DNA of 64,000 bases, from assembly GCA_903885605.1 (NCBI GenBank), contig CAISJD010000198.1, positions 1 through 64,000 of the forward strand. Direction: 5' to 3'. Under the pieces are notes generated by a model. The model searched no databases and was not told where the DNA came from. It saw nothing but the letters and a program-made list of their open reading frames with translations. Made by a program: the position numbers and the translations under genes. The stretch is from an uncultured Chthonomonas sp. Its GTDB lineage: Bacteria > Armatimonadota > Chthonomonadetes > Chthonomonadales > CAJBBX01. This document shows positions 1 to 64,000 of the stretch, piece after piece. Every line of letters starts with the position of its first letter. Positions within the stretch are counted from its first letter, which is position 1.

Positions 1-632
<632 letters not shown>

Positions 633-709
633 TCAATGCAGACGAGCCTCCACGGACGAGAATCGTTAGCGGTTTAGCAGTCCGAGCCCGATGAGGGACT
701 GTGACATGG

Positions 710-744
710 AAAAGGCGGGCACCGGCCGATGCCGTGCCCGCCTT
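710..744 (-). terminator. Intrinsic terminator of the tRNA-Glu/tRNA-Leu operon
   Basis: Just downstream of tRNA-Leu on the minus strand, arms 734-744 and 712-722 (AAGGCGGGCAC / GTGCCCGCCTT) form a perfect 11-base stem with an 11-base loop, and the RNA continues into a short U run (TTTT at 713-710). This is a standard factor-independent terminator. Confidence 0.75.
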
Positions 745-750
745 CCGAAT

Positions 751-837
751 TGGTGCCGAGGACGGGACTTGAACCCGTATGCCTGTAAGGGCACACGCCC
801 CTCAAACGTGCGCGTCTGCCAATTCCGCCACCTCGGC
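751..837 (-). tRNA. tRNA-Leu (anticodon GAG)
   Basis: The 87-base gene folds as a class II tRNA. The acceptor stem is GCCGAGG/CCTCGGC, the anticodon loop TTGAGGG gives GAG (Leu, CUC/CUU codons), there is a long variable arm (TGCC...GGCA) and the T arm contains GGTTCAAGTCC. The terminal CCA is encoded (751-753). It lies three bases downstream of tRNA-Glu, so both are surely cut from one transcript. Confidence 0.96.
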
Positions 838-840
838 ATA

Positions 841-912
841 TAGCGCCACGGAGAATCGAACTCCGGTCTACGGGCTGAAAACCCGCCGTCCTGACCTCTG
901 GACGATGGCGCC
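841..912 (-). tRNA. tRNA-Glu (anticodon TTC)
   Basis: The 72-base gene has acceptor stem GGCGCCA/TGGCGCT, anticodon loop TTTTCAG (anticodon TTC, Glu) and T loop GTTCGATTC. CCA is not encoded, unlike the adjacent tRNA-Leu, so the end must be added by nucleotidyltransferase. It is the first gene of a two-tRNA operon with a strong promoter just upstream. Confidence 0.96.
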
Positions 913-923
913 AAGCGTCGGAG

Positions 924-953
924 AGTATAACCCCTCCCGGCCACGCAAGTCAA
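924..953 (-). promoter_or_regulatory. Sigma-70-type promoter of the tRNA-Glu/tRNA-Leu operon
   Basis: On the minus strand a -35 box TTGACT (953-948) and a -10 box TATACT (929-924) are separated by 18 bases. The -10 box ends 11 bases before the first base of tRNA-Glu, which is ideal spacing for a stable-RNA promoter. The same two hexamers and spacer length recur upstream of the NlpC/P60 gene. Confidence 0.8.
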
Positions 954-978
954 CGGCAAGAGCCGTCTGTCCGAACCC

Positions 979-1959
979 TTAGCGGGCGATTCTGCGGGCG
1001 CCCTTGAAGTTCGACTTGTAGTACGACGAGTTCAGGCTATCCACCCGCACGCCCTTGCCGGGCCGCGCCGCGTGAACAAACCGGTCCCCGCCCATGTAGA
1101 TCCCCACATGGTTGATGCCGCGGCCGCCGCGGCCGAAGAAGACCAGGTCGCCGGGCTTCAGACTACCCTTGGTGACGCGCCGGCCCTTGGAAAACTGCGC
1201 CGAAGAGGAGTGCGGAAGCGCTACTCCCTTGCCCGCATACACATGGCTGGTGAACCCGGAGCAGTCGAAGCCCCGCCGCCCGGCGCCGCCGTAGCGGTAG
1301 GGCGCGCCGCGGTAGGCCAGCGCTGTCCGAACGACGTCGCGAGTGCGGCGCACTGCCGGGGTCCTGGCGGAAACGGCGTAGCTTCGGGCGCGTGCCGTGG
1401 CAACGTGGGTTCGGCTTAATGGGCGCTTTGTGCGCGACGGCGAGGCCGACGCCACGCGTCGTGTCTCACCGGACTTGCCCGCGGCCCTGGCGCGGGCGGC
1501 GGCCAGCTGCGAGCCGGTCGGAGACGAGAGCAGGTCCCCGCGTATCCAGCCCTTGATCTCGGGACCTGCCGAAACCTGGCACCACGCGCCCTGCTTGGCG
1601 GTCACGCGGACGACGGAGCCGCTGTCCAGCAACGTGGTACGGCGGTACTGCGAACCGGGTCCCAACCGAACCATGATGCGGTCGCTGTTAACAACTGACA
1701 GCCGGTCCAGCGTCGGGCGGACCCGCACCGCTACCGGGGGATCGGGGATCGTCAGGCGTACGCCATCCTTGATGTTGGAGCCGGCGGGGAGGTTGTTCGC
1801 CTTGGCGATATCAATGGGCCATACGCCGTATTTTCTGGCGAGGCCGTGGAGCGTATCGCCCCTCTTGGTTGTAATCGTCTTGGAGGCCATGGCGGGCATG
1901 GCCGCTCCGTAAGTAGCCGCGACGCACAGGAGCGCCCAGCGAAGTTTGGATGAAACCAT
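979..1959 (-). CDS. Secreted LysM-SH3-NlpC/P60 peptidoglycan endopeptidase
   Basis: This is a cell-wall hydrolase that likely cuts peptide stems of peptidoglycan. Residues 1-25 form a signal peptide ending AMA. A LysM domain follows (about 27-72), then a bacterial SH3 domain (about 85-148), a basic low-complexity linker (150-205) and a C-terminal NlpC/P60 domain (208-326). The catalytic set is visible as Cys233 in FDCSG, His284 in NHVGIYMG and His296 in FVHAA. The LysM and SH3 parts should anchor it to the wall. It has its own promoter (2054-2083) and stands alone between the tRNA operon and the divergent folC. The fold and class are secure; exact bond specificity is not known. Confidence 0.93.
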   Translation of the reverse strand: MVSSKLRWALLCVAATYGAAMPAMASKTITTKRGDTLHGLARKYGVWPIDIAKANNLPAGSNIKDGVRLTIPDPPVAVRVRPTLDRLSVVNSDRIMVRLGPGSQYRRTTLLDSGSVVRVTAKQGAWCQVSAGPEIKGWIRGDLLSSPTGSQLAAARARAAGKSGETRRVASASPSRTKRPLSRTHVATARARSYAVSARTPAVRRTRDVVRTALAYRGAPYRYGGAGRRGFDCSGFTSHVYAGKGVALPHSSSAQFSKGRRVTKGSLKPGDLVFFGRGGRGINHVGIYMGGDRFVHAARPGKGVRVDSLNSSYYKSNFKGARRIAR

Positions 1960-2053
1960 CTACCCTACCTTCAGTGGCGTTGTGTCGGCACACTCGCGAA
2001 AGATCGTACCGTAGTCAGGCAGATGCGAACGTCGGCCCCTGCCTTGTCGGCGC

Positions 2054-2083
2054 AGTATAGCGCCTGCCGGACACCGGAGTCAA
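2054..2083 (-). promoter_or_regulatory. Promoter of the NlpC/P60 endopeptidase gene
   Basis: On the minus strand TTGACT (2083-2078) and TATACT (2059-2054) are separated by 18 bases. The -10 box ends 94 bases before the start codon at 1959. Both hexamers and the spacer length are identical to those of the tRNA-Glu/Leu promoter. Confidence 0.7.
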
Positions 2084-2122
2084 CTGAGCGCCAGGCGATG
2101 CGCCAGGCGGCATCCGCTGCTG

Positions 2123-2128
2123 TACAAT
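2123..2128 (+). promoter_or_regulatory. Possible -10 box for folC
   Basis: TACAAT lies 45 bases upstream of the folC start in the divergent spacer. No convincing -35 hexamer was found at 16-18 bases upstream, so this is a weak call. Confidence 0.3.
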
Positions 2129-2173
2129 GGACGCAGCGCGGGTAGCCGCGGCAACACATGGGGCGGGGCTTGC

Positions 2174-3487
2174 ATGGATTTCGACCAGGCGGTGGCGTAC
2201 CTGAACAACCTCCAGCCGCTGGGCATTCGCCTGGGGCTGGACCGCTTCCGCGCATTGCTTGGCGCCCTGGACCACCCGGAGCGCTGCTGCCCAGCCGCCC
2301 ATGTGGCGGGGACCAAGGGCAAAGGGTCGGTGACGGCCATGATGGCCTCGATCCTGAAGCAGCATGGCATCAGCGCCGGGGCGTACCTCTCGCCCTATGT
2401 GTATGACATCTGTGAAAGGGTCCTGATCGACGGTGAACCGGCGTCGAAGCCGCTTTTCGCGGAGTGCCTCGACCGCGTGGCCGCCGCCGCCGAAGGGCTG
2501 GCCGATGGGCCGGACGGCCCCTGCACGGAGTTCGAGGTGAAGACCGCGCTGGCGTTCGAGGCCTTCCGCCGATCGGAGGTCGAGGCCTCGGTGGTGGAAG
2601 TCGGCCTGGGCGGTCGACTGGACGCCACCAACGTGATTGAGCCGCGCGTCTGCGTCATCACGACGATCGACTACGATCACTGCGACGTGCTGGGCGACAC
2701 CATCGCTGCCATCGCGGGCGAGAAGGCAGGCATCATCAAGCCGGGCACTCCCGTGGTGACCTCGCCGGGACGCCCCACCGCACTCGGCGTCATCCGCCGG
2801 CGCGCCCGGGAGATGGCCGCGCCCGTGATCGCCGTGGCGCCGGGCACCGGAGGCGAGGCGTCCTCGACGGCGCGGGCGTGGTTCGGCGGAGCGTCGCCGC
2901 GGGTCTGGATCACCACGCCGCAACGACGCTACACGGACCTGGAGATCGGCCTGCTGGGCGAACACCAGGCGCGCAACGCGGCCTGCGCGGCGGCCGCCTC
3001 GGAGATCCTGCTTGAGAGCTTCGGGCGCGATGTTGATCCGGACGCCCTGTCGGAGGGACTGAGGACCACGCGCCTACCGGGCCGCATGGAGATCCACGGC
3101 TCCGACCCGATGCTGGTGCTCGATGGCGCGCACAATCGCGTCTCCGCACTGGCGCTGGCACAGTCAGTCAGCGCCCTGGCCTTCAAGCGCCTTGTGCTGG
3201 TAGTGGGCATGTCGGCTGGGCACGAGCCGGCCGCCTTCCTGGCGCCGCTGGCGGGCATGGCGTCGCGGGTCATCGCCACGCAGGCCGGATGGCGCCGCGC
3301 CTTGCCGGCCGAACCGGTGGCGGCGGCGGCCCGACGCTACTGTGCCGATGTGCAGACGGTGACGCCGGTAGAGGAGGCCGTGCGCCGGGCGCTGGGAGAC
3401 GCGGGAGCCGGCGACCTGGTGCTGGTCACCGGCTCATTCTACGTAGTCGGCGAGGCCGACCCGAGGAAGCTGGGCTACTCCGACTGA
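2174..3487 (+). CDS. folC: Bifunctional folylpolyglutamate/dihydrofolate synthase
   Basis: FolC ligates glutamate to dihydropteroate and to folates with ATP, in the cytosol. The 437-residue length is usual. It begins with the family's tyrosine/leucine-rich N-terminus and has the P-loop GTKGKGS at 46-52. Next come LSPYVYDICERVLIDG (the LxSP substrate motif), the GLGGRLDATNV stretch, TTIDYDHCDVLG, and LDGAHN in the Mur-ligase C-terminal domain. The start ATG follows a GGGGCGGGG stretch rather than a good Shine-Dalgarno. Its 3' end overlaps the convergent DnaA-like gene by 13 bases. Whether it has both activities or only one cannot be decided by eye. Confidence 0.95.
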   Translation: MDFDQAVAYLNNLQPLGIRLGLDRFRALLGALDHPERCCPAAHVAGTKGKGSVTAMMASILKQHGISAGAYLSPYVYDICERVLIDGEPASKPLFAECLDRVAAAAEGLADGPDGPCTEFEVKTALAFEAFRRSEVEASVVEVGLGGRLDATNVIEPRVCVITTIDYDHCDVLGDTIAAIAGEKAGIIKPGTPVVTSPGRPTALGVIRRRAREMAAPVIAVAPGTGGEASSTARAWFGGASPRVWITTPQRRYTDLEIGLLGEHQARNAACAAAASEILLESFGRDVDPDALSEGLRTTRLPGRMEIHGSDPMLVLDGAHNRVSALALAQSVSALAFKRLVLVVGMSAGHEPAAFLAPLAGMASRVIATQAGWRRALPAEPVAAAARRYCADVQTVTPVEEAVRRALGDAGAGDLVLVTGSFYVVGEADPRKLGYSD

Positions 3488-4134
3488 GCGCCGGCCTGCG
3501 GGGTGGAGGCGCGCCACGCCCGCAGGCGCTCCACCTCCAGCGCCACCAGCGTCGCCGGGACCTCGGAGTTCGTGGCGATGCGATCAATGACGCGGGCGAT
3601 GTGGCGCTCCGTGGCCTCGTCCGACGCCTCGGGCGAGTACTGGTCGATGGCGTCGATGAGCACATAGAGCATATCGCTGAGGTAGCGCGCCTTGGTCTGC
3701 GGCAGCGCCCTGAGCGTGGCGGCGGACCAGGCGCGGGCCACCTGTTCGTAGATGCCGTCCCAACCCTGGGCATCGGCGGCGGCCTGGTCCTTGCGGCTAT
3801 AGGTGGCGGCCCGCATGGCGGCGACGCGCGCATCGCGGTCCTGCGTCATCACCCAGTCGGCCTCTGTGTCGCCCTCGATGAGCCTGAAGCCCAGCTGCCT
3901 GCCGTTCACCTCCGACAGCGCCCGCAAGATGGCGGTCTTGTGGAGCGACGTGTTGATCGCGCCGGCCTCATTGGCGTATCTTGCATTGAGGCCCACGATC
4001 AGGGTGTCGTCAAGCACCGCCAACGCCACGGTCTTCTCCAGCGCTTGCCAGAACGAGCGGCTGGTGGTCTTGTCCTTGACGAGGTTGACGGCCCGCGGCC
4101 AGAGCGCGACGGGATCAGACGGTGTGGTTGCCAT
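3475..4134 (-). CDS. DnaA domain I-like protein of unknown function
   Basis: This 219-residue protein has no recognisable enzyme motif. Residues about 8-95 (starting LWPRAVNLVKD, with TLIVGLNARYANEA in the middle) resemble the N-terminal domain of DnaA: an opening helix with LW, a beta hairpin, then a helix with a REAL-like pattern. The rest is mainly helical, with no AAA+ or DNA-binding domain IV. It could bind partners that DnaA domain I binds, such as DnaB or regulators, but that is inference. A GGAGGGG stands eight bases before the ATG. It converges on folC with a 13-base overlap and is divergent from the secreted-protein gene. Confidence 0.75.
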   Translation of the reverse strand: MATTPSDPVALWPRAVNLVKDKTTSRSFWQALEKTVALAVLDDTLIVGLNARYANEAGAINTSLHKTAILRALSEVNGRQLGFRLIEGDTEADWVMTQDRDARVAAMRAATYSRKDQAAADAQGWDGIYEQVARAWSAATLRALPQTKARYLSDMLYVLIDAIDQYSPEASDEATERHIARVIDRIATNSEVPATLVALEVERLRAWRASTPQAGAQSE

Positions 4135-4160
4135 TCTCAGGGCCCCTCCGGGAGGTGACA

Positions 4161-5633
4161 GTGTTCGGGGAGCATTCTACCTTGGGTCTACGAGGCGGTC
4201 AAAGTCACCTGCGGTGGGTGGCGGCGCTGCCGGCGCTACTGGCGGCGAGTGTGAGCGGCGCGGACATCCGAATCGAGGGAGAGCGCCTGCACGTAACCAC
4301 CAACCGAATGGAGGCCACCTTCTTCGGGCCCGAGCTGGCAGAAGTGCGCAACATCGCGTCAGACGAGCGGCCCATGTACGGGACGCGGCCCCGAACACCC
4401 TTGACGCGGGTGCAGGCCGGCGACGGTTCGTGGCCTGCGCTGCGCGTCACCGAGTGGCGCACGGGGAAGAACCCGAACGCGGCCATGCTCACGCTCAAAG
4501 ACCTCGCGCGGACGGCCGTCCTCAGCGTCTCAGTGGACAGCGACACGGACGAGATCGTGGTTGAGATGTGGGCTGACGCCCGGGAGGAGGGCTTGCGATC
4601 CCTGCAGTTCGGCATCCGCAACCTGGACGCCACGGTGGGTCGCCTCCTGCTGCCGACCTCCGGGGACCAGGAGATCAAGCCAGCGACGCTTCGGCAGACC
4701 CGCACGCTCGCCTACCCCGCCGCGTGGCAGGCGCCCTTCTTCGTCTGGCAGGGCGCACAAGGGGGCATCGTCGCCTACTCGCCGGACGGCGGCGAGCGGC
4801 GAACGCTCACCGTGACGCCGCAGGGCTCCAAGGCCGACCTGCAGCTCACGACCGAGGCTCCGGCGCCGTGGGCCGCGTGCGGCCACATGCCCGCGGCCAC
4901 GTGGCGCATCGACTGCTACAAGGGGGACTGGCGCGCCCCGGCCCAGCGGTACCGGGACCTGATGTACGATCGGCACCCGCCGGTACCCACGCGAGGCGGC
5001 CGGGGCTGGGTGACGCAGATCGACCGTGTCGTGGAGGTCACACGTCAGGAGGCCGCCACCTGGCAACCGCCGGCTGACGCCGACACGGCATCGGCCACGC
5101 TGGTGCGGTTCGTGGGCGCCCTGCCCCACTCCGGCTCACTGGACGCAGCCATGGCGGCCGCCACCCGCCGAGCCAAGCAGGCGGGATGCCGCGTGATGCT
5201 CGACCTCGATGTAACCACCCCCGGCGACGCCGAGAAGTGGCGCCGGCAGCTGGTGCTGAGGCCTGACGCAGCTACGGCGCTGGAGCCGCCTGCCGTAAGC
5301 CTCGCGTCGCCCGAGTGGAGGGCGCACCTGGGCGCGGTGGCAGAAGGAGCCATGGCAGAGGCGCCGACCGACGCCCTGATGCTGGTCGGCCTGGACGCCA
5401 TGCCCAACGACGGCAGGCCCGAGCGCGGCGGCAATCAGGCCTTCCGGGCGGCGGGGGCCCTTTGCAGGGCCCTCCTCACGCGCTTTCCCAACCTCATCCT
5501 GGCGTCCGGCGCCGTCTGTGACGCGCTATCGCCCTTCGTCTGGTGGGCACGCGACTTCCCGAAGCCGTCGGTCGAGCCCGGCGTCTCCCGGTTCCTGTTC
5601 GGGGCGCACCTGATCGAGCCGGCAACTCCCTAA
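4161..5633 (+). CDS. Secreted protein of unknown function
   Basis: I choose GTG 4161 over the upstream ATG 4122. It has GGAGG five bases before it, avoids overlap with the divergent gene, and gives a normal signal peptide with a basic n-region, WVAALPALLAASVSG and cleavage near residue 34. The mature part (about 455 residues) is soluble. It opens with a beta-sandwich-like stretch, and a CYKGDWRAPAQRYRDLMYDRH segment resembles the linker before the catalytic barrel of some uncharacterised carbohydrate-active families (DUF6259-like). I could not identify catalytic residues with confidence, so a glycan role is a guess. It ends in a four-base overlap with the convergent UPF0182 gene. Confidence 0.75.
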   Translation: MFGEHSTLGLRGGQSHLRWVAALPALLAASVSGADIRIEGERLHVTTNRMEATFFGPELAEVRNIASDERPMYGTRPRTPLTRVQAGDGSWPALRVTEWRTGKNPNAAMLTLKDLARTAVLSVSVDSDTDEIVVEMWADAREEGLRSLQFGIRNLDATVGRLLLPTSGDQEIKPATLRQTRTLAYPAAWQAPFFVWQGAQGGIVAYSPDGGERRTLTVTPQGSKADLQLTTEAPAPWAACGHMPAATWRIDCYKGDWRAPAQRYRDLMYDRHPPVPTRGGRGWVTQIDRVVEVTRQEAATWQPPADADTASATLVRFVGALPHSGSLDAAMAAATRRAKQAGCRVMLDLDVTTPGDAEKWRRQLVLRPDAATALEPPAVSLASPEWRAHLGAVAEGAMAEAPTDALMLVGLDAMPNDGRPERGGNQAFRAAGALCRALLTRFPNLILASGAVCDALSPFVWWARDFPKPSVEPGVSRFLFGAHLIEPATP

Positions 5634-8479
5634 GGCGGAGCCGACTGCGACCCCTGTAGCTCATTCAGGGCTCGCGACAGCTCCTCAAGGGCGGCGTCGT
5701 AGCCCTTCTTGCTCTCCTGTGCCCGGCGCAACGCCGCCTGGGCACGGCTCAGGGCATCGGTCACAGGCGTCGGCAGTTGCGACGTCACCGGCTTGGCGCC
5801 TGCGCCGGACCCACTGCCGACCTCGGCCGCCGCCTCGGTGCGGCCTTCGACGAGCGCCTGGAGGGCCTGGTCCAGCGTCGGCCGCATGACGACTCGGTCG
5901 CCGCAGGCCAGGATCACCTGACTGATCTCTGGGATCTGCGCCGAGGTCTTGGCGCTGGCCTGGACGTAGAGCGGCATGGCGTAGACCAGCGCCTTGCCCA
6001 GGGGGATCACCAGCAGGTTGCCCCAGATGACCCGCGAGCCGCGCTGGTCGAGGAGCGAGACGGTGCGGCTGATCTCGGGCTGCGAGTTGACCTGCGCCAT
6101 GATCTGCTGCGGCCCGTTCACGTTGCTGCCCTTGGGGAACCGGTAGCAGACCAGCTCGCCGTAGTGCTCGGGGTCGCACCGGGCGCACATCCAGGCGGCC
6201 AGGTTCTGCACCGCCTTTGGAGTGAATGGGGTCATCAGCAGGAACTCGGCGCCCTTCTCCCCTGCCTGCCGCATGTTGACGTAGTAGGGCGCCATGCGTC
6301 CTCCGGCGGAGCTGCCCTCTTCACCGGCATCCGTGGGATCGGACGGCACGTCCCACTGGTCCTCTTTGCCGTAGTAAATCTTTGGGCTAGTGATATGGTA
6401 AATCGTGTAGATATCACGCTGGACCCGGAACAGGTCCTCCGGGTAGCGGATATGTGAGCGCAATGACTGGGGCATCTGGTCCAGCGGCCTCATGAGGCCC
6501 GGGAAGATGCGCGACCAGGCGCGCAAGACCGGGTCCTTTGTGTCGGCAACGTAGAACCGAAGCGTGCCGTCGTACGCGTCGATGGTGGCCTTCACCGAGT
6601 TGCGGATGTAGTTGAACTCCTGGCTCACGCCGTCGTACCCGGTGCCGACAGCGTAGGGACGCGCGTAGGGGTACCGATCAGAGACCGTGTAGGCGTCCAT
6701 GATCCAGGTGAGCCGGCCGTCGGCCACCACGAGGTAGGGATCGTTGTCCCAGTTCAGGAACGGGGCGACCGTCTGGGCCCGTTCACGTATGTTGCGGCGG
6801 ATGAGCACGCGGCTCTCCGACGTGAGGTCCGGGGCAAGCATCAGGTTGAAGTCGCCCAGGCGCATGGACCAGGCCGTTCGTCCCATGAAGCCACCCACCT
6901 TCACGCCGCCCTTGCCGGAGTAGCGCGTCTCCTCGTTGCGCTCGGGACCGGGGTAGTGGAGCTCGTTCTGCTTGGTTCCGACGAAGACGTACTCGTCCTG
7001 CAACTCACCGTAGTAGATGCCGGGCTGGTCCAGCTTCAGTTCCGGCCGCGTCGAGCGAACCGGAATCCGTTCCATGAAGTACTCGGGCAGGCCGTCGGCG
7101 TCCACACGGTTCACTGGGCTCATGACGACGCCGTACCCGTGGGTGTACTGGAGCCGCTGGTTCACCCAGGTCTGCGCCTGCTGCGGCAGGCCGGGCACGA
7201 ACATCTCGCGTGGGGCGAGCATCACCTGCCGCTCCTCGCCATTGATCAGGTAGCGGTCCACGTCGATGTTGTACGGCCCCGTGCTGGAGGGCACGCCGGG
7301 CGGGAGCCCGAAGCGGTAGTAGGTCTTCAGCGCCTGCTTGGCCTGGTAGACCCGGCCGAGCTGCGGCCAGTCCCAGAGGCGAATGTTAGAGGTCGTAAGA
7401 TGCTCCACGGCCAGGTCGCGCGACAGGAGGGGAGCAGGCGTATCGAGCGCAACCGTGCGCACGGCAGTCAGCCCATAGGCCTGGCGCGTGGCCTCGATGT
7501 CGCGCTTGATGTAGGGCTCCTCGGCGTTGTACTGGTTCGGAACCACACGGAAGCGCTGCACGAAACCGGGGTAGACACCCAGCGCCAGGGCCGAGCCGAC
7601 GCCCCAGAGGACCAGTCCCGCGATGGGCGGCAGGAAGGGTCGCCAGAGCCGCGTGTTGAGCCAGCAGAGCGCGGCCACCGTAAGCATGAGGCAGGCCTGG
7701 ATGACCATGCCGGGCATCCGCGCGTGGATGTCCGTGTAGCCGGCGCCGACGAACTGCCCATTGTCGCTGAGCAGCAGGTCGTACCGCCCCAGCAGGTGCC
7801 CCCACGCGGCCACCGCGGCCACGACCCCTAGAAGGCCCAGCACGTGGGTCCGCACGTGGGGTGCGACCGTGGGCGTGGCTCCCGCGGCGAAGTCCACAGC
7901 GCGCTCGCCGTAGTGGATCGCCGCAGCGCCGATGGCGGCGGCCGCCAGCGTGAAGAGCAGCGTCCCCTGCAAGTAGTTCAGGAACGGGAGGCGGAAGACG
8001 TAGAAGCCGATGTCATTGCCCAACTGCGGGTCCACCTGACCGAACGCGACGGGGTGGGTGAAGAGCATATACTCAGACCAGTGCGTGGAGGCGTTGCCGC
8101 CGACCATGAGCGAGAGGAGCAGGACGATGCCCAGGCTGCCCCACCTGCCCACCGAGCGCACCATATGGGCGAAACGCTCACGTTCCTCGTCATACAGGCG
8201 CGGCTTGGCGACGGAAGCGTTCAGAGCGAAAGCAGCCCAGACGTTGGTGTAGACCAGCAAGAAGAAGAGAGTGCTCACGCCGAAGAAGAGCGTCAGCTTG
8301 GCGCCCAGGATCCCGCCGAAGACGCTCTGGTAGCCGACCTCGCCGAACCACTGGAAGTCCGTGATGATACGAACGACCTGGTAGCCGAACAGCAGGCCAA
8401 AGGCGACAAGCGCCAGGAACCCGAGGCGCAGGGCCCGCAACCACTTCGGCGTGCCCTTCGTACGGACTTCTTCTTGCAT
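5630..8479 (-). CDS. UPF0182 family multi-pass membrane protein
   Basis: The protein matches the widespread but functionally uncharacterised UPF0182 family in length (949 residues) and architecture. Seven or so transmembrane helices fill the first ~320 residues, with the characteristic ITDFQWFGEVGYQSVF stretch after the first helix. A large extracytoplasmic domain follows, with family blocks such as PNQYNAEEPYIKRDI, NIRLWDWPQL and YPEDLFRVQ. The C-terminal ~80 residues are Ala/Gln/Glu-rich and probably coiled coil. A GGGAG six bases before the ATG supports the start. It is monocistronic and preceded by the MEMO-like gene on the same strand. No molecular function is known for the family. Confidence 0.93.
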   Translation of the reverse strand: MQEEVRTKGTPKWLRALRLGFLALVAFGLLFGYQVVRIITDFQWFGEVGYQSVFGGILGAKLTLFFGVSTLFFLLVYTNVWAAFALNASVAKPRLYDEERERFAHMVRSVGRWGSLGIVLLLSLMVGGNASTHWSEYMLFTHPVAFGQVDPQLGNDIGFYVFRLPFLNYLQGTLLFTLAAAAIGAAAIHYGERAVDFAAGATPTVAPHVRTHVLGLLGVVAAVAAWGHLLGRYDLLLSDNGQFVGAGYTDIHARMPGMVIQACLMLTVAALCWLNTRLWRPFLPPIAGLVLWGVGSALALGVYPGFVQRFRVVPNQYNAEEPYIKRDIEATRQAYGLTAVRTVALDTPAPLLSRDLAVEHLTTSNIRLWDWPQLGRVYQAKQALKTYYRFGLPPGVPSSTGPYNIDVDRYLINGEERQVMLAPREMFVPGLPQQAQTWVNQRLQYTHGYGVVMSPVNRVDADGLPEYFMERIPVRSTRPELKLDQPGIYYGELQDEYVFVGTKQNELHYPGPERNEETRYSGKGGVKVGGFMGRTAWSMRLGDFNLMLAPDLTSESRVLIRRNIRERAQTVAPFLNWDNDPYLVVADGRLTWIMDAYTVSDRYPYARPYAVGTGYDGVSQEFNYIRNSVKATIDAYDGTLRFYVADTKDPVLRAWSRIFPGLMRPLDQMPQSLRSHIRYPEDLFRVQRDIYTIYHITSPKIYYGKEDQWDVPSDPTDAGEEGSSAGGRMAPYYVNMRQAGEKGAEFLLMTPFTPKAVQNLAAWMCARCDPEHYGELVCYRFPKGSNVNGPQQIMAQVNSQPEISRTVSLLDQRGSRVIWGNLLVIPLGKALVYAMPLYVQASAKTSAQIPEISQVILACGDRVVMRPTLDQALQALVEGRTEAAAEVGSGSGAGAKPVTSQLPTPVTDALSRAQAALRRAQESKKGYDAALEELSRALNELQGSQSAPP

Positions 8480-8549
8480 GTACCACTCCCTTCAGCCCGC
8501 CACGGGGCCGCACCTTCATAGTACACCCGAGATGTTGCGCGCGATCGAC

Positions 8550-9344
8550 TCAGCCCTCGCTGAACGCGAAGGCGCCGTAGCCCACCACCTCGGACCGGCC
8601 TCCCGCGGTGTCTCCTGAACTGCGCAGGTCCAGCGTCGTGGCTAAACACCCGCGCCGCTTGGCAACCCTGCAGAGCGCCCGGAGCGCCGGGGCCCCGCAG
8701 GCGTTCTCGTCGGCGATGCGCCCGGGCTCCAACTCCAGCACGGCCGCGGCCGTCTGCCCGTCGATCCTCCGCGCCACGGAGTAGGGTTCGTAGTGGCTCA
8801 GGTCCGTGCTGATCACCGGGAGGACGCCGGGCGCATCCCAGACGGCCTCCAGAACGTCCTCGACCACGTCGTCGCTTCCACGCCCGCAGAGGAGCGGCAA
8901 TACGGCGCACCGCGGCAGGGCACGCTGGAGGAACGGCAGCTCGACCTCCAGGCAGTGCTCGCGGCCATGGGCCGCATCGACGACCGCAACGCCGGACACG
9001 GCAGTGCAAACGGACGTGACCTCGGAGTCGGTCGGCACGTCGCCCAGCGGCGTTCGGAAGGCCGATGCCGAGGAGGCCGCCACTCCTGACACCCACACAC
9101 GATGGGCCGGACCGATCAGGACGATGGTACGAAGACGGTCGGCCTGCGCCGCCAGGCAGCGCGCCGCCGAGCCCGCGATCGGCCCCGAATAGGGATAGCC
9201 CGCGTGGGGCATGACGAGGGCTCGCAGGGACGCGCAAGGGCACGGCCGCGCGGCCGCGATGTAGCCGTCGACGGCGCGGGCCAGTGCCGAGGGGCTGTCG
9301 GGATAGAAGCTACCGGCGACTGCAGGTTGACGCACGTGCGACAT
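8550..9344 (-). CDS. amrB: AmmeMemoRadiSam system protein B (MEMO1-like)
   Basis: MEMO-family proteins share the fold of class III extradiol dioxygenases. In bacteria they occur beside a radical SAM enzyme and sometimes an AMMECR1 domain; the reaction is unsolved. Family marks are RQPAVAGSFYP at the N-terminus, VMPHAGYPYSGPIAG (metal-ligand His), IGPAHR, a central H(C)LEVELPFLQ and STDLSHY. The start is the internal ATG at 9344, with GAGGA seven bases upstream, giving 264 residues as usual for the family; an upstream in-frame ATG would add an arginine-rich tail. The radical SAM partner is divergently transcribed 77 bases away. No AMMECR1 gene is in the window. Confidence 0.94.
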   Translation of the reverse strand: MSHVRQPAVAGSFYPDSPSALARAVDGYIAAARPCPCASLRALVMPHAGYPYSGPIAGSAARCLAAQADRLRTIVLIGPAHRVWVSGVAASSASAFRTPLGDVPTDSEVTSVCTAVSGVAVVDAAHGREHCLEVELPFLQRALPRCAVLPLLCGRGSDDVVEDVLEAVWDAPGVLPVISTDLSHYEPYSVARRIDGQTAAAVLELEPGRIADENACGAPALRALCRVAKRRGCLATTLDLRSSGDTAGGRSEVVGYGAFAFSEG

Positions 9345-9420
9345 AGGTGTATCCTCGCTACGGTCGCGCGATGGGCGCCGTGGAGGCGGCCGCACCGCGC
9401 GAGCCGCCGGAGAACCCGAT

Positions 9421-10458
9421 ATGGCCGATGCCACAGACCATTACAGCACACATCCCGCACGGCACTGGTGCGTCGTTGAGGCAGGGCGAGTGCAATGCAA
9501 GCTCTGTCCGCGGGGATGCGTCCTGGGCGATGACCAGGTCGGCGCCTGCCGGAACCGGCGCAATGTGGCCGGCCGCCTGATGGCCGAGACCTATGGGCGC
9601 ACCAGCGGCGTCGCCGTCGATCCCATGGAGAAGAAGCCGCTCTACCACTTCCTGCCCGGCTCCTCGGTCCTCTCGTTCGGCGGCATCGGCTGCAACCTCA
9701 CCTGCGGCTTCTGCCAGAACTGGCATTTGAGCGCCGAGGGAACGCCGCGCGACCTGGGTGACGAGACATCGCCCGCCGCGGTGGTTCGAGCCGCCCGCAG
9801 GTACGGATGCGCAGCGGTGGCTTTCACCTACAACGAGCCCACGGTAAGCCTCGAGTACGTTATCGACGTGGCCGATGCCTGCCGTGCGGCGGGCATCCGC
9901 ACCGTGGTAGTCTCCAACGGATACATCACACGTCAGGCGGCAGAGGAGCTCTACCCCCGCATCGACGCGGCCAACATCGACCTGAAGGCCTTCAGGCCTG
10001 CGTTCTACGCCGCGTGCGGGGGCAAGCTGGACCCCGTGCTGGATACACTGCAACTCATTCGCCATTCGATGGATACGTGGCTAGAAATAACGACGCTCGT
10101 AATCCCCGGCCACAACGACAGTGACGCCGAACTGCGGGCGTCGGCCGCTTGGGTTACGCAGCGGCTGGGCCCGGATGTTCCGCTCCACTTCTCGGCATTC
10201 CATCCGGCGCACCGCTTCATGGACACTCCGCCCACGCCGGACAGCACGCTGCTTCGCGCCAGGCGCCTGGCGATGGAGGCCGGCGTCCGACACGTCTACC
10301 TCGGCAACACGCGCCTCACGGAGGGCGCCGATACGCACTGCGCGGGTTGCGGCGCACTGGAGATACGCCGACGCGGCTACCAGACTGACGCGTCAGGCCT
10401 TTGCCGCGGCCGGTGCAGCTCCTGCGGCGCGGCCTGCCCGGGCATCTTTGAGGCGTGA
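9421..10458 (+). CDS. amrS: AmmeMemoRadiSam system radical SAM enzyme
   Basis: The protein has the radical SAM cluster motif CNLTCGFCQN (Cys91, Cys95, Cys98) that binds the 4Fe-4S cluster and S-adenosylmethionine. FTYNEPT and the SNGYI segment are typical of this PflA-like subgroup. The N-terminus adds CKLCPRGC and CRNR cysteines, and the C-terminal ~50 residues add four CxxC-type pairs (CAGCG, CRGRCSSCGAAC), probably a zinc ribbon or auxiliary metal site. Length (345) and order fit the AmrS family, whose substrate is unknown. It is divergent from the MEMO-like gene and very likely works with it. The start ATG lacks a clear Shine-Dalgarno; GGAG lies about 15 bases upstream. Confidence 0.94.
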   Translation: MADATDHYSTHPARHWCVVEAGRVQCKLCPRGCVLGDDQVGACRNRRNVAGRLMAETYGRTSGVAVDPMEKKPLYHFLPGSSVLSFGGIGCNLTCGFCQNWHLSAEGTPRDLGDETSPAAVVRAARRYGCAAVAFTYNEPTVSLEYVIDVADACRAAGIRTVVVSNGYITRQAAEELYPRIDAANIDLKAFRPAFYAACGGKLDPVLDTLQLIRHSMDTWLEITTLVIPGHNDSDAELRASAAWVTQRLGPDVPLHFSAFHPAHRFMDTPPTPDSTLLRARRLAMEAGVRHVYLGNTRLTEGADTHCAGCGALEIRRRGYQTDASGLCRGRCSSCGAACPGIFEA

Positions 10459-10547
10459 CGGCGGCACAGGCAGGAAACGAGCCTATCCGCGCCTAACCTA
10501 GGCACGAACGTCCGGCGTCGTGAGCCCGGCCGTCACGGAGCGAGGCC

Positions 10548-11231
10548 ATGGTACGGGAGGGCATCCCGATCTTCCCACTGAGTACGGTGCTGTTCCCGCG
10601 CATGGCGCTACCCCTGCGCGTGTTTGAGCCGCGCTACCTCGCCATGGTCGCCCGATGCATCCGAGAGCGCACCGGCTTCGGCGTAGCCCTGATCCGCGAG
10701 GGCGAGGAGGTCGGCGGAGGCGCCGTGCCGGAGGTGATCGGCACCATGGCGCGGATCCGGGCCGTGCAGCACGACGACGAGGGCGACGCCCTTACGCTGC
10801 TGGCCATGGGCACCGAAAGGTACCGCCTGCTCGACTACACGACCGGTCCTGACGACTACCTCATAGGCACCACGAGCCTCTACCGGGACACGCCCCAGGA
10901 CACCGATGTCGTCGGACCCCTGGCCTCAGATGCGCGCCGGCTGTTCGGGCACTACTTCGCGTCGCTGGTCTCGCGCGCCGGCATCGACCTGCCGGAGTAC
11001 GACCTGCCGCACAACCCCAGCGACCTCTCCTTCGTTATCGCCGCAGTCATACAGCAGGAGGCCGCACGCAGGCAGGCGATGCTCGAGGCCCGCGACACCG
11101 CCCAGCGGCTGGCACAGGAGATTGAGATGCTGCAGGACAGCATCGAACGCTTGAATGCCATGCCGGAGGCCTCTGAGCAGATCCTCCGCTACGACACCCG
11201 CCACGCTCGCGAACTCACCAGCCGCAACTAG
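10548..11231 (+). CDS. LON substrate-binding domain protein (stand-alone)
   Basis: The protein consists of the N-terminal domain of Lon protease without its AAA+ or protease parts. The opening IPIFPLSTVLFPRMALPLRVFEPRY is diagnostic, followed by a GVALIREGEE strand and IGTMARI. The last ~60 residues are a helical bundle or coiled coil (IQQEAARRQAMLEARDTAQR region). Such proteins may bind unfolded or specific substrates; no catalytic activity is expected. The ATG follows GAGCGAGGCC. It sits between amrS and dxs, and dxs has its own promoter, so the gene is likely monocistronic. Confidence 0.9.
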   Translation: MVREGIPIFPLSTVLFPRMALPLRVFEPRYLAMVARCIRERTGFGVALIREGEEVGGGAVPEVIGTMARIRAVQHDDEGDALTLLAMGTERYRLLDYTTGPDDYLIGTTSLYRDTPQDTDVVGPLASDARRLFGHYFASLVSRAGIDLPEYDLPHNPSDLSFVIAAVIQQEAARRQAMLEARDTAQRLAQEIEMLQDSIERLNAMPEASEQILRYDTRHARELTSRN

Positions 11232-11252
11232 GCCACGCCCGCCTGCGTACTT

Positions 11253-11281
11253 TTGACAGGCTAGACGCCACAAGGTAAACT
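11253..11281 (+). promoter_or_regulatory. Near-consensus promoter of dxs
   Basis: A perfect -35 box TTGACA (11253-11258) is followed after exactly 17 bases by TAAACT (11276-11281), five of six matches to the -10 consensus. The -10 box ends 70 bases before the dxs start. It is the best sigma-70-type promoter I can see in the window. Confidence 0.8.
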
Positions 11282-11351
11282 CCCGACCACCGCGACGCGC
11301 CGATATACCATTCCGCCGCCGCTACTATGTGCGCAGCAAGGACCTCCACGC

Positions 11352-13256
11352 ATGCCGAAGCTGCTGGACAGCATTTCCGGCCCAGACGATCTCAAGCGCC
11401 TCGGCGGCGACGAGTTGAAGCAGGTAGCCGAGGAACTGCGCCAGGCGATCGTCGACAACCTATCCAGAACCGGCGGGCACTTCGCGTCGAACCTGGGCGC
11501 AGTGGACCTCATCGTAGCCCTCCACGCCGTCTACAATGTGCCGCACGACAAGATCGTCTTCGACGTAGGGCACCAGTGCTACGCCCATAAGATGCTCACA
11601 GGCCGCCTGGCCGACTTCCCCTCACTGCGGCAGTACGGCGGCATCAGCGGCTTCCTGCGGCGCGATGAGAGCCCCTATGACGTCTACGGGGCGGGCCACG
11701 CCAGCACATCGATCTCGGCCGCCTACGGGTTCGCCGTGGCCCGAGACGTCGTCGGCGGCGATGAGAGCGTCGTGGCAGTGATCGGCGACGCAGGCCTTAC
11801 CGGCGGGTTGGCCTGGGAGGGCCTTAACAACGCCGGGCACAGCGGGCGCGGCATCACGGTAGTCCTCAACGACAACGCCATGTCCATCGCGGCCAACGTG
11901 GGCGCGCTCTCACGGTACCTCGCCAAGTTGCGCACTACGCCCTGGTACCAGGGCCTTGAGCGGAAGACGAAGGATGTCCTCATGCGGCTCCCCGCGGGCG
12001 AGATGGCCTCGCGGGCCGCGGGCGGACTGCTGAAGCACGGCGTCACAAACCTCGTGGCGCCCCGGCAAACAGGCGTGGTGTTCGAGATGATGGGCTTCCA
12101 GTACATCGGTCCGCTGGACGGCCACGACCTGCCGCTACTCAAGGATGTCTTCAGCCAGGTCCGCCGCATGAAGGGGCCGGTCCTGGTCCACCTGATAACC
12201 ACCAAGGGCCGCGGCTACACGCCCGCCGAGGACGACGCGCGGCGGTACCACGCGGTGACCCCCTTCGAGCCATCCGTCGGCCTGCCCGAGAGCGGCGGTG
12301 CAGGCGCGACCTACACTTCGGTCTTCGGCGACACGCTGGTTGAGATCGCGGCAGCCGATTCGGCCGTCGTCGGCATCACCGCCGCCATGCCGGACGGAAC
12401 CGGGCTGACGCGGCTCAGCGACCGTTTTCCGGCCCGATGCTTCGACGTGGGCATCGCCGAGGGCCACGCGGTCTGCTTCGCCGCGGGCATGGCCGCCCGG
12501 GGCTGCAAGCCCGTGGTGGCCATCTACAGCACATTCCTCCAGCGTTCCTTCGATATGATCGCCCACGATGTCTCACTGCAGAAGCTGCCTGTGATCTTCG
12601 CCCTCGACCGCGCCGGACTGGTTGGCGAGGACGGCGGCACCCACCACGGCGTGTTCGACCTGACCTACCTGCGGTGCATCCCGGACATGGTGGTCATGGC
12701 GCCCAAGGACGGCGACGAGCTCAAGGCCATGCTCTGGTTCGCCCATGCCCACGTCAGCGGACCCAGCGCCTCGGCCATTGCCGTCCGGTATCCGCGCGGC
12801 TCGGCGACGGGCATCGACTGGGGCAAGCCGGAACATCCCATCGAACTGGGCAAGGCTGAGGAGTTGCTGGCGGGCGGTGACGTGACGTTCGTGGCGATCG
12901 GAAGCATGGTGCGCCCCTGCTTCGAGGCCGCCACAGCGCTCAGGGCCGAGGGCATCTCGGCCGGACTGCTCAATGCGCGCTTTGCCAAGCCGCTGGATGA
13001 GGAGGCCGTCGTCGCCGCGGCGCAGCGCACCGGCAGGCTGGCGCTGGTGGAGGAGAATGCACGGACCGGCGGGTTCGGCTCCGCGGTCCTTCAGCTGCTG
13101 GCAGAGCGGGGCCTGACCTCGGTGCGGACCCGACACGTGGGGCTTCCCGACCACTTCGTGGAGCATGGCAGCCAGAGCGTCCTGCGCGCCGAGTGCGGCC
13201 TGACGGCCGAGGCCCTGATCAAGGTAGGAAGGGAGCTGGCGGCCCGCCAGGGCTGA
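11352..13256 (+). CDS. dxs: 1-Deoxy-D-xylulose-5-phosphate synthase
   Basis: Dxs condenses pyruvate and glyceraldehyde-3-phosphate with thiamine diphosphate, the entry step of the MEP isoprenoid route in the cytosol. The 634-residue length is normal. Family motifs are FDVGHQCYAHKMLTGR, GAGHASTSISAAYG, the TPP-binding GDAGLTGG...LNDNAMSIAANVG, LVHLITTKGRGY, FDVGIAEGHAV and DRAGLVGEDGGTHHGVFD. The usual GDGALTGG reads GDAGLTGG here, a small variation of the TPP motif. An AAGGA lies nine bases before the ATG. A near-consensus promoter lies upstream, and ispDF and ispA elsewhere in the window belong to the same route. Confidence 0.97.
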   Translation: MPKLLDSISGPDDLKRLGGDELKQVAEELRQAIVDNLSRTGGHFASNLGAVDLIVALHAVYNVPHDKIVFDVGHQCYAHKMLTGRLADFPSLRQYGGISGFLRRDESPYDVYGAGHASTSISAAYGFAVARDVVGGDESVVAVIGDAGLTGGLAWEGLNNAGHSGRGITVVLNDNAMSIAANVGALSRYLAKLRTTPWYQGLERKTKDVLMRLPAGEMASRAAGGLLKHGVTNLVAPRQTGVVFEMMGFQYIGPLDGHDLPLLKDVFSQVRRMKGPVLVHLITTKGRGYTPAEDDARRYHAVTPFEPSVGLPESGGAGATYTSVFGDTLVEIAAADSAVVGITAAMPDGTGLTRLSDRFPARCFDVGIAEGHAVCFAAGMAARGCKPVVAIYSTFLQRSFDMIAHDVSLQKLPVIFALDRAGLVGEDGGTHHGVFDLTYLRCIPDMVVMAPKDGDELKAMLWFAHAHVSGPSASAIAVRYPRGSATGIDWGKPEHPIELGKAEELLAGGDVTFVAIGSMVRPCFEAATALRAEGISAGLLNARFAKPLDEEAVVAAAQRTGRLALVEENARTGGFGSAVLQLLAERGLTSVRTRHVGLPDHFVEHGSQSVLRAECGLTAEALIKVGRELAARQG

Positions 13257-13264
13257 CGGGCCGC
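13239..13264. terminator. Possible hairpin between convergent dxs and the DUF4432 gene
   Basis: GCGGCCCG and CGGGCCGC form a perfect 8-base stem around a 10-base loop, overlapping the dxs stop codon. There is no U run, and a competing stem CTGGCGG/CCGCCAG exists. It could end dxs transcription, but the signal is weak. Confidence 0.4.
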
Positions 13265-13282
13265 ACGTCCGCTGCTGTTCGA

Positions 13283-14308
13283 CTAGACCTCGAGCACGCT
13301 CACGGCGAGCGAGAGGCTGCGGGATTCGCCCGGCTCCAGCATGGGCACCCGGCCCGCAGCGCGCTCGGCAGGCCGGCCGCTGACGAAGGCCGTGCCGGGC
13401 TCCACGCCCACGGTGTAGGCGCCCTGGCCCATCTGCTTCCACTCCGTCAGGCAGGGCAGCGCCGCCTGCGGGTACGAGATCGCCACACCGAGGCCCTGCG
13501 GGTTCACCAGCCGCGCCTCCACCATGCCGGCCGCATCCGGCTCGGGCTGGTGGTAGTAGACCTTCTCACGGAAGCCCGGCGTGGGCGCCTCAAAGGTCGA
13601 CCAACGGTCGAAGCCGTCAGCAGCCTCGGCATCGCGGGGCTCCACGGAACCGGCCGGCAGTTCCAAGCGCGAGCCCGGCTGCACCACCGGGAAACCCCAG
13701 TTCATGTGGTAGAGGAGCATCAGCGGAGCCGGCTGGAAGCCGATATTGGTGACCTGGTCCTCGATGTGGATCGCGGGCTCACCCAGGCGGCACCAGATGC
13801 GGCGCTCCATCTCCAGGCAGTCGCCGAACAGCACCGCCTCGCGCACCTTGCCGGAGACCGACACGATGTACTCGTCGCCCACCCAGCGGGCGTCGCAGCG
13901 AACCGAGGCGGCCGGCAACGAGCTGGCGCGGCCGTGCAGACCCAAGTCGGCATCGCCGTCGCGCACCGGCGGACCCATGTAGGTGTACCCGCAGGTTGTG
14001 AGCAGACCGCCGGGAAAGGTCCGTAGCCAGCCGAGGCCCGCAGGCTCAAAGTAGGCCGGATGGCGGTCGCCCATGGGCGACCGCCACGCCAGCGACATGC
14101 CGCAGAAGCGCGCCGCAGAGATGTCCAGGCCGCGGCTGGGCAGCACGGTGAACTCCAGCCCGGAGCTGTTGTGGAAGTCCACCGCCGAGACGCCGTCGTC
14201 GGCGCCGTCGGTCAGCCGCACGGGCCGGGCCGCGGCCAATTGCGACATATCGCCCACCATCTCGCGGAGCGACTTGCGACCGTAGGCGTTGGGGTTCCAG
14301 CGGGTCAT
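13283..14308 (-). CDS. DUF4432 family aldose-1-epimerase-like protein
   Basis: The protein resembles galactose-mutarotase-fold (aldose 1-epimerase) proteins of the DUF4432 group. Marks are the N-terminal LPSRGLDISAARFCGMSLAW, GGLLTTCGYTYMGPP, LGLHGRASSLPA, the IEDQVTNIGFQPAPLMLLYHMNWGFP block and a late WKQMGQGAYTVGVEPGT. The conserved histidine in LHGR and the glutamate in VGVEPGT are in the places used for ring opening by mutarotases, so a sugar isomerisation role is plausible; the substrate is unknown. GGGAGGT stands six bases before the ATG. It lies four bases downstream of the pyrophosphorylase gene and is almost certainly in one operon with it. Confidence 0.88.
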   Translation of the reverse strand: MTRWNPNAYGRKSLREMVGDMSQLAAARPVRLTDGADDGVSAVDFHNSSGLEFTVLPSRGLDISAARFCGMSLAWRSPMGDRHPAYFEPAGLGWLRTFPGGLLTTCGYTYMGPPVRDGDADLGLHGRASSLPAASVRCDARWVGDEYIVSVSGKVREAVLFGDCLEMERRIWCRLGEPAIHIEDQVTNIGFQPAPLMLLYHMNWGFPVVQPGSRLELPAGSVEPRDAEAADGFDRWSTFEAPTPGFREKVYYHQPEPDAAGMVEARLVNPQGLGVAISYPQAALPCLTEWKQMGQGAYTVGVEPGTAFVSGRPAERAAGRVPMLEPGESRSLSLAVSVLEV

Positions 14309-14312
14309 GTGG

Positions 14313-15359
14313 CTACCTCCCTGCAGGACGCTGGGGGCTGACGATCAGGCCGTCGAAGACCGCCACGTTGGTTCGGACGTGGCAGTTGCTGCCCACCACG
14401 CACCGCTCCAACCATGTGCCTTCGAGCACCACGGCGCCGTCCCAGAGGATGGACTCCTTCACCACGGCGCCGCTCTCAACCTCGCATCCCTGCCCGATGA
14501 TGGTGTTCTCCAGCACGCGGGCTCCGGGACCAATCTTGCAGTTGTCGCCGATGACCACAGGGTAGCCGATCTCAGCCGTCGGGTCGATCTCAACGTTGTC
14601 GCCGATCCAGACGAACTTGCGCTGCTGCGGCACCGGGAACTTGATGCGCACGCGGTCGGCAAGCGCGTCCAGGTGGGCGCTCCGGTAGGCGGCCAGGTCG
14701 CCTACGTCGCGCCAGTAGGAGGCCGTCAGGTGACCGTAGACGGGCCTCTGCTGCTGCAGGAGGAGCGGGAACAGGGTGCGGCCGAGGAGGTAGAAGGTGC
14801 CCCTGGGGATCAGGTCAAATACCTCGGGCTCGAACACGTAGAAGCCGGTGTTGGCCATATTGGAGAAGATGACCTCGCCCTTGGGCTTCTCAAGGAACCG
14901 GGTGACGCGCCCCTCCTCGTTCAGCAGCACGATGCCGTACTGCGACGGATCGTCCACCAGGCTCAGGCCGATCGTGGCCAGGGCCTTCTTATCCTTGTGC
15001 GCCTTCAACAGGCGACCGATATCCATGTCGGAGAGGTCATCGCCGCCCACCACGATGAAGGTGTCGTCCTTCAGGATATCCTCGGCGCGCTTCACGCTGC
15101 CGGCGTCGCCCCAGAGCTGGTCTTCGCGCTGGTAGTGCAGGTTCACGCCAAAGCGGCTGCCGTCGCCGAAGTAGGCCTCTATCTGGTCGCCCAGGTAGTG
15201 GAGGTTAACGACGATATCGACAATGCCGTGGTCGCGGAGCATATAGACGATGTGCTCCATCACGGGCCTGTTTACGATGGGTACGAGGGGCTTAGGCAGG
15301 TTGCGGGTAAGCGGGTCAAGTCGTGAACCCACACCGGCAGCCAGAATCATCGCCTTCAT
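14313..15359 (-). CDS. Sugar-1-phosphate nucleotidyltransferase with left-handed beta-helix tail
   Basis: The enzyme should form NDP-sugars from NTP and sugar-1-phosphate. The N-terminal GT-A domain (about 1-235) has the activating motif LAAGVGSRLDPLTRNLPKPL with Lys23, the metal-binding GGDDLSDMD and FLEKPKG. The C-terminal part (about 245-340) is a hexapeptide-repeat beta helix (VVIGDNCKIGPGARVLENTIIGQGC style). This layout fits mannose-1-phosphate guanylyltransferase/glucose-1-phosphate thymidylyltransferase-like proteins; nucleotide and sugar cannot be assigned by eye. GGGAGGT nine bases before the ATG supports the start. It is followed at four bases by the DUF4432 gene and preceded by a DegT aminotransferase, suggesting a small sugar-nucleotide operon. 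Confidence 0.92.
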   Translation of the reverse strand: MKAMILAAGVGSRLDPLTRNLPKPLVPIVNRPVMEHIVYMLRDHGIVDIVVNLHYLGDQIEAYFGDGSRFGVNLHYQREDQLWGDAGSVKRAEDILKDDTFIVVGGDDLSDMDIGRLLKAHKDKKALATIGLSLVDDPSQYGIVLLNEEGRVTRFLEKPKGEVIFSNMANTGFYVFEPEVFDLIPRGTFYLLGRTLFPLLLQQQRPVYGHLTASYWRDVGDLAAYRSAHLDALADRVRIKFPVPQQRKFVWIGDNVEIDPTAEIGYPVVIGDNCKIGPGARVLENTIIGQGCEVESGAVVKESILWDGAVVLEGTWLERCVVGSNCHVRTNVAVFDGLIVSPQRPAGR

Positions 15360-15418
15360 TGCCGTATAACCTCCCTTGGTTGGAGCCCGCTCGGGCTCAG
15401 CGTATGCGCGCGGCCCGG

Positions 15419-16540
15419 CTAGCCCGTGGCGAACTCGCGGACCGTCTGCGCGGCATAGTGCACCTGTTCGTCGGTCAGGCCCGGGTGGACCGGCAAGGAC
15501 AGGACTTCGGCTGCGGCAAGCTCGGCCCCGGGGAAATCGCCGGCCGCATAGCCCAGCCAGGCGTAGCCAGACTGCGTATGCAGCGGGGCAGGATAGTAGA
15601 TACCCGAATCGATGCCCCGATCCTTGAGGTAGGCCTTGAGTTCATCGCGGCGCGGATGCCTGATCGTGAACTGGTGGTACGTGTGGTAGGCAGCAGCCGT
15701 CTCCGCAGGCAGATGCACTGAGCCGCCCTGCAGGACCTTGCGGTAGGTGGCGGCATGGCGCCGGCGCGACGCCGTCCACTGGTTCAGGTGGCCCAGCTTC
15801 ACGCGGAGGATGGCTGCCTGAATGGCGTCCAGACGGCTGCAATAGCCGATCTGGTCATAGTAGTACCCCCCGCCACTGCCGTGGAACCGCAGCTTGAGCA
15901 GGCGCGCATGGACGTCGCCCGACCGGGTCAGCACCATGCCGCCGTCGCCGCAACCGCCGAGGTTCTTCGTCGGAAAGAAGGAGAGCGTGGCGCAATCGCC
16001 GTACGCGCCCACGGGCTTGTCGTCGTACTTGGAACCGATGGCCTGCGCGGAGTCCCACACGACGGAGCACCCGTTCGCTGAGGCCAGCGCGCCAAGGGCT
16101 GTGCGGTCGGACATCTGGCCGAAGAGGTCAACGGGCATTATGGCGCGGGTCTTCGGGCCGATGGCGCGTGCGACGCTGGCCGGGTCCAGGTTGAAGGTCT
16201 CGGGGTCGATATCTGCGAACACCGGCGTCGCCCCGGCGTGGACGATCGCCTCAATGGTCGCCACGAAAGTGAACGGCGTCGTGACAACCTCGTCGCCCTT
16301 GACCACTCCGCAGGCCAGAAGCGCCAGTAGGAGGGCATCGGTACCGGAGTTCACTCCCACGGCGAACGAGGCTCCGGTGGCTTCGGCCATCTCCTCCTCA
16401 AGGGCCGCGACCTCGGGTCCAAGGATGAAGCTGCCGCTACTGAGGACCCTCTGCACGGCATCATCGATCTCGCCCTTCATGGACTGGTACTGGGACGGGA
16501 GGTCGGCTAGCGGTACTCTCAATGCAATGTCTCCAACCAT
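15419..16540 (-). CDS. DegT/DnrJ/EryC1/StrS-family sugar aminotransferase
   Basis: PLP-dependent enzymes of this family transaminate keto-sugar nucleotides. Visible marks are LADLPSQYQ at the N-terminus, GVNSGTDALLLAL (phosphate-binding turn), VPVDLFGQM-like PVDLFG, the SAQAIGS region and SFFPTKNLGGCGDGGM with the Schiff-base lysine in TKNLG. Two starts compete. ATG 16540 has no Shine-Dalgarno and overlaps a TATAAT-like run. TTG 16522 has GGAG eight bases upstream and would give MRVPLADLPSQYQ, a normal family N-terminus. I list the longer form. The next gene downstream is the nucleotidyltransferase, so amino-sugar synthesis is a reasonable inference. Confidence 0.92.
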   Translation of the reverse strand: MVGDIALRVPLADLPSQYQSMKGEIDDAVQRVLSSGSFILGPEVAALEEEMAEATGASFAVGVNSGTDALLLALLACGVVKGDEVVTTPFTFVATIEAIVHAGATPVFADIDPETFNLDPASVARAIGPKTRAIMPVDLFGQMSDRTALGALASANGCSVVWDSAQAIGSKYDDKPVGAYGDCATLSFFPTKNLGGCGDGGMVLTRSGDVHARLLKLRFHGSGGGYYYDQIGYCSRLDAIQAAILRVKLGHLNQWTASRRRHAATYRKVLQGGSVHLPAETAAAYHTYHQFTIRHPRRDELKAYLKDRGIDSGIYYPAPLHTQSGYAWLGYAAGDFPGAELAAAEVLSLPVHPGLTDEQVHYAAQTVREFATG

Positions 16541-16571
16541 TATAATATGGTGCATCACCGTGCCGGGCCGA

Positions 16572-17660
16572 TCAGCCCGACGTCGCGCCTTCCCTTGACC
16601 CACGGCACCGCAGCGCGCAGCGGACCAGCCAGACGACCGCAGCGACGCCCAGGACCAGCGTCACCGCGAAGGCCGCCGCCCAGCCGTTATCGGCATGGAC
16701 GGGAATACCGGCCGCGTTCACGTGGGGTGCGAGCATGTACTCCCGCACCCGATGACGGGCCATCACCATGCAGCCCACGCCCAGGCCTGTCAGAACCGTC
16801 GCAAGCCACGTCGCTCGCTTCGCGACGGCCAACGCCGCAAGCCCCAGGACAATGCCCAGAGCCAGCACGCCCGTATCGTGTGCTGACGCGCCCATGAACT
16901 GGCGCCCAATGCGTGGGGGCAACGCCAACAGGTACCAGACGCCAGACACCATCAGCAGGCCGGCGCCCACATGGAACCAGTGCATGCCCGTACGGTGTGC
17001 CCAGGCGGCCCAGTCCGCATCCAGCGACCGGAACCGCAGGCCCATGAGGCAGCATGCCAGCCCTGCCACTGCCGGAGCCGCCAGGACAGTATGCAGATAC
17101 CGCGCCGGCAGCATGGGGTCACCCAGGTTCAGGGCGGTGCCGTATGCGCTCGCGGCGTAGATTGGCGCCCACAGCCCGGGCTCAAGCATCAGCGTCATGT
17201 TGTTGGCGAAGACGGCGGCCACCAGCAGTGTCAGCACAGCGCTCAGCCACGCCAGCGCCTGCCCCCGGTCACCGAGCCACGATGGCCGGAGGTAGGCCAG
17301 GTAGAGCCCCAGATAGGCCACGCACAGGGCCGGGATGATGAGCAACCAGCTCCAGGCCATCAGCACAGAGGAGGTGTAGAAGGCCTGGCCGTAGAGCACC
17401 TGAAGGAAGAGCAGCGGCGCCACCCCCAGCGTGATGGTGATGGCCATGGAGGCGGGAAGCAGGGCGCGCATCCGCGAGGCGAAGAGCGCGCCGGAATCTC
17501 CCTGGGGCCGACGACCATAGACCAGCAGCATCAGAAGCCCGCCCACGGTGACGTTGATGGCGAGCAGGTGCAGCGTGAACGTGAGCAGCGAGAGCGCCTT
17601 CAGCAGCGACGCCGCGGCCGGCAGTCCGAGAGGGTCGACCGGAGGTATCACCGTAGGCAT
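16572..17660 (-). CDS. Multi-pass membrane partner of the bd-like oxidase subunit
   Basis: The 362-residue protein is almost wholly hydrophobic, with about nine transmembrane helices. It includes LTFTLHLLAINVTVGG near residue 30, which mirrors the HVFISHFAIGGG block of the gene upstream. The two genes overlap by 13 bases and have similar helix patterns, so the protein is probably the second membrane subunit of a cytochrome-bd-superfamily complex. Candidate haem-ligand histidines are His31, those of the RYLHTV and HRTGMHWFHVG segments, and one in the C-terminal HRVREYMLAPHVN. AAGGGG seven bases before the ATG supports the start. No c-type haem motif is present. Function is inferred mainly from the pairing. 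Confidence 0.75.
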   Translation of the reverse strand: MPTVIPPVDPLGLPAAASLLKALSLLTFTLHLLAINVTVGGLLMLLVYGRRPQGDSGALFASRMRALLPASMAITITLGVAPLLFLQVLYGQAFYTSSVLMAWSWLLIIPALCVAYLGLYLAYLRPSWLGDRGQALAWLSAVLTLLVAAVFANNMTLMLEPGLWAPIYAASAYGTALNLGDPMLPARYLHTVLAAPAVAGLACCLMGLRFRSLDADWAAWAHRTGMHWFHVGAGLLMVSGVWYLLALPPRIGRQFMGASAHDTGVLALGIVLGLAALAVAKRATWLATVLTGLGVGCMVMARHRVREYMLAPHVNAAGIPVHADNGWAAAFAVTLVLGVAAVVWLVRCALRCRGSREGATSG

Positions 17661-18988
17661 AGACGGTCCCCTTCCGATCTTGCCGGCAAGGCCGCAGATG
17701 GGCCTGCCCCCTCAGCCTGCAAGGAGATCAGGTACGCGACCAGGCCACCCCGCTCCTCGTCGGTGCCGATGAATGGCGGCATGGCCCCCTTGAGCGTGTT
17801 CAGGTACTGGATCTGCTGGTCCAGCAGCGCCTTGTCCCACCCGCGTGTCGCAAACTTGATGCTGTTCAGCCCCGACACGGTATGGCAGCTTGAGCACTGG
17901 ACCCGGAAGACGCTGCGGCCGATCTTGATCGGATCGTCCCAGTCCGCCTTGGCCGGCACGTGCCACCGGGAGCTGGCCAGGAGACCCAGCGACGAGATAT
18001 CCGCAAGATCCGCCGGCCGCAACGAGTTCGAGTACATGTACTCGTAGATCACGTAGGGCTTGCGCACCGCCTCGCGCACCCATTCCGTTGCGCCTGTGGC
18101 GCCCAGAGCCAGGGCAGCCAGAACACAGGCGAACGTCACGTGCGTCTGCCGCGGGAAGAGCATCGGACCGAACAGGGTTCCCGCCACAAGCAGGCCTGAG
18201 AGGAGTAGCGACGCCACGGTGAACGCGGTCACCATCGGCGTGCCGCCTGAGGCGAGGAAGCGCGCCTGGTCCGGCAACGTCCCCGCGAACCAGAGCCCGG
18301 CGAACGGGATCGCGGTCGCACCGGCGATCACCCACTTGGCCGAGTAGCGCACCATGCGCTCCTTCAGCACGAGGTCAGTCAGTTGGGACGACGTGATCAG
18401 GGCATAGACGCCTGCCAGAGCGACACACACGGCGCTGCGCATGACCAGCGAGGGAAGCATGCCGGGGTTGAGCCACGCATCTGTCAGCGACTGCGTCTCG
18501 GGCCACTTGCCCGATGTGAGCATGAACGTGAGGATACCGTTGATCATCAGCAGGCTGAGCCAGGCTGAGCCGAAGTAGACCCAGCCCACGGCCTGATGCG
18601 TGCGCGGATCCATCCGGTCCCAGCCGTAGCGGTAGACCAGCGCCGCTACGATCTCGACCAGGAAGAAGACCCACTCAATGGCCCAGACCCAGGCGAAGAG
18701 GTGGATCAGCGCGGAGACGGCAGTGGGGTTGACCAGCGCGATCGTCCACCAGATGCCCACACCGGTGACCGCTCCGAAAACCAGGATCACGAGTGTGAGG
18801 AAGTTGGTGTGATGCCTGGCAAACCCCAGCACGCCGGCATCGCGCGCCCGGAGGCCCATGCGCTCCGTCAGCACGAGGAAGAGGCCACCGCCGATGGCAA
18901 AATGCGATATGAAGACATGCACGACGGCGACGGCTGCGATCAGCAACCCTCCCCCCGTCAGCGGCACGTCCCAGATCGGATAGTTCAA
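17648..18988 (-). CDS. Cytochrome bd-like oxidase subunit I with C-terminal cytochrome c domain
   Basis: This looks like a CydA-superfamily subunit fused to a mono-haem cytochrome c. About nine transmembrane helices fill residues 10-310, with HVFISHFAIGGG at 24-35 and a conserved TEWVREAVRKPYVIYEYMYSN block at 301-321. A periplasmic cytochrome c domain follows, with the haem motif CSSCH at 365-369 and probable axial Met403 in GAMPPF. TTG 18988 is chosen: GGAAGGA lies seven bases upstream, it yields the family N-terminus MNYPIWDVPL, and it avoids overlap with tolC that the upstream ATG would cause. The pair with the next gene suggests a quinol- or cytochrome-c-linked terminal oxidase of the cytochrome-c-bearing bd groups (OR-C-like). 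Oxygen reduction is inferred. Confidence 0.82.
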   Translation of the reverse strand: MNYPIWDVPLTGGGLLIAAVAVVHVFISHFAIGGGLFLVLTERMGLRARDAGVLGFARHHTNFLTLVILVFGAVTGVGIWWTIALVNPTAVSALIHLFAWVWAIEWVFFLVEIVAALVYRYGWDRMDPRTHQAVGWVYFGSAWLSLLMINGILTFMLTSGKWPETQSLTDAWLNPGMLPSLVMRSAVCVALAGVYALITSSQLTDLVLKERMVRYSAKWVIAGATAIPFAGLWFAGTLPDQARFLASGGTPMVTAFTVASLLLSGLLVAGTLFGPMLFPRQTHVTFACVLAALALGATGATEWVREAVRKPYVIYEYMYSNSLRPADLADISSLGLLASSRWHVPAKADWDDPIKIGRSVFRVQCSSCHTVSGLNSIKFATRGWDKALLDQQIQYLNTLKGAMPPFIGTDEERGGLVAYLISLQAEGAGPSAALPARSEGDRLCLR

Positions 18989-19097
18989 CGCGGCGTCCTT
19001 CCCTTGGCGTGTGCGGCGCAGAGCGCGTGAGAAGTCACAGATTCGCCGCACGTCGCCGATATCCTGCACCGGCAGGGAGACGTACGGTGGGCCGGGA

Positions 19098-20495
19098 TCA
19101 TCGACCGGCGGCCTCAGTGGGCTGACCTTCGTAAGCATAACGGCCCAGGGCCTTCTGCAGCTTGGTCTGGGAGCCGAGGAGGTCGTACTCGGCGTTGATG
19201 CGGTTGGCCTGCGCCTGCGTCAGGGCGGTCTGGGCGTCGCTCACCTCCAGCAGGGGCGACGCGCCCGGCGTGAGCGTCACGCCGTTGCGGAAGCGGACCT
19301 GGGCTAACCGGTACTGCTCCTCGGCCTGGACGAGGGCCGCGCCGGTGACCTTCATGCGCTCGCCTGCCTCTACCCAGCCCAGGTAGGCCGACCGGACCTC
19401 AAGCGCCAGACCGTCCAGCACCTGCTGCTTCACGATCCTGATTGAGGCGGCGTCGGCCTGTGCCTGTACCTTGCGAGCCCTGGCGAGGCCGCCGTCAAAG
19501 AGAGGTAACGAGACCGAAGCGACGGCGGCCCAGCTGGTGGATCGGCCCAGCGCACCCACATTGGGATTGAACGAGAGGTTCCACCCGAGCCCGAAGGTGG
19601 GCATGACGCTCCGGTCCGCGAGGATCAGCCCCTTGTCAGCGGCCCTGATCTGCAAGTCCACCTGCAGCGCCTCAGGGCGTCGGCCATACGCCTCCTGCAT
19701 CGCCATGGCCAACGGATCGGGCTCGGACTTGGTGTCGCCCACCTTGGCATCCTCCAGCTCCAGCGGCGTATTCTGGTCCTGGCCCATGGCGTTGTTCAGC
19801 GCGGCCACAGCGAGATCGACCCGGTTCCGGGCGGAGATGAGAACCTGCTCCGAGTTGGCCACGTCCGTCTCGGCCCGGAGCGTATCGAACCGCGTGCCGG
19901 TACCCGCCTTCAGGTAGGCCTGGGCAGTGGAGCTCCGCTCCTTGGAGTTCTTCAGCGCCTGTTCAGCTACCGTCACGAATGCCCTGGCCCGCAGGACATC
20001 CAGGTAGGCGGACCGCGCGTCGGCAACCACGGAGTTCCGGGTCCGAGCCACATCCAGCTTGGCCACGAGGTCCGAGAACTCCGCGATGGAGAGCGCGGCG
20101 CGGATCTGGCCGGCAACGTCCAGCGGCAACGCGGCCTGCACCGTGACGCCGATCTGGTTCTGGACGGTGATCGGCACATCGGCGTCGTTCAGCTTCACCG
20201 TCGTGCCCTTGTCCAAGCGGGTGCCGGTGACGGCGGCGGTGGCGGTAGGATGCGATACGGCCTTTGCTTCGCCGACCTTGCCGCCCGCCTTCCTCAGCGA
20301 CTGGGAGGCAATGGCGAGCGCCTTGCTCTTGCTCACCGCGATGCCTACGGCCTGGCTCAGGCTCAGGCGCATGACGGCTGGCTGCGAGCCTGGGCGCGTA
20401 GAGGGCTGATCGTCTCCAGGGGCGGCAGCCGCCGCCAACGAGGCCAGAACCCAGGCGGCGGAAAGGCCGCCGGCCAGAACGCGTGAAACCGTCAT
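19098..20495 (-). CDS. TolC-family outer-membrane efflux protein
   Basis: The protein has a signal peptide (VLAGGLSAAWVLASLAAAAA) and two repeats of the long-helix outer-membrane-factor fold. These include LSLSQAVGIAVSKSKAL in the first half and YGRRPEALQVDLQIRAADKGL, LPLFDGGLARARKVQAQADAA in the second. It would form a trimeric exit duct for drugs or proteins. ATG 20495 is chosen for AAGGAG seven bases upstream; a longer in-frame reading overlaps tetR. It lies 77 bases downstream of tetR on the same strand, so it is probably controlled by it. No RND or MFP partner gene follows; the next gene is the oxidase subunit, with about 110 bases between. Confidence 0.93.
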   Translation of the reverse strand: MTVSRVLAGGLSAAWVLASLAAAAAPGDDQPSTRPGSQPAVMRLSLSQAVGIAVSKSKALAIASQSLRKAGGKVGEAKAVSHPTATAAVTGTRLDKGTTVKLNDADVPITVQNQIGVTVQAALPLDVAGQIRAALSIAEFSDLVAKLDVARTRNSVVADARSAYLDVLRARAFVTVAEQALKNSKERSSTAQAYLKAGTGTRFDTLRAETDVANSEQVLISARNRVDLAVAALNNAMGQDQNTPLELEDAKVGDTKSEPDPLAMAMQEAYGRRPEALQVDLQIRAADKGLILADRSVMPTFGLGWNLSFNPNVGALGRSTSWAAVASVSLPLFDGGLARARKVQAQADAASIRIVKQQVLDGLALEVRSAYLGWVEAGERMKVTGAALVQAEEQYRLAQVRFRNGVTLTPGASPLLEVSDAQTALTQAQANRINAEYDLLGSQTKLQKALGRYAYEGQPTEAAGR

Positions 20496-20572
20496 GTGCG
20501 TACTCCTTGGTGCAGACGAGACACAAGCGCACTCGCGACGCCCGCATCCGTACACAGTATGTTGCATGGAGG

Positions 20573-21202
20573 CTATGTCTGCCGCACCGAACCCGGAGGC
20601 TGGGCGGCGCCGTCGGCGACGATAGCCACGACCCGTTCGACATGCGTCTCCACGAGGGCATCCCACTCCGGGCCGCAGACGCGTCCGGCCAGCAGGAAGA
20701 TGGTGTGTACGTACCCCAGCAGTAGCCAGGCAAGGGTCATGGGATCGACATCTGGGCGCACTTCGCCGCGCCGTTGCCGCTCCGCGACGAAATCGGCGAT
20801 GATCTGGCGGCCGGAGGCCGACTGGGCGCCGACGGCGCCCGCGAGATCTGCGTCCTGCAGCATTTCGGCCATCTGCATACGAACCAGCGCGCCGCTCTCG
20901 TGGATGCCTCGCATCATGTCGGTCAGCAGCGACTTGAGCGCGTCCCGAAGCGGGCGGTCGGCTGCCTGGGGAACCATGAGCTCGATGTGCTGCTTCCAGG
21001 AACGCTCCGACCAGCAGGCAGCCACGAGGTCGCTCTTGCTGCTGAAGTAGTGGTAGAGCAATCCCTCCGTGACGCCCACGGAGCGGGCGATCTCACGGAC
21101 CGATGTGCCGCGGACGCCCTTCTCGCAGAAGAGCGCCATGGCGGCGTCCAGTATCTGTTCGCGCCTGCTCTGGGCGGGCAGGCGTTGGCTTCGGTGTGTC
21201 AC
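20573..21202 (-). CDS. TetR-family transcriptional regulator
   Basis: The N-terminal 65 residues form the usual TetR helix-turn-helix: RREQILDAAMALFCEKG, then TSVREIARSVGVTEGLLYHYFSSKSDLV. The remaining ~145 residues are the helical ligand/dimer domain (GYVHTIFLLAG near the end). The start is a GTG at 21202 without a clear Shine-Dalgarno. A 20-base imperfect palindrome lies 23 bases upstream (21226-21245) and is a good candidate operator, pointing to autoregulation. The downstream tolC gene suggests it represses an efflux function; the ligand is unknown. Confidence 0.94.
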   Translation of the reverse strand: MTHRSQRLPAQSRREQILDAAMALFCEKGVRGTSVREIARSVGVTEGLLYHYFSSKSDLVAACWSERSWKQHIELMVPQAADRPLRDALKSLLTDMMRGIHESGALVRMQMAEMLQDADLAGAVGAQSASGRQIIADFVAERQRRGEVRPDVDPMTLAWLLLGYVHTIFLLAGRVCGPEWDALVETHVERVVAIVADGAAQPPGSVRQT

Positions 21203-21225
21203 GGCGTGCGCATTCCAGTGGCGGT

Positions 21226-21245
21226 TTGATTAAACGTTCACTCAA
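21226..21245. promoter_or_regulatory. Candidate TetR operator
   Basis: TTGATTAAACGTTCACTCAA is an imperfect palindrome with eight of ten base pairs matching around the centre ACGT. It is AT-rich against a very GC-rich background and sits just upstream of tetR, within the 182-base divergent spacer shared with the GalU-like gene. This is the size and layout of typical TetR-family sites. Confidence 0.6.
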
Positions 21246-21384
21246 CAGCGAGTATACCCGCCGCGGCCTCAAAGCAAGCGTCGGCCGGCTGTCTCGAGCC
21301 TCGCAAGGTAAAATGCTCGAGGTTCTCGATCCATACCGTAGCCGCGCCGGGCTAGTGTTCGCCCAACCATGAAGGAGACCACCC

Positions 21385-22259
21385 ATGAAGGTCCGCAGAG
21401 CCGTCATCACGGCGGCGGCGCGCCGTGAGCGTGCGCTTCCGCTGCATACGCTGGTCGACTGTGACGGCGCACGCAAGTCGGTGCTGCGGATCATCGTCCA
21501 GGAGGCGTTGGGCGCCGGGGTGGAGGCGGTCTGCGTCGTCGTATGCCCCGGAGATGAGGCCGCCTATGCCGATGCGGTGGAGGAGCTGGCGCCGCACCTG
21601 ACCTTCGTGCCGCAGCCGGAGGCGGAGGGCTACGGCCACGCCGTGCTCTGCGCCCGCGAGTTCACGCAAGACGAGCCGTTCCTCCACCTGATGGGCGACC
21701 ATGTCTACGTTGCCCGCGGCCGATCCTACGCCCAGCAGGTGGTCAGCGTCGCCGAAACGGCCGAGTGCTCCGTCTCCAGCGTTCAGCCCACCCGCGAAGG
21801 CCTGCTTCCCTACTTCGGCGTCATCGGTGGGTCGCGCGTGCCGGGCACGCCCGACCGCTACCTGGTGGGCGCGGTGCGGGAGAAGCCATCGCCCACCCTT
21901 GCCGAACAGGAGTTGGTCATCCCCGGCATCCGCGCGGGCCACTACCTCTGCTTCTCGGGCATGCACGTCCTCACACCGGTTGTCATGGAACTCCTCGCGG
22001 ACCTGTACGCCGCCAGAAGGCCCAACGAGAAGCTGGAGCTGTCGCCGGCGCTCAACGAGTTGGCCCGGCGAGAGAGGTACGAGGCGCTGGAGGTGCAGGG
22101 CATCCGGTACCCCGTGGACGTGCGTTACGGAATGCTCCTGGCCCAGATGGGGTTGGCGCTTAACGGCAGGGATCGCGACATGCTCCTGGCGCTCATCACC
22201 GAGAACCTGGCCCAGGCTGCGTCCGGCGGCGGGGCGCTCGGCCCCATGGCTCCGTTGCC

Positions 22260-22263
<4 letters not shown>
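21385..22263 (+). CDS. GalU-like nucleotidyltransferase with degenerate G-loop
   Basis: The 292-residue protein aligns by eye with UTP-glucose-1-phosphate uridylyltransferase. Matches are YGHAVLCAREFTQDEPFLHLMGDHVY, VREKPSP and a C-terminal LNELARRERYEALEVQGIRYPVDV segment typical of GalU. The usual N-terminal nucleotide-binding GxGTRxLP motif, with its downstream lysine in IPKEMLP, is replaced by TAAARRERALPLHTLVD. It may therefore be a regulatory or altered-specificity relative rather than a normal GalU. Its stop overlaps the GTG start of the next gene (GTGA), so the two are translationally coupled. An AAGGAGACC stretch precedes the ATG by about nine bases. Confidence 0.85.
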
Positions 22264-25586
<3,323 letters not shown>

Positions 25587-25594
25587 CCGCCGTC

Positions 25595-25633
25595 GCGCCG
25601 GGACGCCCGCGGGAATGCGGGACGACCCGGCGC
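25595..25633. terminator. Bidirectional hairpin between convergent genes
   Basis: Outer arms GCGCCGGG (25595-25602) and CCCGGCGC (25626-25633) enclose an inner stem CCCGC/GCGGG (25606-25610, 25617-25621) with a six-base loop. The structure fills the 57-base gap between the convergent fusion-kinase and lipoprotein genes. No U run follows, so it may act with Rho or by structure alone. Confidence 0.6.
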
Positions 25634-25643
25634 AACAGGCGGG

Positions 25644-26546
25644 TCAGGGAGCGGCTGTGAGCGTCAGGTCCACCTGTATGGGCACGTCGGGCCGCGCCAG
25701 GTCGCAGTCCTTCCGCGCCTCGGCGTAGCCCGACCTGATCGCCACCACCGTGTATGAGCCTGCGGGCGCCCAGAAGCCATAGTCGCCTGCGTCCTGCGTG
25801 ATGCCGCTGGCAATCACGCCGCCTCCGGGCCTGGCAAGAAGCGACACGGACGTGCCGCCGAATCCTGCGCCTCCAGCCCAGGTGACCTTGCCACGGATGT
25901 TGCTCGGCCCGGGCGGGATCTCGCCGACGGGCGGCGACAGGACGATATCGCCCACAGTGTTGGATCCGGCCCCCAGCGGCAGGTCGAAGATGATGGCCTT
26001 GTCCTCGAAGCCCGTGGCCCTGGCGACGCCCACCTGAAGTTGCGGACCACCGAGTCCCACAGGCAGCCCCGTAATCGAGACAGCGCCGTCGGCGCCGGAG
26101 ACGGCCGAGAGGCCGCTGACGAGCACCGTAGCCCCGGCAATGGCTGCCAGCGTATCGGATCGGACCACACGGGTGGTGATGTCGGCCGTATAGCCCACAT
26201 CGGAGAGGTAGATATCCGCCAGGTCGGTGGTCTTGCCCGCCTCAAGCGTCGGCAATGCCTGGCTCAGGGCCTTCATACCTGTGGCGGTCACAGCGATGCG
26301 GGTCGTCGTGATCGGGACCGCGGTGAGCACGAAAGAGCCGTCCGCACCCGTCGTGGCTGTGGCGCCGCCTGCCGTGACGGTGGCGGCCGGGCTGGGCGCA
26401 GCAGCTGTGGTCACCAGCATGATGCGTCCCCGAACGGTCGCAGTAGCCGTCGTGCCGCCGCCGCCGCCGCCGCCGCAACCGGTGAGCGCGCCCATCAGGG
26501 CGACCGCGGCGGCGCCCGGCATCAACAACGCAAGCATCCGCCTCAA
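25644..26546 (-). CDS. Lipoprotein with carboxypeptidase-regulatory-like repeats
   Basis: A type II signal peptide ends in the lipobox LTGC, followed by a glycine-rich spacer, so the protein is membrane-anchored outside the cytoplasm. The mature part holds three beta-sandwich modules of the carboxypeptidase-regulatory/Ig type, seen as repeated VRGRIMLVTT..., ATVLVSGLSAVSGADGAVSITGLP and GDYGFWAPAGSYTVVAIRSGYAEA patterns. Such modules serve as scaffolds or ligand binders; no enzyme motif is seen. TTG 26546 is preferred: GGGAG lies seven bases before it and it yields MRRMLALL. An upstream in-frame ATG would overlap the preceding gene. It follows the large secreted-protein gene by about 32 bases and probably shares its transcript. 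Confidence 0.78.
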   Translation of the reverse strand: MRRMLALLMPGAAAVALMGALTGCGGGGGGGTTATATVRGRIMLVTTAAAPSPAATVTAGGATATTGADGSFVLTAVPITTTRIAVTATGMKALSQALPTLEAGKTTDLADIYLSDVGYTADITTRVVRSDTLAAIAGATVLVSGLSAVSGADGAVSITGLPVGLGGPQLQVGVARATGFEDKAIIFDLPLGAGSNTVGDIVLSPPVGEIPPGPSNIRGKVTWAGGAGFGGTSVSLLARPGGGVIASGITQDAGDYGFWAPAGSYTVVAIRSGYAEARKDCDLARPDVPIQVDLTLTAAP

Positions 26547-26578
26547 TGTGGGTCTCCCTCCCCCTCGTCCCGCGCGGC

Positions 26579-29500
26579 TCAACGAACCACCACCACAGGC
26601 ACTACAGCGCGAGCGGCCTCGCCAAGGTCGTTGCGGGCCGTCACGGTCATCAGGTACGCGCCGGCCGGCACGGAGATGCCCCGGTCGTCGCGGCCGTCCC
26701 AGAAGAGCGACTGCGTTCCCGCAGGCACCGCGCGCCCGGAACTGACCTTGCGAAGTGGCGCACCGGAGGCCGACCGGATCTCGGCTGTGACGGTGGCGGG
26801 GCTGGTGACGTCGAAGGCGACGCGAACCGGGCCGCCGGCCGACCGGGACGGGATCGCCTGGAGGGCAGTGAGCCGCAACGCTGATTGCGACGAAGCCGAG
26901 GCCTCGATGCGCAGCGTGCGCGTCGTCTCGCTGCCGGTCGTGAAGGCCAGCCCTCCGGCGGTGCGCAGGTCCACCCGGCGGCCGGTGGCCTCATCCACCG
27001 CAGTCAGGCGGACGGTGCGCGGCACGCTTGCCAGGCTGGACCACGCGAACCGGTAAGCGGTATTGGGACTGAGGCCCGAAGCTACGCACTGCCAAACGGT
27101 AGCCTGCCCCAGCGCACGGATGTCAGACCAGTAGCGCCCCGACTGGCCGGCCCAGTCGGAATGCACGAACGCCAGGGCAGGCGTCGAAGACGCCGGCGCG
27201 GGCGGCGCCAGGGCATCAAGCGCCGCGTCATAGCCGCCGTGACCAGCCACGGCCTGACCGAAGGCTGCAGAAGCGCCGGCGCCGTCCGCCGAGGTCGTCG
27301 TCAGGCGGACGGCCCATCCTGCGGACGCCTCCGGCGTCGGAGTGGCCGATCGTGCGGACCGCGCCGACGACGCCGACGACGGGTTCGTAACGCTCATCGT
27401 CACGCCCTCGGAGACCAGCACGCGAATCCAGTACCCTCGCCATGGCTCCAGGTTCTGGGCTGGGACGTAACCCAACTGGGAGTCGAACCCGAAGACGACG
27501 ACCTGGCCGACCGACGGGAGGGTCTGGGCCACGATCCACCCGTTCGTCACCGCGGTGGCAAGCGTCACCGGCACGTTGTCGGCAAGGTACTGGAACCGCA
27601 ATGCCGAAACCGGCACCGTGGCCTCATAGGGGTTGCCGATCTGGTTCCACCCGTGACGGAGCTGCACCGTGACCTCGGGGTCCATCACCGTGGAGCGGCC
27701 GATCACCTTGACGGCTCCGCCGCCGGCCCAGTTCATCCAGTATCCCTTGCCGGGCTCCAGCGGATCGAGGCTCGGGCTGCGGCGGTACTTGTCGTCGCCG
27801 GTGACCGACTGGTCCCACCGCGCCATCAGCAACGACCCCTCGGTGAAGAGCGGCAGCGAAGTCGTCGGGTTCAGGAGGGCATCGACCGGCCGCGCCTGCA
27901 GGGGACGTAGCGGCAGGGAGAGCATCGTCAGGCCCGAGGGCAGTGTGTGGACCCGTGTATCGACCTCCGTGCCGACGGTTAGGACCAGCACAGCCTCGCC
28001 GAAACCGAGGTTCACACGCCGCACCACAGGCACGCCGGAAGCGCCCGTGAAGGTGAGGGTCGCGCGCCTGGGCCGCGCGAAGAAGGCTTCGTCGACCGTG
28101 GCGCTGAAGGCGCCCTGGGCCACCGTGACGTCTCCGCTGCTGAGGCCGTCCGCCTCCATCCGCACCACGCCGCTATCGGCGCCCACCACCACTCCCCAGA
28201 AGTTGCGCGGCGCAGCCAGTGTGCCCATGGCCCTGGGCGCCATCGCCAACCTCGAGTTGAGGCCGTTCACCGGGAAGTCCATCACCACCCTCATGCGGCC
28301 CGCATGGGTCGGGTCGCCGCCAATGGTGTTGAAGAAGGTCGGGGCCACCGATCCGACGCCGTCCTGGATGTCGGCGCGCTCGTACTGGGCGCCGAGGAAG
28401 AAGCGGGTCGTCGTCGTGTAGTCGGTGTAGATCGGGTAGACGGTGCCCGCCTTGTCCACCTCGTCGCTGTTGCCCTGGGCGTCGAACGCGGTGGTGTAGT
28501 GCGAGAAGACGCAGCCGACGCCGTAGTCATCCGCCGCGTCGGTGTCGGGGCGCAGGTTCGACACCATCGTGTAGAGCTTGCCTCCGGGGGAGACGCTGGT
28601 GTCGAGGACGTACTGCCGCTGGTACCAATCGGTGAATGGGAGCCCCTCCACCGTCGGAGCGCCGACGGAGGCCAGGGCCTGCGACGCGATAGCCACCAGT
28701 TTCGGCGTGGAGTTGCCGGCGGTCGGGTCGCCCGTCAGGGCAGCATAGTAGGCCCGGTTGAACTCCGAGAAGAAGCCCGGCGCCTCGGTCCAGACCTTCA
28801 GCCACGCAGAGCCGGACATCTGGAGGCGCGGGATCAGCATGGAGGGGAAGCCCACCTCGTTGGCAACGCTCGCCTCCTTCGAGACCGGGAAGAAGCGGTC
28901 GTTCCCGAGCGCGGGCTGGTTCAGCAGATCATACCGGTCAAGGGAGGACCAGAGCGGGTCGGAGGGCGCCAGGTCTCCCAGCGTTCCGCCATAGGCCTGC
29001 GAGGCCACGGTCTTCAGGGCGGGCAGGGCTGCGCTGAGCGTCGCCACAGTCGCCGCACGCGCCATGCCGCGCTCCCAGGCGTCGAAGGCCGCGCCGTGGG
29101 TCCCGCGGAAGGCCAGGGCCAGCATCTGGGTCATGCTCAGGAGCATCGATTGCGCCGAGTTATACTGCGCGAGCGTCACCTCGCCGGTCGATGCATTGTA
29201 GACGCCGCCGGAAAGCGCGTTGGGATCCGTGATGATCTGCCCCGCCGGCAGGGAGTCGCCGTCGATCAGGGTCAGCGTGCCGCTCCAGCTCGGCTCGCCG
29301 TAGATGGCCACCAGCTGCGGATAGATGACGCCGAACGCGGCCTGCAGGTCGATCTGAAGCGCGGCAGGCCAACTACCCGCCGTGCCCGTGGCCGGGAAGG
29401 CGAGCGTAAAGCCGCTCCCACCGCGCGACAAGGGCGCGGGGTTCAGCACCTTGCCGTTCCGGCGAACGAAGACGACATCCGGTATGCCGGGGAACGGGCG

Positions 29501-29773
29501 TTGCCCGCGCAGGCGACCCCCGTAGACCGCCGACAGGTAGCGTGCGGCCCCTGCGGCACGAGCGCGCCGGGCACGGTTCACCGCATTGGCCGCCAGCGTC
29601 CGGAACGTCGCCGGATTGGCGTCGCGGCCGGCGTCAATGATATGCGCATGCATCGGCCCGGAGGCCACGGCGGCAAAACGGCGGTTGCTGACGTTGTGGT
29701 TCGTCTGGCCTGCCGCACCCATCGCGAGGCAGGCTGCGGCCAGTATCACCGCCCGAGTTGGTTTGGACGCCAC
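26579..29773 (-). CDS. Large secreted protein with FlgD-like C-terminal domain
   Basis: GTG 29773 is preferred over upstream starts because it gives a compact signal peptide (TRAVILAAACLAMGAAGQ) and has AAGGGG five bases before it. The ~1064-residue protein is rich in Ala, Thr and Ser. Its first third looks like a catalytic or adhesion domain of unknown type. The middle contains WNQIGNPYEATVPV and GYWMNWAGG segments, seen in secreted proteins with repeated beta modules. The last ~100 residues match the FlgD-type Ig domain (PAGTQSLFWDGRDDRG.SVPAGAYLMTV) found at the C-terminus of many exported proteins, where it can act in sorting. No catalytic site could be identified. The lipoprotein gene follows directly. 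Confidence 0.78.
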   Translation of the reverse strand: MASKPTRAVILAAACLAMGAAGQTNHNVSNRRFAAVASGPMHAHIIDAGRDANPATFRTLAANAVNRARRARAAGAARYLSAVYGGRLRGQRPFPGIPDVVFVRRNGKVLNPAPLSRGGSGFTLAFPATGTAGSWPAALQIDLQAAFGVIYPQLVAIYGEPSWSGTLTLIDGDSLPAGQIITDPNALSGGVYNASTGEVTLAQYNSAQSMLLSMTQMLALAFRGTHGAAFDAWERGMARAATVATLSAALPALKTVASQAYGGTLGDLAPSDPLWSSLDRYDLLNQPALGNDRFFPVSKEASVANEVGFPSMLIPRLQMSGSAWLKVWTEAPGFFSEFNRAYYAALTGDPTAGNSTPKLVAIASQALASVGAPTVEGLPFTDWYQRQYVLDTSVSPGGKLYTMVSNLRPDTDAADDYGVGCVFSHYTTAFDAQGNSDEVDKAGTVYPIYTDYTTTTRFFLGAQYERADIQDGVGSVAPTFFNTIGGDPTHAGRMRVVMDFPVNGLNSRLAMAPRAMGTLAAPRNFWGVVVGADSGVVRMEADGLSSGDVTVAQGAFSATVDEAFFARPRRATLTFTGASGVPVVRRVNLGFGEAVLVLTVGTEVDTRVHTLPSGLTMLSLPLRPLQARPVDALLNPTTSLPLFTEGSLLMARWDQSVTGDDKYRRSPSLDPLEPGKGYWMNWAGGGAVKVIGRSTVMDPEVTVQLRHGWNQIGNPYEATVPVSALRFQYLADNVPVTLATAVTNGWIVAQTLPSVGQVVVFGFDSQLGYVPAQNLEPWRGYWIRVLVSEGVTMSVTNPSSASSARSARSATPTPEASAGWAVRLTTTSADGAGASAAFGQAVAGHGGYDAALDALAPPAPASSTPALAFVHSDWAGQSGRYWSDIRALGQATVWQCVASGLSPNTAYRFAWSSLASVPRTVRLTAVDEATGRRVDLRTAGGLAFTTGSETTRTLRIEASASSQSALRLTALQAIPSRSAGGPVRVAFDVTSPATVTAEIRSASGAPLRKVSSGRAVPAGTQSLFWDGRDDRGISVPAGAYLMTVTARNDLGEAARAVVPVVVVR

Positions 29774-29974
29774 ACGCTCCCCTTTCGCGGGCCAGGCCGG
29801 CGGCCCAGTGCTGCGTGGTCCGGCAAGATCGCCGGCGAAACTGCGATTCTTACGACGGTCCGCCATGAAGCGGTTCCCCTGACCCATCCGTGGGCGGTAT
29901 CATGGTGACTAATCGCCACAACGCTAACAGAATGGCACACCTCCGCTATACCTCACCGCACCAAGGACTCCATC

Positions 29975-31033
29975 GTGACCAGCAACACCTACCACGACCT
30001 GGCCGCCGCAGGCGCACGGCTACCCATCGCCACCGACATGGTCCTGCGCGAGCAACCCGACCATGAGGCGATCCTGACGGACGGCGTCCGCTTGGGCAAA
30101 GTCATCGAGCAGGCGGCGCACCGGTACCAGACACCACTAGCGCTGCCGCTCATGGACCTTACCATAGAGAAGGCGGAACTTCTCGCCACGCAGGGGATTA
30201 ACCCCCAGTCGGCAGCCACCTTCCACTTCTCCGCCGCCCCAGGCGGAGAGGCCCGGGAGCGTGCGGCGTCCGCCCTCTCGGGACCGGGCCTCGCCCGACA
30301 CGCCGCGAACGTCGGAGCGGTCCGGTACGTCGCCGAGCAGACCGACCTGATCGCGTGCGGGCTCGCCATCGGCCCCTTCTCGCTGATGACCAAGCTCATC
30401 GCGGACCCCATCGCCGCCATCTACATGGCCGGCATGGGCCTTACCGGGCAGGACGACCCAGAGGTGCTGCTGGTCGAGCAGACGCTTGAACTGGCCCAGA
30501 TCGCCGTAGAGCGCTCCCTGGCCGACCAGATCGCCGCCGGCGCACGGATGATCGTGATCGCAGAGCCCGCCGTCAACTCGGTCTACATGTCCCCCAAGCA
30601 GCTAAGGAAGGGCTCCGACATTCTGGAGCGCTTCTTCACCCGTCCCATGAAGCGCCTGCGCGCCATGCTGCGCGAGGCCGACGTCGACCTGTTCCTCCAT
30701 GATTGCGGTGAGTTAGTGGACCCGATCCTCCATGCCCTCGTCGCCATGGAGCCGCACATCCTGAGCCTCGGTAGCTCACGCCTGCTCTGGGAAGATGCGG
30801 CCAAGGTGCCCGACCATATCGTCCTTTACGGGAACCTGCCCACCAAGCGGTTCTACGCCGACGACCTGACCGAGGCCATGGTAGCCGAGCAGAGCCGCGA
30901 AATCGTGCGGCGCATCCGGGCCACGGGCCACCCCCACATCCTGGGGAGCGAGTGCGACGTACTCAGTGTGCCGGGGAAGCACGCCGCCATCTCAGGCAAG
31001 GTGGCCGCCTTCATGGAGTGCGACTGCCGGTAG
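29975..31033 (+). CDS. Uroporphyrinogen decarboxylase-family protein, methylcobamide methyltransferase-like
   Basis: The 352-residue protein has the UroD-family TIM-barrel pattern, for example CGLAIGPFSLMTKLI near 128-142. It carries the zinc-ligand pattern of MtaA-type methyltransferases: His242-Asp-Cys244 in FLHDCGE and Cys327 in GSECD. The arginines that bind uroporphyrinogen in HemE are not evident, so transfer of a methyl group to or from a corrinoid or thiol is more likely than haem synthesis. GTG 29975 is used, with AAGGA seven bases upstream. The MFS gene starts three bases after its stop and is probably coupled. The substrate is unknown. Confidence 0.85.
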   Translation: MTSNTYHDLAAAGARLPIATDMVLREQPDHEAILTDGVRLGKVIEQAAHRYQTPLALPLMDLTIEKAELLATQGINPQSAATFHFSAAPGGEARERAASALSGPGLARHAANVGAVRYVAEQTDLIACGLAIGPFSLMTKLIADPIAAIYMAGMGLTGQDDPEVLLVEQTLELAQIAVERSLADQIAAGARMIVIAEPAVNSVYMSPKQLRKGSDILERFFTRPMKRLRAMLREADVDLFLHDCGELVDPILHALVAMEPHILSLGSSRLLWEDAAKVPDHIVLYGNLPTKRFYADDLTEAMVAEQSREIVRRIRATGHPHILGSECDVLSVPGKHAAISGKVAAFMECDCR

Positions 31034-31036
31034 CCC

Positions 31037-32266
31037 ATGACTGCGCCACCGAGGGCCGACTGGGAGCCGGAGAGCCACCGCCCGTGGATCCGCCGCAATG
31101 TGGCGGCTCTTTCGGCGTACTACTTCAGCTACTTCGCCGCAGTGGCGTTCATCTCGCCCCACGTGCCGGTCTACTTCCGTGCCGCAGGCTTCAGCTACAC
31201 GGAAGTGGGGCTACTGCTGGCCATGGCCAGCGTCGGCGGCGCGCTCGGGCTTATACCCGTCGGCATCCTTTCCGACCGGACGGGGCTCCGGCGGGCGTTC
31301 ATCGTCACGGGTTCGCTCATCCAGGGCATGGCCTACCTCGTGATGCCCCAGGTCAGTTCGCTCGCCGGGCTGGCGGCGCTGCAGTTCGTGGCGGGCCTGG
31401 GCGGGACGGTCGGCATCTCGGTGGCGGCGGCATTGGGCGCCGATGTCTTCGAGAACCGCTCGGCGGGTCGCATGTTCTCCATCGCGCGAGCATGGGGAAC
31501 CGCCGGCTTCGTGGTCATTATGGTCATCAAGCTGGGGGCGCCGCACCTGGGCGACGCGCCGGGCTTCTTCATCTGGATCGCGGGGTTCTGCGCCGTATCG
31601 GGACCGATGACGCTGATGGTCAAGCGGGTCCGCGCCACGAAGCGGACCGGGCGCACCAACTGGCGCGACGCCCAGGCCATCCTGTCGAGGCCGGGCGTCA
31701 GGCCGTTTGTGCTGGCCTACTTCCTGGCCTACCTTGCGATGATGTGCCTCTCGGGCAACCTGAGCCTCTATGTGGCCTCGTTCGGCGCCGCCGCACCGGT
31801 CTGGTTCGTCTCGGCCGCCTTCATCGTCAGCGCGGGCATCGAATTGCCCGGCCTGCTCGTCTGGGGCGGCGTCTCAGACCGCATCGGCCGCCTCAAGCCG
31901 CTTCGGCTGGCATTCGCCATCCTGCCGCTACGGCTGGCGGCCTACGCGCTACTGGTCAGCCCGTGGCCCGTGCTGGGTCTTCAGACGCTCCATTGCCTCA
32001 CGTTCAGCGTATTGGCCGTGGTGCCCTTCGCGTTCATGAACGACCTCTCAAGCGCCAGCCGGAAAGCCACCGGCCAGAGCATCCTCAATGCGGCGGGATC
32101 GGCTGCCTGGGCCGTGGGACCACTTCTCGCCGGCATAGTAGCGGACAGGGTGGGCATCCGATTGCTCTACGGCTTCCTCGCCTGCATCGCTGCGGCAGGC
32201 GCCGTGGTGCTCTTTACCACAGTGCGCGAGCCCGAGCCGCTGGATCAGGTGCCCAACCGCACGTAG
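31037..32266 (+). CDS. MFS transporter
   Basis: The 409-residue protein has about twelve transmembrane helices. The major facilitator loop between helices 2 and 3 reads GILSDRTGLRRAF, and the second-half counterpart is GGVSDRIGRLKPLRL. Helices 5-6 include GFVVIMVIKLGAP. The long arginine/lysine-rich loop between helices 6 and 7 (KRVRATKRTGRTNWRDA) is cytoplasmic. The substrate cannot be read from sequence. It is three bases downstream of the UroD-family gene, so it may import or export a related compound. Its 3' end overlaps the convergent asparaginase gene by 22 bases. Confidence 0.92.
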   Translation: MTAPPRADWEPESHRPWIRRNVAALSAYYFSYFAAVAFISPHVPVYFRAAGFSYTEVGLLLAMASVGGALGLIPVGILSDRTGLRRAFIVTGSLIQGMAYLVMPQVSSLAGLAALQFVAGLGGTVGISVAAALGADVFENRSAGRMFSIARAWGTAGFVVIMVIKLGAPHLGDAPGFFIWIAGFCAVSGPMTLMVKRVRATKRTGRTNWRDAQAILSRPGVRPFVLAYFLAYLAMMCLSGNLSLYVASFGAAAPVWFVSAAFIVSAGIELPGLLVWGGVSDRIGRLKPLRLAFAILPLRLAAYALLVSPWPVLGLQTLHCLTFSVLAVVPFAFMNDLSSASRKATGQSILNAAGSAAWAVGPLLAGIVADRVGIRLLYGFLACIAAAGAVVLFTTVREPEPLDQVPNRT

Positions 32267-33168
32267 ACGCCCTCGTTCACCTCGAGCCCCTGTGGATTCC
32301 GGACTGCGTAGTGCCAGAGGCGATCGGGCCGCCGGAAGCCGTCCGCCGTGGCGGCATTGCCGCAGACGCCGTCCTTCCGAACCGCGATGACCGAGGCGCC
32401 GCTGCCCTGCTTGCCCGGCCGCTTGCGGAGCAGGTAGCGGATGGTCTCCTCGCAGGCCTCCTGCGGCTCCATGCCCGTCTCCATGAGCATGATGATGCGA
32501 TAGGAAAGGCAGGCCTTCATCATTTCGTCGCCGTTGCCCGTGGCGCTGGCGGCCCCGACCTCGTTATCGACATAGAGGCCCGCGCCGATGATCGGCGAGT
32601 CGCCCACGCGGCCCGGAACCTTCCAAGCCATGCCGGAGGTGGTGCAGGCGGCGGAGAGGTCTCCGTGGAGGTCCACGGCGCAGATGCCGACCGTGTCATG
32701 CGAGTCGGAACCGGCGGCGGGCGTGAAGTGCGCCACTTCGGCGGTGGTGCGGTCTCCCAGCCACTCGGTGTAGTGGCGGCGCGAGGTCTCGGTGTGCAGC
32801 TCCTCCACCTTGAACCCCTGCGCAAGCGCGAACCGCCGAGCGTTGCCGCCCACGAGCATGACGTGCGGGGTCGCCTCCATGACGCGCCGCGCAACGTAGA
32901 TTGGGTTGCGGATGCCCGTGAGGCCCGCTACGGCGCCGGCGCCGTGGGTTCTGCCATCCATGATGGCCGCATCCAGCTCGATCACGCCCTCTGCGTTGGG
33001 CAGGCCGCCCGAACCGACCGACAGCACCTCGGGGTCATCCTCCACAGCGGCAGCGGCCAGGGCCACGGCGTCCAGAGAGGAGCCGCCCCCCGTGAGCAGG
33101 CCCCAGGCGGCGGTGCAGGCGTTGGCGCCGTACTGCCAGGTTGCGATGATGACCGGCAAGTGAGACAT
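32245..33168 (-). CDS. Glycosylasparaginase-type N-terminal-nucleophile amidohydrolase
   Basis: This family cleaves the N-glycosidic Asn-GlcNAc bond or related beta-aspartyl bonds after self-processing. The key site is Thr159 in the segment GSDSHDTVGICAVD, where cleavage between Asp158 and Thr159 would free the catalytic threonine. GRVGDSPIIGAG and ASATGNGDEMM provide the usual substrate-binding loops. The ATG at 33168 has GGGAG six bases upstream and gives a 307-residue cytosolic protein without signal peptide. It is 31 bases downstream of glcF on the same strand and may be read through from that operon. Bond preference is inferred from the family. Confidence 0.93.
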   Translation of the reverse strand: MSHLPVIIATWQYGANACTAAWGLLTGGGSSLDAVALAAAAVEDDPEVLSVGSGGLPNAEGVIELDAAIMDGRTHGAGAVAGLTGIRNPIYVARRVMEATPHVMLVGGNARRFALAQGFKVEELHTETSRRHYTEWLGDRTTAEVAHFTPAAGSDSHDTVGICAVDLHGDLSAACTTSGMAWKVPGRVGDSPIIGAGLYVDNEVGAASATGNGDEMMKACLSYRIIMLMETGMEPQEACEETIRYLLRKRPGKQGSGASVIAVRKDGVCGNAATADGFRRPDRLWHYAVRNPQGLEVNEGVYVRLGT

Positions 33169-33199
33169 CGGTGACTCCCGTCGGTTGGTCGGATATGGG

Positions 33200-34489
33200 T
33201 CAGGCTTTGCCATAGGGCGAAGCGCCGCGGCGGTAGGCCTCGGCAAGCAGCTCTACCGTATGCGCCACTCGGATCGTGGAGCCGGCTCGCGCAAGCCCCT
33301 CGCGCATCCAGGCGATGCAGCCCGGATTGCCCGCGGCCACCACGGGCGCGCCGCTGGCGATGATGTTCGCCACCTTCCGATCGAGCAACGCCGTGGCCGT
33401 CTCGGGATGTGTGACGTTGTATGTGCCGGCGCTGCCGCAGCAGAGGTCACTCTCCGCCAGCGGGACCAGCTTCAGACCCGGGATGGACCTTAGCAGGGCG
33501 CGCGGCGGCGACGTAACGCGCTGCGCGTGGGCCAGGTGGCAGGCATCGTGGTAGGCCACCGTCACGTCCAGGCGGCCCGTGGGAGGCTCAACCCCAAGAT
33601 CCACCAGGTACTCCGATATGTCGCGTGTACGGGTGGCCAGTGCGGCGGCGCGGGCAGCGTAGCGGTCGTCATCGGCCAGTAGCTCGCCGTACTCGCGCAG
33701 CGTGGAGCCGCACCCGGCCGAGTTGGTGACCAGAGCGTCGTAGTCTGCTCCCTCCAGCGCGTCGATGAGTGCCCTGGCGCGCTCACGGGCACGCTCACGG
33801 CGGCCCGCGTGGGCGTCCAGCGCACCGCAGCACCCAGCCGAGCGCGGGCAGACCACGTTGCAGCCGCACCGCGACAGGAGTTCGGCGGTAACACGGTTCA
33901 CTTCGGCGAAGAGAACGCTCATGACGCAACCGTCCAGCAGGCAGACCGTCCGTCGCGCCTTGCCGACCGCAGGCGTGAAGGCGGGCAAGCGTCCGCCTGA
34001 CCTGCCCGTACCGGACAGCGGCACGGCCGCCTCGTCGGATTGCCCCCCGGTCAGGAGCCGGGCGAAGAGGCCCGGCATGGCGGGCGCCTTTCGGAGGATG
34101 CCGGCTACCATCGAGAGCCCGGTCAGCGAGGCGCCCAGTCGGCTGCGGTCGGTCAGCGTGTCGAGCAGCATGCCGCGGGCGCCGACCTCGGCGGCGGGGC
34201 GAAGGCCCTCCTCCTCGATGCGCGCCCGGAAACCCTCAATAAGCGATCCGTAGCGAACGCCGGAGGGGCAGACGGCCTCGCAGGCGCGGCAACCCAGGCA
34301 GTTGTCCAGGTGGGCCAGGGCGGCGGCGTCCATGGCGCGGCCGCCGTCGAGCAGATGGCGCATGAGGTAGATGCGGCCGCGTGGCGACTCCGCCTCGTTC
34401 GCCGTGAGCTTGAACGTGGGGCAGGCATCCAGGCAGAAGCCGCAGCGGATGCAGCCGGCGGCGATGTCGGCGGGGCTCTTCTGGCTCAT
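33200..34489 (-). CDS. glcF: Glycolate oxidase iron-sulfur subunit
   Basis: GlcF carries electrons from the FAD subunits of glycolate dehydrogenase to the quinone pool at the inner membrane. Two ferredoxin-type clusters are clear: Cys13, 16, 19, 23 and Cys64, 67, 70, 74 (CLGCRACEAVCPSG). Two CCG domains follow, with GCVMSVLFAEVNRVTAELLSRCGC and SAGCCGAL in the first and CHLAHAQRV and DLCCGSAGTYN in the second. The ATG at 34489 overlaps the glcE stop (ATGA), and glcE overlaps glcD the same way. Length 429 is standard. The complex oxidises glycolate or related hydroxy acids. Confidence 0.94.
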   Translation of the reverse strand: MSQKSPADIAAGCIRCGFCLDACPTFKLTANEAESPRGRIYLMRHLLDGGRAMDAAALAHLDNCLGCRACEAVCPSGVRYGSLIEGFRARIEEEGLRPAAEVGARGMLLDTLTDRSRLGASLTGLSMVAGILRKAPAMPGLFARLLTGGQSDEAAVPLSGTGRSGGRLPAFTPAVGKARRTVCLLDGCVMSVLFAEVNRVTAELLSRCGCNVVCPRSAGCCGALDAHAGRRERARERARALIDALEGADYDALVTNSAGCGSTLREYGELLADDDRYAARAAALATRTRDISEYLVDLGVEPPTGRLDVTVAYHDACHLAHAQRVTSPPRALLRSIPGLKLVPLAESDLCCGSAGTYNVTHPETATALLDRKVANIIASGAPVVAAGNPGCIAWMREGLARAGSTIRVAHTVELLAEAYRRGASPYGKA

Positions 34490-35679
34490 ATCCTGCCTGC
34501 GAAGCGCCCGGGCCCGAAGGCGCAGGCGGGATCGAGGGCGGCCTTCACCGCGCGCATGAGGGGCAACTGGGCGGCGGGAACGCGCCACGCATCGCGGGTC
34601 GCTCGCTCCGACTGCGGCAAGCGCGTCCAGCGCAGGTGGCGGCATCCAGCAGCGAAGAGGCGGCGCTCGATGTCGTCCAGCGGCTCGCGGAGCGTCACTT
34701 CCGCCTCCAGGACGCCGACGGCTACGTGGGCCGCGGCGCGGCTCAGGCATGGCTCCAGCGAGCGGCAAAGCCCCTCCAGGGCCGTGGGCACGGTTGCGGC
34801 CCGCAGCCACGCCACGCCCGGCCCGGGAATGGCCGGAGGAGACGGTTCGACCTCGGGCGGCGTTGCAGCCTCGGCCTGCATGCCGCAACCGGCCGCCACG
34901 CGCCGAGCCTGCTCGATCTGCCATGCCACCGTGTCGCTGCCGCCGCTGAACTCCACCGTCAGAGCCGTCCCGACGCCGTGGGTGGCCGCCAGGCACGTCG
35001 GCAGAAGCCGCGCCAGATGCAGGGCCATTCCCGCGGCCACTGCGTCAGCCAGGCTGGGCGCTGCCGGCGAGAGCGTCGAGCAGACAGGGGGCAAGGGACG
35101 GGCTCGGAGCGTCAACTCGGTGATGAGGCCCAGAGTGCCGTGGGAGCCGCAGAAGAGCTTGCCCATGTCGTAGCCCGCCACGTTCTTGACGGTGCAGCCC
35201 CCGAAGCGCACCTCTTCGCCGTTCGAGAGCGCTGCGCGGAAGCCGAGCAGCTGGTCGCGAGGCAGGCCGTAGGCGCACTGCCGCCGCCCCTGGGCGTTGG
35301 CCGCCACCAGTCCGCCCACCGTCTCACTGGGCCGCGAGCCGAGGCCCAGGGCGGCGAACTGACCTGCCTCGGCGAGGGCCGACTGGAGGGCGCCGGCGGT
35401 GACGCCCGGCTCGACAACTACGGTCATATCGTCCGGTGAGTAGGCGAGCACGCGGTTCATGCCGGTCATGTCGATGGCGAGCCACTCGACGCCGCGCATC
35501 AGGTTGGCCTCGGCCAGGCGCATCCCGGCGCCGACCGGCACGATGGAAAGCCCATGGCGAAGCGCGCGGCTCACCTCGCCCGCGGCCTCCGCGCGCGAGG
35601 CCGGAGTGACGACCTCTGCCGGCGGCCTGTCGGCCACGAAGGGCCAGAGCGCGGCCATATCGGGTCGGGTTGCGCTCAT
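34486..35679 (-). CDS. glcE: Glycolate oxidase FAD-binding subunit
   Basis: The 397-residue protein is an FAD-binding PCMH-type subunit shorter than GlcD. It shows VPVGAGMRLAEANLM (the PP-loop region), VEPGVTAGALQSALAEAGQ and GGLVAANAQGRRQCAYGLPRDQLLGFRA, with VKNVAGYDMGKLFCGSHGTLGLITELTL typical of GlcE. It is needed with GlcD and GlcF for activity in enterobacteria. The ATG at 35679 is preferred because it overlaps the glcD stop by four bases (ATGA); GGAGG is about ten bases upstream. The order glcD-glcE-glcF is the standard one. Confidence 0.93.
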   Translation of the reverse strand: MSATRPDMAALWPFVADRPPAEVVTPASRAEAAGEVSRALRHGLSIVPVGAGMRLAEANLMRGVEWLAIDMTGMNRVLAYSPDDMTVVVEPGVTAGALQSALAEAGQFAALGLGSRPSETVGGLVAANAQGRRQCAYGLPRDQLLGFRAALSNGEEVRFGGCTVKNVAGYDMGKLFCGSHGTLGLITELTLRARPLPPVCSTLSPAAPSLADAVAAGMALHLARLLPTCLAATHGVGTALTVEFSGGSDTVAWQIEQARRVAAGCGMQAEAATPPEVEPSPPAIPGPGVAWLRAATVPTALEGLCRSLEPCLSRAAAHVAVGVLEAEVTLREPLDDIERRLFAAGCRHLRWTRLPQSERATRDAWRVPAAQLPLMRAVKAALDPACAFGPGRFAGRI

Positions 35680-37103
35680 GCCGGGACGGCCTCCGCCGAG
35701 GGTTCGGGCACGATCTTGCCGGGATTGCACAGGCCCGCCGGGTCGAAGGCGGCCTTCACTCGGCGCATGGCGGCGAGGTCGGCCTCGGAGAACATGAGCG
35801 GCATGGCGTCGCGCTTCTCCACGCCCACGCCGTGCTCGCCGGTGATGGAGCCGCCGACCTCCACACAGAGCCGCAGGATCTCCTCATTGGCGGCCAGGAC
35901 GCGGCGCAGTTCGTCCGGGTCGCGCTCGTCGAAAATCACGCAGGGGTGCAGATTGCCGTCGCCCGCATGGAAGATGTTGCAGAGGCGGACGGAGTGCCGC
36001 TCAGCGATGGCGCGAATCCGGGCCAGGACCTCCGGCAGGCGGCTACGCGGGATCAAGCCGTCCTGCGTCACCTTGTTCGGAGCCACACGGCCCAACACGC
36101 CGACGCCTTGCTTGCGGGCGAACCAGAGGCGCGCGCGCTCCTCCTCGGATGCGGCGGCGCTCACGCTGCGTGCGTTGTGCTCGGAGCAGAGGTCGCGCAC
36201 GGCGGCGGTCTCGGCGTCGAGCCCCGGCCCCAGCCCGTCCAGCTCCACCAGCAGCAGAGCCTGTGCGTCGCGGGGAAAGCCCATGGCGAAGGCGTCTTCC
36301 AGGGCGTTGATGATGATGCTGTCCATCATCTCCAGCGCACAGGGGACGATGCCCAGGGCGATGATGCGGCTCACCGTGCGCGAGGCGTCGTCCACGGAGC
36401 CGAAGACCGCCAGCAGCGTGCGAACCTGGCGCGGGTTCGGCGTGAGGCGCACCGTCACCTCGGTCACAATGCCCAGCGTGCCCTCGGAGCCCACACAGAG
36501 GCCCACCAGGTCGTAGCCGCAGGGCTCGTCGGCGTCGGAGCCCAGCTCCACGACCGAGCCGTCGGGGAGCGCCACGGTCAGCCCGCTCACATGGTTGGCC
36601 GTCACGCCGTACTTCAGCGTATGGGGACCGCTGGCGTTCTCGGCCACGTTGCCGCCGACCGTGCAGGCGGTCTGGCTGGAGGGGTCGGGCGCATAGTGGA
36701 GCCCGTAGGGCGCCGCCGCCCGCGTAATGGTGGAGTTGATGCAGCCGGCCTGGGCGCGGAGGCGCAGGTCGGCGGGGCTGACGCTGAGGACACGGTTCAT
36801 GCGCATGATGCTGATCACGACCCCGCCACAGAGCGGCGTGGCCCCGCCGGAGAGGCCCGTGCCCGTGCCGCGCGGCGTGAATGGAACGCCCATGCGAGCG
36901 CAGAGGCGCACCACGGCGGCGCACTGCTCGGTGGACTCGGGGTGGACGACCACGTCCGGCCGGCCCTTGTGGATCGTGTAGGCATCGCACTCGTAGGCCA
37001 GCATCTCGACGGGATCGGTGAGCACCTGGTCGGCGCGGAGCATCGATCGTAGCTCCGTCACCAGCCGGGTCAGGGTCTTCTGCGACGGCGCCTGGCAAAG
37101 CAT
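35676..37103 (-). CDS. glcD: Glycolate oxidase FAD-linked subunit
   Basis: GlcD is the catalytic FAD subunit that oxidises glycolate or lactate to the keto acid. FAD-binding motifs are PFTPRGTGTGLSGGATPL, VEAQAG-like LRAQAGCINSTI and GGNVAENASGPHTLKYGVTANHV. The C-terminal domain has NIFHAGDGNLHPCVIFDE and GSITGEHGVGVEKR, hallmark segments of the family. Length 475 is usual. ATG 37103 fits the family's N-terminus (LTRLVTELRSMLRADQVLTDP), but GGAG is only one base away, and TATACT ends just upstream, so a short-leader transcript or internal start at 37043 is possible. It heads the glcDEF operon. Confidence 0.95.
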   Translation of the reverse strand: MLCQAPSQKTLTRLVTELRSMLRADQVLTDPVEMLAYECDAYTIHKGRPDVVVHPESTEQCAAVVRLCARMGVPFTPRGTGTGLSGGATPLCGGVVISIMRMNRVLSVSPADLRLRAQAGCINSTITRAAAPYGLHYAPDPSSQTACTVGGNVAENASGPHTLKYGVTANHVSGLTVALPDGSVVELGSDADEPCGYDLVGLCVGSEGTLGIVTEVTVRLTPNPRQVRTLLAVFGSVDDASRTVSRIIALGIVPCALEMMDSIIINALEDAFAMGFPRDAQALLLVELDGLGPGLDAETAAVRDLCSEHNARSVSAAASEEERARLWFARKQGVGVLGRVAPNKVTQDGLIPRSRLPEVLARIRAIAERHSVRLCNIFHAGDGNLHPCVIFDERDPDELRRVLAANEEILRLCVEVGGSITGEHGVGVEKRDAMPLMFSEADLAAMRRVKAAFDPAGLCNPGKIVPEPSAEAVPA

Positions 37104-37199
37104 ACTCCGAGTATACCGCTGCAGGCCGCGCGCAAACGGTCCATAATACCGAGCCCGCCCGCAGGGCCCATAGCCGATGCCGACCGGAGGAGACGCCAC

Positions 37200-38579
<1,380 letters not shown>

Positions 38580-38588
38580 CCCGCGAGG

Positions 38589-38594
38589 TACAAT
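38589..38594 (+). promoter_or_regulatory. Possible -10 box for tRNA-Lys
   Basis: TACAAT stands 11 bases before the first base of tRNA-Lys, the same spacing as the tRNA-Glu/Leu promoter. No good -35 hexamer was found, so the call rests on the -10 match and position. Confidence 0.45.
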
Positions 38595-38605
38595 GCCCCC
38601 TGCGC

Positions 38606-38678
38606 GAGGGTATAGCTCAGCCGGCAGAGCACCGCCCTTTTAAGGCGGGTGTCCTGGGTTCGAGTCCCAGTGCCCTCA
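38606..38678 (+). tRNA. tRNA-Lys (anticodon TTT)
   Basis: The 73-base gene has acceptor stem GAGGGTA/TGCCCTC, D arm AGCTCAGCCGGCAGAGC, anticodon stem CCGCC/GGCGG with loop CTTTTAA (anticodon TTT, Lys) and T loop GGTTCGAGTCC. CCA is not encoded. It stands alone, followed by a strong hairpin. Confidence 0.97.
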
Positions 38679-38682
38679 TACA

Positions 38683-38726
38683 GACAACGGCGGCCGCCCC
38701 GACCACGGGATGCGGCCGCCGTTGTC
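38683..38726. terminator. Perfect 15-bp hairpin after tRNA-Lys
   Basis: GACAACGGCGGCCGC (38683-38697) and its exact complement (38712-38726) flank a 14-base loop. It lies four bases after tRNA-Lys and ten bases before the stop of the convergent small gene, so it can end both transcripts. There is no U run on either strand. Confidence 0.7.
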
Positions 38727-38736
38727 ACATCCGCCC

Positions 38737-39201
38737 CTACGCCTTGTGCTTGGCGAGTTCCGCCTCTTCCGCCTCGGCAAGCTCCTTGCTGCTCAGGCGG
38801 CGCGTCGCCTCGGCGGCTTCGGCGGCCGCGGTCGATGCCGGGCCGAGGGGCTTCGCCGTGGTCGGTCCCTCCAGGGGCTCCAGATCTTTCATGGCGGTGA
38901 GGATGACGTAGCGCAAGTGGAAGTCGCGCTCACGCTCGGTCAGGCGGCTCCGGCCCTCTTCGCTGAGGCCGTCGAGCCACTTCGTCTTCATCTGGTCGCG
39001 GATGTCGTGGTGGCGGCGCCGAATCTCGGTGGTGAGGCTCTCCTGCTCGATCTCAACGACCACCGACTCAGGCGAGTAGACCTTGCGGATCACTCCGGTA
39101 AGGCCGCCGAAATAGTTGTAATAGAGGCCCGACTTGAGGTCCGCCGGAACCGCCTCGCGGGTCACTACACGGATCCTGTCGCCCTCCACAGTTGCTGGCA
39201 T
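38737..39201 (-). CDS. Conserved-looking small protein of unknown function
   Basis: I do not recognise this 154-residue protein. The N-terminal ~55 residues (RIRVVTREAVPADLKSG, GGLTGVIRKVYSPESVVVEIE) look like a small beta barrel of the KOW/SH3 type, with a glycine turn followed by a V-I-R strand. A charged helical part follows, with RRRHHDIRDQMKTKWLDGLSEE and FHLRYVILTAMKDL. The C-terminus is Ala/Glu-rich and probably disordered. It has AAGGAG six bases before the ATG, good codon use and no signal peptide. It is preceded on the same strand by holB, 46 bases upstream. An RNA- or ribosome-linked role would be a guess from the barrel alone. Confidence 0.8.
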   Translation of the reverse strand: MPATVEGDRIRVVTREAVPADLKSGLYYNYFGGLTGVIRKVYSPESVVVEIEQESLTTEIRRRHHDIRDQMKTKWLDGLSEEGRSRLTERERDFHLRYVILTAMKDLEPLEGPTTAKPLGPASTAAAEAAEATRRLSSKELAEAEEAELAKHKA

Positions 39202-39247
39202 GCATCTCTCCTTGTCTTCAGCTCCGATCAGCGCGGAGCGACCCGGG

Positions 39248-40375
39248 TCATCGTTGGGCGGAAGCCGCCAACGTCACCGCTAGGGCATCCGTAAGTATGG
39301 CCGGATTCGCGTTCATGTCGACCCGGCGGCGCGCGACGGCGATCTGGTCGATGGCCGCGATCCACTCCTGGGGCAGCCGGCGGTCGGCCATGGCCATGAT
39401 CCCGGAGCGGCGCTCCTCGTTGACGATCGAGGCGCCGGGACCCACCAGGCAGAGGGCCAGAGCATCCCGCGCCACCACCGCCACGAGGTCCAGCGCGGCC
39501 CCCATCTGCCGCCGCCCGGCTCGCTCTTTGGTGTTGTCGGCCTCGGCAACGGCGGCGCCCACTGCGGCGGCGGGGTCATCGCCGAGGAACTTGAGGCCCT
39601 TGGCCGCCTGGCGCAGCCCTTCGGCGCAACGCAGCACGCCGAGCCCAGAGGCTGACAGGAGCGCCATGCCCGCGTCGGTGCAGACGCCGATCTCGCTGTA
39701 GGCTGTCTTGGATGACGCCAGCGACAGGGCGGTGCCCACACATCCCTGCGCCAACGCCGCCAGAGTTGAGGCCCTCTCTGTGGCGACCGCGTGACGATCG
39801 ACGAGCCAACGCGCCAGATCGGCCACCGGCATGGCTCCGAAGCGGACCAGACGGCAACGGGAGAGGATCGTGGGCAGCACGCGGCCGGCGTGGGGCGCCA
39901 GCAGGATGAACATGACGTAGGGCGGCGGCTCCTCCAGCACCTTCAGGAGGCTGTTCGCGGCGCCCTCGGTCAGCGTGTCGGCGCGCTCCACGATGAAGAC
40001 GCGCTTCCGGCCGATGGAGGGCGAGTAGGGCAACGCGTGCTGCAGGATGCCGCGGGGCTTCCCCTCACGGTCCCAGAACTGCCAGATCTGCGTCTGGTCG
40101 CCCGCAGGCTGCACCAGCGATACCTCCGGGTTGACGCCGCGGCTGAGGCGCTTGCAGGCGTCACACTGTGTGCATGCGTCGTACGGGTCTGTGCTGGGCG
40201 CAAGGCAGGACACTGCGGCAGCCAGCGCCCAAGCCGTTGTGGTCTTGCCGCAGCCCTGGGGACCCGTGAAGAGGAACGACCCGGAGTCGCCGCCGTCGGC
40301 CAGCGACCGGCGCAGCACGGCGACGGCGGAATCCTGCCCGGCAATCTGGGCGAAGGTCAGGGGAGCTTCGGGCAC
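39248..40375 (-). CDS. holB: DNA polymerase III clamp-loader subunit delta'
   Basis: HolB is the stator of the clamp loader that places the beta clamp on DNA. It has FAQIAGQDSAVAVLRRSL, a Walker A-like GPQGCGKTTTAWAL (unlike E. coli delta', which lacks one), the zinc-binding CxxCxxC region CTQCDACKRLS, FIVERADTLTEGAANSLLKVLEEPP and the sensor-like ILSRCRLVRF. GTG 40375 is used: it gives the family N-terminus VPEAPLTFAQI, seven bases after the trxB stop. The 375-residue length is in range. The intact P-loop means a gamma/tau paralogue is an alternative, but the context and C-terminal length favour delta'. Confidence 0.9.
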   Translation of the reverse strand: MPEAPLTFAQIAGQDSAVAVLRRSLADGGDSGSFLFTGPQGCGKTTTAWALAAAVSCLAPSTDPYDACTQCDACKRLSRGVNPEVSLVQPAGDQTQIWQFWDREGKPRGILQHALPYSPSIGRKRVFIVERADTLTEGAANSLLKVLEEPPPYVMFILLAPHAGRVLPTILSRCRLVRFGAMPVADLARWLVDRHAVATERASTLAALAQGCVGTALSLASSKTAYSEIGVCTDAGMALLSASGLGVLRCAEGLRQAAKGLKFLGDDPAAAVGAAVAEADNTKERAGRRQMGAALDLVAVVARDALALCLVGPGASIVNEERRSGIMAMADRRLPQEWIAAIDQIAVARRRVDMNANPAILTDALAVTLAASAQR

Positions 40376-40382
40376 GTCGGCG

Positions 40383-41387
40383 CTACCAGTCCACCTCGGC
40401 CCCGGCCTCCAGGGCGGCCAGGTAACGCTCCGCCTGGATGGCCGCCATGCAGCCCGAGCCCGCAGCCGAGATGGCCTGCCGGTACTCGGTATCCTGCACG
40501 TCGCCGCAGGCGAAGACGCCGCGCCGGGTGGTGCGCACATCGTGGTGCGTGCGGATGTACCCCGCCGCGTCGAGCTCCACCCAGTCGCGCACCAGGTCGC
40601 TGTTGGGCCTGTGACCGATGGCCATGAAGACGCCCGCCACCGGCCGTCGGCTGGTCTCACCGGTCAGGGTGTCCTTCAGTTGGATGGCGGTCACCTTGCG
40701 CTCGGCGGGGTCGTCGATGGCCGTGATCACCTTGTTCCAGAGGTAGTCGATCTTCGGGTTCTCCTGCAGTCGGCGCTGCATGATGGCCGAGGCGCGGAGT
40801 TGGTCGCGTCGATGCACGATGATGACCTTGGAGGCGAAGTGCGTGAGGTAGAGCGCCTCCTCGGCCGCCGTGTCGCCGCCGCCGACCACCGCCACTTCCT
40901 TCCCGCGGAAGACTGGCAGGGCGCCGTCGCAGGTGGCGCAGGCCGACACGCCCGCGCCGCCCAGTCCACCCTCCCAGACGGGTCGCTCGGCATCGAGCCC
41001 CAACCAGCGGGCCGAAGCGCCTGTGGCGACGATGAGCGCCTTACACCGGTAGGCGTCATCGCCCACGGCGACGGTGAACGGCGACACCGTCAGGTCGAGC
41101 CCGGTTGCCAGCTCCTCCACGAACTCGGCGCCGAACCGAGCCACCTGCTCCCGCATGCGAAGCATAAGCTCGGGCCCCATGATGCCGTCGGGGAAGCCGG
41201 GGTAGTTCTCCACCTCGGTGGTGATGGTTAGCTGACCGCCCTGCCCCTGCAGCCCCTGCCCGGACCCCACGCCGCCGTCGATGATCAGCGGCTCAAGTCC
41301 CGCACGCGATGCATATAGGGCGGCGGTGTAACCTGCGGGTCCGCTACCCAGGATAATGACGTTGCGAATGTCGAGTTCAGGGGTCAT
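40383..41387 (-). CDS. trxB: Thioredoxin reductase
   Basis: TrxB reduces thioredoxin with NADPH through FAD in the cytosol. It has the FAD-binding GSGPAGYTAALYASR, the redox motif CATC (Cys150, Cys153), the NADPH-binding VVGGGDTAAEEALYL, and a C-terminal FACGDVQDTEYRQAISAAGSG. HRRDQLRAS is the usual NADPH phosphate-binding segment. An AAGGAG six bases before the ATG supports the start. The 334-residue length is slightly longer than average. It is followed at seven bases by holB and is preceded by the GAF protein on the same strand, with 47 bases between. Confidence 0.96.
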   Translation of the reverse strand: MTPELDIRNVIILGSGPAGYTAALYASRAGLEPLIIDGGVGSGQGLQGQGGQLTITTEVENYPGFPDGIMGPELMLRMREQVARFGAEFVEELATGLDLTVSPFTVAVGDDAYRCKALIVATGASARWLGLDAERPVWEGGLGGAGVSACATCDGALPVFRGKEVAVVGGGDTAAEEALYLTHFASKVIIVHRRDQLRASAIMQRRLQENPKIDYLWNKVITAIDDPAERKVTAIQLKDTLTGETSRRPVAGVFMAIGHRPNSDLVRDWVELDAAGYIRTHHDVRTTRRGVFACGDVQDTEYRQAISAAGSGCMAAIQAERYLAALEAGAEVDW

Positions 41388-41434
41388 GGGGTACTCCTTG
41401 GGAAGGTAGGCGGCAGTCTCTGTGGCTACAGGCT

Positions 41435-43402
41435 CTATGCGATGCGCTCGGCGATCCGCGCACGGAGCGCGAACTGGCGCAGAAGCTGCATCTCGCTACT
41501 CGAGTAGGTCCGCGGCAACTCGGTGGCCAGCGCCAGCACGGCGGCAACGCGGCCCTCTGTCCGCAACGGCACGCCCAGGTACGACGCGAACTTGCCTGAT
41601 GTGAGCCAGGACTCGGCGCGGGCGCGCTCGTCGTCAGCGATCGCCTGCGTCACCAGTGTTCGCCCGCGCCGCGCAACCCAGCCCGAAAGGCCCGCGCCCA
41701 TGGGTAGCGGCTCCAGCACGCCGCCCGAACGGCGGCCGGCATCGGCCACGGGCGTCAGGCCGTCGGGTCCGCAGGCCCAGACAACGGCGCGATCAGCTTC
41801 CACGACATCCAGGCAGAGCTTGGCCAGCAGCAGCGGAACATCTTCATGCTCGATGGCGCTACCCAGAGCTCCGGCGATCGTGCGGAAGTAACGGCGCATG
41901 GCTGCCGAGCGGTCGCGAGCCGACTGGTAGAGCGCGGCGTTGTCCGAGGAGATGGCCGCCTGGTTCGCGATCGTAAACAGCAGTTCCATCTCGCCCACGG
42001 TGAAGAGGCGGCGGCGGCTTGTCATGGCCATTACCACGCCAAGCACATGCTCACCGGCAGCCATGGGTACGCAGAGGCACGAGACCACGCCGCAGTCGTG
42101 GATCGGCGCCACGCGCTCACGAGCGTCGGCGGCAACATCGGCGACGGCGCTCGGTGTCATCCACTCATAGACCCAGCCCGCGATGCCCTCGCCAACGGCC
42201 GGACGCATGGATGCGAAGCGCGTGCCGGCAAAGCCCCTGATGCACCGTGGAACCAGGCGCCCCGTGCGGCGATCAAGCGTCATTATGGCGAACTGGTCGA
42301 CGTTGAGGAGGTGTTGCACCTGAGTAGCGACAAGGTCGAACACATGATCGGGATCGAGCAGCGCCCCGGCCTGCTGGGAGAGGTTGAAGAGGGCGGTGGC
42401 CTCCTCGGTGCGGCGCGTGGCCTCCTCGAAAAGCCAGGCGTTCTCGACCGCAACCCCCGCCTGCATCGTGACCGCCTCCATCAGGTGCAGGTCGGACTCG
42501 CCGAATGCCTCCGTATGCGCGCCCACGAGCACCAGCAACCCCACGGGGTCACGCCGCCCGCGGAGTGGCAGAAGCATCACGGAGCGCGGCGGGACGTCGA
42601 AGGGAAGCAGATCGGCGGTGGGATCGCCTGCGTCCAGGGCCAGGATGCGCGCACAACCTGTGGCAAGCACCTCGGCCGCCGGACCCGATTCGGGCGAAAG
42701 CTGCACATCGCGTTGCTCGCCGCTCAGTCCCCGGTCGGCTCCGATGAAGAGGTGCGACCGCTCGTCATTGAGCAGGAAGACGGCGGCCGCCTGAAGGTTG
42801 ATGCTCGCCTCAGCGGCGGCCAACACGGCGTCCAGCGTCTCCGCCACGTGGAGGCTGCCGCCGATAGTGGCGGTGGTATCGAGGAGGGCCTTGAGCCTGC
42901 GATCGAGCGCGGCCGCCTCGCCCGCCAAGCGATGCCGCACTACGGCAACGGCAACCAGGGCTGCGAAGGCGGGGAGCAGTCCTGAGCCGGCTACCGTGCC
43001 CTCACCCGAGGGCCACGAGGCGATGAGGGCGCCGAGGACCCGCTGGCCATCGCGGATCGGAGCCGAGACGGTATGCGGCGAGACCTCCGGCAGGGGTGCA
43101 TGGCCGGGCGCAGGACCGGTAACGCCAAAACGGATGGCCTCGTCGGCCACAGAGTCGTCCACCAGGACCCGGAGGCCCACGAACTCGGACACGCTACCGC
43201 CGGCCACGGCCGCAAAGTCCAGCACGGAGCCGCTGGCGCCACGGAGGCCGATCACCACCGTTGAGGCGCCCGAAGCGATCCTAACCTGCTCGGCGACGCC
43301 GGTGAGTATCGCTGTGAGGTCGCCGCCGGCGACGAGCAACTGCGCCGCTCCGGCAAGGCCGGCCGCTTCGCTTCCCAGGCTACCCTCCGACAGCGCGCTC
43401 AT
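41435..43402 (-). CDS. Protein of four tandem GAF domains, no output domain
   Basis: The 655-residue protein appears to consist only of GAF-type sensor modules at about 15-160, 170-325, 335-490 and 505-650. Each has the beta-rich core followed by a long helix (VTMQAGVAVENAWLFEEATRR and LLFTIANQAAISSDNAALYQSARDRSA are linker helices). Recurrent motifs include LPLRGRRDPVGLLVLV, CVPMAAGEHVLGVVMAM and GVPLRTEGRVAAVLALA. No kinase, GGDEF, HD or helix-turn-helix domain is present, so it must act on a partner or as a small-molecule or redox sensor. I use ATG 43402; a GTG at 43441 is possible. The gene lies between a SelB-like gene and trxB on the same strand. Confidence 0.85.
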   Translation of the reverse strand: MSALSEGSLGSEAAGLAGAAQLLVAGGDLTAILTGVAEQVRIASGASTVVIGLRGASGSVLDFAAVAGGSVSEFVGLRVLVDDSVADEAIRFGVTGPAPGHAPLPEVSPHTVSAPIRDGQRVLGALIASWPSGEGTVAGSGLLPAFAALVAVAVVRHRLAGEAAALDRRLKALLDTTATIGGSLHVAETLDAVLAAAEASINLQAAAVFLLNDERSHLFIGADRGLSGEQRDVQLSPESGPAAEVLATGCARILALDAGDPTADLLPFDVPPRSVMLLPLRGRRDPVGLLVLVGAHTEAFGESDLHLMEAVTMQAGVAVENAWLFEEATRRTEEATALFNLSQQAGALLDPDHVFDLVATQVQHLLNVDQFAIMTLDRRTGRLVPRCIRGFAGTRFASMRPAVGEGIAGWVYEWMTPSAVADVAADARERVAPIHDCGVVSCLCVPMAAGEHVLGVVMAMTSRRRLFTVGEMELLFTIANQAAISSDNAALYQSARDRSAAMRRYFRTIAGALGSAIEHEDVPLLLAKLCLDVVEADRAVVWACGPDGLTPVADAGRRSGGVLEPLPMGAGLSGWVARRGRTLVTQAIADDERARAESWLTSGKFASYLGVPLRTEGRVAAVLALATELPRTYSSSEMQLLRQFALRARIAERIA

Positions 43403-43456
43403 GTTCGAGATACCCCGCTCCTCTTGTGCGCATTGTGCCACAGGGCCGAGGAGGTG

Positions 43457-45061
43457 TCAAGCGCAACTCGGCGGCTCGCCGTCTGCCGGGCCCAGGCGCC
43501 TAACGTCGCCGGTGCGCACCGTAACGCCGTCCTCGTCGAATCGCTCCAGAAGCAGGAGCGCCAGTTTGCGTCCGGCGCCGATCCGGTCGCGAAAGGCGGC
43601 GACCTCGACTGCTCCCCGCTCCGCAGCACAGGCCTCCAGAGCCGCTCGGGCATCGGCAAGTACCTGAGCATGGACGTAGAGGCTCGTCGGCAGTTCGACG
43701 GCGTCGCCACGACGGAGCGCCAGGGCCAGCATGGCGCGGGCAGCGTCGGGCCGGGCGCCCACTTCGGCCGCGACGGCCTCGACCCGCAGCGCCTGGCGCG
43801 GCGACGTGGCGAGGCATGCCACCACGCGCTCATAGAGCGCCTGCTGCCGGTCAGGAAGCGTGGGTTGGAAGCCCGGAAGGCGCACGAGGCCGCCTTCCCT
43901 CTCGACCATGCCTACAGCCCACGCGCCGAGGCGATCGGGCGCATCCGGGTCAGCGACAGCATCCGCCAACTCGGCGGCAGGCATGCCGGAGCGCACGGGG
44001 AAACGCTCATGGTACGCTCGGAGCGTGCGGTGCGCCCGGTCGCGAAGCAGCGCATCAGCCGGCTCGGGCTGCGCCGCAGCGCCGGCATCACCGATGACCG
44101 ATGAGACCTGGCACGGCGCCGTTACCCCTCCCGGCAGTCGGATCAGGCATAGGTCGCCGGGCGCGAAGGCCACCAACGTGTCGAAGGCCGCATCGATCCC
44201 TCCATCGTCCGTGGAAGCGAGAGCCGCGGAAATGGTCCGACCGCCCATGAGCAGATCGGCGCGACTCCCGTCAGCGATCGGCCTGCCCTCGGCAGGCGGC
44301 TCCAGGCGCAGGCGACGAGAAGCGACGACGGAGGGATCGGATGTGATGACGCAGCCCTGCGTGACATCCGCAGGGTCGACGCCGGCCAGCGTGACCTCGA
44401 TTTGCCCGGCGGCGACCGAAGCGGGCCACGCCCCACGCCGGTGCGCCGGCAGCCCGATCCGGACATCGCGCCCTTCGGGCATCAGGCGCGCCGGATCGCC
44501 GTTGCGCGCGGCTCCGCTGGTGATCCAGCAGCGAAGCAGGGCGCCGCCGAACGGAGAGCGGCCGACACTGCTTACCAGGGCACGGAAGGGCGAGCCCTCG
44601 CCGGGCGGGGCTACGCGGGAGGCCTCGCCCAGCAGGGCGCGGCGAAGCGATGCCAGTCCTCCGCCGGTCGCTAGGTCACAGAGCACCCTCTGCACACGCG
44701 GACCCGCCGTGCCAGAACCGGGCCCACAGAGCCGTATGGGCCTCCGGCCGGTTCGAGGCCCCAGTACAGCTCCAACGCAACCGCCGATGCCGAGGCCTCC
44801 GACAACCTCGACAACCTGCGTCAACGCCGCGTCTCCGTCGGGCGCTGCGGCATCGAGCGCCACCAGGACCAGATCGACGGGACGGCCTCCCACAAGCAAG
44901 GCCGTCTGCCATGGGCCGTCCGGCTCGGGTGGATGAAGCCATGCTCGGGAGCCGTCGGCCAGGAGGCACTCCGCCTCCGAGGGCCCCACACGCAGAGAGG
45001 CGGCCAAATCCGCGGCGGATTCGTCGGGAATGCCGACGAGGCCCACGATGACCTGGCGCAT
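43457..45061 (-). CDS. SelB-like protein with eroded GTPase domain
   Basis: This 534-residue protein has the domain order of the selenocysteine elongation factor SelB. The G domain (1-~155) begins VIVGLVGIPDESAADLAASL, where SelB has VGTAGHIDHGKTTL; the P-loop, the DxxGH switch and NKxD are all absent. An EF-Tu-type beta barrel follows (FRALVSSVGRSPFGGALLRCWITSG, 159-183; VTLAGVDPADVTQGCVI). The C-terminal winged-helix part is well kept (DRQQALYERVVACL and EVAAFRDRIGAGRKLALLLLERFDEDGVTVRTGDVRRL). The SECIS-binding end thus survives without GTP hydrolysis motifs. No selA, selD or tRNA-Sec is in the window. ATG 45061 lies 20 bases after the rbsK stop. Confidence 0.82.
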   Translation of the reverse strand: MRQVIVGLVGIPDESAADLAASLRVGPSEAECLLADGSRAWLHPPEPDGPWQTALLVGGRPVDLVLVALDAAAPDGDAALTQVVEVVGGLGIGGCVGAVLGPRTGRRPIRLCGPGSGTAGPRVQRVLCDLATGGGLASLRRALLGEASRVAPPGEGSPFRALVSSVGRSPFGGALLRCWITSGAARNGDPARLMPEGRDVRIGLPAHRRGAWPASVAAGQIEVTLAGVDPADVTQGCVITSDPSVVASRRLRLEPPAEGRPIADGSRADLLMGGRTISAALASTDDGGIDAAFDTLVAFAPGDLCLIRLPGGVTAPCQVSSVIGDAGAAAQPEPADALLRDRAHRTLRAYHERFPVRSGMPAAELADAVADPDAPDRLGAWAVGMVEREGGLVRLPGFQPTLPDRQQALYERVVACLATSPRQALRVEAVAAEVGARPDAARAMLALALRRGDAVELPTSLYVHAQVLADARAALEACAAERGAVEVAAFRDRIGAGRKLALLLLERFDEDGVTVRTGDVRRLGPADGEPPSCA

Positions 45062-45081
45062 GGCCGGTCGCGACGAGGCGT

Positions 45082-45999
45082 TCAGGTACAGGCGTCCAAC
45101 TCGGCTCGGGTGGGAAGCGACCGTTGCGCGCCCAGCCGGGTCACCGAGATGGATGCCGCCAGCGTGGCCCGTGCCGCGGCGTCGAGCAGGGAGAGCCCTT
45201 CGGCGAGGCCCACGGCCAGCGCGCCGGTGAAGCAGTCGCCGGCCGCCGTGGCGTCTACGGCCTCCACGCGGCGCGGCGCGATGCGGGCGATGTCGGAGCT
45301 CTGGCAGGCCACCGCGCCTTGCACGCCCAGGGTGATGATGACGGCACACCCGGCCAGCGTCGCCAGAGCCTCGGCCGCCCGCTCGGGGTTCGCGTCGGCG
45401 GCGCCCGGGTCGCCCAGCAGGGCGTCGGCCTCGCTCTCGTTGGGGGTCAGCAGGTCCACCGACCTCAGCAGTTCCACAGGCACGGCCTGCGCCGGGGCCG
45501 GGTTCAGAATCACGCGGACGCCCTGCTTCCGCGCCAGTTCCGCGGCGTGCTGCACGGTGGCCGGCGGCGTCTCGCACTGGAGCACCAGCACGTCTGCTGC
45601 CGCGATGGCATCGGCGGCCTGGTCGACGTGGGCGGGGGTCAGGGCCATGTTGGCGCCGGGAGCCACCATGATGGAGTTCTGGCCCTCGGCATCGACAAGG
45701 ATGAGCGCCACGCCCGAGGCCTGCCCGGGCAGAGCGACCACGCGACTGACATCGATGCCCTCGGCCGCCAGCCCGGCTACGGCCTGGACGCCCAGCGCAT
45801 CGTCGCCCACCGCGCCGACAAAGGTGACCTGCGCCCCGAGCCGCGCCGCCGCCACGGCCTGGTTGGCGCCTTTGCCGCCGGCGACGGTGACGAAGGCTCC
45901 ACCGATGACCGTCTCGCCCGGCCCCGGCAGCCGCTCTGCCTTGGCCACCATATCCGTATTGGTGCTGCCGACCACCACGATGCGTACCGGCACGCCCAT
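45082..45999 (-). CDS. rbsK: Ribokinase
   Basis: RbsK phosphorylates D-ribose at O5 with ATP. The 305-residue PfkB-family protein shows VVVGSTNTDMV, GGKGANQAVAAARLG (first PfkB signature), NPAPAQ, LLTPNESEADAL, and the catalytic VDATAAGDCFTGAL, where the aspartate of AGD is the base. TAAGD rather than TGAGD is the usual ribokinase form. The ATG at 45999 follows GGGGGAGGGC about seven bases upstream. No ribose transporter or rbsD is adjacent. It lies 21 bases downstream of ispA on the same strand and 20 bases upstream of the SelB-like gene, so these may form one transcript. Confidence 0.93.
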   Translation of the reverse strand: MGVPVRIVVVGSTNTDMVAKAERLPGPGETVIGGAFVTVAGGKGANQAVAAARLGAQVTFVGAVGDDALGVQAVAGLAAEGIDVSRVVALPGQASGVALILVDAEGQNSIMVAPGANMALTPAHVDQAADAIAAADVLVLQCETPPATVQHAAELARKQGVRVILNPAPAQAVPVELLRSVDLLTPNESEADALLGDPGAADANPERAAEALATLAGCAVIITLGVQGAVACQSSDIARIAPRRVEAVDATAAGDCFTGALAVGLAEGLSLLDAAARATLAASISVTRLGAQRSLPTRAELDACT

Positions 46000-46020
46000 C
46001 GTCGCCCTCCCCCGTGTCGG

Positions 46021-46905
46021 CTAGCTGTCCCGCTCCACGATGTACGCGGCCATGGCGCGAAGCGGGTCGGCCTCGGGCCCGAAGCCCGCCAACGCCGCCT
46101 CCGCCTCTGCGACCTCCTGTGCCGCACGGCGGCGCGAGGCGTCCAGGCCCATCAGCCTGGGGTAGGTGGCCTTCTCGCTCTTGGCGTCGCTACCCACGGG
46201 CTTGCCCAGCTTCGCCTCGTCACCGACGATGTCCAGGATGTCATCAGCGATCTGGAAGGCGAGGCCCACGTGCCTGCCATAGCGCCGCAGATCAGACACG
46301 GCCTCAGCGGAGCCGTTGGCAAGCAGTGCGCCGGAGACCACCGCCGCCGTGATCAGGGCGCCGGTCTTGCGGGAATGGATGAAGGTGAGCGTCGCCTCGT
46401 CGACGTCCTGCCCCTCGGACTCCATGTCCACGACCTGGCCACCGACCATGCCGAAGGTGCCGGTGGCCTGAGCGACCAGCTGCAGGGCAGCTACCACACG
46501 CTCGTAGGGCACGTGCTCAGCCGTGCGGCATACCAACTCGAAGGCGAGGGCGAGCAGGGCGTCGCCGCAGAGGAGGGCCATAGCATCGCCGAAGACCCTA
46601 TGGCTGGTGAGCCTGCCTCGCCGATAGTCGTCGTTGTCCATGCAGGGAAGGTCATCGTGGATCAGCGAAAAGGCGTGGATGCACTCCAGGCCGCAGGCCG
46701 CGGTGAGCACCTCCTCGGCCCGGCCACCGACGGCCTCCGCGGAGGCGATCATCAGCAGAGGGCGGAGCCGCTTGCCTGGAGCGAGGACGCTGTAGCGCAT
46801 TGCCTCATGCAGCTTACCTGGCCGCTCATCGGCGGTCGGTAACAAGCGGCCGAGAGCCGCGTCCACCAGTACGCGCTGAGACGCCAGGTACGCTTGCAGG
46901 TCCAA
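46021..46905 (-). CDS. ispA: Short-chain polyprenyl diphosphate synthase (farnesyl/geranylgeranyl)
   Basis: The enzyme condenses IPP with allylic diphosphates. It has both aspartate-rich motifs, IHDDLPCMDNDDYRRG (first) and FQIADDILD (second), plus GKRLRPLL and GQVVDMESEG. The spacing DDxxxxD in the first motif fits bacterial FPP/GGPP synthases. TTG 46905 is used: GGAGGAG stands five bases before it, giving MDLQAYLASQ, and the upstream ATG has no Shine-Dalgarno. The product length, C15 or C20, cannot be settled by eye. It heads a minus-strand run to rbsK and the SelB-like gene, and serves the same isoprenoid route as dxs and ispDF. Confidence 0.94.
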   Translation of the reverse strand: MDLQAYLASQRVLVDAALGRLLPTADERPGKLHEAMRYSVLAPGKRLRPLLMIASAEAVGGRAEEVLTAACGLECIHAFSLIHDDLPCMDNDDYRRGRLTSHRVFGDAMALLCGDALLALAFELVCRTAEHVPYERVVAALQLVAQATGTFGMVGGQVVDMESEGQDVDEATLTFIHSRKTGALITAAVVSGALLANGSAEAVSDLRRYGRHVGLAFQIADDILDIVGDEAKLGKPVGSDAKSEKATYPRLMGLDASRRRAAQEVAEAEAALAGFGPEADPLRAMAAYIVERDS

Positions 46906-47041
46906 GGTTGCTCCTCCGTTCAGGCTGAAGCACATTGTAGCGGGTAAGGGCGCGGCTCGTCTAGATGATTGGCCGGAGCCAGGCGCCCAGTCACGTCCAG
47001 CGTGCGGGCCGGGAGTAGAATGAGGGCTGAAGGAGAGCGGC

Positions 47042-47551
47042 ATGGACCGAATCTGGGCCCCGTGGAGAATGACGTACATCGAGGGATCGATCAAGCCGGA
47101 TGGCTGCATCTTCTGCGACTTCCCCCGACAGGATCGGGACGCCGAGCTGCACATCCTGCACCGAGGCGACCGGGCGTTCGTGATCCTGAACGCCTACCCC
47201 TACACCAACGGCCACCTGATGGTGGCTCCCTACCGGCATGGCTCGGACCTGAACGACCTGGCGGCCGAGGAACTGCAGGAGATGATGGTCCTCACGCGGC
47301 GCTGCGTCAATGCCCTGAAGGCCGCCTTCGGACCGGACGGCTTCAATGTCGGCATGAACATGGGCCACGTGGCGGGCGCCGGCATCGCCGACCACCTGCA
47401 CATGCACATCGTGCCGCGTTGGAACGGCGACACCAACTTCATGGCCGTCTGCGGCGATGTGCGAGTGGTGCCGCAGCACCTCTCGGCCACGTATGAGAGG
47501 CTGATGAAACCCTTCGCGCAGGCCGGCTGCGACGGCGGAACCAATGGCTGA
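47042..47551 (+). CDS. HIT-family nucleotide hydrolase/transferase
   Basis: The 169-residue protein has the histidine-triad HLHMHIVPRW (His118, His120, His122), with His120 as likely nucleophile. An N-terminal block (IWAPWRMTYIE..., Cys22-x-x-Cys25 in CIFC) is typical of the AP4A phosphorylase-like bacterial HIT branch with a zinc site. FVILNAYPYTNGHLMVAPYRH is the family signature. It probably cleaves diadenosine polyphosphates or AMP-linked compounds. The ATG follows AAGGAGAG. Its 3' end overlaps the uracil-DNA glycosylase gene by eight bases, so the two are coupled. A TAGAAT at 47016 is a possible but weak -10 box. Confidence 0.94.
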   Translation: MDRIWAPWRMTYIEGSIKPDGCIFCDFPRQDRDAELHILHRGDRAFVILNAYPYTNGHLMVAPYRHGSDLNDLAAEELQEMMVLTRRCVNALKAAFGPDGFNVGMNMGHVAGAGIADHLHMHIVPRWNGDTNFMAVCGDVRVVPQHLSATYERLMKPFAQAGCDGGTNG

Positions 47552-48206
47552 GCAGACGCCGGATCCGGATGTCGGCCAGACGCACGCCGACAGCCTTGAG
47601 GCGCTTGCCGCCCGCGTCGCCGTCTGCACGCGATGCCCATTGGCCGCCACCCGCACCCAGACGGTCTTCGGCGAAGGGAACCCGGATGCGCCGCTGGTCA
47701 TCGTCGGCGAGGGGCCAGGCGAGCAGGAGGACCAGACCGGGCGACCGTTCGTGGGACGCGCCGGGATGCTGCTTGACGAGTGCCTGCTTGCGAACGGGAT
47801 CACCCGCAGACACGTCTACATCTGCAACGCGGTGAAATGCCGCGCCTGCATCATCGAGGGGCGACGGGCCAGGAACCGGCCACCGACACCGGACGAGATG
47901 GCCGCCTGTTACCCGTGGCTCACTGAGCAACTGGGCATCCTGCGGCCGCTGGTCATCCTGAGTGTGGGGGCGCCGTCGGCCAAGACGCTGATCGACCCGG
48001 CCTTCCAGATCATGCGGCAGCGGGGCCAGTGGCGCGATGGCGGGGCCCACTGCAGGCACATCATGGCCGTCCTCCATCCGGCGTTCATCCTTCGCCACGG
48101 CGGCGAGGAGTTCGAGAGGCTCCGCCAGACGCTGATCGACGATATCGGATCGGCCCGGCGCAAGGTAATCGAGGCCAAGAAGCAGCCGCAGCCCGCCCTC
48201 TTCTAG
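47544..48206 (+). CDS. Family 4 uracil-DNA glycosylase (iron-sulfur)
   Basis: The enzyme removes uracil from DNA in base-excision repair. The four cluster ligands fit Cys28, Cys31 (CTRC), Cys99 (VKCR) and Cys122 (ACYPWL). Active-site motifs are GEGPGEQEDQTGRPFVGRAG (the GEAPG-like water-activating loop) and LHPAFILR near the end. Between Cys99 and Cys122 it has an unusual ACIIEGRRARNR stretch. The 220-residue length is normal. It overlaps the HIT gene by eight bases. Identification is secure; the catalytic glutamate or aspartate position varies in this family. Confidence 0.95.
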   Translation: MAEQTPDPDVGQTHADSLEALAARVAVCTRCPLAATRTQTVFGEGNPDAPLVIVGEGPGEQEDQTGRPFVGRAGMLLDECLLANGITRRHVYICNAVKCRACIIEGRRARNRPPTPDEMAACYPWLTEQLGILRPLVILSVGAPSAKTLIDPAFQIMRQRGQWRDGGAHCRHIMAVLHPAFILRHGGEEFERLRQTLIDDIGSARRKVIEAKKQPQPALF

Positions 48207-48237
48207 TGCGACCGGCTGCGGCCGAAGGGAGCATGCC

Positions 48238-48690
48238 GTGAGAGAACTGATGCCGGTCCTGGTGGCTGCGGCCTCGGCGGTCCTGCTTGCCGCCGCCTGC
48301 TCTGCTTCGCCGGACGGCAACCCGCCGCTCGACCTCAGCGGGGGCAACAGCGGCGTCCGGGTGCAGCGAAGCGCGATCGTCCGCGATGCCGCCGCCTTCG
48401 CCGCGCTGTGGCGGCAGCACGCCGGCCCCACAGCGGCCTGCCCGAAGGTCGACTTCAAGGCCTGCGACGTGGTGGCCGTCTTCGCCGGCTCCCGCAGGAC
48501 AGGCGGGTTTGCGGTGCGGATCGGCGAAGTGCGCCGCTCGGGCAAGGCAACCGTGGTGGCCGTCGACCTGCTGAAGCCCGGTCGCGGCGCCATCGTCGCC
48601 CAGGCCTTCACCCAGCCTTTCGCGATGAAGAGCGTGCCGAAACTGCCCGCCGACGCGCGCATCGAGCTCAAGGAAATCGAACGGACCTGA
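48238..48690 (+). CDS. Small lipoprotein, PrcB-like C-terminal domain
   Basis: The protein has a lipoprotein signal sequence with cysteine 21 after LLAAA (lipobox-like LAAAC). Residues about 40-148 resemble the C-terminal domain of PrcB-type protease-associated proteins: VRDAAAFAALWRQHAGP, VVAVFAGSRRTGGFAVRIGEVRR, VVAVDLLKPGRGAIVAQAFTQPFAMKSVPKLP. The domain probably binds protein partners outside the cell; there is no catalytic motif. GTG 48238 has AAGGGAG six bases upstream. It sits between the uracil-DNA glycosylase and the cystathionine enzyme genes in a tight same-strand run, without an obvious functional link. Confidence 0.8.
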   Translation: MRELMPVLVAAASAVLLAAACSASPDGNPPLDLSGGNSGVRVQRSAIVRDAAAFAALWRQHAGPTAACPKVDFKACDVVAVFAGSRRTGGFAVRIGEVRRSGKATVVAVDLLKPGRGAIVAQAFTQPFAMKSVPKLPADARIELKEIERT

Positions 48691-48707
48691 CACCGCAAGG
48701 AGCCCGC

Positions 48708-49892
48708 ATGACTGACAAGCCAGAACCGCCGGACGAGGCGGCCGGCGCGGGGTTCGCCACGCGAGCCATCCACGCCGGCCAGCATGCCGACCCGGCCACG
48801 GGCGCCACGGTGACGCCGCTCTACCTCACCTCGGTCTTTACCTACGCTTCCGTGGGAGTGCATCGCGGCTACGAGTACAGCCGCCACTCGAACCCCACGC
48901 GAACCGCGCTGGAGCAGTGCCTTGCCGCCCTCGAAGGGGGTGAGCACGCGTTCTGCTTCGCCTCCGGGGTCGCCGCCTCCGATGCCGTGTTCCGTAGCCT
49001 CCGCCCCGGCGACCACGTCCTTCTGGCTGAGGACCTCTACGGCGGCACCTACGCCCAGGTCGAGGCGCTGATCCGGCCCATGGGCGTCGAGGTCGGGTAC
49101 GCCGACGCGTGCGACGCCGGTGCGCTCGCGCAGGCCATGCGGCCCAACACGCGGCTCGTCTGGATCGAAACGCCCTCCAATCCGCTCCTGCGCATCACCG
49201 ACATCGCCGCCTGCGCCGGCGCGGCCCATGAAGTCGGGGCACTGCTTTGCGTGGACAACACCTTCGCCTCACCCGCGCTCCAGACGCCCCTGAGCCTGGG
49301 AGCCGATGTCGTCATGCACTCCACCACCAAGTACCTCGGAGGCCACTCGGACCTCATCGGCGGAGCTGTCATCACCTCGAATGCAGGCATGGCCGAGTGG
49401 CTCGAAACGGTCTCCAGAATCGGTGGGGCCATCGCCGCGCCGTTCGACTGCTGGCTGACCCTGAGGGGCGTGAAGACGCTGCAGGTCCGGATGCGGCAGC
49501 ACTGCGCGAACGCCTCCGCCGTCGCGGACTGGCTCCGGGCCCGGCCCGACGTGGCGCGGGTCTGGTACCCGGGCTTCGAGGACCATCCCGGCCACGCCAC
49601 GGCGTCACGCCAGATGCGCGGCGGGTTCGGAGGCATGGTCGCCGCCGAACTGGCGGGCGGCGGTCCCGCGGCCGTGAGCCTCCTGAACGCGGTGCGCACC
49701 TTCGCCCTCACCGGCAGCCTCGGCGGCGTGGAGAGCATCCTCAGCTACCCATGGCAGATGTCGCACAAGCCGCTCTCGCCCGAGGAGCGCCTGCGCCGCG
49801 GCGTCACGCCCGGCGTCGTGCGCCTCTCCGTCGGCCTCGAGGAGGCAGAAGACCTCATGGCGGACCTTGACCAGGCGTTGGCGGGCGCCTGA
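48708..49892 (+). CDS. Cystathionine gamma-synthase/lyase-type PLP enzyme
   Basis: The protein belongs to the Cys/Met-metabolism PLP family, which makes or breaks cystathionine or related thioethers. It opens with FATRAIHAGQHADPATGATVTPLYLTS. It has YSRHSNPTRTALE (substrate-contacting loop), FASGVAASDAV, the Schiff-base Lys208 in MHSTTKYLGGHSD, and a C-terminal SLGGVESILSYPWQMSHKPLS. The 394-residue length is standard. ATG 48708 has AAGGAG five bases upstream. Synthase, gamma-lyase and homocysteine-forming relatives cannot be separated reliably by motif, so no gene symbol is given. Confidence 0.94.
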   Translation: MTDKPEPPDEAAGAGFATRAIHAGQHADPATGATVTPLYLTSVFTYASVGVHRGYEYSRHSNPTRTALEQCLAALEGGEHAFCFASGVAASDAVFRSLRPGDHVLLAEDLYGGTYAQVEALIRPMGVEVGYADACDAGALAQAMRPNTRLVWIETPSNPLLRITDIAACAGAAHEVGALLCVDNTFASPALQTPLSLGADVVMHSTTKYLGGHSDLIGGAVITSNAGMAEWLETVSRIGGAIAAPFDCWLTLRGVKTLQVRMRQHCANASAVADWLRARPDVARVWYPGFEDHPGHATASRQMRGGFGGMVAAELAGGGPAAVSLLNAVRTFALTGSLGGVESILSYPWQMSHKPLSPEERLRRGVTPGVVRLSVGLEEAEDLMADLDQALAGA

Positions 49893-49898
49893 CGCGCT

Positions 49899-51221
49899 GT
49901 GACCCACCTAACGCGCCGTATCCAGTACTCCTTTGCGGCCGTCGCGTGCGTGCTTGCCGCTGTAGGCGCCGTGGCCCAGTCCGGCGCGCCCCCTGCCGCG
50001 GCGAACCTGGTGCGTGAGGTGGCCGACATCCTGCTGCCGCCGCCTCAGCCCGATGTGCTGGCGTACAACCGGGCGCTCTACGCGCTCTACTTCGTGCGAA
50101 ACCTCTGGAACCTCGCGGGCCTCTGGCTTCTGGTCGCCTGGGGCCTGGGTCCGACGCTCTTGCAGGCGATGGCGGCGAGGGTTAAGTGGGAGCCGGCGAA
50201 GGTCATGGCCTGTTGGGTCGCCGTCGTCCTCGCCACGGCAGCCTGGGCGCTCCCATGGCGGCTGATGGGCTACCAGATGGAGCGCGCCTATGGGTTCGCG
50301 ACGCTGGGTCCAGGCCTATGGCTTGCCGACCGCGCCCGCGACGCGTTGTTGGCTTGCCTCTACGCGCCCCTCGCCGCTCTGGCATACCACTGGATGAAGC
50401 GGCGGCGCGGCGACTGGTGGCTCCCCATGTCGGCGGTGACGGGCGTGGGCGTGCTGGTGATGGCCGTGCTCTGGCCCGTGGCGGTGGACCCCCTGTACAA
50501 CCGCTACCGCCCGCTGGAGCAGGGGGCGCTGCGGGCGGGCATCGAGCGCATGGCCGAAAGGGCCGGCGCTCCCGACCCAGAAGTGCTGGTGATGGACAGC
50601 GGCTCCCGCACGACGAAGCTGAACGCCTACGTCACCGGCATCGGGCCGACCAAGCGGATCGTGATCTGGGACACGACGCTGGCCAAGCTGCCGCCGGAGC
50701 AGGTGCTGGCCATCGTCGGACACGAACTCGCGCACTACTCGCTGAACCATGTCTGGGTGGGGTGCGTACTGGGCATCCTCGGCGCGATCTTGATCTTCAG
50801 GCTGTTGAGCCTGGCGCTGCCGCGCATCACCCGGGCCACCTTCCGTGTGCACGGCATCCGGGCAAGCTGGGACCCGGCCGGGCTGCCGCTGGCACTGCTC
50901 CTCCTGAACGTAGTGCTGTTCCTGCAGAGCCCCATTGGGTCGGCCGTATCGCGGACCTTCGAGCGGCAGGCGGACGCTCGCGGCCTGACCATCAGCGAGA
51001 ACGGGATCAGCGCGGCGCGCGCCTACGCGGCCTTCTACCGGCAAGACTTCGCTGATCCCGATCCCCCGCCTGCGGTGGTCTGGTGGTTCTACAGCCACCC
51101 GCCGCTACGCGAGCGAGTGGAGCGCGCCCTCTGGTACGGCCTCGCCGTCAGCCCGGCGGCGGGGCGCAACAGGCCCAAGGAGGGGCCCGCCGCGCCCTTC
51201 ACGCTACCGGAGGCTCGTTAG
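49899..51221 (+). CDS. M48-family zinc metalloprotease (Ste24-like), membrane-bound
   Basis: The protein has a leading hydrophobic segment, several transmembrane helices (about 70-200) and the zinc motif HELAH at 275-279. ERQADARGL gives the likely third ligand. A motif LNAYVTGIGPTKRIVIWDTTL precedes it, as in Ste24/HtpX-type proteases, with a final membrane segment (LPLALLLLNVVLFLQSP). Such enzymes cut membrane or prenylated proteins at the inner membrane; the substrate here is unknown. GTG 49899 starts six bases after the preceding stop. It ends in a four-base overlap with the convergent phosphatase gene. Length 440 is in range. Confidence 0.92.
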   Translation: MTHLTRRIQYSFAAVACVLAAVGAVAQSGAPPAAANLVREVADILLPPPQPDVLAYNRALYALYFVRNLWNLAGLWLLVAWGLGPTLLQAMAARVKWEPAKVMACWVAVVLATAAWALPWRLMGYQMERAYGFATLGPGLWLADRARDALLACLYAPLAALAYHWMKRRRGDWWLPMSAVTGVGVLVMAVLWPVAVDPLYNRYRPLEQGALRAGIERMAERAGAPDPEVLVMDSGSRTTKLNAYVTGIGPTKRIVIWDTTLAKLPPEQVLAIVGHELAHYSLNHVWVGCVLGILGAILIFRLLSLALPRITRATFRVHGIRASWDPAGLPLALLLLNVVLFLQSPIGSAVSRTFERQADARGLTISENGISAARAYAAFYRQDFADPDPPPAVVWWFYSHPPLRERVERALWYGLAVSPAAGRNRPKEGPAAPFTLPEAR

Positions 51222-52756
51222 CGCACCTTTCGGCGGCCATCGTAGGCTGGCGTCACCTTCTTGGCCTCGCGGATGTACTGCTCAAGCAGGTCCAGGCGCT
51301 TGAGTCCGGTGTCCTCGGCTGAGAGTACGTCATCACGGTCGATCCGGCCGTTCAGGAAGCTGTTCGTGGCTCCGGTCAGGCTGTCCGTGTCGGCCACAGG
51401 CTTGCCGTCCAGCGTCAGGTCCACGACCTTGCCCTGCTCGATCCGGTACCGTATGCCGCTCACCGCCGGTGTATGGCGGACCAGGATGCGCTTGAGGCCC
51501 GCGCCGGTCACGGTGAGCTTCACCACCGTGTTCCCGAACGGGTCGACGGTCGACAGGTCGGCCTTTGTGATCGGCCCGCGCACGATGGGCGCCCGAACGC
51601 CGCCCATGTTCTCGAGGTCGAACTGCACGCCCAGCCGCCGACGCACCGCGTCACACACAAGGTTGTACTCGGCGAAATCGCCGGCCTTCTCGGTGAAGTC
51701 GCCCGTCGCCTCGCCCACCACCTCGCCGTAACGGGCTTTGATGGGGTCCCAGTACCGGCCGACCACCTGCGCCACCTCGACGTCGGCCTTGGTTGTCCGC
51801 GTGACGGGCAACAGGCGCGCCTTGTAGCTGCGTACCGACCACGCTCCGGCCGAGTTGCGATAGAGCTCCAGGTCCAGGCGACCCAGCGTCCCGCCCCACT
51901 GGAAGCTCTGCGCGATCAGGGTGCCGTTCACCGAGTCCGGGTTGCCCGACGGCGGCAGCGGCATCAAGAGCGGACGCGACAGGAGCGTATGGCTGTGGCC
52001 GCCGACGATCAGGTCGATGCCGTCCACGCTCGTCGCCAGGACGCGGTCCTCGTCCACCCCCAGGTGGCTCAATACCACCACGAAGTCGGCCGAGCGGCGT
52101 AACTCGGGGACGAACTGCCGGGCCGTGGCGACGGGCGACCTGACGGTGAGCCCCTCTTTGGCGGCCGGGTAGGTTCGCGCCTCCTGCGTGAGGAGGCCCA
52201 GGAAGGCCACGCGCGCCTGTCCGACCTGCCGAATGGCGTACGGCTCAAAGAGGGTCTTGCCCGACGCGGTCTCGACCAGATTGGCGCAGAGCATCGGGTA
52301 GCGGGCCGAGGCGCCCAACTTGCGGAGCTGCGCGACGGTGTTGTTGAGCTCGTGGTTGCCGGGACAGGCCAGATCGTAGCCGGCAGCGCTCATCGCTGCT
52401 ACGTCGGCTTCGCCGTGGTACTCGGTGGAGAAGGGCGTGCCGTCGCAGAAGTCGCCGGCATCGACCAGCAGGGCGGTTCGACCCGGCTCACGCTTCACGG
52501 CCGCCGCCAGCGTGGCCCTGCGCGCGATGCCGCCGATGTCGCGCAGTGCCGTCAGTTGCGCCAGCGGCGACGTCGCATCGAAGAGCTGCGGGTAGCTGTA
52601 GGGCAGCAGGTGGCCGTGCGTGTCGTTGGTATGCAGCAGCGTCAGCTTCTCGGAGACCTGCGCGAGAGAAGCCACCTGCAGGGAAAGCAGAAGCAGGGCG
52701 GCCAGAGCCGCCGGAGCGGCGATCCGACGCCTGCCGAACCGAGCGTTTTCGGTCAC
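51218..52756 (-). CDS. Secreted 5'-nucleotidase/2',3'-cyclic phosphodiesterase family protein
   Basis: The protein is an UshA-like two-domain metallophosphatase. A signal peptide (AALAALLLLSLQVASLAQ) precedes the calcineurin-like domain: LLHTNDTHGHLLPY (metal ligands), VDAGDFCDGTPFS, CPGNHELNN, VLSHLGVDEDR and GGHSHTLLSRP. The C-terminal substrate domain follows (NLVCDAVRRRLGVQFDLENMGGVRAPI..., LTGATNSFL). It probably hydrolyses extracellular nucleotides to supply phosphate or nucleosides. GTG 52756 has GGAGG nine bases upstream and gives a normal signal peptide; an upstream ATG would add 61 residues without signal. Convergent with the M48 gene and divergent from gyrB. Confidence 0.94.
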   Translation of the reverse strand: MTENARFGRRRIAAPAALAALLLLSLQVASLAQVSEKLTLLHTNDTHGHLLPYSYPQLFDATSPLAQLTALRDIGGIARRATLAAAVKREPGRTALLVDAGDFCDGTPFSTEYHGEADVAAMSAAGYDLACPGNHELNNTVAQLRKLGASARYPMLCANLVETASGKTLFEPYAIRQVGQARVAFLGLLTQEARTYPAAKEGLTVRSPVATARQFVPELRRSADFVVVLSHLGVDEDRVLATSVDGIDLIVGGHSHTLLSRPLLMPLPPSGNPDSVNGTLIAQSFQWGGTLGRLDLELYRNSAGAWSVRSYKARLLPVTRTTKADVEVAQVVGRYWDPIKARYGEVVGEATGDFTEKAGDFAEYNLVCDAVRRRLGVQFDLENMGGVRAPIVRGPITKADLSTVDPFGNTVVKLTVTGAGLKRILVRHTPAVSGIRYRIEQGKVVDLTLDGKPVADTDSLTGATNSFLNGRIDRDDVLSAEDTGLKRLDLLEQYIREAKKVTPAYDGRRKVR

Positions 52757-52901
52757 GAGGTGATGCCTCCGATCTGGGTTAGGTGTGCCCGCGCTTGGTC
52801 GCCGCGCCGGGCCGCTATAGCATAGCGCAGGAGGCCGCGCAGGAGCGCGGCATGCCGCCCCGACCCGCCGCAGACCGGTCGATAGGTGTCTATGTGTCGG
52901 G

Positions 52902-52907
52902 TATAAT
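52902..52907 (+). promoter_or_regulatory. -10 box of gyrB
   Basis: A perfect TATAAT stands 40 bases before the gyrB start, in an otherwise GC-rich spacer. The region 17-18 bases upstream offers no good -35 hexamer. Confidence 0.55.
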
Positions 52908-52947
52908 ACTGACTCAGCACCGAGGCCCCGAAAGGACACCTTGCCGC

Positions 52948-55035
52948 ATGACTGACGATCTCACGATGCCCCCGGTCGACCTATCGCAGTACGACGATGA
53001 GGTAGACGCAAGTACACAGCTTGAACGGGTCGACGCGGTCTACGACGCGCAGCAGATTCAGGTGCTCGAAGGCCTGGAGGCGGTGCGGCGAAGGCCGGCC
53101 ATGTACATCGGCGGCACCGATGCCCGGGGCCTCCAGCACCTCTTCGTCGAGGTAAGCGACAACGCGATCGACGAGGCCATGGCCGGCTACTGCACACGCA
53201 TCGACGTGGTACTTTGCGAGGACGGCAGCGTATCGGTCACCGACAATGGGCGCGGCATCCCGGTAGATATTAACGAGCAGACAGGCATGCCGGGCGTCGA
53301 GCTTGCGCTCACGAAGCTGCACGCCGGCGGCAAGTTCGACAGCGGCTCGTACAAGGTTTCCGGCGGCCTCCACGGCGTGGGCGTCTCCTGCGTCAACGCA
53401 GTCTCCGAGTGGCTCACCATCGACGTCTGGCGCGACGGCAAGCAGCACCGCATCGGCTTCACCCGCGGCGCCACCACCACGCCCCTCTACGTGGTGACCG
53501 AGTGTGAGCCCGGCCGCACCGGTAGCCGCGTCACCTGGTTGCCCGATACCGAGATCTTCGGCGACATCCAGTACGACCCCGACCGTATCATCCGCCGCAT
53601 GCGTGAACTGGCCTACCTGAACAAGGACGTGGTTCTGGCCTTCCGCAACGAGCGCGATGGAGGCGAGGGCGTCGAGGACCGGGTCTTCCACTATCAGTAC
53701 GGCCTGCAGCAGTTCGTGGAGTACCTGAACGAGAACAAAAGCCCGATGCACAAGGCGATCCACTTCTCGGGCGCCCGCGACGACATCATGCTCGATGTCG
53801 CCATGCAATACAACTCCAACGATTTCTCGGAGACGGTCCTCTGCTTCGCCAATATGATCAACACGCCGGACGGCGGCACGCACCTGAGCGGCTTCAAGAC
53901 CGCCCTGACGCGCGTGCTGAACGCCTACGCCCGAAAGCAGAACCTGATCAAGGAGAAGGAAGCCAACCTCAGCGGCGACGATGTGCGTGAGGGGCTGGCA
54001 GCCGTCATCTCCGTCAAGCTGCCCAACCCGCAGTTCGAGTCGCAGACCAAGGTGAAGCTGGCCAACACCGAGGTCGACGGCGTCGTCAACTCCATCGTGG
54101 GCGAGCGGTTGACCACCTACCTCGAAGAGAACCCCGCCGTCGGCAAGAGGATCATCGACAAGGCGCTCACCTCACAGCGCGCCCGGGACGCGGCCCGCAA
54201 GGCTGCCGACCTGGTGAAACGCCAGAGCGCACTGGAGAGCAACTCGCTGCCGGGTAAGCTGGCCGACTGCACCGAACGCGACCCCTCGAAGTGCGAGCTC
54301 TACCTGGTCGAGGGCGACTCGGCAGGCGGCTCCGCCAAGCAGGGCCGCGACCGACGAACTCAGGCCGTGCTCCCATTGCGCGGCAAGATCCTGAACGTCG
54401 GCAAGGCCCGCCTGGACAAGGTGCTCGAGAACCGCGAAATCCGGTCGCTCATCACCGCGCTGGGCACGGGCATCACGAGCGGCGAGGACGGCAACGGCGA
54501 CGAGGCCGAAGAGGATCCCTACGCCGACGCGAACGGCGCGAACGGAGATAAGAAGAAGGGCGGCTACGACCTCTCGAAACTCCGGTACCACAAGATCATC
54601 ATCATGACCGACGCCGACGTGGACGGCGACCACATCCGAACCCTGCTGTTGACCTTCTTCTGGCTCTATATGCGGCCCCTCGTCGAGGATGGGTGCGTCT
54701 ATGTCGCCCAGCCGCCGCTCTTCCGGATCAAGGCAGGCAAGGACACGCAGTACTACGCCCAGACGGAGAAAGAGCGCGACGATATCGTCAAGGGCGTTCG
54801 CAATCGCAAGGACCTTATGGTCACCCGGTTCAAGGGCCTGGGCGAGATGAACCCCGAAGACCTCTTCGATACCACCATGGACCCGAACCGCCGGAAGCTG
54901 GCCCAGGTGGACATCGAGGACATGTTCAATGCTCAGGAGATGTTCGACATCCTGATGGGCGATAAGGTGGAGCCGCGCCGCGACTTCATCATCAGGCACG
55001 CCAAGGAAGTTTCGGACGTCGACTGGCACGGCTAG
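52948..55035 (+). CDS. gyrB: DNA gyrase subunit B
   Basis: GyrB hydrolyses ATP and, with GyrA, supercoils DNA. The GHKL ATPase site is visible as EVSDNAIDEAMAG, VTDNGRGIPVD and KVSGGLHGVGVSCVNA. The transducer and TOPRIM parts follow, with LVEGDSAGGSAKQGRDR and MTDADVDGDHIRTLLLTFF (magnesium-binding aspartates), and the C-terminal KGLGEMNPEDLFDTTMDP. An acidic, repetitive insert (GEDGNGDEAEEDPYADANG) lies just before the TOPRIM metal motif. The ATG at 52948 has AAAGGA eleven bases upstream, and the 695-residue length fits, with a non-proteobacterial form lacking the long insert. gyrA is not adjacent. ParE is an alternative, though QRALDAMT-like gyrase features favour GyrB. Confidence 0.93.
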   Translation: MTDDLTMPPVDLSQYDDEVDASTQLERVDAVYDAQQIQVLEGLEAVRRRPAMYIGGTDARGLQHLFVEVSDNAIDEAMAGYCTRIDVVLCEDGSVSVTDNGRGIPVDINEQTGMPGVELALTKLHAGGKFDSGSYKVSGGLHGVGVSCVNAVSEWLTIDVWRDGKQHRIGFTRGATTTPLYVVTECEPGRTGSRVTWLPDTEIFGDIQYDPDRIIRRMRELAYLNKDVVLAFRNERDGGEGVEDRVFHYQYGLQQFVEYLNENKSPMHKAIHFSGARDDIMLDVAMQYNSNDFSETVLCFANMINTPDGGTHLSGFKTALTRVLNAYARKQNLIKEKEANLSGDDVREGLAAVISVKLPNPQFESQTKVKLANTEVDGVVNSIVGERLTTYLEENPAVGKRIIDKALTSQRARDAARKAADLVKRQSALESNSLPGKLADCTERDPSKCELYLVEGDSAGGSAKQGRDRRTQAVLPLRGKILNVGKARLDKVLENREIRSLITALGTGITSGEDGNGDEAEEDPYADANGANGDKKKGGYDLSKLRYHKIIIMTDADVDGDHIRTLLLTFFWLYMRPLVEDGCVYVAQPPLFRIKAGKDTQYYAQTEKERDDIVKGVRNRKDLMVTRFKGLGEMNPEDLFDTTMDPNRRKLAQVDIEDMFNAQEMFDILMGDKVEPRRDFIIRHAKEVSDVDWHG

Positions 55036-55048
55036 CCGGTCCCGTGCC
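55025..55048 (+). terminator. Possible hairpin at the gyrB stop
   Basis: GGCACGG and CCGTGCC form a perfect 7-base stem around a ten-base loop that contains the gyrB stop codon. No U run follows, and mqnE starts 66 bases later. It could be a weak terminator or partial attenuator. Confidence 0.35.
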
Positions 55049-55113
55049 GCTGAATATGCCCCTGCGGGCAGCAACCAGGCCACCGGCGCAGCCATCCCTG
55101 CGTAGTATCGATC

Positions 55114-56256
55114 ATGCGTAGCGCGACCAGCGTGGCCCTCGCCGCCGTGGAGAGGGCAGGCCTCGCCGACCTCTTCGCCAAAGCGGTCGACGGCGTCCGG
55201 ATGGGCCGCCAGGACGGGCTCCGGTTGGTGGCCTGCCCCGACCTCACGGCCGTCGGGACGGTGGCCAACGCGACCCGCGAGCGGATCAACGGCGACCGCA
55301 CCCACTACATCCTCAACCGCCACGTCAACTACACCAACGTATGCAACAAGGGCTGCCGGTTCTGCTACTTCGCGCGGAACCCCAAGGACGGCGGCCCCAC
55401 GCCCTATCTGCTGACCTCCGATGATGTCTACGCCGCGCTGACCGCGCGCCCGGACGATCGGCTGTCCGAGATCCACATGGTAGGCGGCATCGACCCGCGC
55501 CTGCCCCTGGACTACTACCTCGACCTCCTGCGGGCCGCCAAGCGCGCCCGGCCCAACGCCTGCGTGAAGGCCTTCACAGCCGTGGAGATCGATCAGATAG
55601 CCCGCGTCGCCGGCCGGACCGTGCCCGCTACGCTGGATCTGCTGATGGAGGCCGGGCTGGGCGCCGTGCCCGGCGGCGGCGCCGAGGTTCTGTCGGACCG
55701 CGTGCATGCCATGCTCCATCCCAACAAGCTGACGCCGAGCCAGTGGATCGACATCTCACGGCAGGTGGCGGGCGCAGGCTTGCCGCAGTACGCCACGATG
55801 CTCTTCGGACACGTAGAGACGCCAGAGGAGAGGGTTGACCACCTGCTGGCACTGCGCGCGCTCCAGGACGAGACAGGACACCTGCTGGCCCTGACCCCGC
55901 TGGCGTTCCACCCGGAGGGCAGCTACCTCTCGCACCTGCCTGCCCCGACGGGCATCGACGATCTGCGCATGGCCGCCGTGTCCCGCGCCCTGCTGGACAA
56001 CGTGGCGCATATCAAGTCCTTCTGGGTGATGAGCACCGTGCAGGTGTCGCAGATCTCGCTCTGGTACGGCGCCGACGACATCGACGGCACGGTGCAGGAG
56101 TATGAGATCACCTTCCCCGAGGGCCGGCTGGGCCAGACTTCGCAGAGCCTCTCCCGCACGGAACTGGAGGCGTTGATCGTCGAGGCGGGCCGCAACCCCG
56201 TGGAGCGCGATACGCTCTACCAGCCCGTGGCTCCTTCGGAGACCTGCCATGCGTGA
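55114..56256 (+). CDS. mqnE: Aminofutalosine synthase
   Basis: MqnE is a radical SAM enzyme that builds aminofutalosine from an enolpyruvyl-benzoate substrate and SAM in the futalosine route to menaquinone. The cluster motif is CNKGCRFC (Cys77, 81, 84) after HVNYTNV. MVGGIDPRLPLDYYLDLL and GLGAVPGGGAEVLSDRV are family blocks shared with MqnC and CofG/H. Length 380 is usual. It overlaps mqnC by eight bases, a sign of coupling and joint pathway use. The start has a weak Shine-Dalgarno, and it lies 78 bases downstream of gyrB. Confidence 0.93.
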   Translation: MRSATSVALAAVERAGLADLFAKAVDGVRMGRQDGLRLVACPDLTAVGTVANATRERINGDRTHYILNRHVNYTNVCNKGCRFCYFARNPKDGGPTPYLLTSDDVYAALTARPDDRLSEIHMVGGIDPRLPLDYYLDLLRAAKRARPNACVKAFTAVEIDQIARVAGRTVPATLDLLMEAGLGAVPGGGAEVLSDRVHAMLHPNKLTPSQWIDISRQVAGAGLPQYATMLFGHVETPEERVDHLLALRALQDETGHLLALTPLAFHPEGSYLSHLPAPTGIDDLRMAAVSRALLDNVAHIKSFWVMSTVQVSQISLWYGADDIDGTVQEYEITFPEGRLGQTSQSLSRTELEALIVEAGRNPVERDTLYQPVAPSETCHA

Positions 56257-57352
56257 GGTACGACAGCGCGATGGGTCGCTCGACGAGGCCCTCTCCCGTG
56301 CGGCAGACGGTGGCCGGCTGACGGCAGGCGAGTGCCTGTCGGCGGCACAGGATGCCGACCTGCTGGAGCTGGCCACCGCGGCCGATGCCGTACGGAGGCG
56401 CCTGAACCCGGCGCGGGCGGTCACCTACGTGGTCGGGCGCAACGTGAACTACACCAACGTCTGCTGGGTGCGGTGCAAGTTCTGCGCGTTCTACCGCGTG
56501 CCCGGCTCCGACGGCGGCTATGTGCTCCCGATAGAGGCCATCCTCCAGAAGATTGAGGAGATGGTGGAGGTGGGCGGCACGGAGGTGCTGCTACAGGGTG
56601 GCCTGAACCCATCCCTCAAGATCGATTGGTTCGAGGGCCTTTTCCGGGCCGTGAAGCAACGCTTCGCCGGCAAGACCGTCACGCTCCATGCGCTGTCGCC
56701 GGCTGAGGCGATCTACATCGCCCGGATCAGCCGCCTGACCCTATCGGAGACGCTGGATCGCCTCCGCGCCACCGGACTGGACAGCATGCCCGGCGGTGGC
56801 GCCGAAATCCTGACGGACCGGGTGCGGCGCGAGATCTCGCCATACAAGGACACGGCAGACGAGTGGATCGACTGCATGCGCGTGGCCCACGGCCTCGGCA
56901 TCCGGACGACGGCGACGATGATGTACGGCAGCATCGACACCTGGGAGGATCGCGTCGAGCACCTGATGCGCATCCGCGACCTGCAGGACGAGACGGGCGG
57001 CTTTACGGCCTTCATTCCCTGGTCGTTCCAGCCCGATGGCACCGAGTTGGGCGGCTCGCGGGCCGGCGCCACCGACTACCTGCGCACCGTGGCCGTCTCG
57101 CGGCTGGCACTGGACAACGTGCCGCACATGCAGGCGTCTTGGGTCACGCAGGGGCCGCGGGTGGCGCAGATCGCGCTCGGCTATGGGCTGGACGACTTCG
57201 GATCCACGATGATGGAGGAGAACGTCGTTTCCGCCGCCGGATGCCGGTTCACTATGCCCATAGAAGAGCTCGAGCGACAGATTCGAGCGGCCGGGTACGG
57301 GGCAATTCGCCGGGACACGCAGTACAAACCGGTTCCTGGGGCCGAGGCCTGA
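56249..57352 (+). CDS. mqnC: Dehypoxanthine futalosine cyclase
   Basis: MqnC is the radical SAM enzyme that forms the cyclic dehypoxanthine futalosine used in menaquinone synthesis. The cluster motif is CWVRCKFC (Cys72, 76, 79) following NVNYTNV. VGGTEVLLQGGLNPSLKIDWFEGLF and GLDSMPGGGAEILTDRVR are typical. EENVVSAAG near the C-terminus is a strong MqnC mark. It overlaps mqnE by eight bases and is followed by the PIN-TRAM gene after 54 bases. mqnD, encoded 5.3 kb away on the other strand, acts downstream of it; mqnA and mqnB are not in the window. Confidence 0.95.
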   Translation: MREVRQRDGSLDEALSRAADGGRLTAGECLSAAQDADLLELATAADAVRRRLNPARAVTYVVGRNVNYTNVCWVRCKFCAFYRVPGSDGGYVLPIEAILQKIEEMVEVGGTEVLLQGGLNPSLKIDWFEGLFRAVKQRFAGKTVTLHALSPAEAIYIARISRLTLSETLDRLRATGLDSMPGGGAEILTDRVRREISPYKDTADEWIDCMRVAHGLGIRTTATMMYGSIDTWEDRVEHLMRIRDLQDETGGFTAFIPWSFQPDGTELGGSRAGATDYLRTVAVSRLALDNVPHMQASWVTQGPRVAQIALGYGLDDFGSTMMEENVVSAAGCRFTMPIEELERQIRAAGYGAIRRDTQYKPVPGAEA

Positions 57353-57406
57353 AACACCAAGGGGCGTCGGAGCCGTCTCTAGAGGTACGTCAAGCGAGGT
57401 GAGCCT

Positions 57407-58543
57407 ATGAGGGCGGCCATGAGCGTCCGCAGTTTTGAGCAGTGGTTCGGTGCGCTGGTGCTTCTCTGCATGGCGGCTATGGGTATTACCGCGGGCAGCG
57501 TCATTCGTTGGCCCGCGTATGGCTCGTTGCCGAGCTTCGACCATCTCTGCCAGGCGTACCCCCTGTACCGTACATTCACGGTGGCCGCCTTCGGCATCAT
57601 CGGCATCGTCAGCGGTGCGGTGCTGGGGCCCAAGCTGGGCGCCGCGCTGGTGCGGCTGGGCAACTCCATCGACCAGATGTCGGCGCGTGATAAAGTCGCG
57701 GCGGTCGTCGGGGTCCTTCTCGGACTCATGGTGACGGCGCCGGTAATGCTCCTCCTCGGCGGCATCTCCCGGTTCGGCCTCCTCATCTCGGTCGTCCTCG
57801 CCGTGGCCTTCGTCTACCTCGGAGTACGTTACGCACTGGGGATGGGCGACCAACTGGCGGCCATCTTCATCCCCCACGCCCGTGGCGAGCGTGGCCTCCT
57901 TCCCACCAGCGTGCCGACGTCGTGCAAGATACTCGACACCAACGTCATCATCGACGGGCGCATTGTGGACGTCTGCCGGGCGGGCTTCATCGAGGGCACG
58001 CTCTACGTGCCGGGCTTCGTGCTCGACGAACTGCAGCACATCGCAGACGCCGCTGATCCGGTGCGCCGCACCCGCGGCAGGCGCGGGCTGGACCTGCTCG
58101 CGGAGCTCCAGGCCGAGTACCCGCTCCTCGTGCGCAACCTCGACCACTTCATGCCCGACCGGGCGCCGCGGGAGGTCGATGCGCGTCTGGTAGTGCTCGC
58201 AAAGCGCCTGAACGGTACGATCGTGACCAACGACTTCAACCTCAATAAGGTTGCCTCGCTGCAGGGCGTCTCCGTGATGAACATCAACGAGCTGGCCAAC
58301 GCGCTAAAGAGCGTGTTCCTGCCGGGCGAGGAGATGCACGTCAGCGTGATCCGCGAGGGGAAGGAACCGAACCAGGGAGTAGCGTATCTAGACGACGGCA
58401 CCATGATCGTCATAGACGACGGCCGCAAGCACATCGGCGCAGATGTGGAGGTCACCGTGACCAGCGCACTGCAGACTTCAGCCGGGAAGATGGTCTTCGC
58501 GCGGATCAAACCCAAGCCCGACCGCATCAGGGAAGCGGTATGA
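57407..58543 (+). CDS. PIN-TRAM domain membrane-anchored ribonuclease-like protein
   Basis: Four hydrophobic segments fill the first ~145 residues, so the protein is anchored in the inner membrane. A PIN domain follows: KILDTNVIIDGRI (metal-binding aspartate), PGFVLDELQHIAD, RRGLDLL and ARLVVLAKRLNGTIVTNDFNLNKVASLQG. The C-terminal TRAM domain (about 310-370, HVSVIREGKEPNQGVAYLDDGTMIVI) is an RNA-binding fold. The layout is that of YacL-like proteins of many bacteria. It probably acts on RNA; no substrate is known. An internal ATG at 57419 is a possible start. Its stop overlaps the ispDF start (ATGA), coupling the two. Confidence 0.93.
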   Translation: MRAAMSVRSFEQWFGALVLLCMAAMGITAGSVIRWPAYGSLPSFDHLCQAYPLYRTFTVAAFGIIGIVSGAVLGPKLGAALVRLGNSIDQMSARDKVAAVVGVLLGLMVTAPVMLLLGGISRFGLLISVVLAVAFVYLGVRYALGMGDQLAAIFIPHARGERGLLPTSVPTSCKILDTNVIIDGRIVDVCRAGFIEGTLYVPGFVLDELQHIADAADPVRRTRGRRGLDLLAELQAEYPLLVRNLDHFMPDRAPREVDARLVVLAKRLNGTIVTNDFNLNKVASLQGVSVMNINELANALKSVFLPGEEMHVSVIREGKEPNQGVAYLDDGTMIVIDDGRKHIGADVEVTVTSALQTSAGKMVFARIKPKPDRIREAV

Positions 58544-59709
58544 CCGTAGCCGCCATCGTACCTGCGGCGGGCCGCGGAGCGCGCTTCGGTGGCTCCGAGA
58601 ACAAGATCTGGTCCGAGATCGGCGGCAGGCCGCTGATTGCCTGGACGCTCAGCGCACTGGACACGCATCCGGGGATCGACAGCCTCGTTGTCGTCGGGGC
58701 CGAAGAGGAGCTTGACCGCCTCCGACAGGCCGCAGCGACGCTCGAGAAACCGGCTCGGGTGGTCTCCGGCGGCGCCACGCGGGCCGAGTCGGTGCTCCGC
58801 GGGCTGGAGAGCCTCGATGCGGAGGCGCAGACAGTCCTGGTGCATGACGCCGCCCGGCCGGCCGTGCCGCCGGACCTCATCGACCGTGTACTGGCCGGGG
58901 TACGGCGGCACGGCGCGGCAATCCCGGGGACGCCATGCACCGACACTGCCAAGCTCTGCGACAGTCAGGGGCGCGTGGAGGCCACGCTGGACAGGTCGCG
59001 GATCTCCCTGGTGCAGACGCCGCAGGGGTGCCTCCGCGACCTGCTGGAGCGGGCGTACCGCCTGGCCGGAGCCGCCGCTAATGAGGCGACCGACGAGGCG
59101 TCACTGCTGGAGCTCGCAGGCATCGCCGTGCATGTGGTGCCCGGCGACATCACAAACACCAAGGTAACCCTGCCGGCGGACCTGGCAGCGGCAAGGCGGG
59201 TGCTGCTCGGTGAGGCAATCGCCGAGGTCCGGACCGGGCTCGGCTATGATGTGCATCGGCTCGTGACCGGGCGCGAGCTCTGGTTGGGCGGCGTTCGCAT
59301 CGAATACGATCAGGGCCTGGAGGGGCACTCCGACGCCGACGTGGTCGTCCATGCCGTCTGCGACGCGCTCCTGGGAGCGGCCGGCCTGGGCGACATCGGA
59401 CTGCTCTTCCCACCGGGCGATCCGGCCCACCGGAACCGCCGCAGCACGGAGTTCCTGGCGGAGGTCGGCCCAATGCTCGGGGCGGCGGGGTGGCGTGTGA
59501 CGAACATCGATGCGGCCGTGCTGGCCGAGGCGCCGCGGCTGGCGCCACATCGGACGGCCATGGCTCAAGCCATGGCTGAGGCATTGGAACTAGAACCGGA
59601 GCGGATCAGTATTAAAGCCACTACATCGGAGGGACTGGGGCCCGTGGGTCGCCGAGAGGGTATCGGCTGCTGGGCAGTGGCGACCCTGCAGCGGGCCGGA
59701 GGGCAGTAG
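58540..59709 (+). CDS. ispDF: Bifunctional MEP cytidylyltransferase / MECDP synthase
   Basis: The protein fuses two MEP-pathway enzymes. Residues about 1-225 are IspD (4-diphosphocytidyl-methylerythritol formation): VPAAGRGARFG with Lys22 (ENKIW), and VLVHDAARP. Residues about 228-389 are IspF (cyclisation to 2-C-methylerythritol-2,4-cyclodiphosphate): GLGYDVHRL with metal-ligand Asp and His, LEGHSDADVVVHAVCDALLGAAGLGDIG and a SIKATTSEGLG end. The IspE step lies between them in the pathway but is not in the window. The ATG overlaps the preceding stop by four bases. Identification is secure from both domains. Confidence 0.96.
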   Translation: MTVAAIVPAAGRGARFGGSENKIWSEIGGRPLIAWTLSALDTHPGIDSLVVVGAEEELDRLRQAAATLEKPARVVSGGATRAESVLRGLESLDAEAQTVLVHDAARPAVPPDLIDRVLAGVRRHGAAIPGTPCTDTAKLCDSQGRVEATLDRSRISLVQTPQGCLRDLLERAYRLAGAAANEATDEASLLELAGIAVHVVPGDITNTKVTLPADLAAARRVLLGEAIAEVRTGLGYDVHRLVTGRELWLGGVRIEYDQGLEGHSDADVVVHAVCDALLGAAGLGDIGLLFPPGDPAHRNRRSTEFLAEVGPMLGAAGWRVTNIDAAVLAEAPRLAPHRTAMAQAMAEALELEPERISIKATTSEGLGPVGRREGIGCWAVATLQRAGGQ

Positions 59710-59741
59710 GAACGCACATTCTGCAGGACAGGAGGTTCACG

Positions 59742-60284
59742 ATGGAAGCCAGGATCGCGCTGAAGGGCAAGCATGGGGGTGTGCCGGACACGGTGACGGA
59801 GTACGCGGAGCGCAAGCTGTCGAAGCTTGAGCGTCTGTTCCACCGTCCGCCTACCGTGGAGCTTCTGGGCACGTACGAGCGCGGCCAGTACGTCGTTGAG
59901 CTGAACGTCGACGGCGACGGTGTCTTCCTTCGCAGCGAGGAGCGGTGCCCCGAGCTGCACGCCGCCATCGACAACGTGACCACCAAGCTGGACCGGCAGG
60001 TCAAGCGCTTCAAAGACCGCGTGCGCCATGACCACCGCAAGCCCGTCCGGGACGTGACGGACACCGACGCGGCCTCCGCGCCCGGCGACGACGAGGCGTT
60101 CGAGCCGAAGATCGCCCGACGCAAGCACTACGTTATGAAGCCGATGCTGCCCGAGGAGGCGGCGCTGCAGCTGGAGATGATCGACCATCCGTTCTTCGTC
60201 TTCCGCAACCTCGAGACCGGCGACGTCTCCGTCATCTACCGCCGGCGCGACGGCTCGTATGGCCTCATCGAGCCGGGAGCCTAG
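59742..60284 (+). CDS. hpf: Ribosome hibernation-promoting factor, long form
   Basis: HPF binds the 30S subunit and, in its long form, dimerises 70S ribosomes in resting cells. The N-terminal ~105 residues carry the HPF/RaiA fold: GVPDTVTEYAERKLSKLERLF, VVELNVDGDGVFLRSEE and a basic KLDRQVKRFKDRVRHD helix. The C-terminal ~55 residues form the long-form dimer domain (IARRKHYVMKPMLPEEAALQLEMIDHPFFVFRNLETG...VIYRRRDGSYGLI). An AGGAGGT five bases before the ATG is one of the best ribosome sites in the window. The PfkB-kinase gene begins immediately after the stop codon, so the two may be coupled. Confidence 0.96.
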   Translation: MEARIALKGKHGGVPDTVTEYAERKLSKLERLFHRPPTVELLGTYERGQYVVELNVDGDGVFLRSEERCPELHAAIDNVTTKLDRQVKRFKDRVRHDHRKPVRDVTDTDAASAPGDDEAFEPKIARRKHYVMKPMLPEEAALQLEMIDHPFFVFRNLETGDVSVIYRRRDGSYGLIEPGA

Positions 60285-61283
60285 ATGCAACCGGGCCACT
60301 TGACGCAGCGGCCACCGCTGGTGGCGTGCCTTGGCGAAGCCCTCATCGACTTCGTGTCACTTGAGACGGGCGTGACCGTCTCTGATGCCTCCGGCTTCGT
60401 CAAGGCGGCCGGCGGCGGTCCTGCCAACGTGGCTGTTGGGGTGGCCCGGCTCGGCAGCCGGGCCGCCTTCCTCGGCAAGGTGGGCGCCGACCCATTCGGC
60501 CGCCATATCAGGGACGTCTTTACCAGGGACGGCGTCGACACCAGCGGCCTCATGCTGGACCCGGAGGGGCGCACCGGGCTGGCGTTCGTCTCGATCCAGG
60601 CCGACGGCGAGCGCGATTTTGCCTTCTGGCGCAACCCCAGCGCCGATATGCTGCATCGGCCCGAGGAGCTGCCGACCGCGCTACTCGCCGAGTGCGACGC
60701 ATACCATTTCGGGAGCATCAGCCTGATCCAGGAGCCGTCGCGCTCCGCGACACTCGAAGCCGCCGCCATGGCGCACGGGGCCGGCGCGCTGATCTCCTTC
60801 GACCCGAACCTCCGGCCGGCGCTCTGGCCCGACCTCGACGCCGCACGGCACACGATGCTGGCCGCCATCCCATGTTGCGATGTCCTGAAGGTGAGCTTCG
60901 AGGAAGGCGAGTTCCTGACCGGCTCGACGAACCTGGACGCGATCATGGAGGCGCTACTGGCCCAAGGCGTGCGACGGCTCGTCGTCGTCACATTGGGGGC
61001 CGACGGATGCGCGTGGCGGACCGTCGGCGGCGACGGCGGCGACGCGAAACCGCCGGTCGTGAAGCCCGTCGATACCACCGGCGCCGGCGACGGATTTGTG
61101 GCGGGTATGCTGGTGAGGCTGGCAGCGGCGCGGGACCGCGAGTGGCCGCCTGCGGAGCTCGCGGAGGCCTTCGCCTTCGCCAACGCGGTAGGTGCGCTGG
61201 CCACCACGCGCAAGGGCGCCATACCGGCCATGCCGAGCCTTGACGCCGTCAATGAGCTGATGGCCGAGCCACGATTACGATAA
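60285..61283 (+). CDS. PfkB-family carbohydrate kinase, fructokinase-like
   Basis: The 332-residue sugar kinase has CLGEALIDFV at the start, the first PfkB signature GGGPANVAVGVARLG, the phosphate-binding VDTTGAGDGFVAGML with its catalytic aspartate, and FDPNLRPALW, as in fructokinases. It probably phosphorylates fructose or a related sugar. The ATG at 60285 abuts the hpf stop codon with no gap, so translation is likely linked. It is followed 18 bases later by pfkA, so a fructose-to-glycolysis step is plausible. The exact sugar cannot be read from sequence. Confidence 0.92.
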   Translation: MQPGHLTQRPPLVACLGEALIDFVSLETGVTVSDASGFVKAAGGGPANVAVGVARLGSRAAFLGKVGADPFGRHIRDVFTRDGVDTSGLMLDPEGRTGLAFVSIQADGERDFAFWRNPSADMLHRPEELPTALLAECDAYHFGSISLIQEPSRSATLEAAAMAHGAGALISFDPNLRPALWPDLDAARHTMLAAIPCCDVLKVSFEEGEFLTGSTNLDAIMEALLAQGVRRLVVVTLGADGCAWRTVGGDGGDAKPPVVKPVDTTGAGDGFVAGMLVRLAAARDREWPPAELAEAFAFANAVGALATTRKGAIPAMPSLDAVNELMAEPRLR

Positions 61284-61301
61284 CGGAGCCAGGGGAACAC
61301 C

Positions 61302-62264
61302 ATGCGGATAGGCGTACTCACCAGCGGCGGCGACGCACCGGGCATGAATGCGGCAGTTCGCGCCGTCGTCCGAACCGTCATCGCCCGGGGCGGCGAGGCT
61401 GTCGGGATTGAGCGGGGCTACCACGGGCTGGTGGACGACCACGTCATACCCCTGAGCCTCCACTCCGTCAGCGGGATCATCGACCAGGGCGGCACGATCC
61501 TCAAAACCGCCCGGTGCGAGCGGTTCAAGACGCCGGAGGGGCAGGCCGCGGCGGCCGCCACCATCGCTCGCAACGCGATCGACGGCATCGCCATCGTCGG
61601 CGGCGACGGCTCCTACCGGGGCGCGCTGGCCCTCAATAGGACCTGCGGGGCGCACGTGATCGGCCTTCCCGGCACCATCGACAATGACATACCCGGCACG
61701 CTCTACACTATCGGTTTCGACACCGCCATCAACACGGCGCTGGAGGCCATCGACCGCATCCGCGATACTTCAGAGTCGCACGACCGCGTCTTCGTCGTGG
61801 AGGTGATGGGCCGCGCGGATGGGTCCATCGCCATGGAGGTTGCCCTGGCGGGCGGCGCCGAAGCGGTCATTACGCCGGAGCATCACGTCGACATGGTGGA
61901 ACTGTGCCGGCGCATCCAGGCCTGGCGCGAGCGCGGCAAGATGTCCTGCATCGTGGTCGTGGCCGAAGGCGCCGCCAGCGGGGCTGCCGTGGGCGCGACG
62001 ATCACGCAGGTCACGGGGATCGAAACGCGCGTCTCGGTGCTCGGCCACATCCAGCGCGGCGGCTCCCCCACCGCCCGCGACCGCTCACTCGCCACTCGCA
62101 TGGGCGTCTGTGCCGCGGACCTGCTCCTGGCCGGCAGCACCAACCTCATGGTGGGCGTCGGCGAGGGCGGCGCCACAGTCACCAGCCCGCTGGAGGAGAT
62201 CCTGCAGCAGGAGCACAAGCTCGACGCCTCGCTGTTCGACGTGCTGGAAGTGACGGCCACTTGA
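61302..62264 (+). CDS. pfkA: 6-Phosphofructokinase (ATP-type)
   Basis: PfkA commits fructose-6-phosphate to glycolysis. It has VLTSGGDAPGMNAAVR, GGTILKTARC, the ATP-binding IVGGDGSYRGA (Gly after the aspartate points to ATP rather than pyrophosphate), the catalytic PGTIDNDIPGT, EVMGRADG, and VLGHIQRGGSPTARDR at the allosteric site. Length 320 is that of the classical bacterial enzyme. An AGGGGA precedes the ATG by five bases. It sits in a run hpf, PfkB kinase, pfkA, small hypothetical gene, with short spacers and one probable transcript. Confidence 0.97.
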   Translation: MRIGVLTSGGDAPGMNAAVRAVVRTVIARGGEAVGIERGYHGLVDDHVIPLSLHSVSGIIDQGGTILKTARCERFKTPEGQAAAAATIARNAIDGIAIVGGDGSYRGALALNRTCGAHVIGLPGTIDNDIPGTLYTIGFDTAINTALEAIDRIRDTSESHDRVFVVEVMGRADGSIAMEVALAGGAEAVITPEHHVDMVELCRRIQAWRERGKMSCIVVVAEGAASGAAVGATITQVTGIETRVSVLGHIQRGGSPTARDRSLATRMGVCAADLLLAGSTNLMVGVGEGGATVTSPLEEILQQEHKLDASLFDVLEVTAT

Positions 62265-62292
62265 CGCAGCCGAAGGGCGACGGGTACCCGCT

Positions 62293-62619
62293 GTGAGGAT
62301 CGAGGAGTTCCGAAGGACGGTTCGCCAGGAGTTCGGCAAGCGGCTGGAGCACGCCACGCCGGCCAATGTGCGCGAGTTCCTGGACAAGATGGGCGAACGC
62401 GAGTTCGAGTCGCGAGGGAGCCGCCGGCGTATCGAGATATGCGAGGAGCAGACCACCTACGAGAGCATCCTGAAGGACTTCTACGCCCGGGTCCTCGAGA
62501 TGCCGCCGGAGGAGGGCATGATGCTCCTCTGGACGATGTCGTTCGAGATGTCCTTCGCCATGCTGGAGCACGACCTCTCCGAGAGGTTCGACCACCTCTT
62601 CGGCGAGGCGGCGGACTGA
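62293..62619 (+). CDS. Small protein of unknown function
   Basis: I do not recognise this 108-residue protein. It is charged and mostly helical, with ATPANVREFLDKMGEREF in the first half and EEGMMLLWTMSFEMSFAMLEHDLSERFDHLFGE in the second. No membrane segment, signal or metal motif is visible. The GTG start lies 28 bases after pfkA in the same transcript; the upstream Shine-Dalgarno is weak (AAGGGCGACGGG). The stop codon is part of a perfect hairpin shared with mqnD. Coding status is supported by codon bias and the tight position. Confidence 0.7.
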   Translation: MRIEEFRRTVRQEFGKRLEHATPANVREFLDKMGEREFESRGSRRRIEICEEQTTYESILKDFYARVLEMPPEEGMMLLWTMSFEMSFAMLEHDLSERFDHLFGEAAD

Positions 62620-62633
62620 GGTCGCCTCAGTCC
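62613..62633. terminator. Bidirectional hairpin overlapping two stop codons
   Basis: GGACTGAGG (62613-62621) pairs perfectly with CCTCAGTCC (62625-62633) around a three-base loop. It contains the stop codons of both convergent genes, which are only seven bases apart. It can terminate both transcripts; U runs are absent. Confidence 0.65.
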
Positions 62634-63499
62634 ACGAAGTCGATCTCGCCCACGCTGGGTGCCAGGCCTCGGCTCCGGGCCTCCTCCAGGAACAGGCGGA
62701 TGCTCCTCTTGCCTGCCTCGCCCATGTCCACGGTCCAGTGGTTGACATACATACCCACGAACCGGTCGGCGGTCTCGGCAGGCATGTCGCGGGCGAAGGT
62801 CAACGCGTAGCCCAGGGCATCCGGGCGTTGCTCCAGCCCCAGGACGATGCTCTTCTTGATGTCGCGCGAGATCGTGGCGGCCAGGTCGGCGGACAGGTTG
62901 CGCCGGATGGCGTTGACGCCGAGCGGCAACGGTAGCCCCGTACGCTCCTTCCACCAGGCTCCCAGGTCCACCACGAGGCTCAGCCCGGCGTCGCCATAGG
63001 TGAGCTGCCCCTCGTGGATCAGCAGGCCCGCATCCACCTCGCCGGCGATCACCGCGGGCATGATGGCGTCGAAGGGCATCACCCGGTAGCGCACCGCCGC
63101 CTCGGCGCCCGTAGCGCCCTCCTCCACCATAGGCTCGTCAAGGAAGATTGACAGGGCCAGGAAGGCGCTGGTCATCAGCCCCGGAATGGCCACGACCTTG
63201 CCGCGCAGGTCCGCCACGGCGGCAGGCTGGGTCGTCACAACCATGGGACCGTAGCCGTCACCCATGCTGGCGCCGTGGGTCAGGATGGCGTACCGGTCTG
63301 CCACGTAGGCGTAGGCATGAACCGAGATGGCGGTGGTCTCAAGCAGGCCTTCGCGCGCCCACTCGTTGAGCGTCTGGATATCCCGCAGCACATGCTCGTA
63401 CTGGATGCCCGGGGTCTGTACCGAACCCGAAGCGAGGCCATAGAACATGAAGGCATCGTCGGAGTCAGGGCTGTGGCCTATTCGGACGAGTGTAGGCAT
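62627..63499 (-). CDS. mqnD: 1,4-Dihydroxy-6-naphthoate synthase
   Basis: MqnD converts cyclic dehypoxanthine futalosine to 1,4-dihydroxy-6-naphthoate in the futalosine menaquinone route. The 290-residue protein has the periplasmic-binding-protein-like fold, with IGHSPDSDDAFMFYGL at the start, ISVHAYAYVADRYAIL, VAIPGLMTSAFLAL, AGLLIHEGQLTYGDAGLSLVVDLGAWW (catalytic His in IHE) and GVNAIRRNL. It lies opposite mqnE-mqnC, 5.3 kb away. A MqnA-like relative is the main alternative, but the IHEGQLTY block is that of MqnD. The ATG at 63499 follows GAAGGTGCCC, a modest ribosome site. Confidence 0.93.
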   Translation of the reverse strand: MPTLVRIGHSPDSDDAFMFYGLASGSVQTPGIQYEHVLRDIQTLNEWAREGLLETTAISVHAYAYVADRYAILTHGASMGDGYGPMVVTTQPAAVADLRGKVVAIPGLMTSAFLALSIFLDEPMVEEGATGAEAAVRYRVMPFDAIMPAVIAGEVDAGLLIHEGQLTYGDAGLSLVVDLGAWWKERTGLPLPLGVNAIRRNLSADLAATISRDIKKSIVLGLEQRPDALGYALTFARDMPAETADRFVGMYVNHWTVDMGEAGKRSIRLFLEEARSRGLAPSVGEIDFVD

Positions 63500-63708
63500 G
63501 CTGAGGGCACCTTCCAGCGGGGACGCACCAGGCGGGCGTCGGGATGTAACAGTCTACCAGCCCATGCGGAAGGTGTAACCGGCGCGGCGCCACGCGGGTT
63601 CCATCGGCAACCATGCAGACGCCGTCCGCCACGATAGGAGAGCAAGGCTGGTCGTACGGCTACGGGACCGAGGACCGGGCGCGGGGTTGTGGTACGCTAG
63701 CCGCAGCC

Positions 63709-64000
63709 ATGAGTACGCGGTTAGCCATCAACCTAATGGAACATGAGATGCCGACGGCCACACGAGCCGCGGAGACCGACGACCTGCTCGCCGTGCGATG
63801 CAGGTCCGGCGACAAGTCCGCGTTCGACGCCATCGTGAGCCGCTATCAGGAGCGGCTTATGCGGTTCTCTACGCGGGTCCTGGGGAGCCAGGCTGAGGGC
63901 GAGGACGCGGCCCAGGAGGCGCTCATCCGGGCCTACCGGGCCATGCAGAGCTATCGAACCGAGGGACTGCTGCAGAGCTGGCTCTACCGGATCACGCTGA
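63709..64000 (+). CDS. ECF-type RNA polymerase sigma factor (5' part, cut by the window edge)
   Basis: The 97 visible codons translate to a sigma-70 region 2. After a short N-terminal tail come DDLLAVRCRSGDKSAFDAIVSRYQERLMRFSTRVLG, EGEDAAQEALIRAYRAMQSY and QSWLYRIT, the helices that contact the -10 element. The rest, including region 4 and any anti-sigma gene, lies beyond the window. ATG 63709 is listed; an ATG at 63736 is possible, and neither has a clear Shine-Dalgarno. The 209-base spacer before it shows no other feature I can support. Confidence 0.9.
   Translation, partial: MSTRLAINLMEHEMPTATRAAETDDLLAVRCRSGDKSAFDAIVSRYQERLMRFSTRVLGSQAEGEDAAQEALIRAYRAMQSYRTEGLLQSWLYRITL

Follow-up and report, generated by a model that had tools for sequence, protein, structure and literature searches.

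Two overlapping genes, here called A and B, in the 64,000-nucleotide stretch of DNA analysed in this work (the window) probably encode a heterodimeric oxygen reductase of the bd superfamily that is fed by cytochrome c. The pair resembles CydAA' and is filed with the c-haem-bearing (OR-C) kind on the basis of its features and not of its position in a tree; we give this reading as a whole a probability of about 0.72. The window belongs to a genome of the Armatimonadota, and the nearest named records to it are Chthonomonas-labelled and Armatimonadetes MAGs.

Genes A and B and their relation to cytochrome bd subunits

Gene A (17648-18988, minus strand) encodes a CydA-like subunit with a C-terminal cytochrome c domain and begins with a TTG codon. 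Both this start and the conserved ribosome-binding site upstream of it (AGGGAAGGA, 18996-19004, minus strand) are kept in two congeners, and the homologues of A start at the same position with M-x-Y-x-x-W. A longer open reading frame reaching 19138 was therefore ruled out as gene A. Nor is A a chance reading frame, since the same ligands are conserved in homologues found throughout Armatimonadota and in bins that were assigned to three further phyla.

The initial annotation had described A as a CydA-like subunit with a fused CSSCH cytochrome c domain, and the open reading frame, Pfam and structure matches all agree with this description. The match to the Pfam family Cyt_bd_oxida_I (PF01654) is weak, passes the cut-off (E 2.9e-7, 29.8 bits) and covers residues 17-184 only. 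The cytochrome c domain (17729-17929, minus strand) matches Cytochrome_CBB3 (PF13442, E 2.2e-10) and contains the CSSCH motif, residues 365-369, with Met403 as the distal residue. A is approximately 16% identical to canonical CydA, and its alignment with the CydA profile gave an hhalign E-value of 2e-11. Among solved structures a sequence search found only bd subunit I and cytochromes of the c6 type, and the 16 best PDB matches found by Foldseek with the AlphaFold model of A (pLDDT 79, approximately 8 transmembrane helices, cytochrome c domain after the last helix) were all cytochrome bd subunits. The membrane topology of the pair is a predicted one: provided that the N-terminus of A is outside, as we take it to be in canonical CydA, the cytochrome c domain would be periplasmic.

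Gene B (16572-17660, minus strand) overlaps the open reading frame of A by 13 bases and is predicted to have the fold of a bd subunit, so that the overlapping second subunit of the initial annotation is confirmed. No family in Pfam or NCBIfam was matched by B, and a sequence search of solved structures with B gave no match. On the other hand, the 16 best PDB matches of its AlphaFold model (pLDDT 87.9) were all cytochrome bd subunits, and in these structure matches its fold is likened to both bd subunits. The identity of B was indicated by profile comparisons. Against the CydB profile only a weak match was obtained (probability 29), and B is not recognised as the second subunit of a canonical CydAB. 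The profiles of A and B align with each other over 290 columns (hhalign E 2e-11, probability 97.3), and B genes are also among the genomic matches of the A profile (e.g. E 1.7e-7). His24 of A aligns with His31 of B, a residue present in all 44 B sequences. Judged by these sequence comparisons B is a remote CydA-type paralogue, and since the profiles are homologous and the two histidines coincide, the pair resembles CydAA' and not CydAB. The initial annotation had correctly placed the pair, with its c-haem, in the bd superfamily (Pfam, hhalign and Foldseek matches), but missed the CydA-type nature of B as well as the Rieske protein and cytochrome b encoded between B and A in many relatives.

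Haem and quinol ligands

The ligands were examined in a MAFFT alignment of 22 A homologues and two canonical CydA sequences, and conservation was counted in 43 sequences of A and 44 of B. His24, Glu105 and Glu112 of A were mapped to E. coli CydA through a profile alignment. The full-length hhalign alignment of A and CydA left the C-terminal motif unaligned because of the missing Q-loop; the C-terminal piece was therefore aligned separately, and Glu306 and Arg309 were mapped by MAFFT together with a short local C-terminal profile alignment (EAVRKP versus EYGRQP).

His24 (E. coli His19), Glu306 (Glu445) and Arg309 (Arg448) are each kept in 43/43 A sequences and Glu105 (Glu99) in 42/43, and the position of Glu112 (Glu107) holds Glu in 41 and Asp in 2 of the 43. 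We take His19, Glu107 and Arg448 to be ligands in E. coli CydA; the roles of Glu99, Glu445, His186 and Met393 in cytochrome bd have been described (PMC6853902). By these alignments A retains the ligands of the high-spin site of the bd superfamily. The initial annotation had proposed a check of the haem ligands, and in the alignments those of the active site proved to be conserved in A and not absent. The CxxCH motif is found in 43/43 A sequences and Met403 in 42/42 of those with that column filled. Two highly divergent A-B pairs of family f29 (L164 and L165) have a long branch and keep the ligands, with Asp replacing Glu112.

The low-spin haem b558 and the quinol site present a different picture. 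Met183 and Arg184 of A occupy the site of the b558 ligand His186, Arg184 being invariant (43/43) beside the place of the histidine, and Met393, the other b558 ligand, has no counterpart in A. Compared with the two canonical CydA sequences the Q-loop is missing, and the Q-loop residues Lys252 and Glu257 fall on Ala and Phe. A therefore carries a c-type haem motif on a CydA subunit that lacks the quinol site, which is the feature of OR-C. With the b558 ligands and Q-loop lost and CxxCH present in 43/43 sequences, the non-canonical donor suggested in the initial annotation gains in weight, and the donor is probably not quinol.

The same losses might also indicate that A-B no longer reduces O2 and instead passes electrons between the membrane and periplasmic cytochromes, as a module for electron transfer or quinone reduction, an idea that has been raised for the bd-like proteins of nitrite oxidisers (PMC3578206). 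Apart from the missing b558 ligands and known quinol residues, such a role would fit with the putative nature of haem d in A-B, and with the fact that some genomes carrying A and B only (the pair type) lack any bc complex. However, the ligands of the high-spin site are kept in 41-43 of 43 sequences, which would be unexpected for a disused site, and we consider this explanation quite unlikely.

In the oxygen reductase that we favour, the haem content, the reduction of O2 and the donor would be, as we infer them, as follows. A would be the catalytic subunit, with its first helices and the conserved E-x-x-R-K-P end of the last helix holding two high-spin haems. These would form a b595/d-type site at which O2 is reduced, and B would be a CydA-derived partner that replaces CydB. 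The low-spin haem b558 and the quinol site would have been lost, and the fused cytochrome c domain would be the point at which electrons arrive from the periplasm.

Distribution and gene order

Among the 61 genomes nearest to that of the window, B is present in all 20 that carry a clear A; one further match to A, the 21st, proved to be a canonical CydA (G050). Strong matches to the A profile were found in somewhat over 50 of 291 genomes of the phylum. Every A locus has a B (43/43), and the distances between A sequences correlate with those between B sequences with an r of 0.95, a value reached in 0 of 2000 permutations. At one locus (L071, in G040) both the A and B matches contain stop codons, an apparent decay or a sequencing error.

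Two layouts were observed at the 43 mapped loci. In 25 of them the order is B, Rieske, cytochrome b, A (e.g. L006:3211-7578, L063:6940-11144 and L147:3335-7413, and 22 further loci), and Pfam confirmed the Rieske protein and cytochrome b in two of these 25 operons. These loci come from several families of Armatimonadota, from one Acidobacteriota bin and from one bin assigned to Cyanobacteria. The remaining 18 loci, those of the window's genus included, contain A and B only. At residue 384, within the cytochrome c domain, the pair type has Trp (15/15 with the column filled, a count that omits the two divergent f29 sequences) and the operon type has Arg (25/25), a split in the sequences that is possibly a mark of different donors. 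In the tree, which separates A from canonical CydA by a very long branch to the latter, the bc-operon type forms a cluster (SH-aLRT 93) that encloses one long-branched clade of the pair type. A literature search gave no description of a B-Rieske-cytochrome b-A operon in Armatimonadota; the original description of OR-C was outside this search and may contain it.

Gene order and residues make the Rieske/cytochrome b core the likely donor in the 25 loci, where electrons would pass from quinol through this core to haem c, and on to the bd-type site and O2. The operons also bear on the possibility that A-B is a bd-type enzyme with periplasmic c-type cytochromes as donors that mainly removes O2, peroxide or nitric oxide. 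Canonical bd enzymes have known peroxidase and NO-related roles, and in the window's genome a canonical CydAB is also available for respiration. In contrast, the association of A-B with a quinol-oxidising core in 25 loci points to respiration, and no peroxidase or NO gene adjoins the pair of the window, so that a removal role seems unlikely.

Upstream of A in the window are genes for a tolC-family outer membrane protein (19098-20666, minus strand) and a tetR-family regulator (20573-21202, minus strand), neighbours that we judge to be outside the system. The initial annotation had called this order unexpected and connected the oxidase with an efflux duct. The order is indeed present, but only as genus-level synteny: it was found in three genomes of the same genus, as part of a longer syntenic block that extends to both sides. 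In the other 45 locus stretches no relative of tetR was found and only one, weak, relative of tolC (L068, approximately 5 kb from B and on the other strand), and the proposed link to efflux was not upheld. A joint function of A-B with tolC, e.g. in efflux or export under the tetR regulator, could draw on the shared strand and the distance of approximately 110 bases between tolC and A, in which no consensus terminator was found. Yet other genera lack the regulator and tolC beside A-B, the order is limited to one genus (3 genomes), and the cluster contains no pump or adaptor gene, which makes such a function highly improbable. Within 15300-21400 neither a consensus promoter nor a consensus terminator was detected; the terminator-free gap is compatible with co-transcription of tolC and A-B, whereas functional coupling is not supported. 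A stretch of approximately 30 bases in the gap between tolC and A (18989-19097) is conserved in the three congeners. Sugar-nucleotide genes (nucleotidyltransferase and aminotransferase) follow A-B both in the window (14313-16603) and in another genus of the same family (L053:3238-5466).

Electron supply in the window's genus and known bd-type systems

The genome of the window (G000) was rated 100% complete, and the three genomes of the genus (G000, G001 and G002) 98-100%. Single-family searches, for which controls gave matches in known genomes, returned no match to cytochrome b (PF00033) or haem-copper oxidase (PF00115) in G000 or both congeners, and none to NrfD in G000. A canonical CydAB is encoded on contig C113 next to an Rrf2-like regulator, and proteins of cytochrome c assembly are encoded as well. 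A is the sole match above the cut-off to PF13442 in this genome. Since the genus lacks the Rieske/cytochrome b module, haem c would have to be supplied from elsewhere, and in the proposed mechanism it would be fed by another periplasmic c-type cytochrome or a quinol-cytochrome c reductase. Several multihaem cytochromes are encoded in G000, and the donor to A may be among them.

On another contig of this genome (C201, L171:7186-11510) a DmsE-like multihaem cytochrome with 9 CxxCH motifs lies near a protein with 8, and the open frame between their genes (8710-10746) has no Pfam match. A C-x-G-C-H haem motif occurs in large proteins encoded at L110, L111, L112 and L114-L117 of G000; domain scans of L110 and L111 gave a hydrazine-synthase-alpha middle domain in both, FGE-sulfatase in one and NPCBM in one.

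A more far-reaching, and tentative, proposal is that Armatimonadota and relatives possess a bc-bd hybrid respiratory complex, a two-CydA oxygen reductase with haem c that has a Q-cycle core as an integral part. The window's genus, lacking haem-copper oxidase and bc complex, would then keep the oxidase half and supply it by another periplasmic route, perhaps a multihaem one. Which donor feeds those members of the bd superfamily that do not use quinol is an open question, stated in citing papers for OR-N; the operon offers a concrete candidate in the Rieske/cytochrome b core, whose genes lie between those of the two bd-type subunits. If the operon works in this way, a Q-cycle would be added ahead of the bd-type site and more energy conserved than by a quinol-fed bd enzyme. 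The window's genus offers a natural example in which the bc part is missing.

Three families of the bd superfamily are described in the excerpts of citing papers (PMC10839748, PMC6606698). The OR-N CydAA' of Nitrospirota and Nitrospinota is similar to A-B in its two CydA-type subunits and proposed cytochrome c donor, being classed as a putative cytochrome c oxidiser (PMC10839748), and in some genomes it adjoins alternative complex III; these excerpts mention no cytochrome c domain fused to OR-N CydAA', unlike in A (PMC10839748, PMC12342949). The bd-like protein of Nitrospina has 14 transmembrane helices according to an excerpt of its description (PMC3578206), versus approximately 8 in A. In Ca. 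Manganitrophus, which belongs to a different phylum, the TO_3 and TO_4 clusters for terminal oxidases (PMC9040806) are alike by description. Canonical CydAB of E. coli, like that on contig C113, shares the fold and high-spin-site ligands with A-B but differs in that A has neither the b558 ligands nor the Q-loop and carries a putative haem c, and in that B is not recognised as CydB. The closest resemblance in features is to OR-C, as described in citing papers, with a CydA core that has the active-site ligands, no quinol site and a cytochrome c motif. Filed by these features, the A-B pair would be a further member of an already described kind of the bd superfamily.
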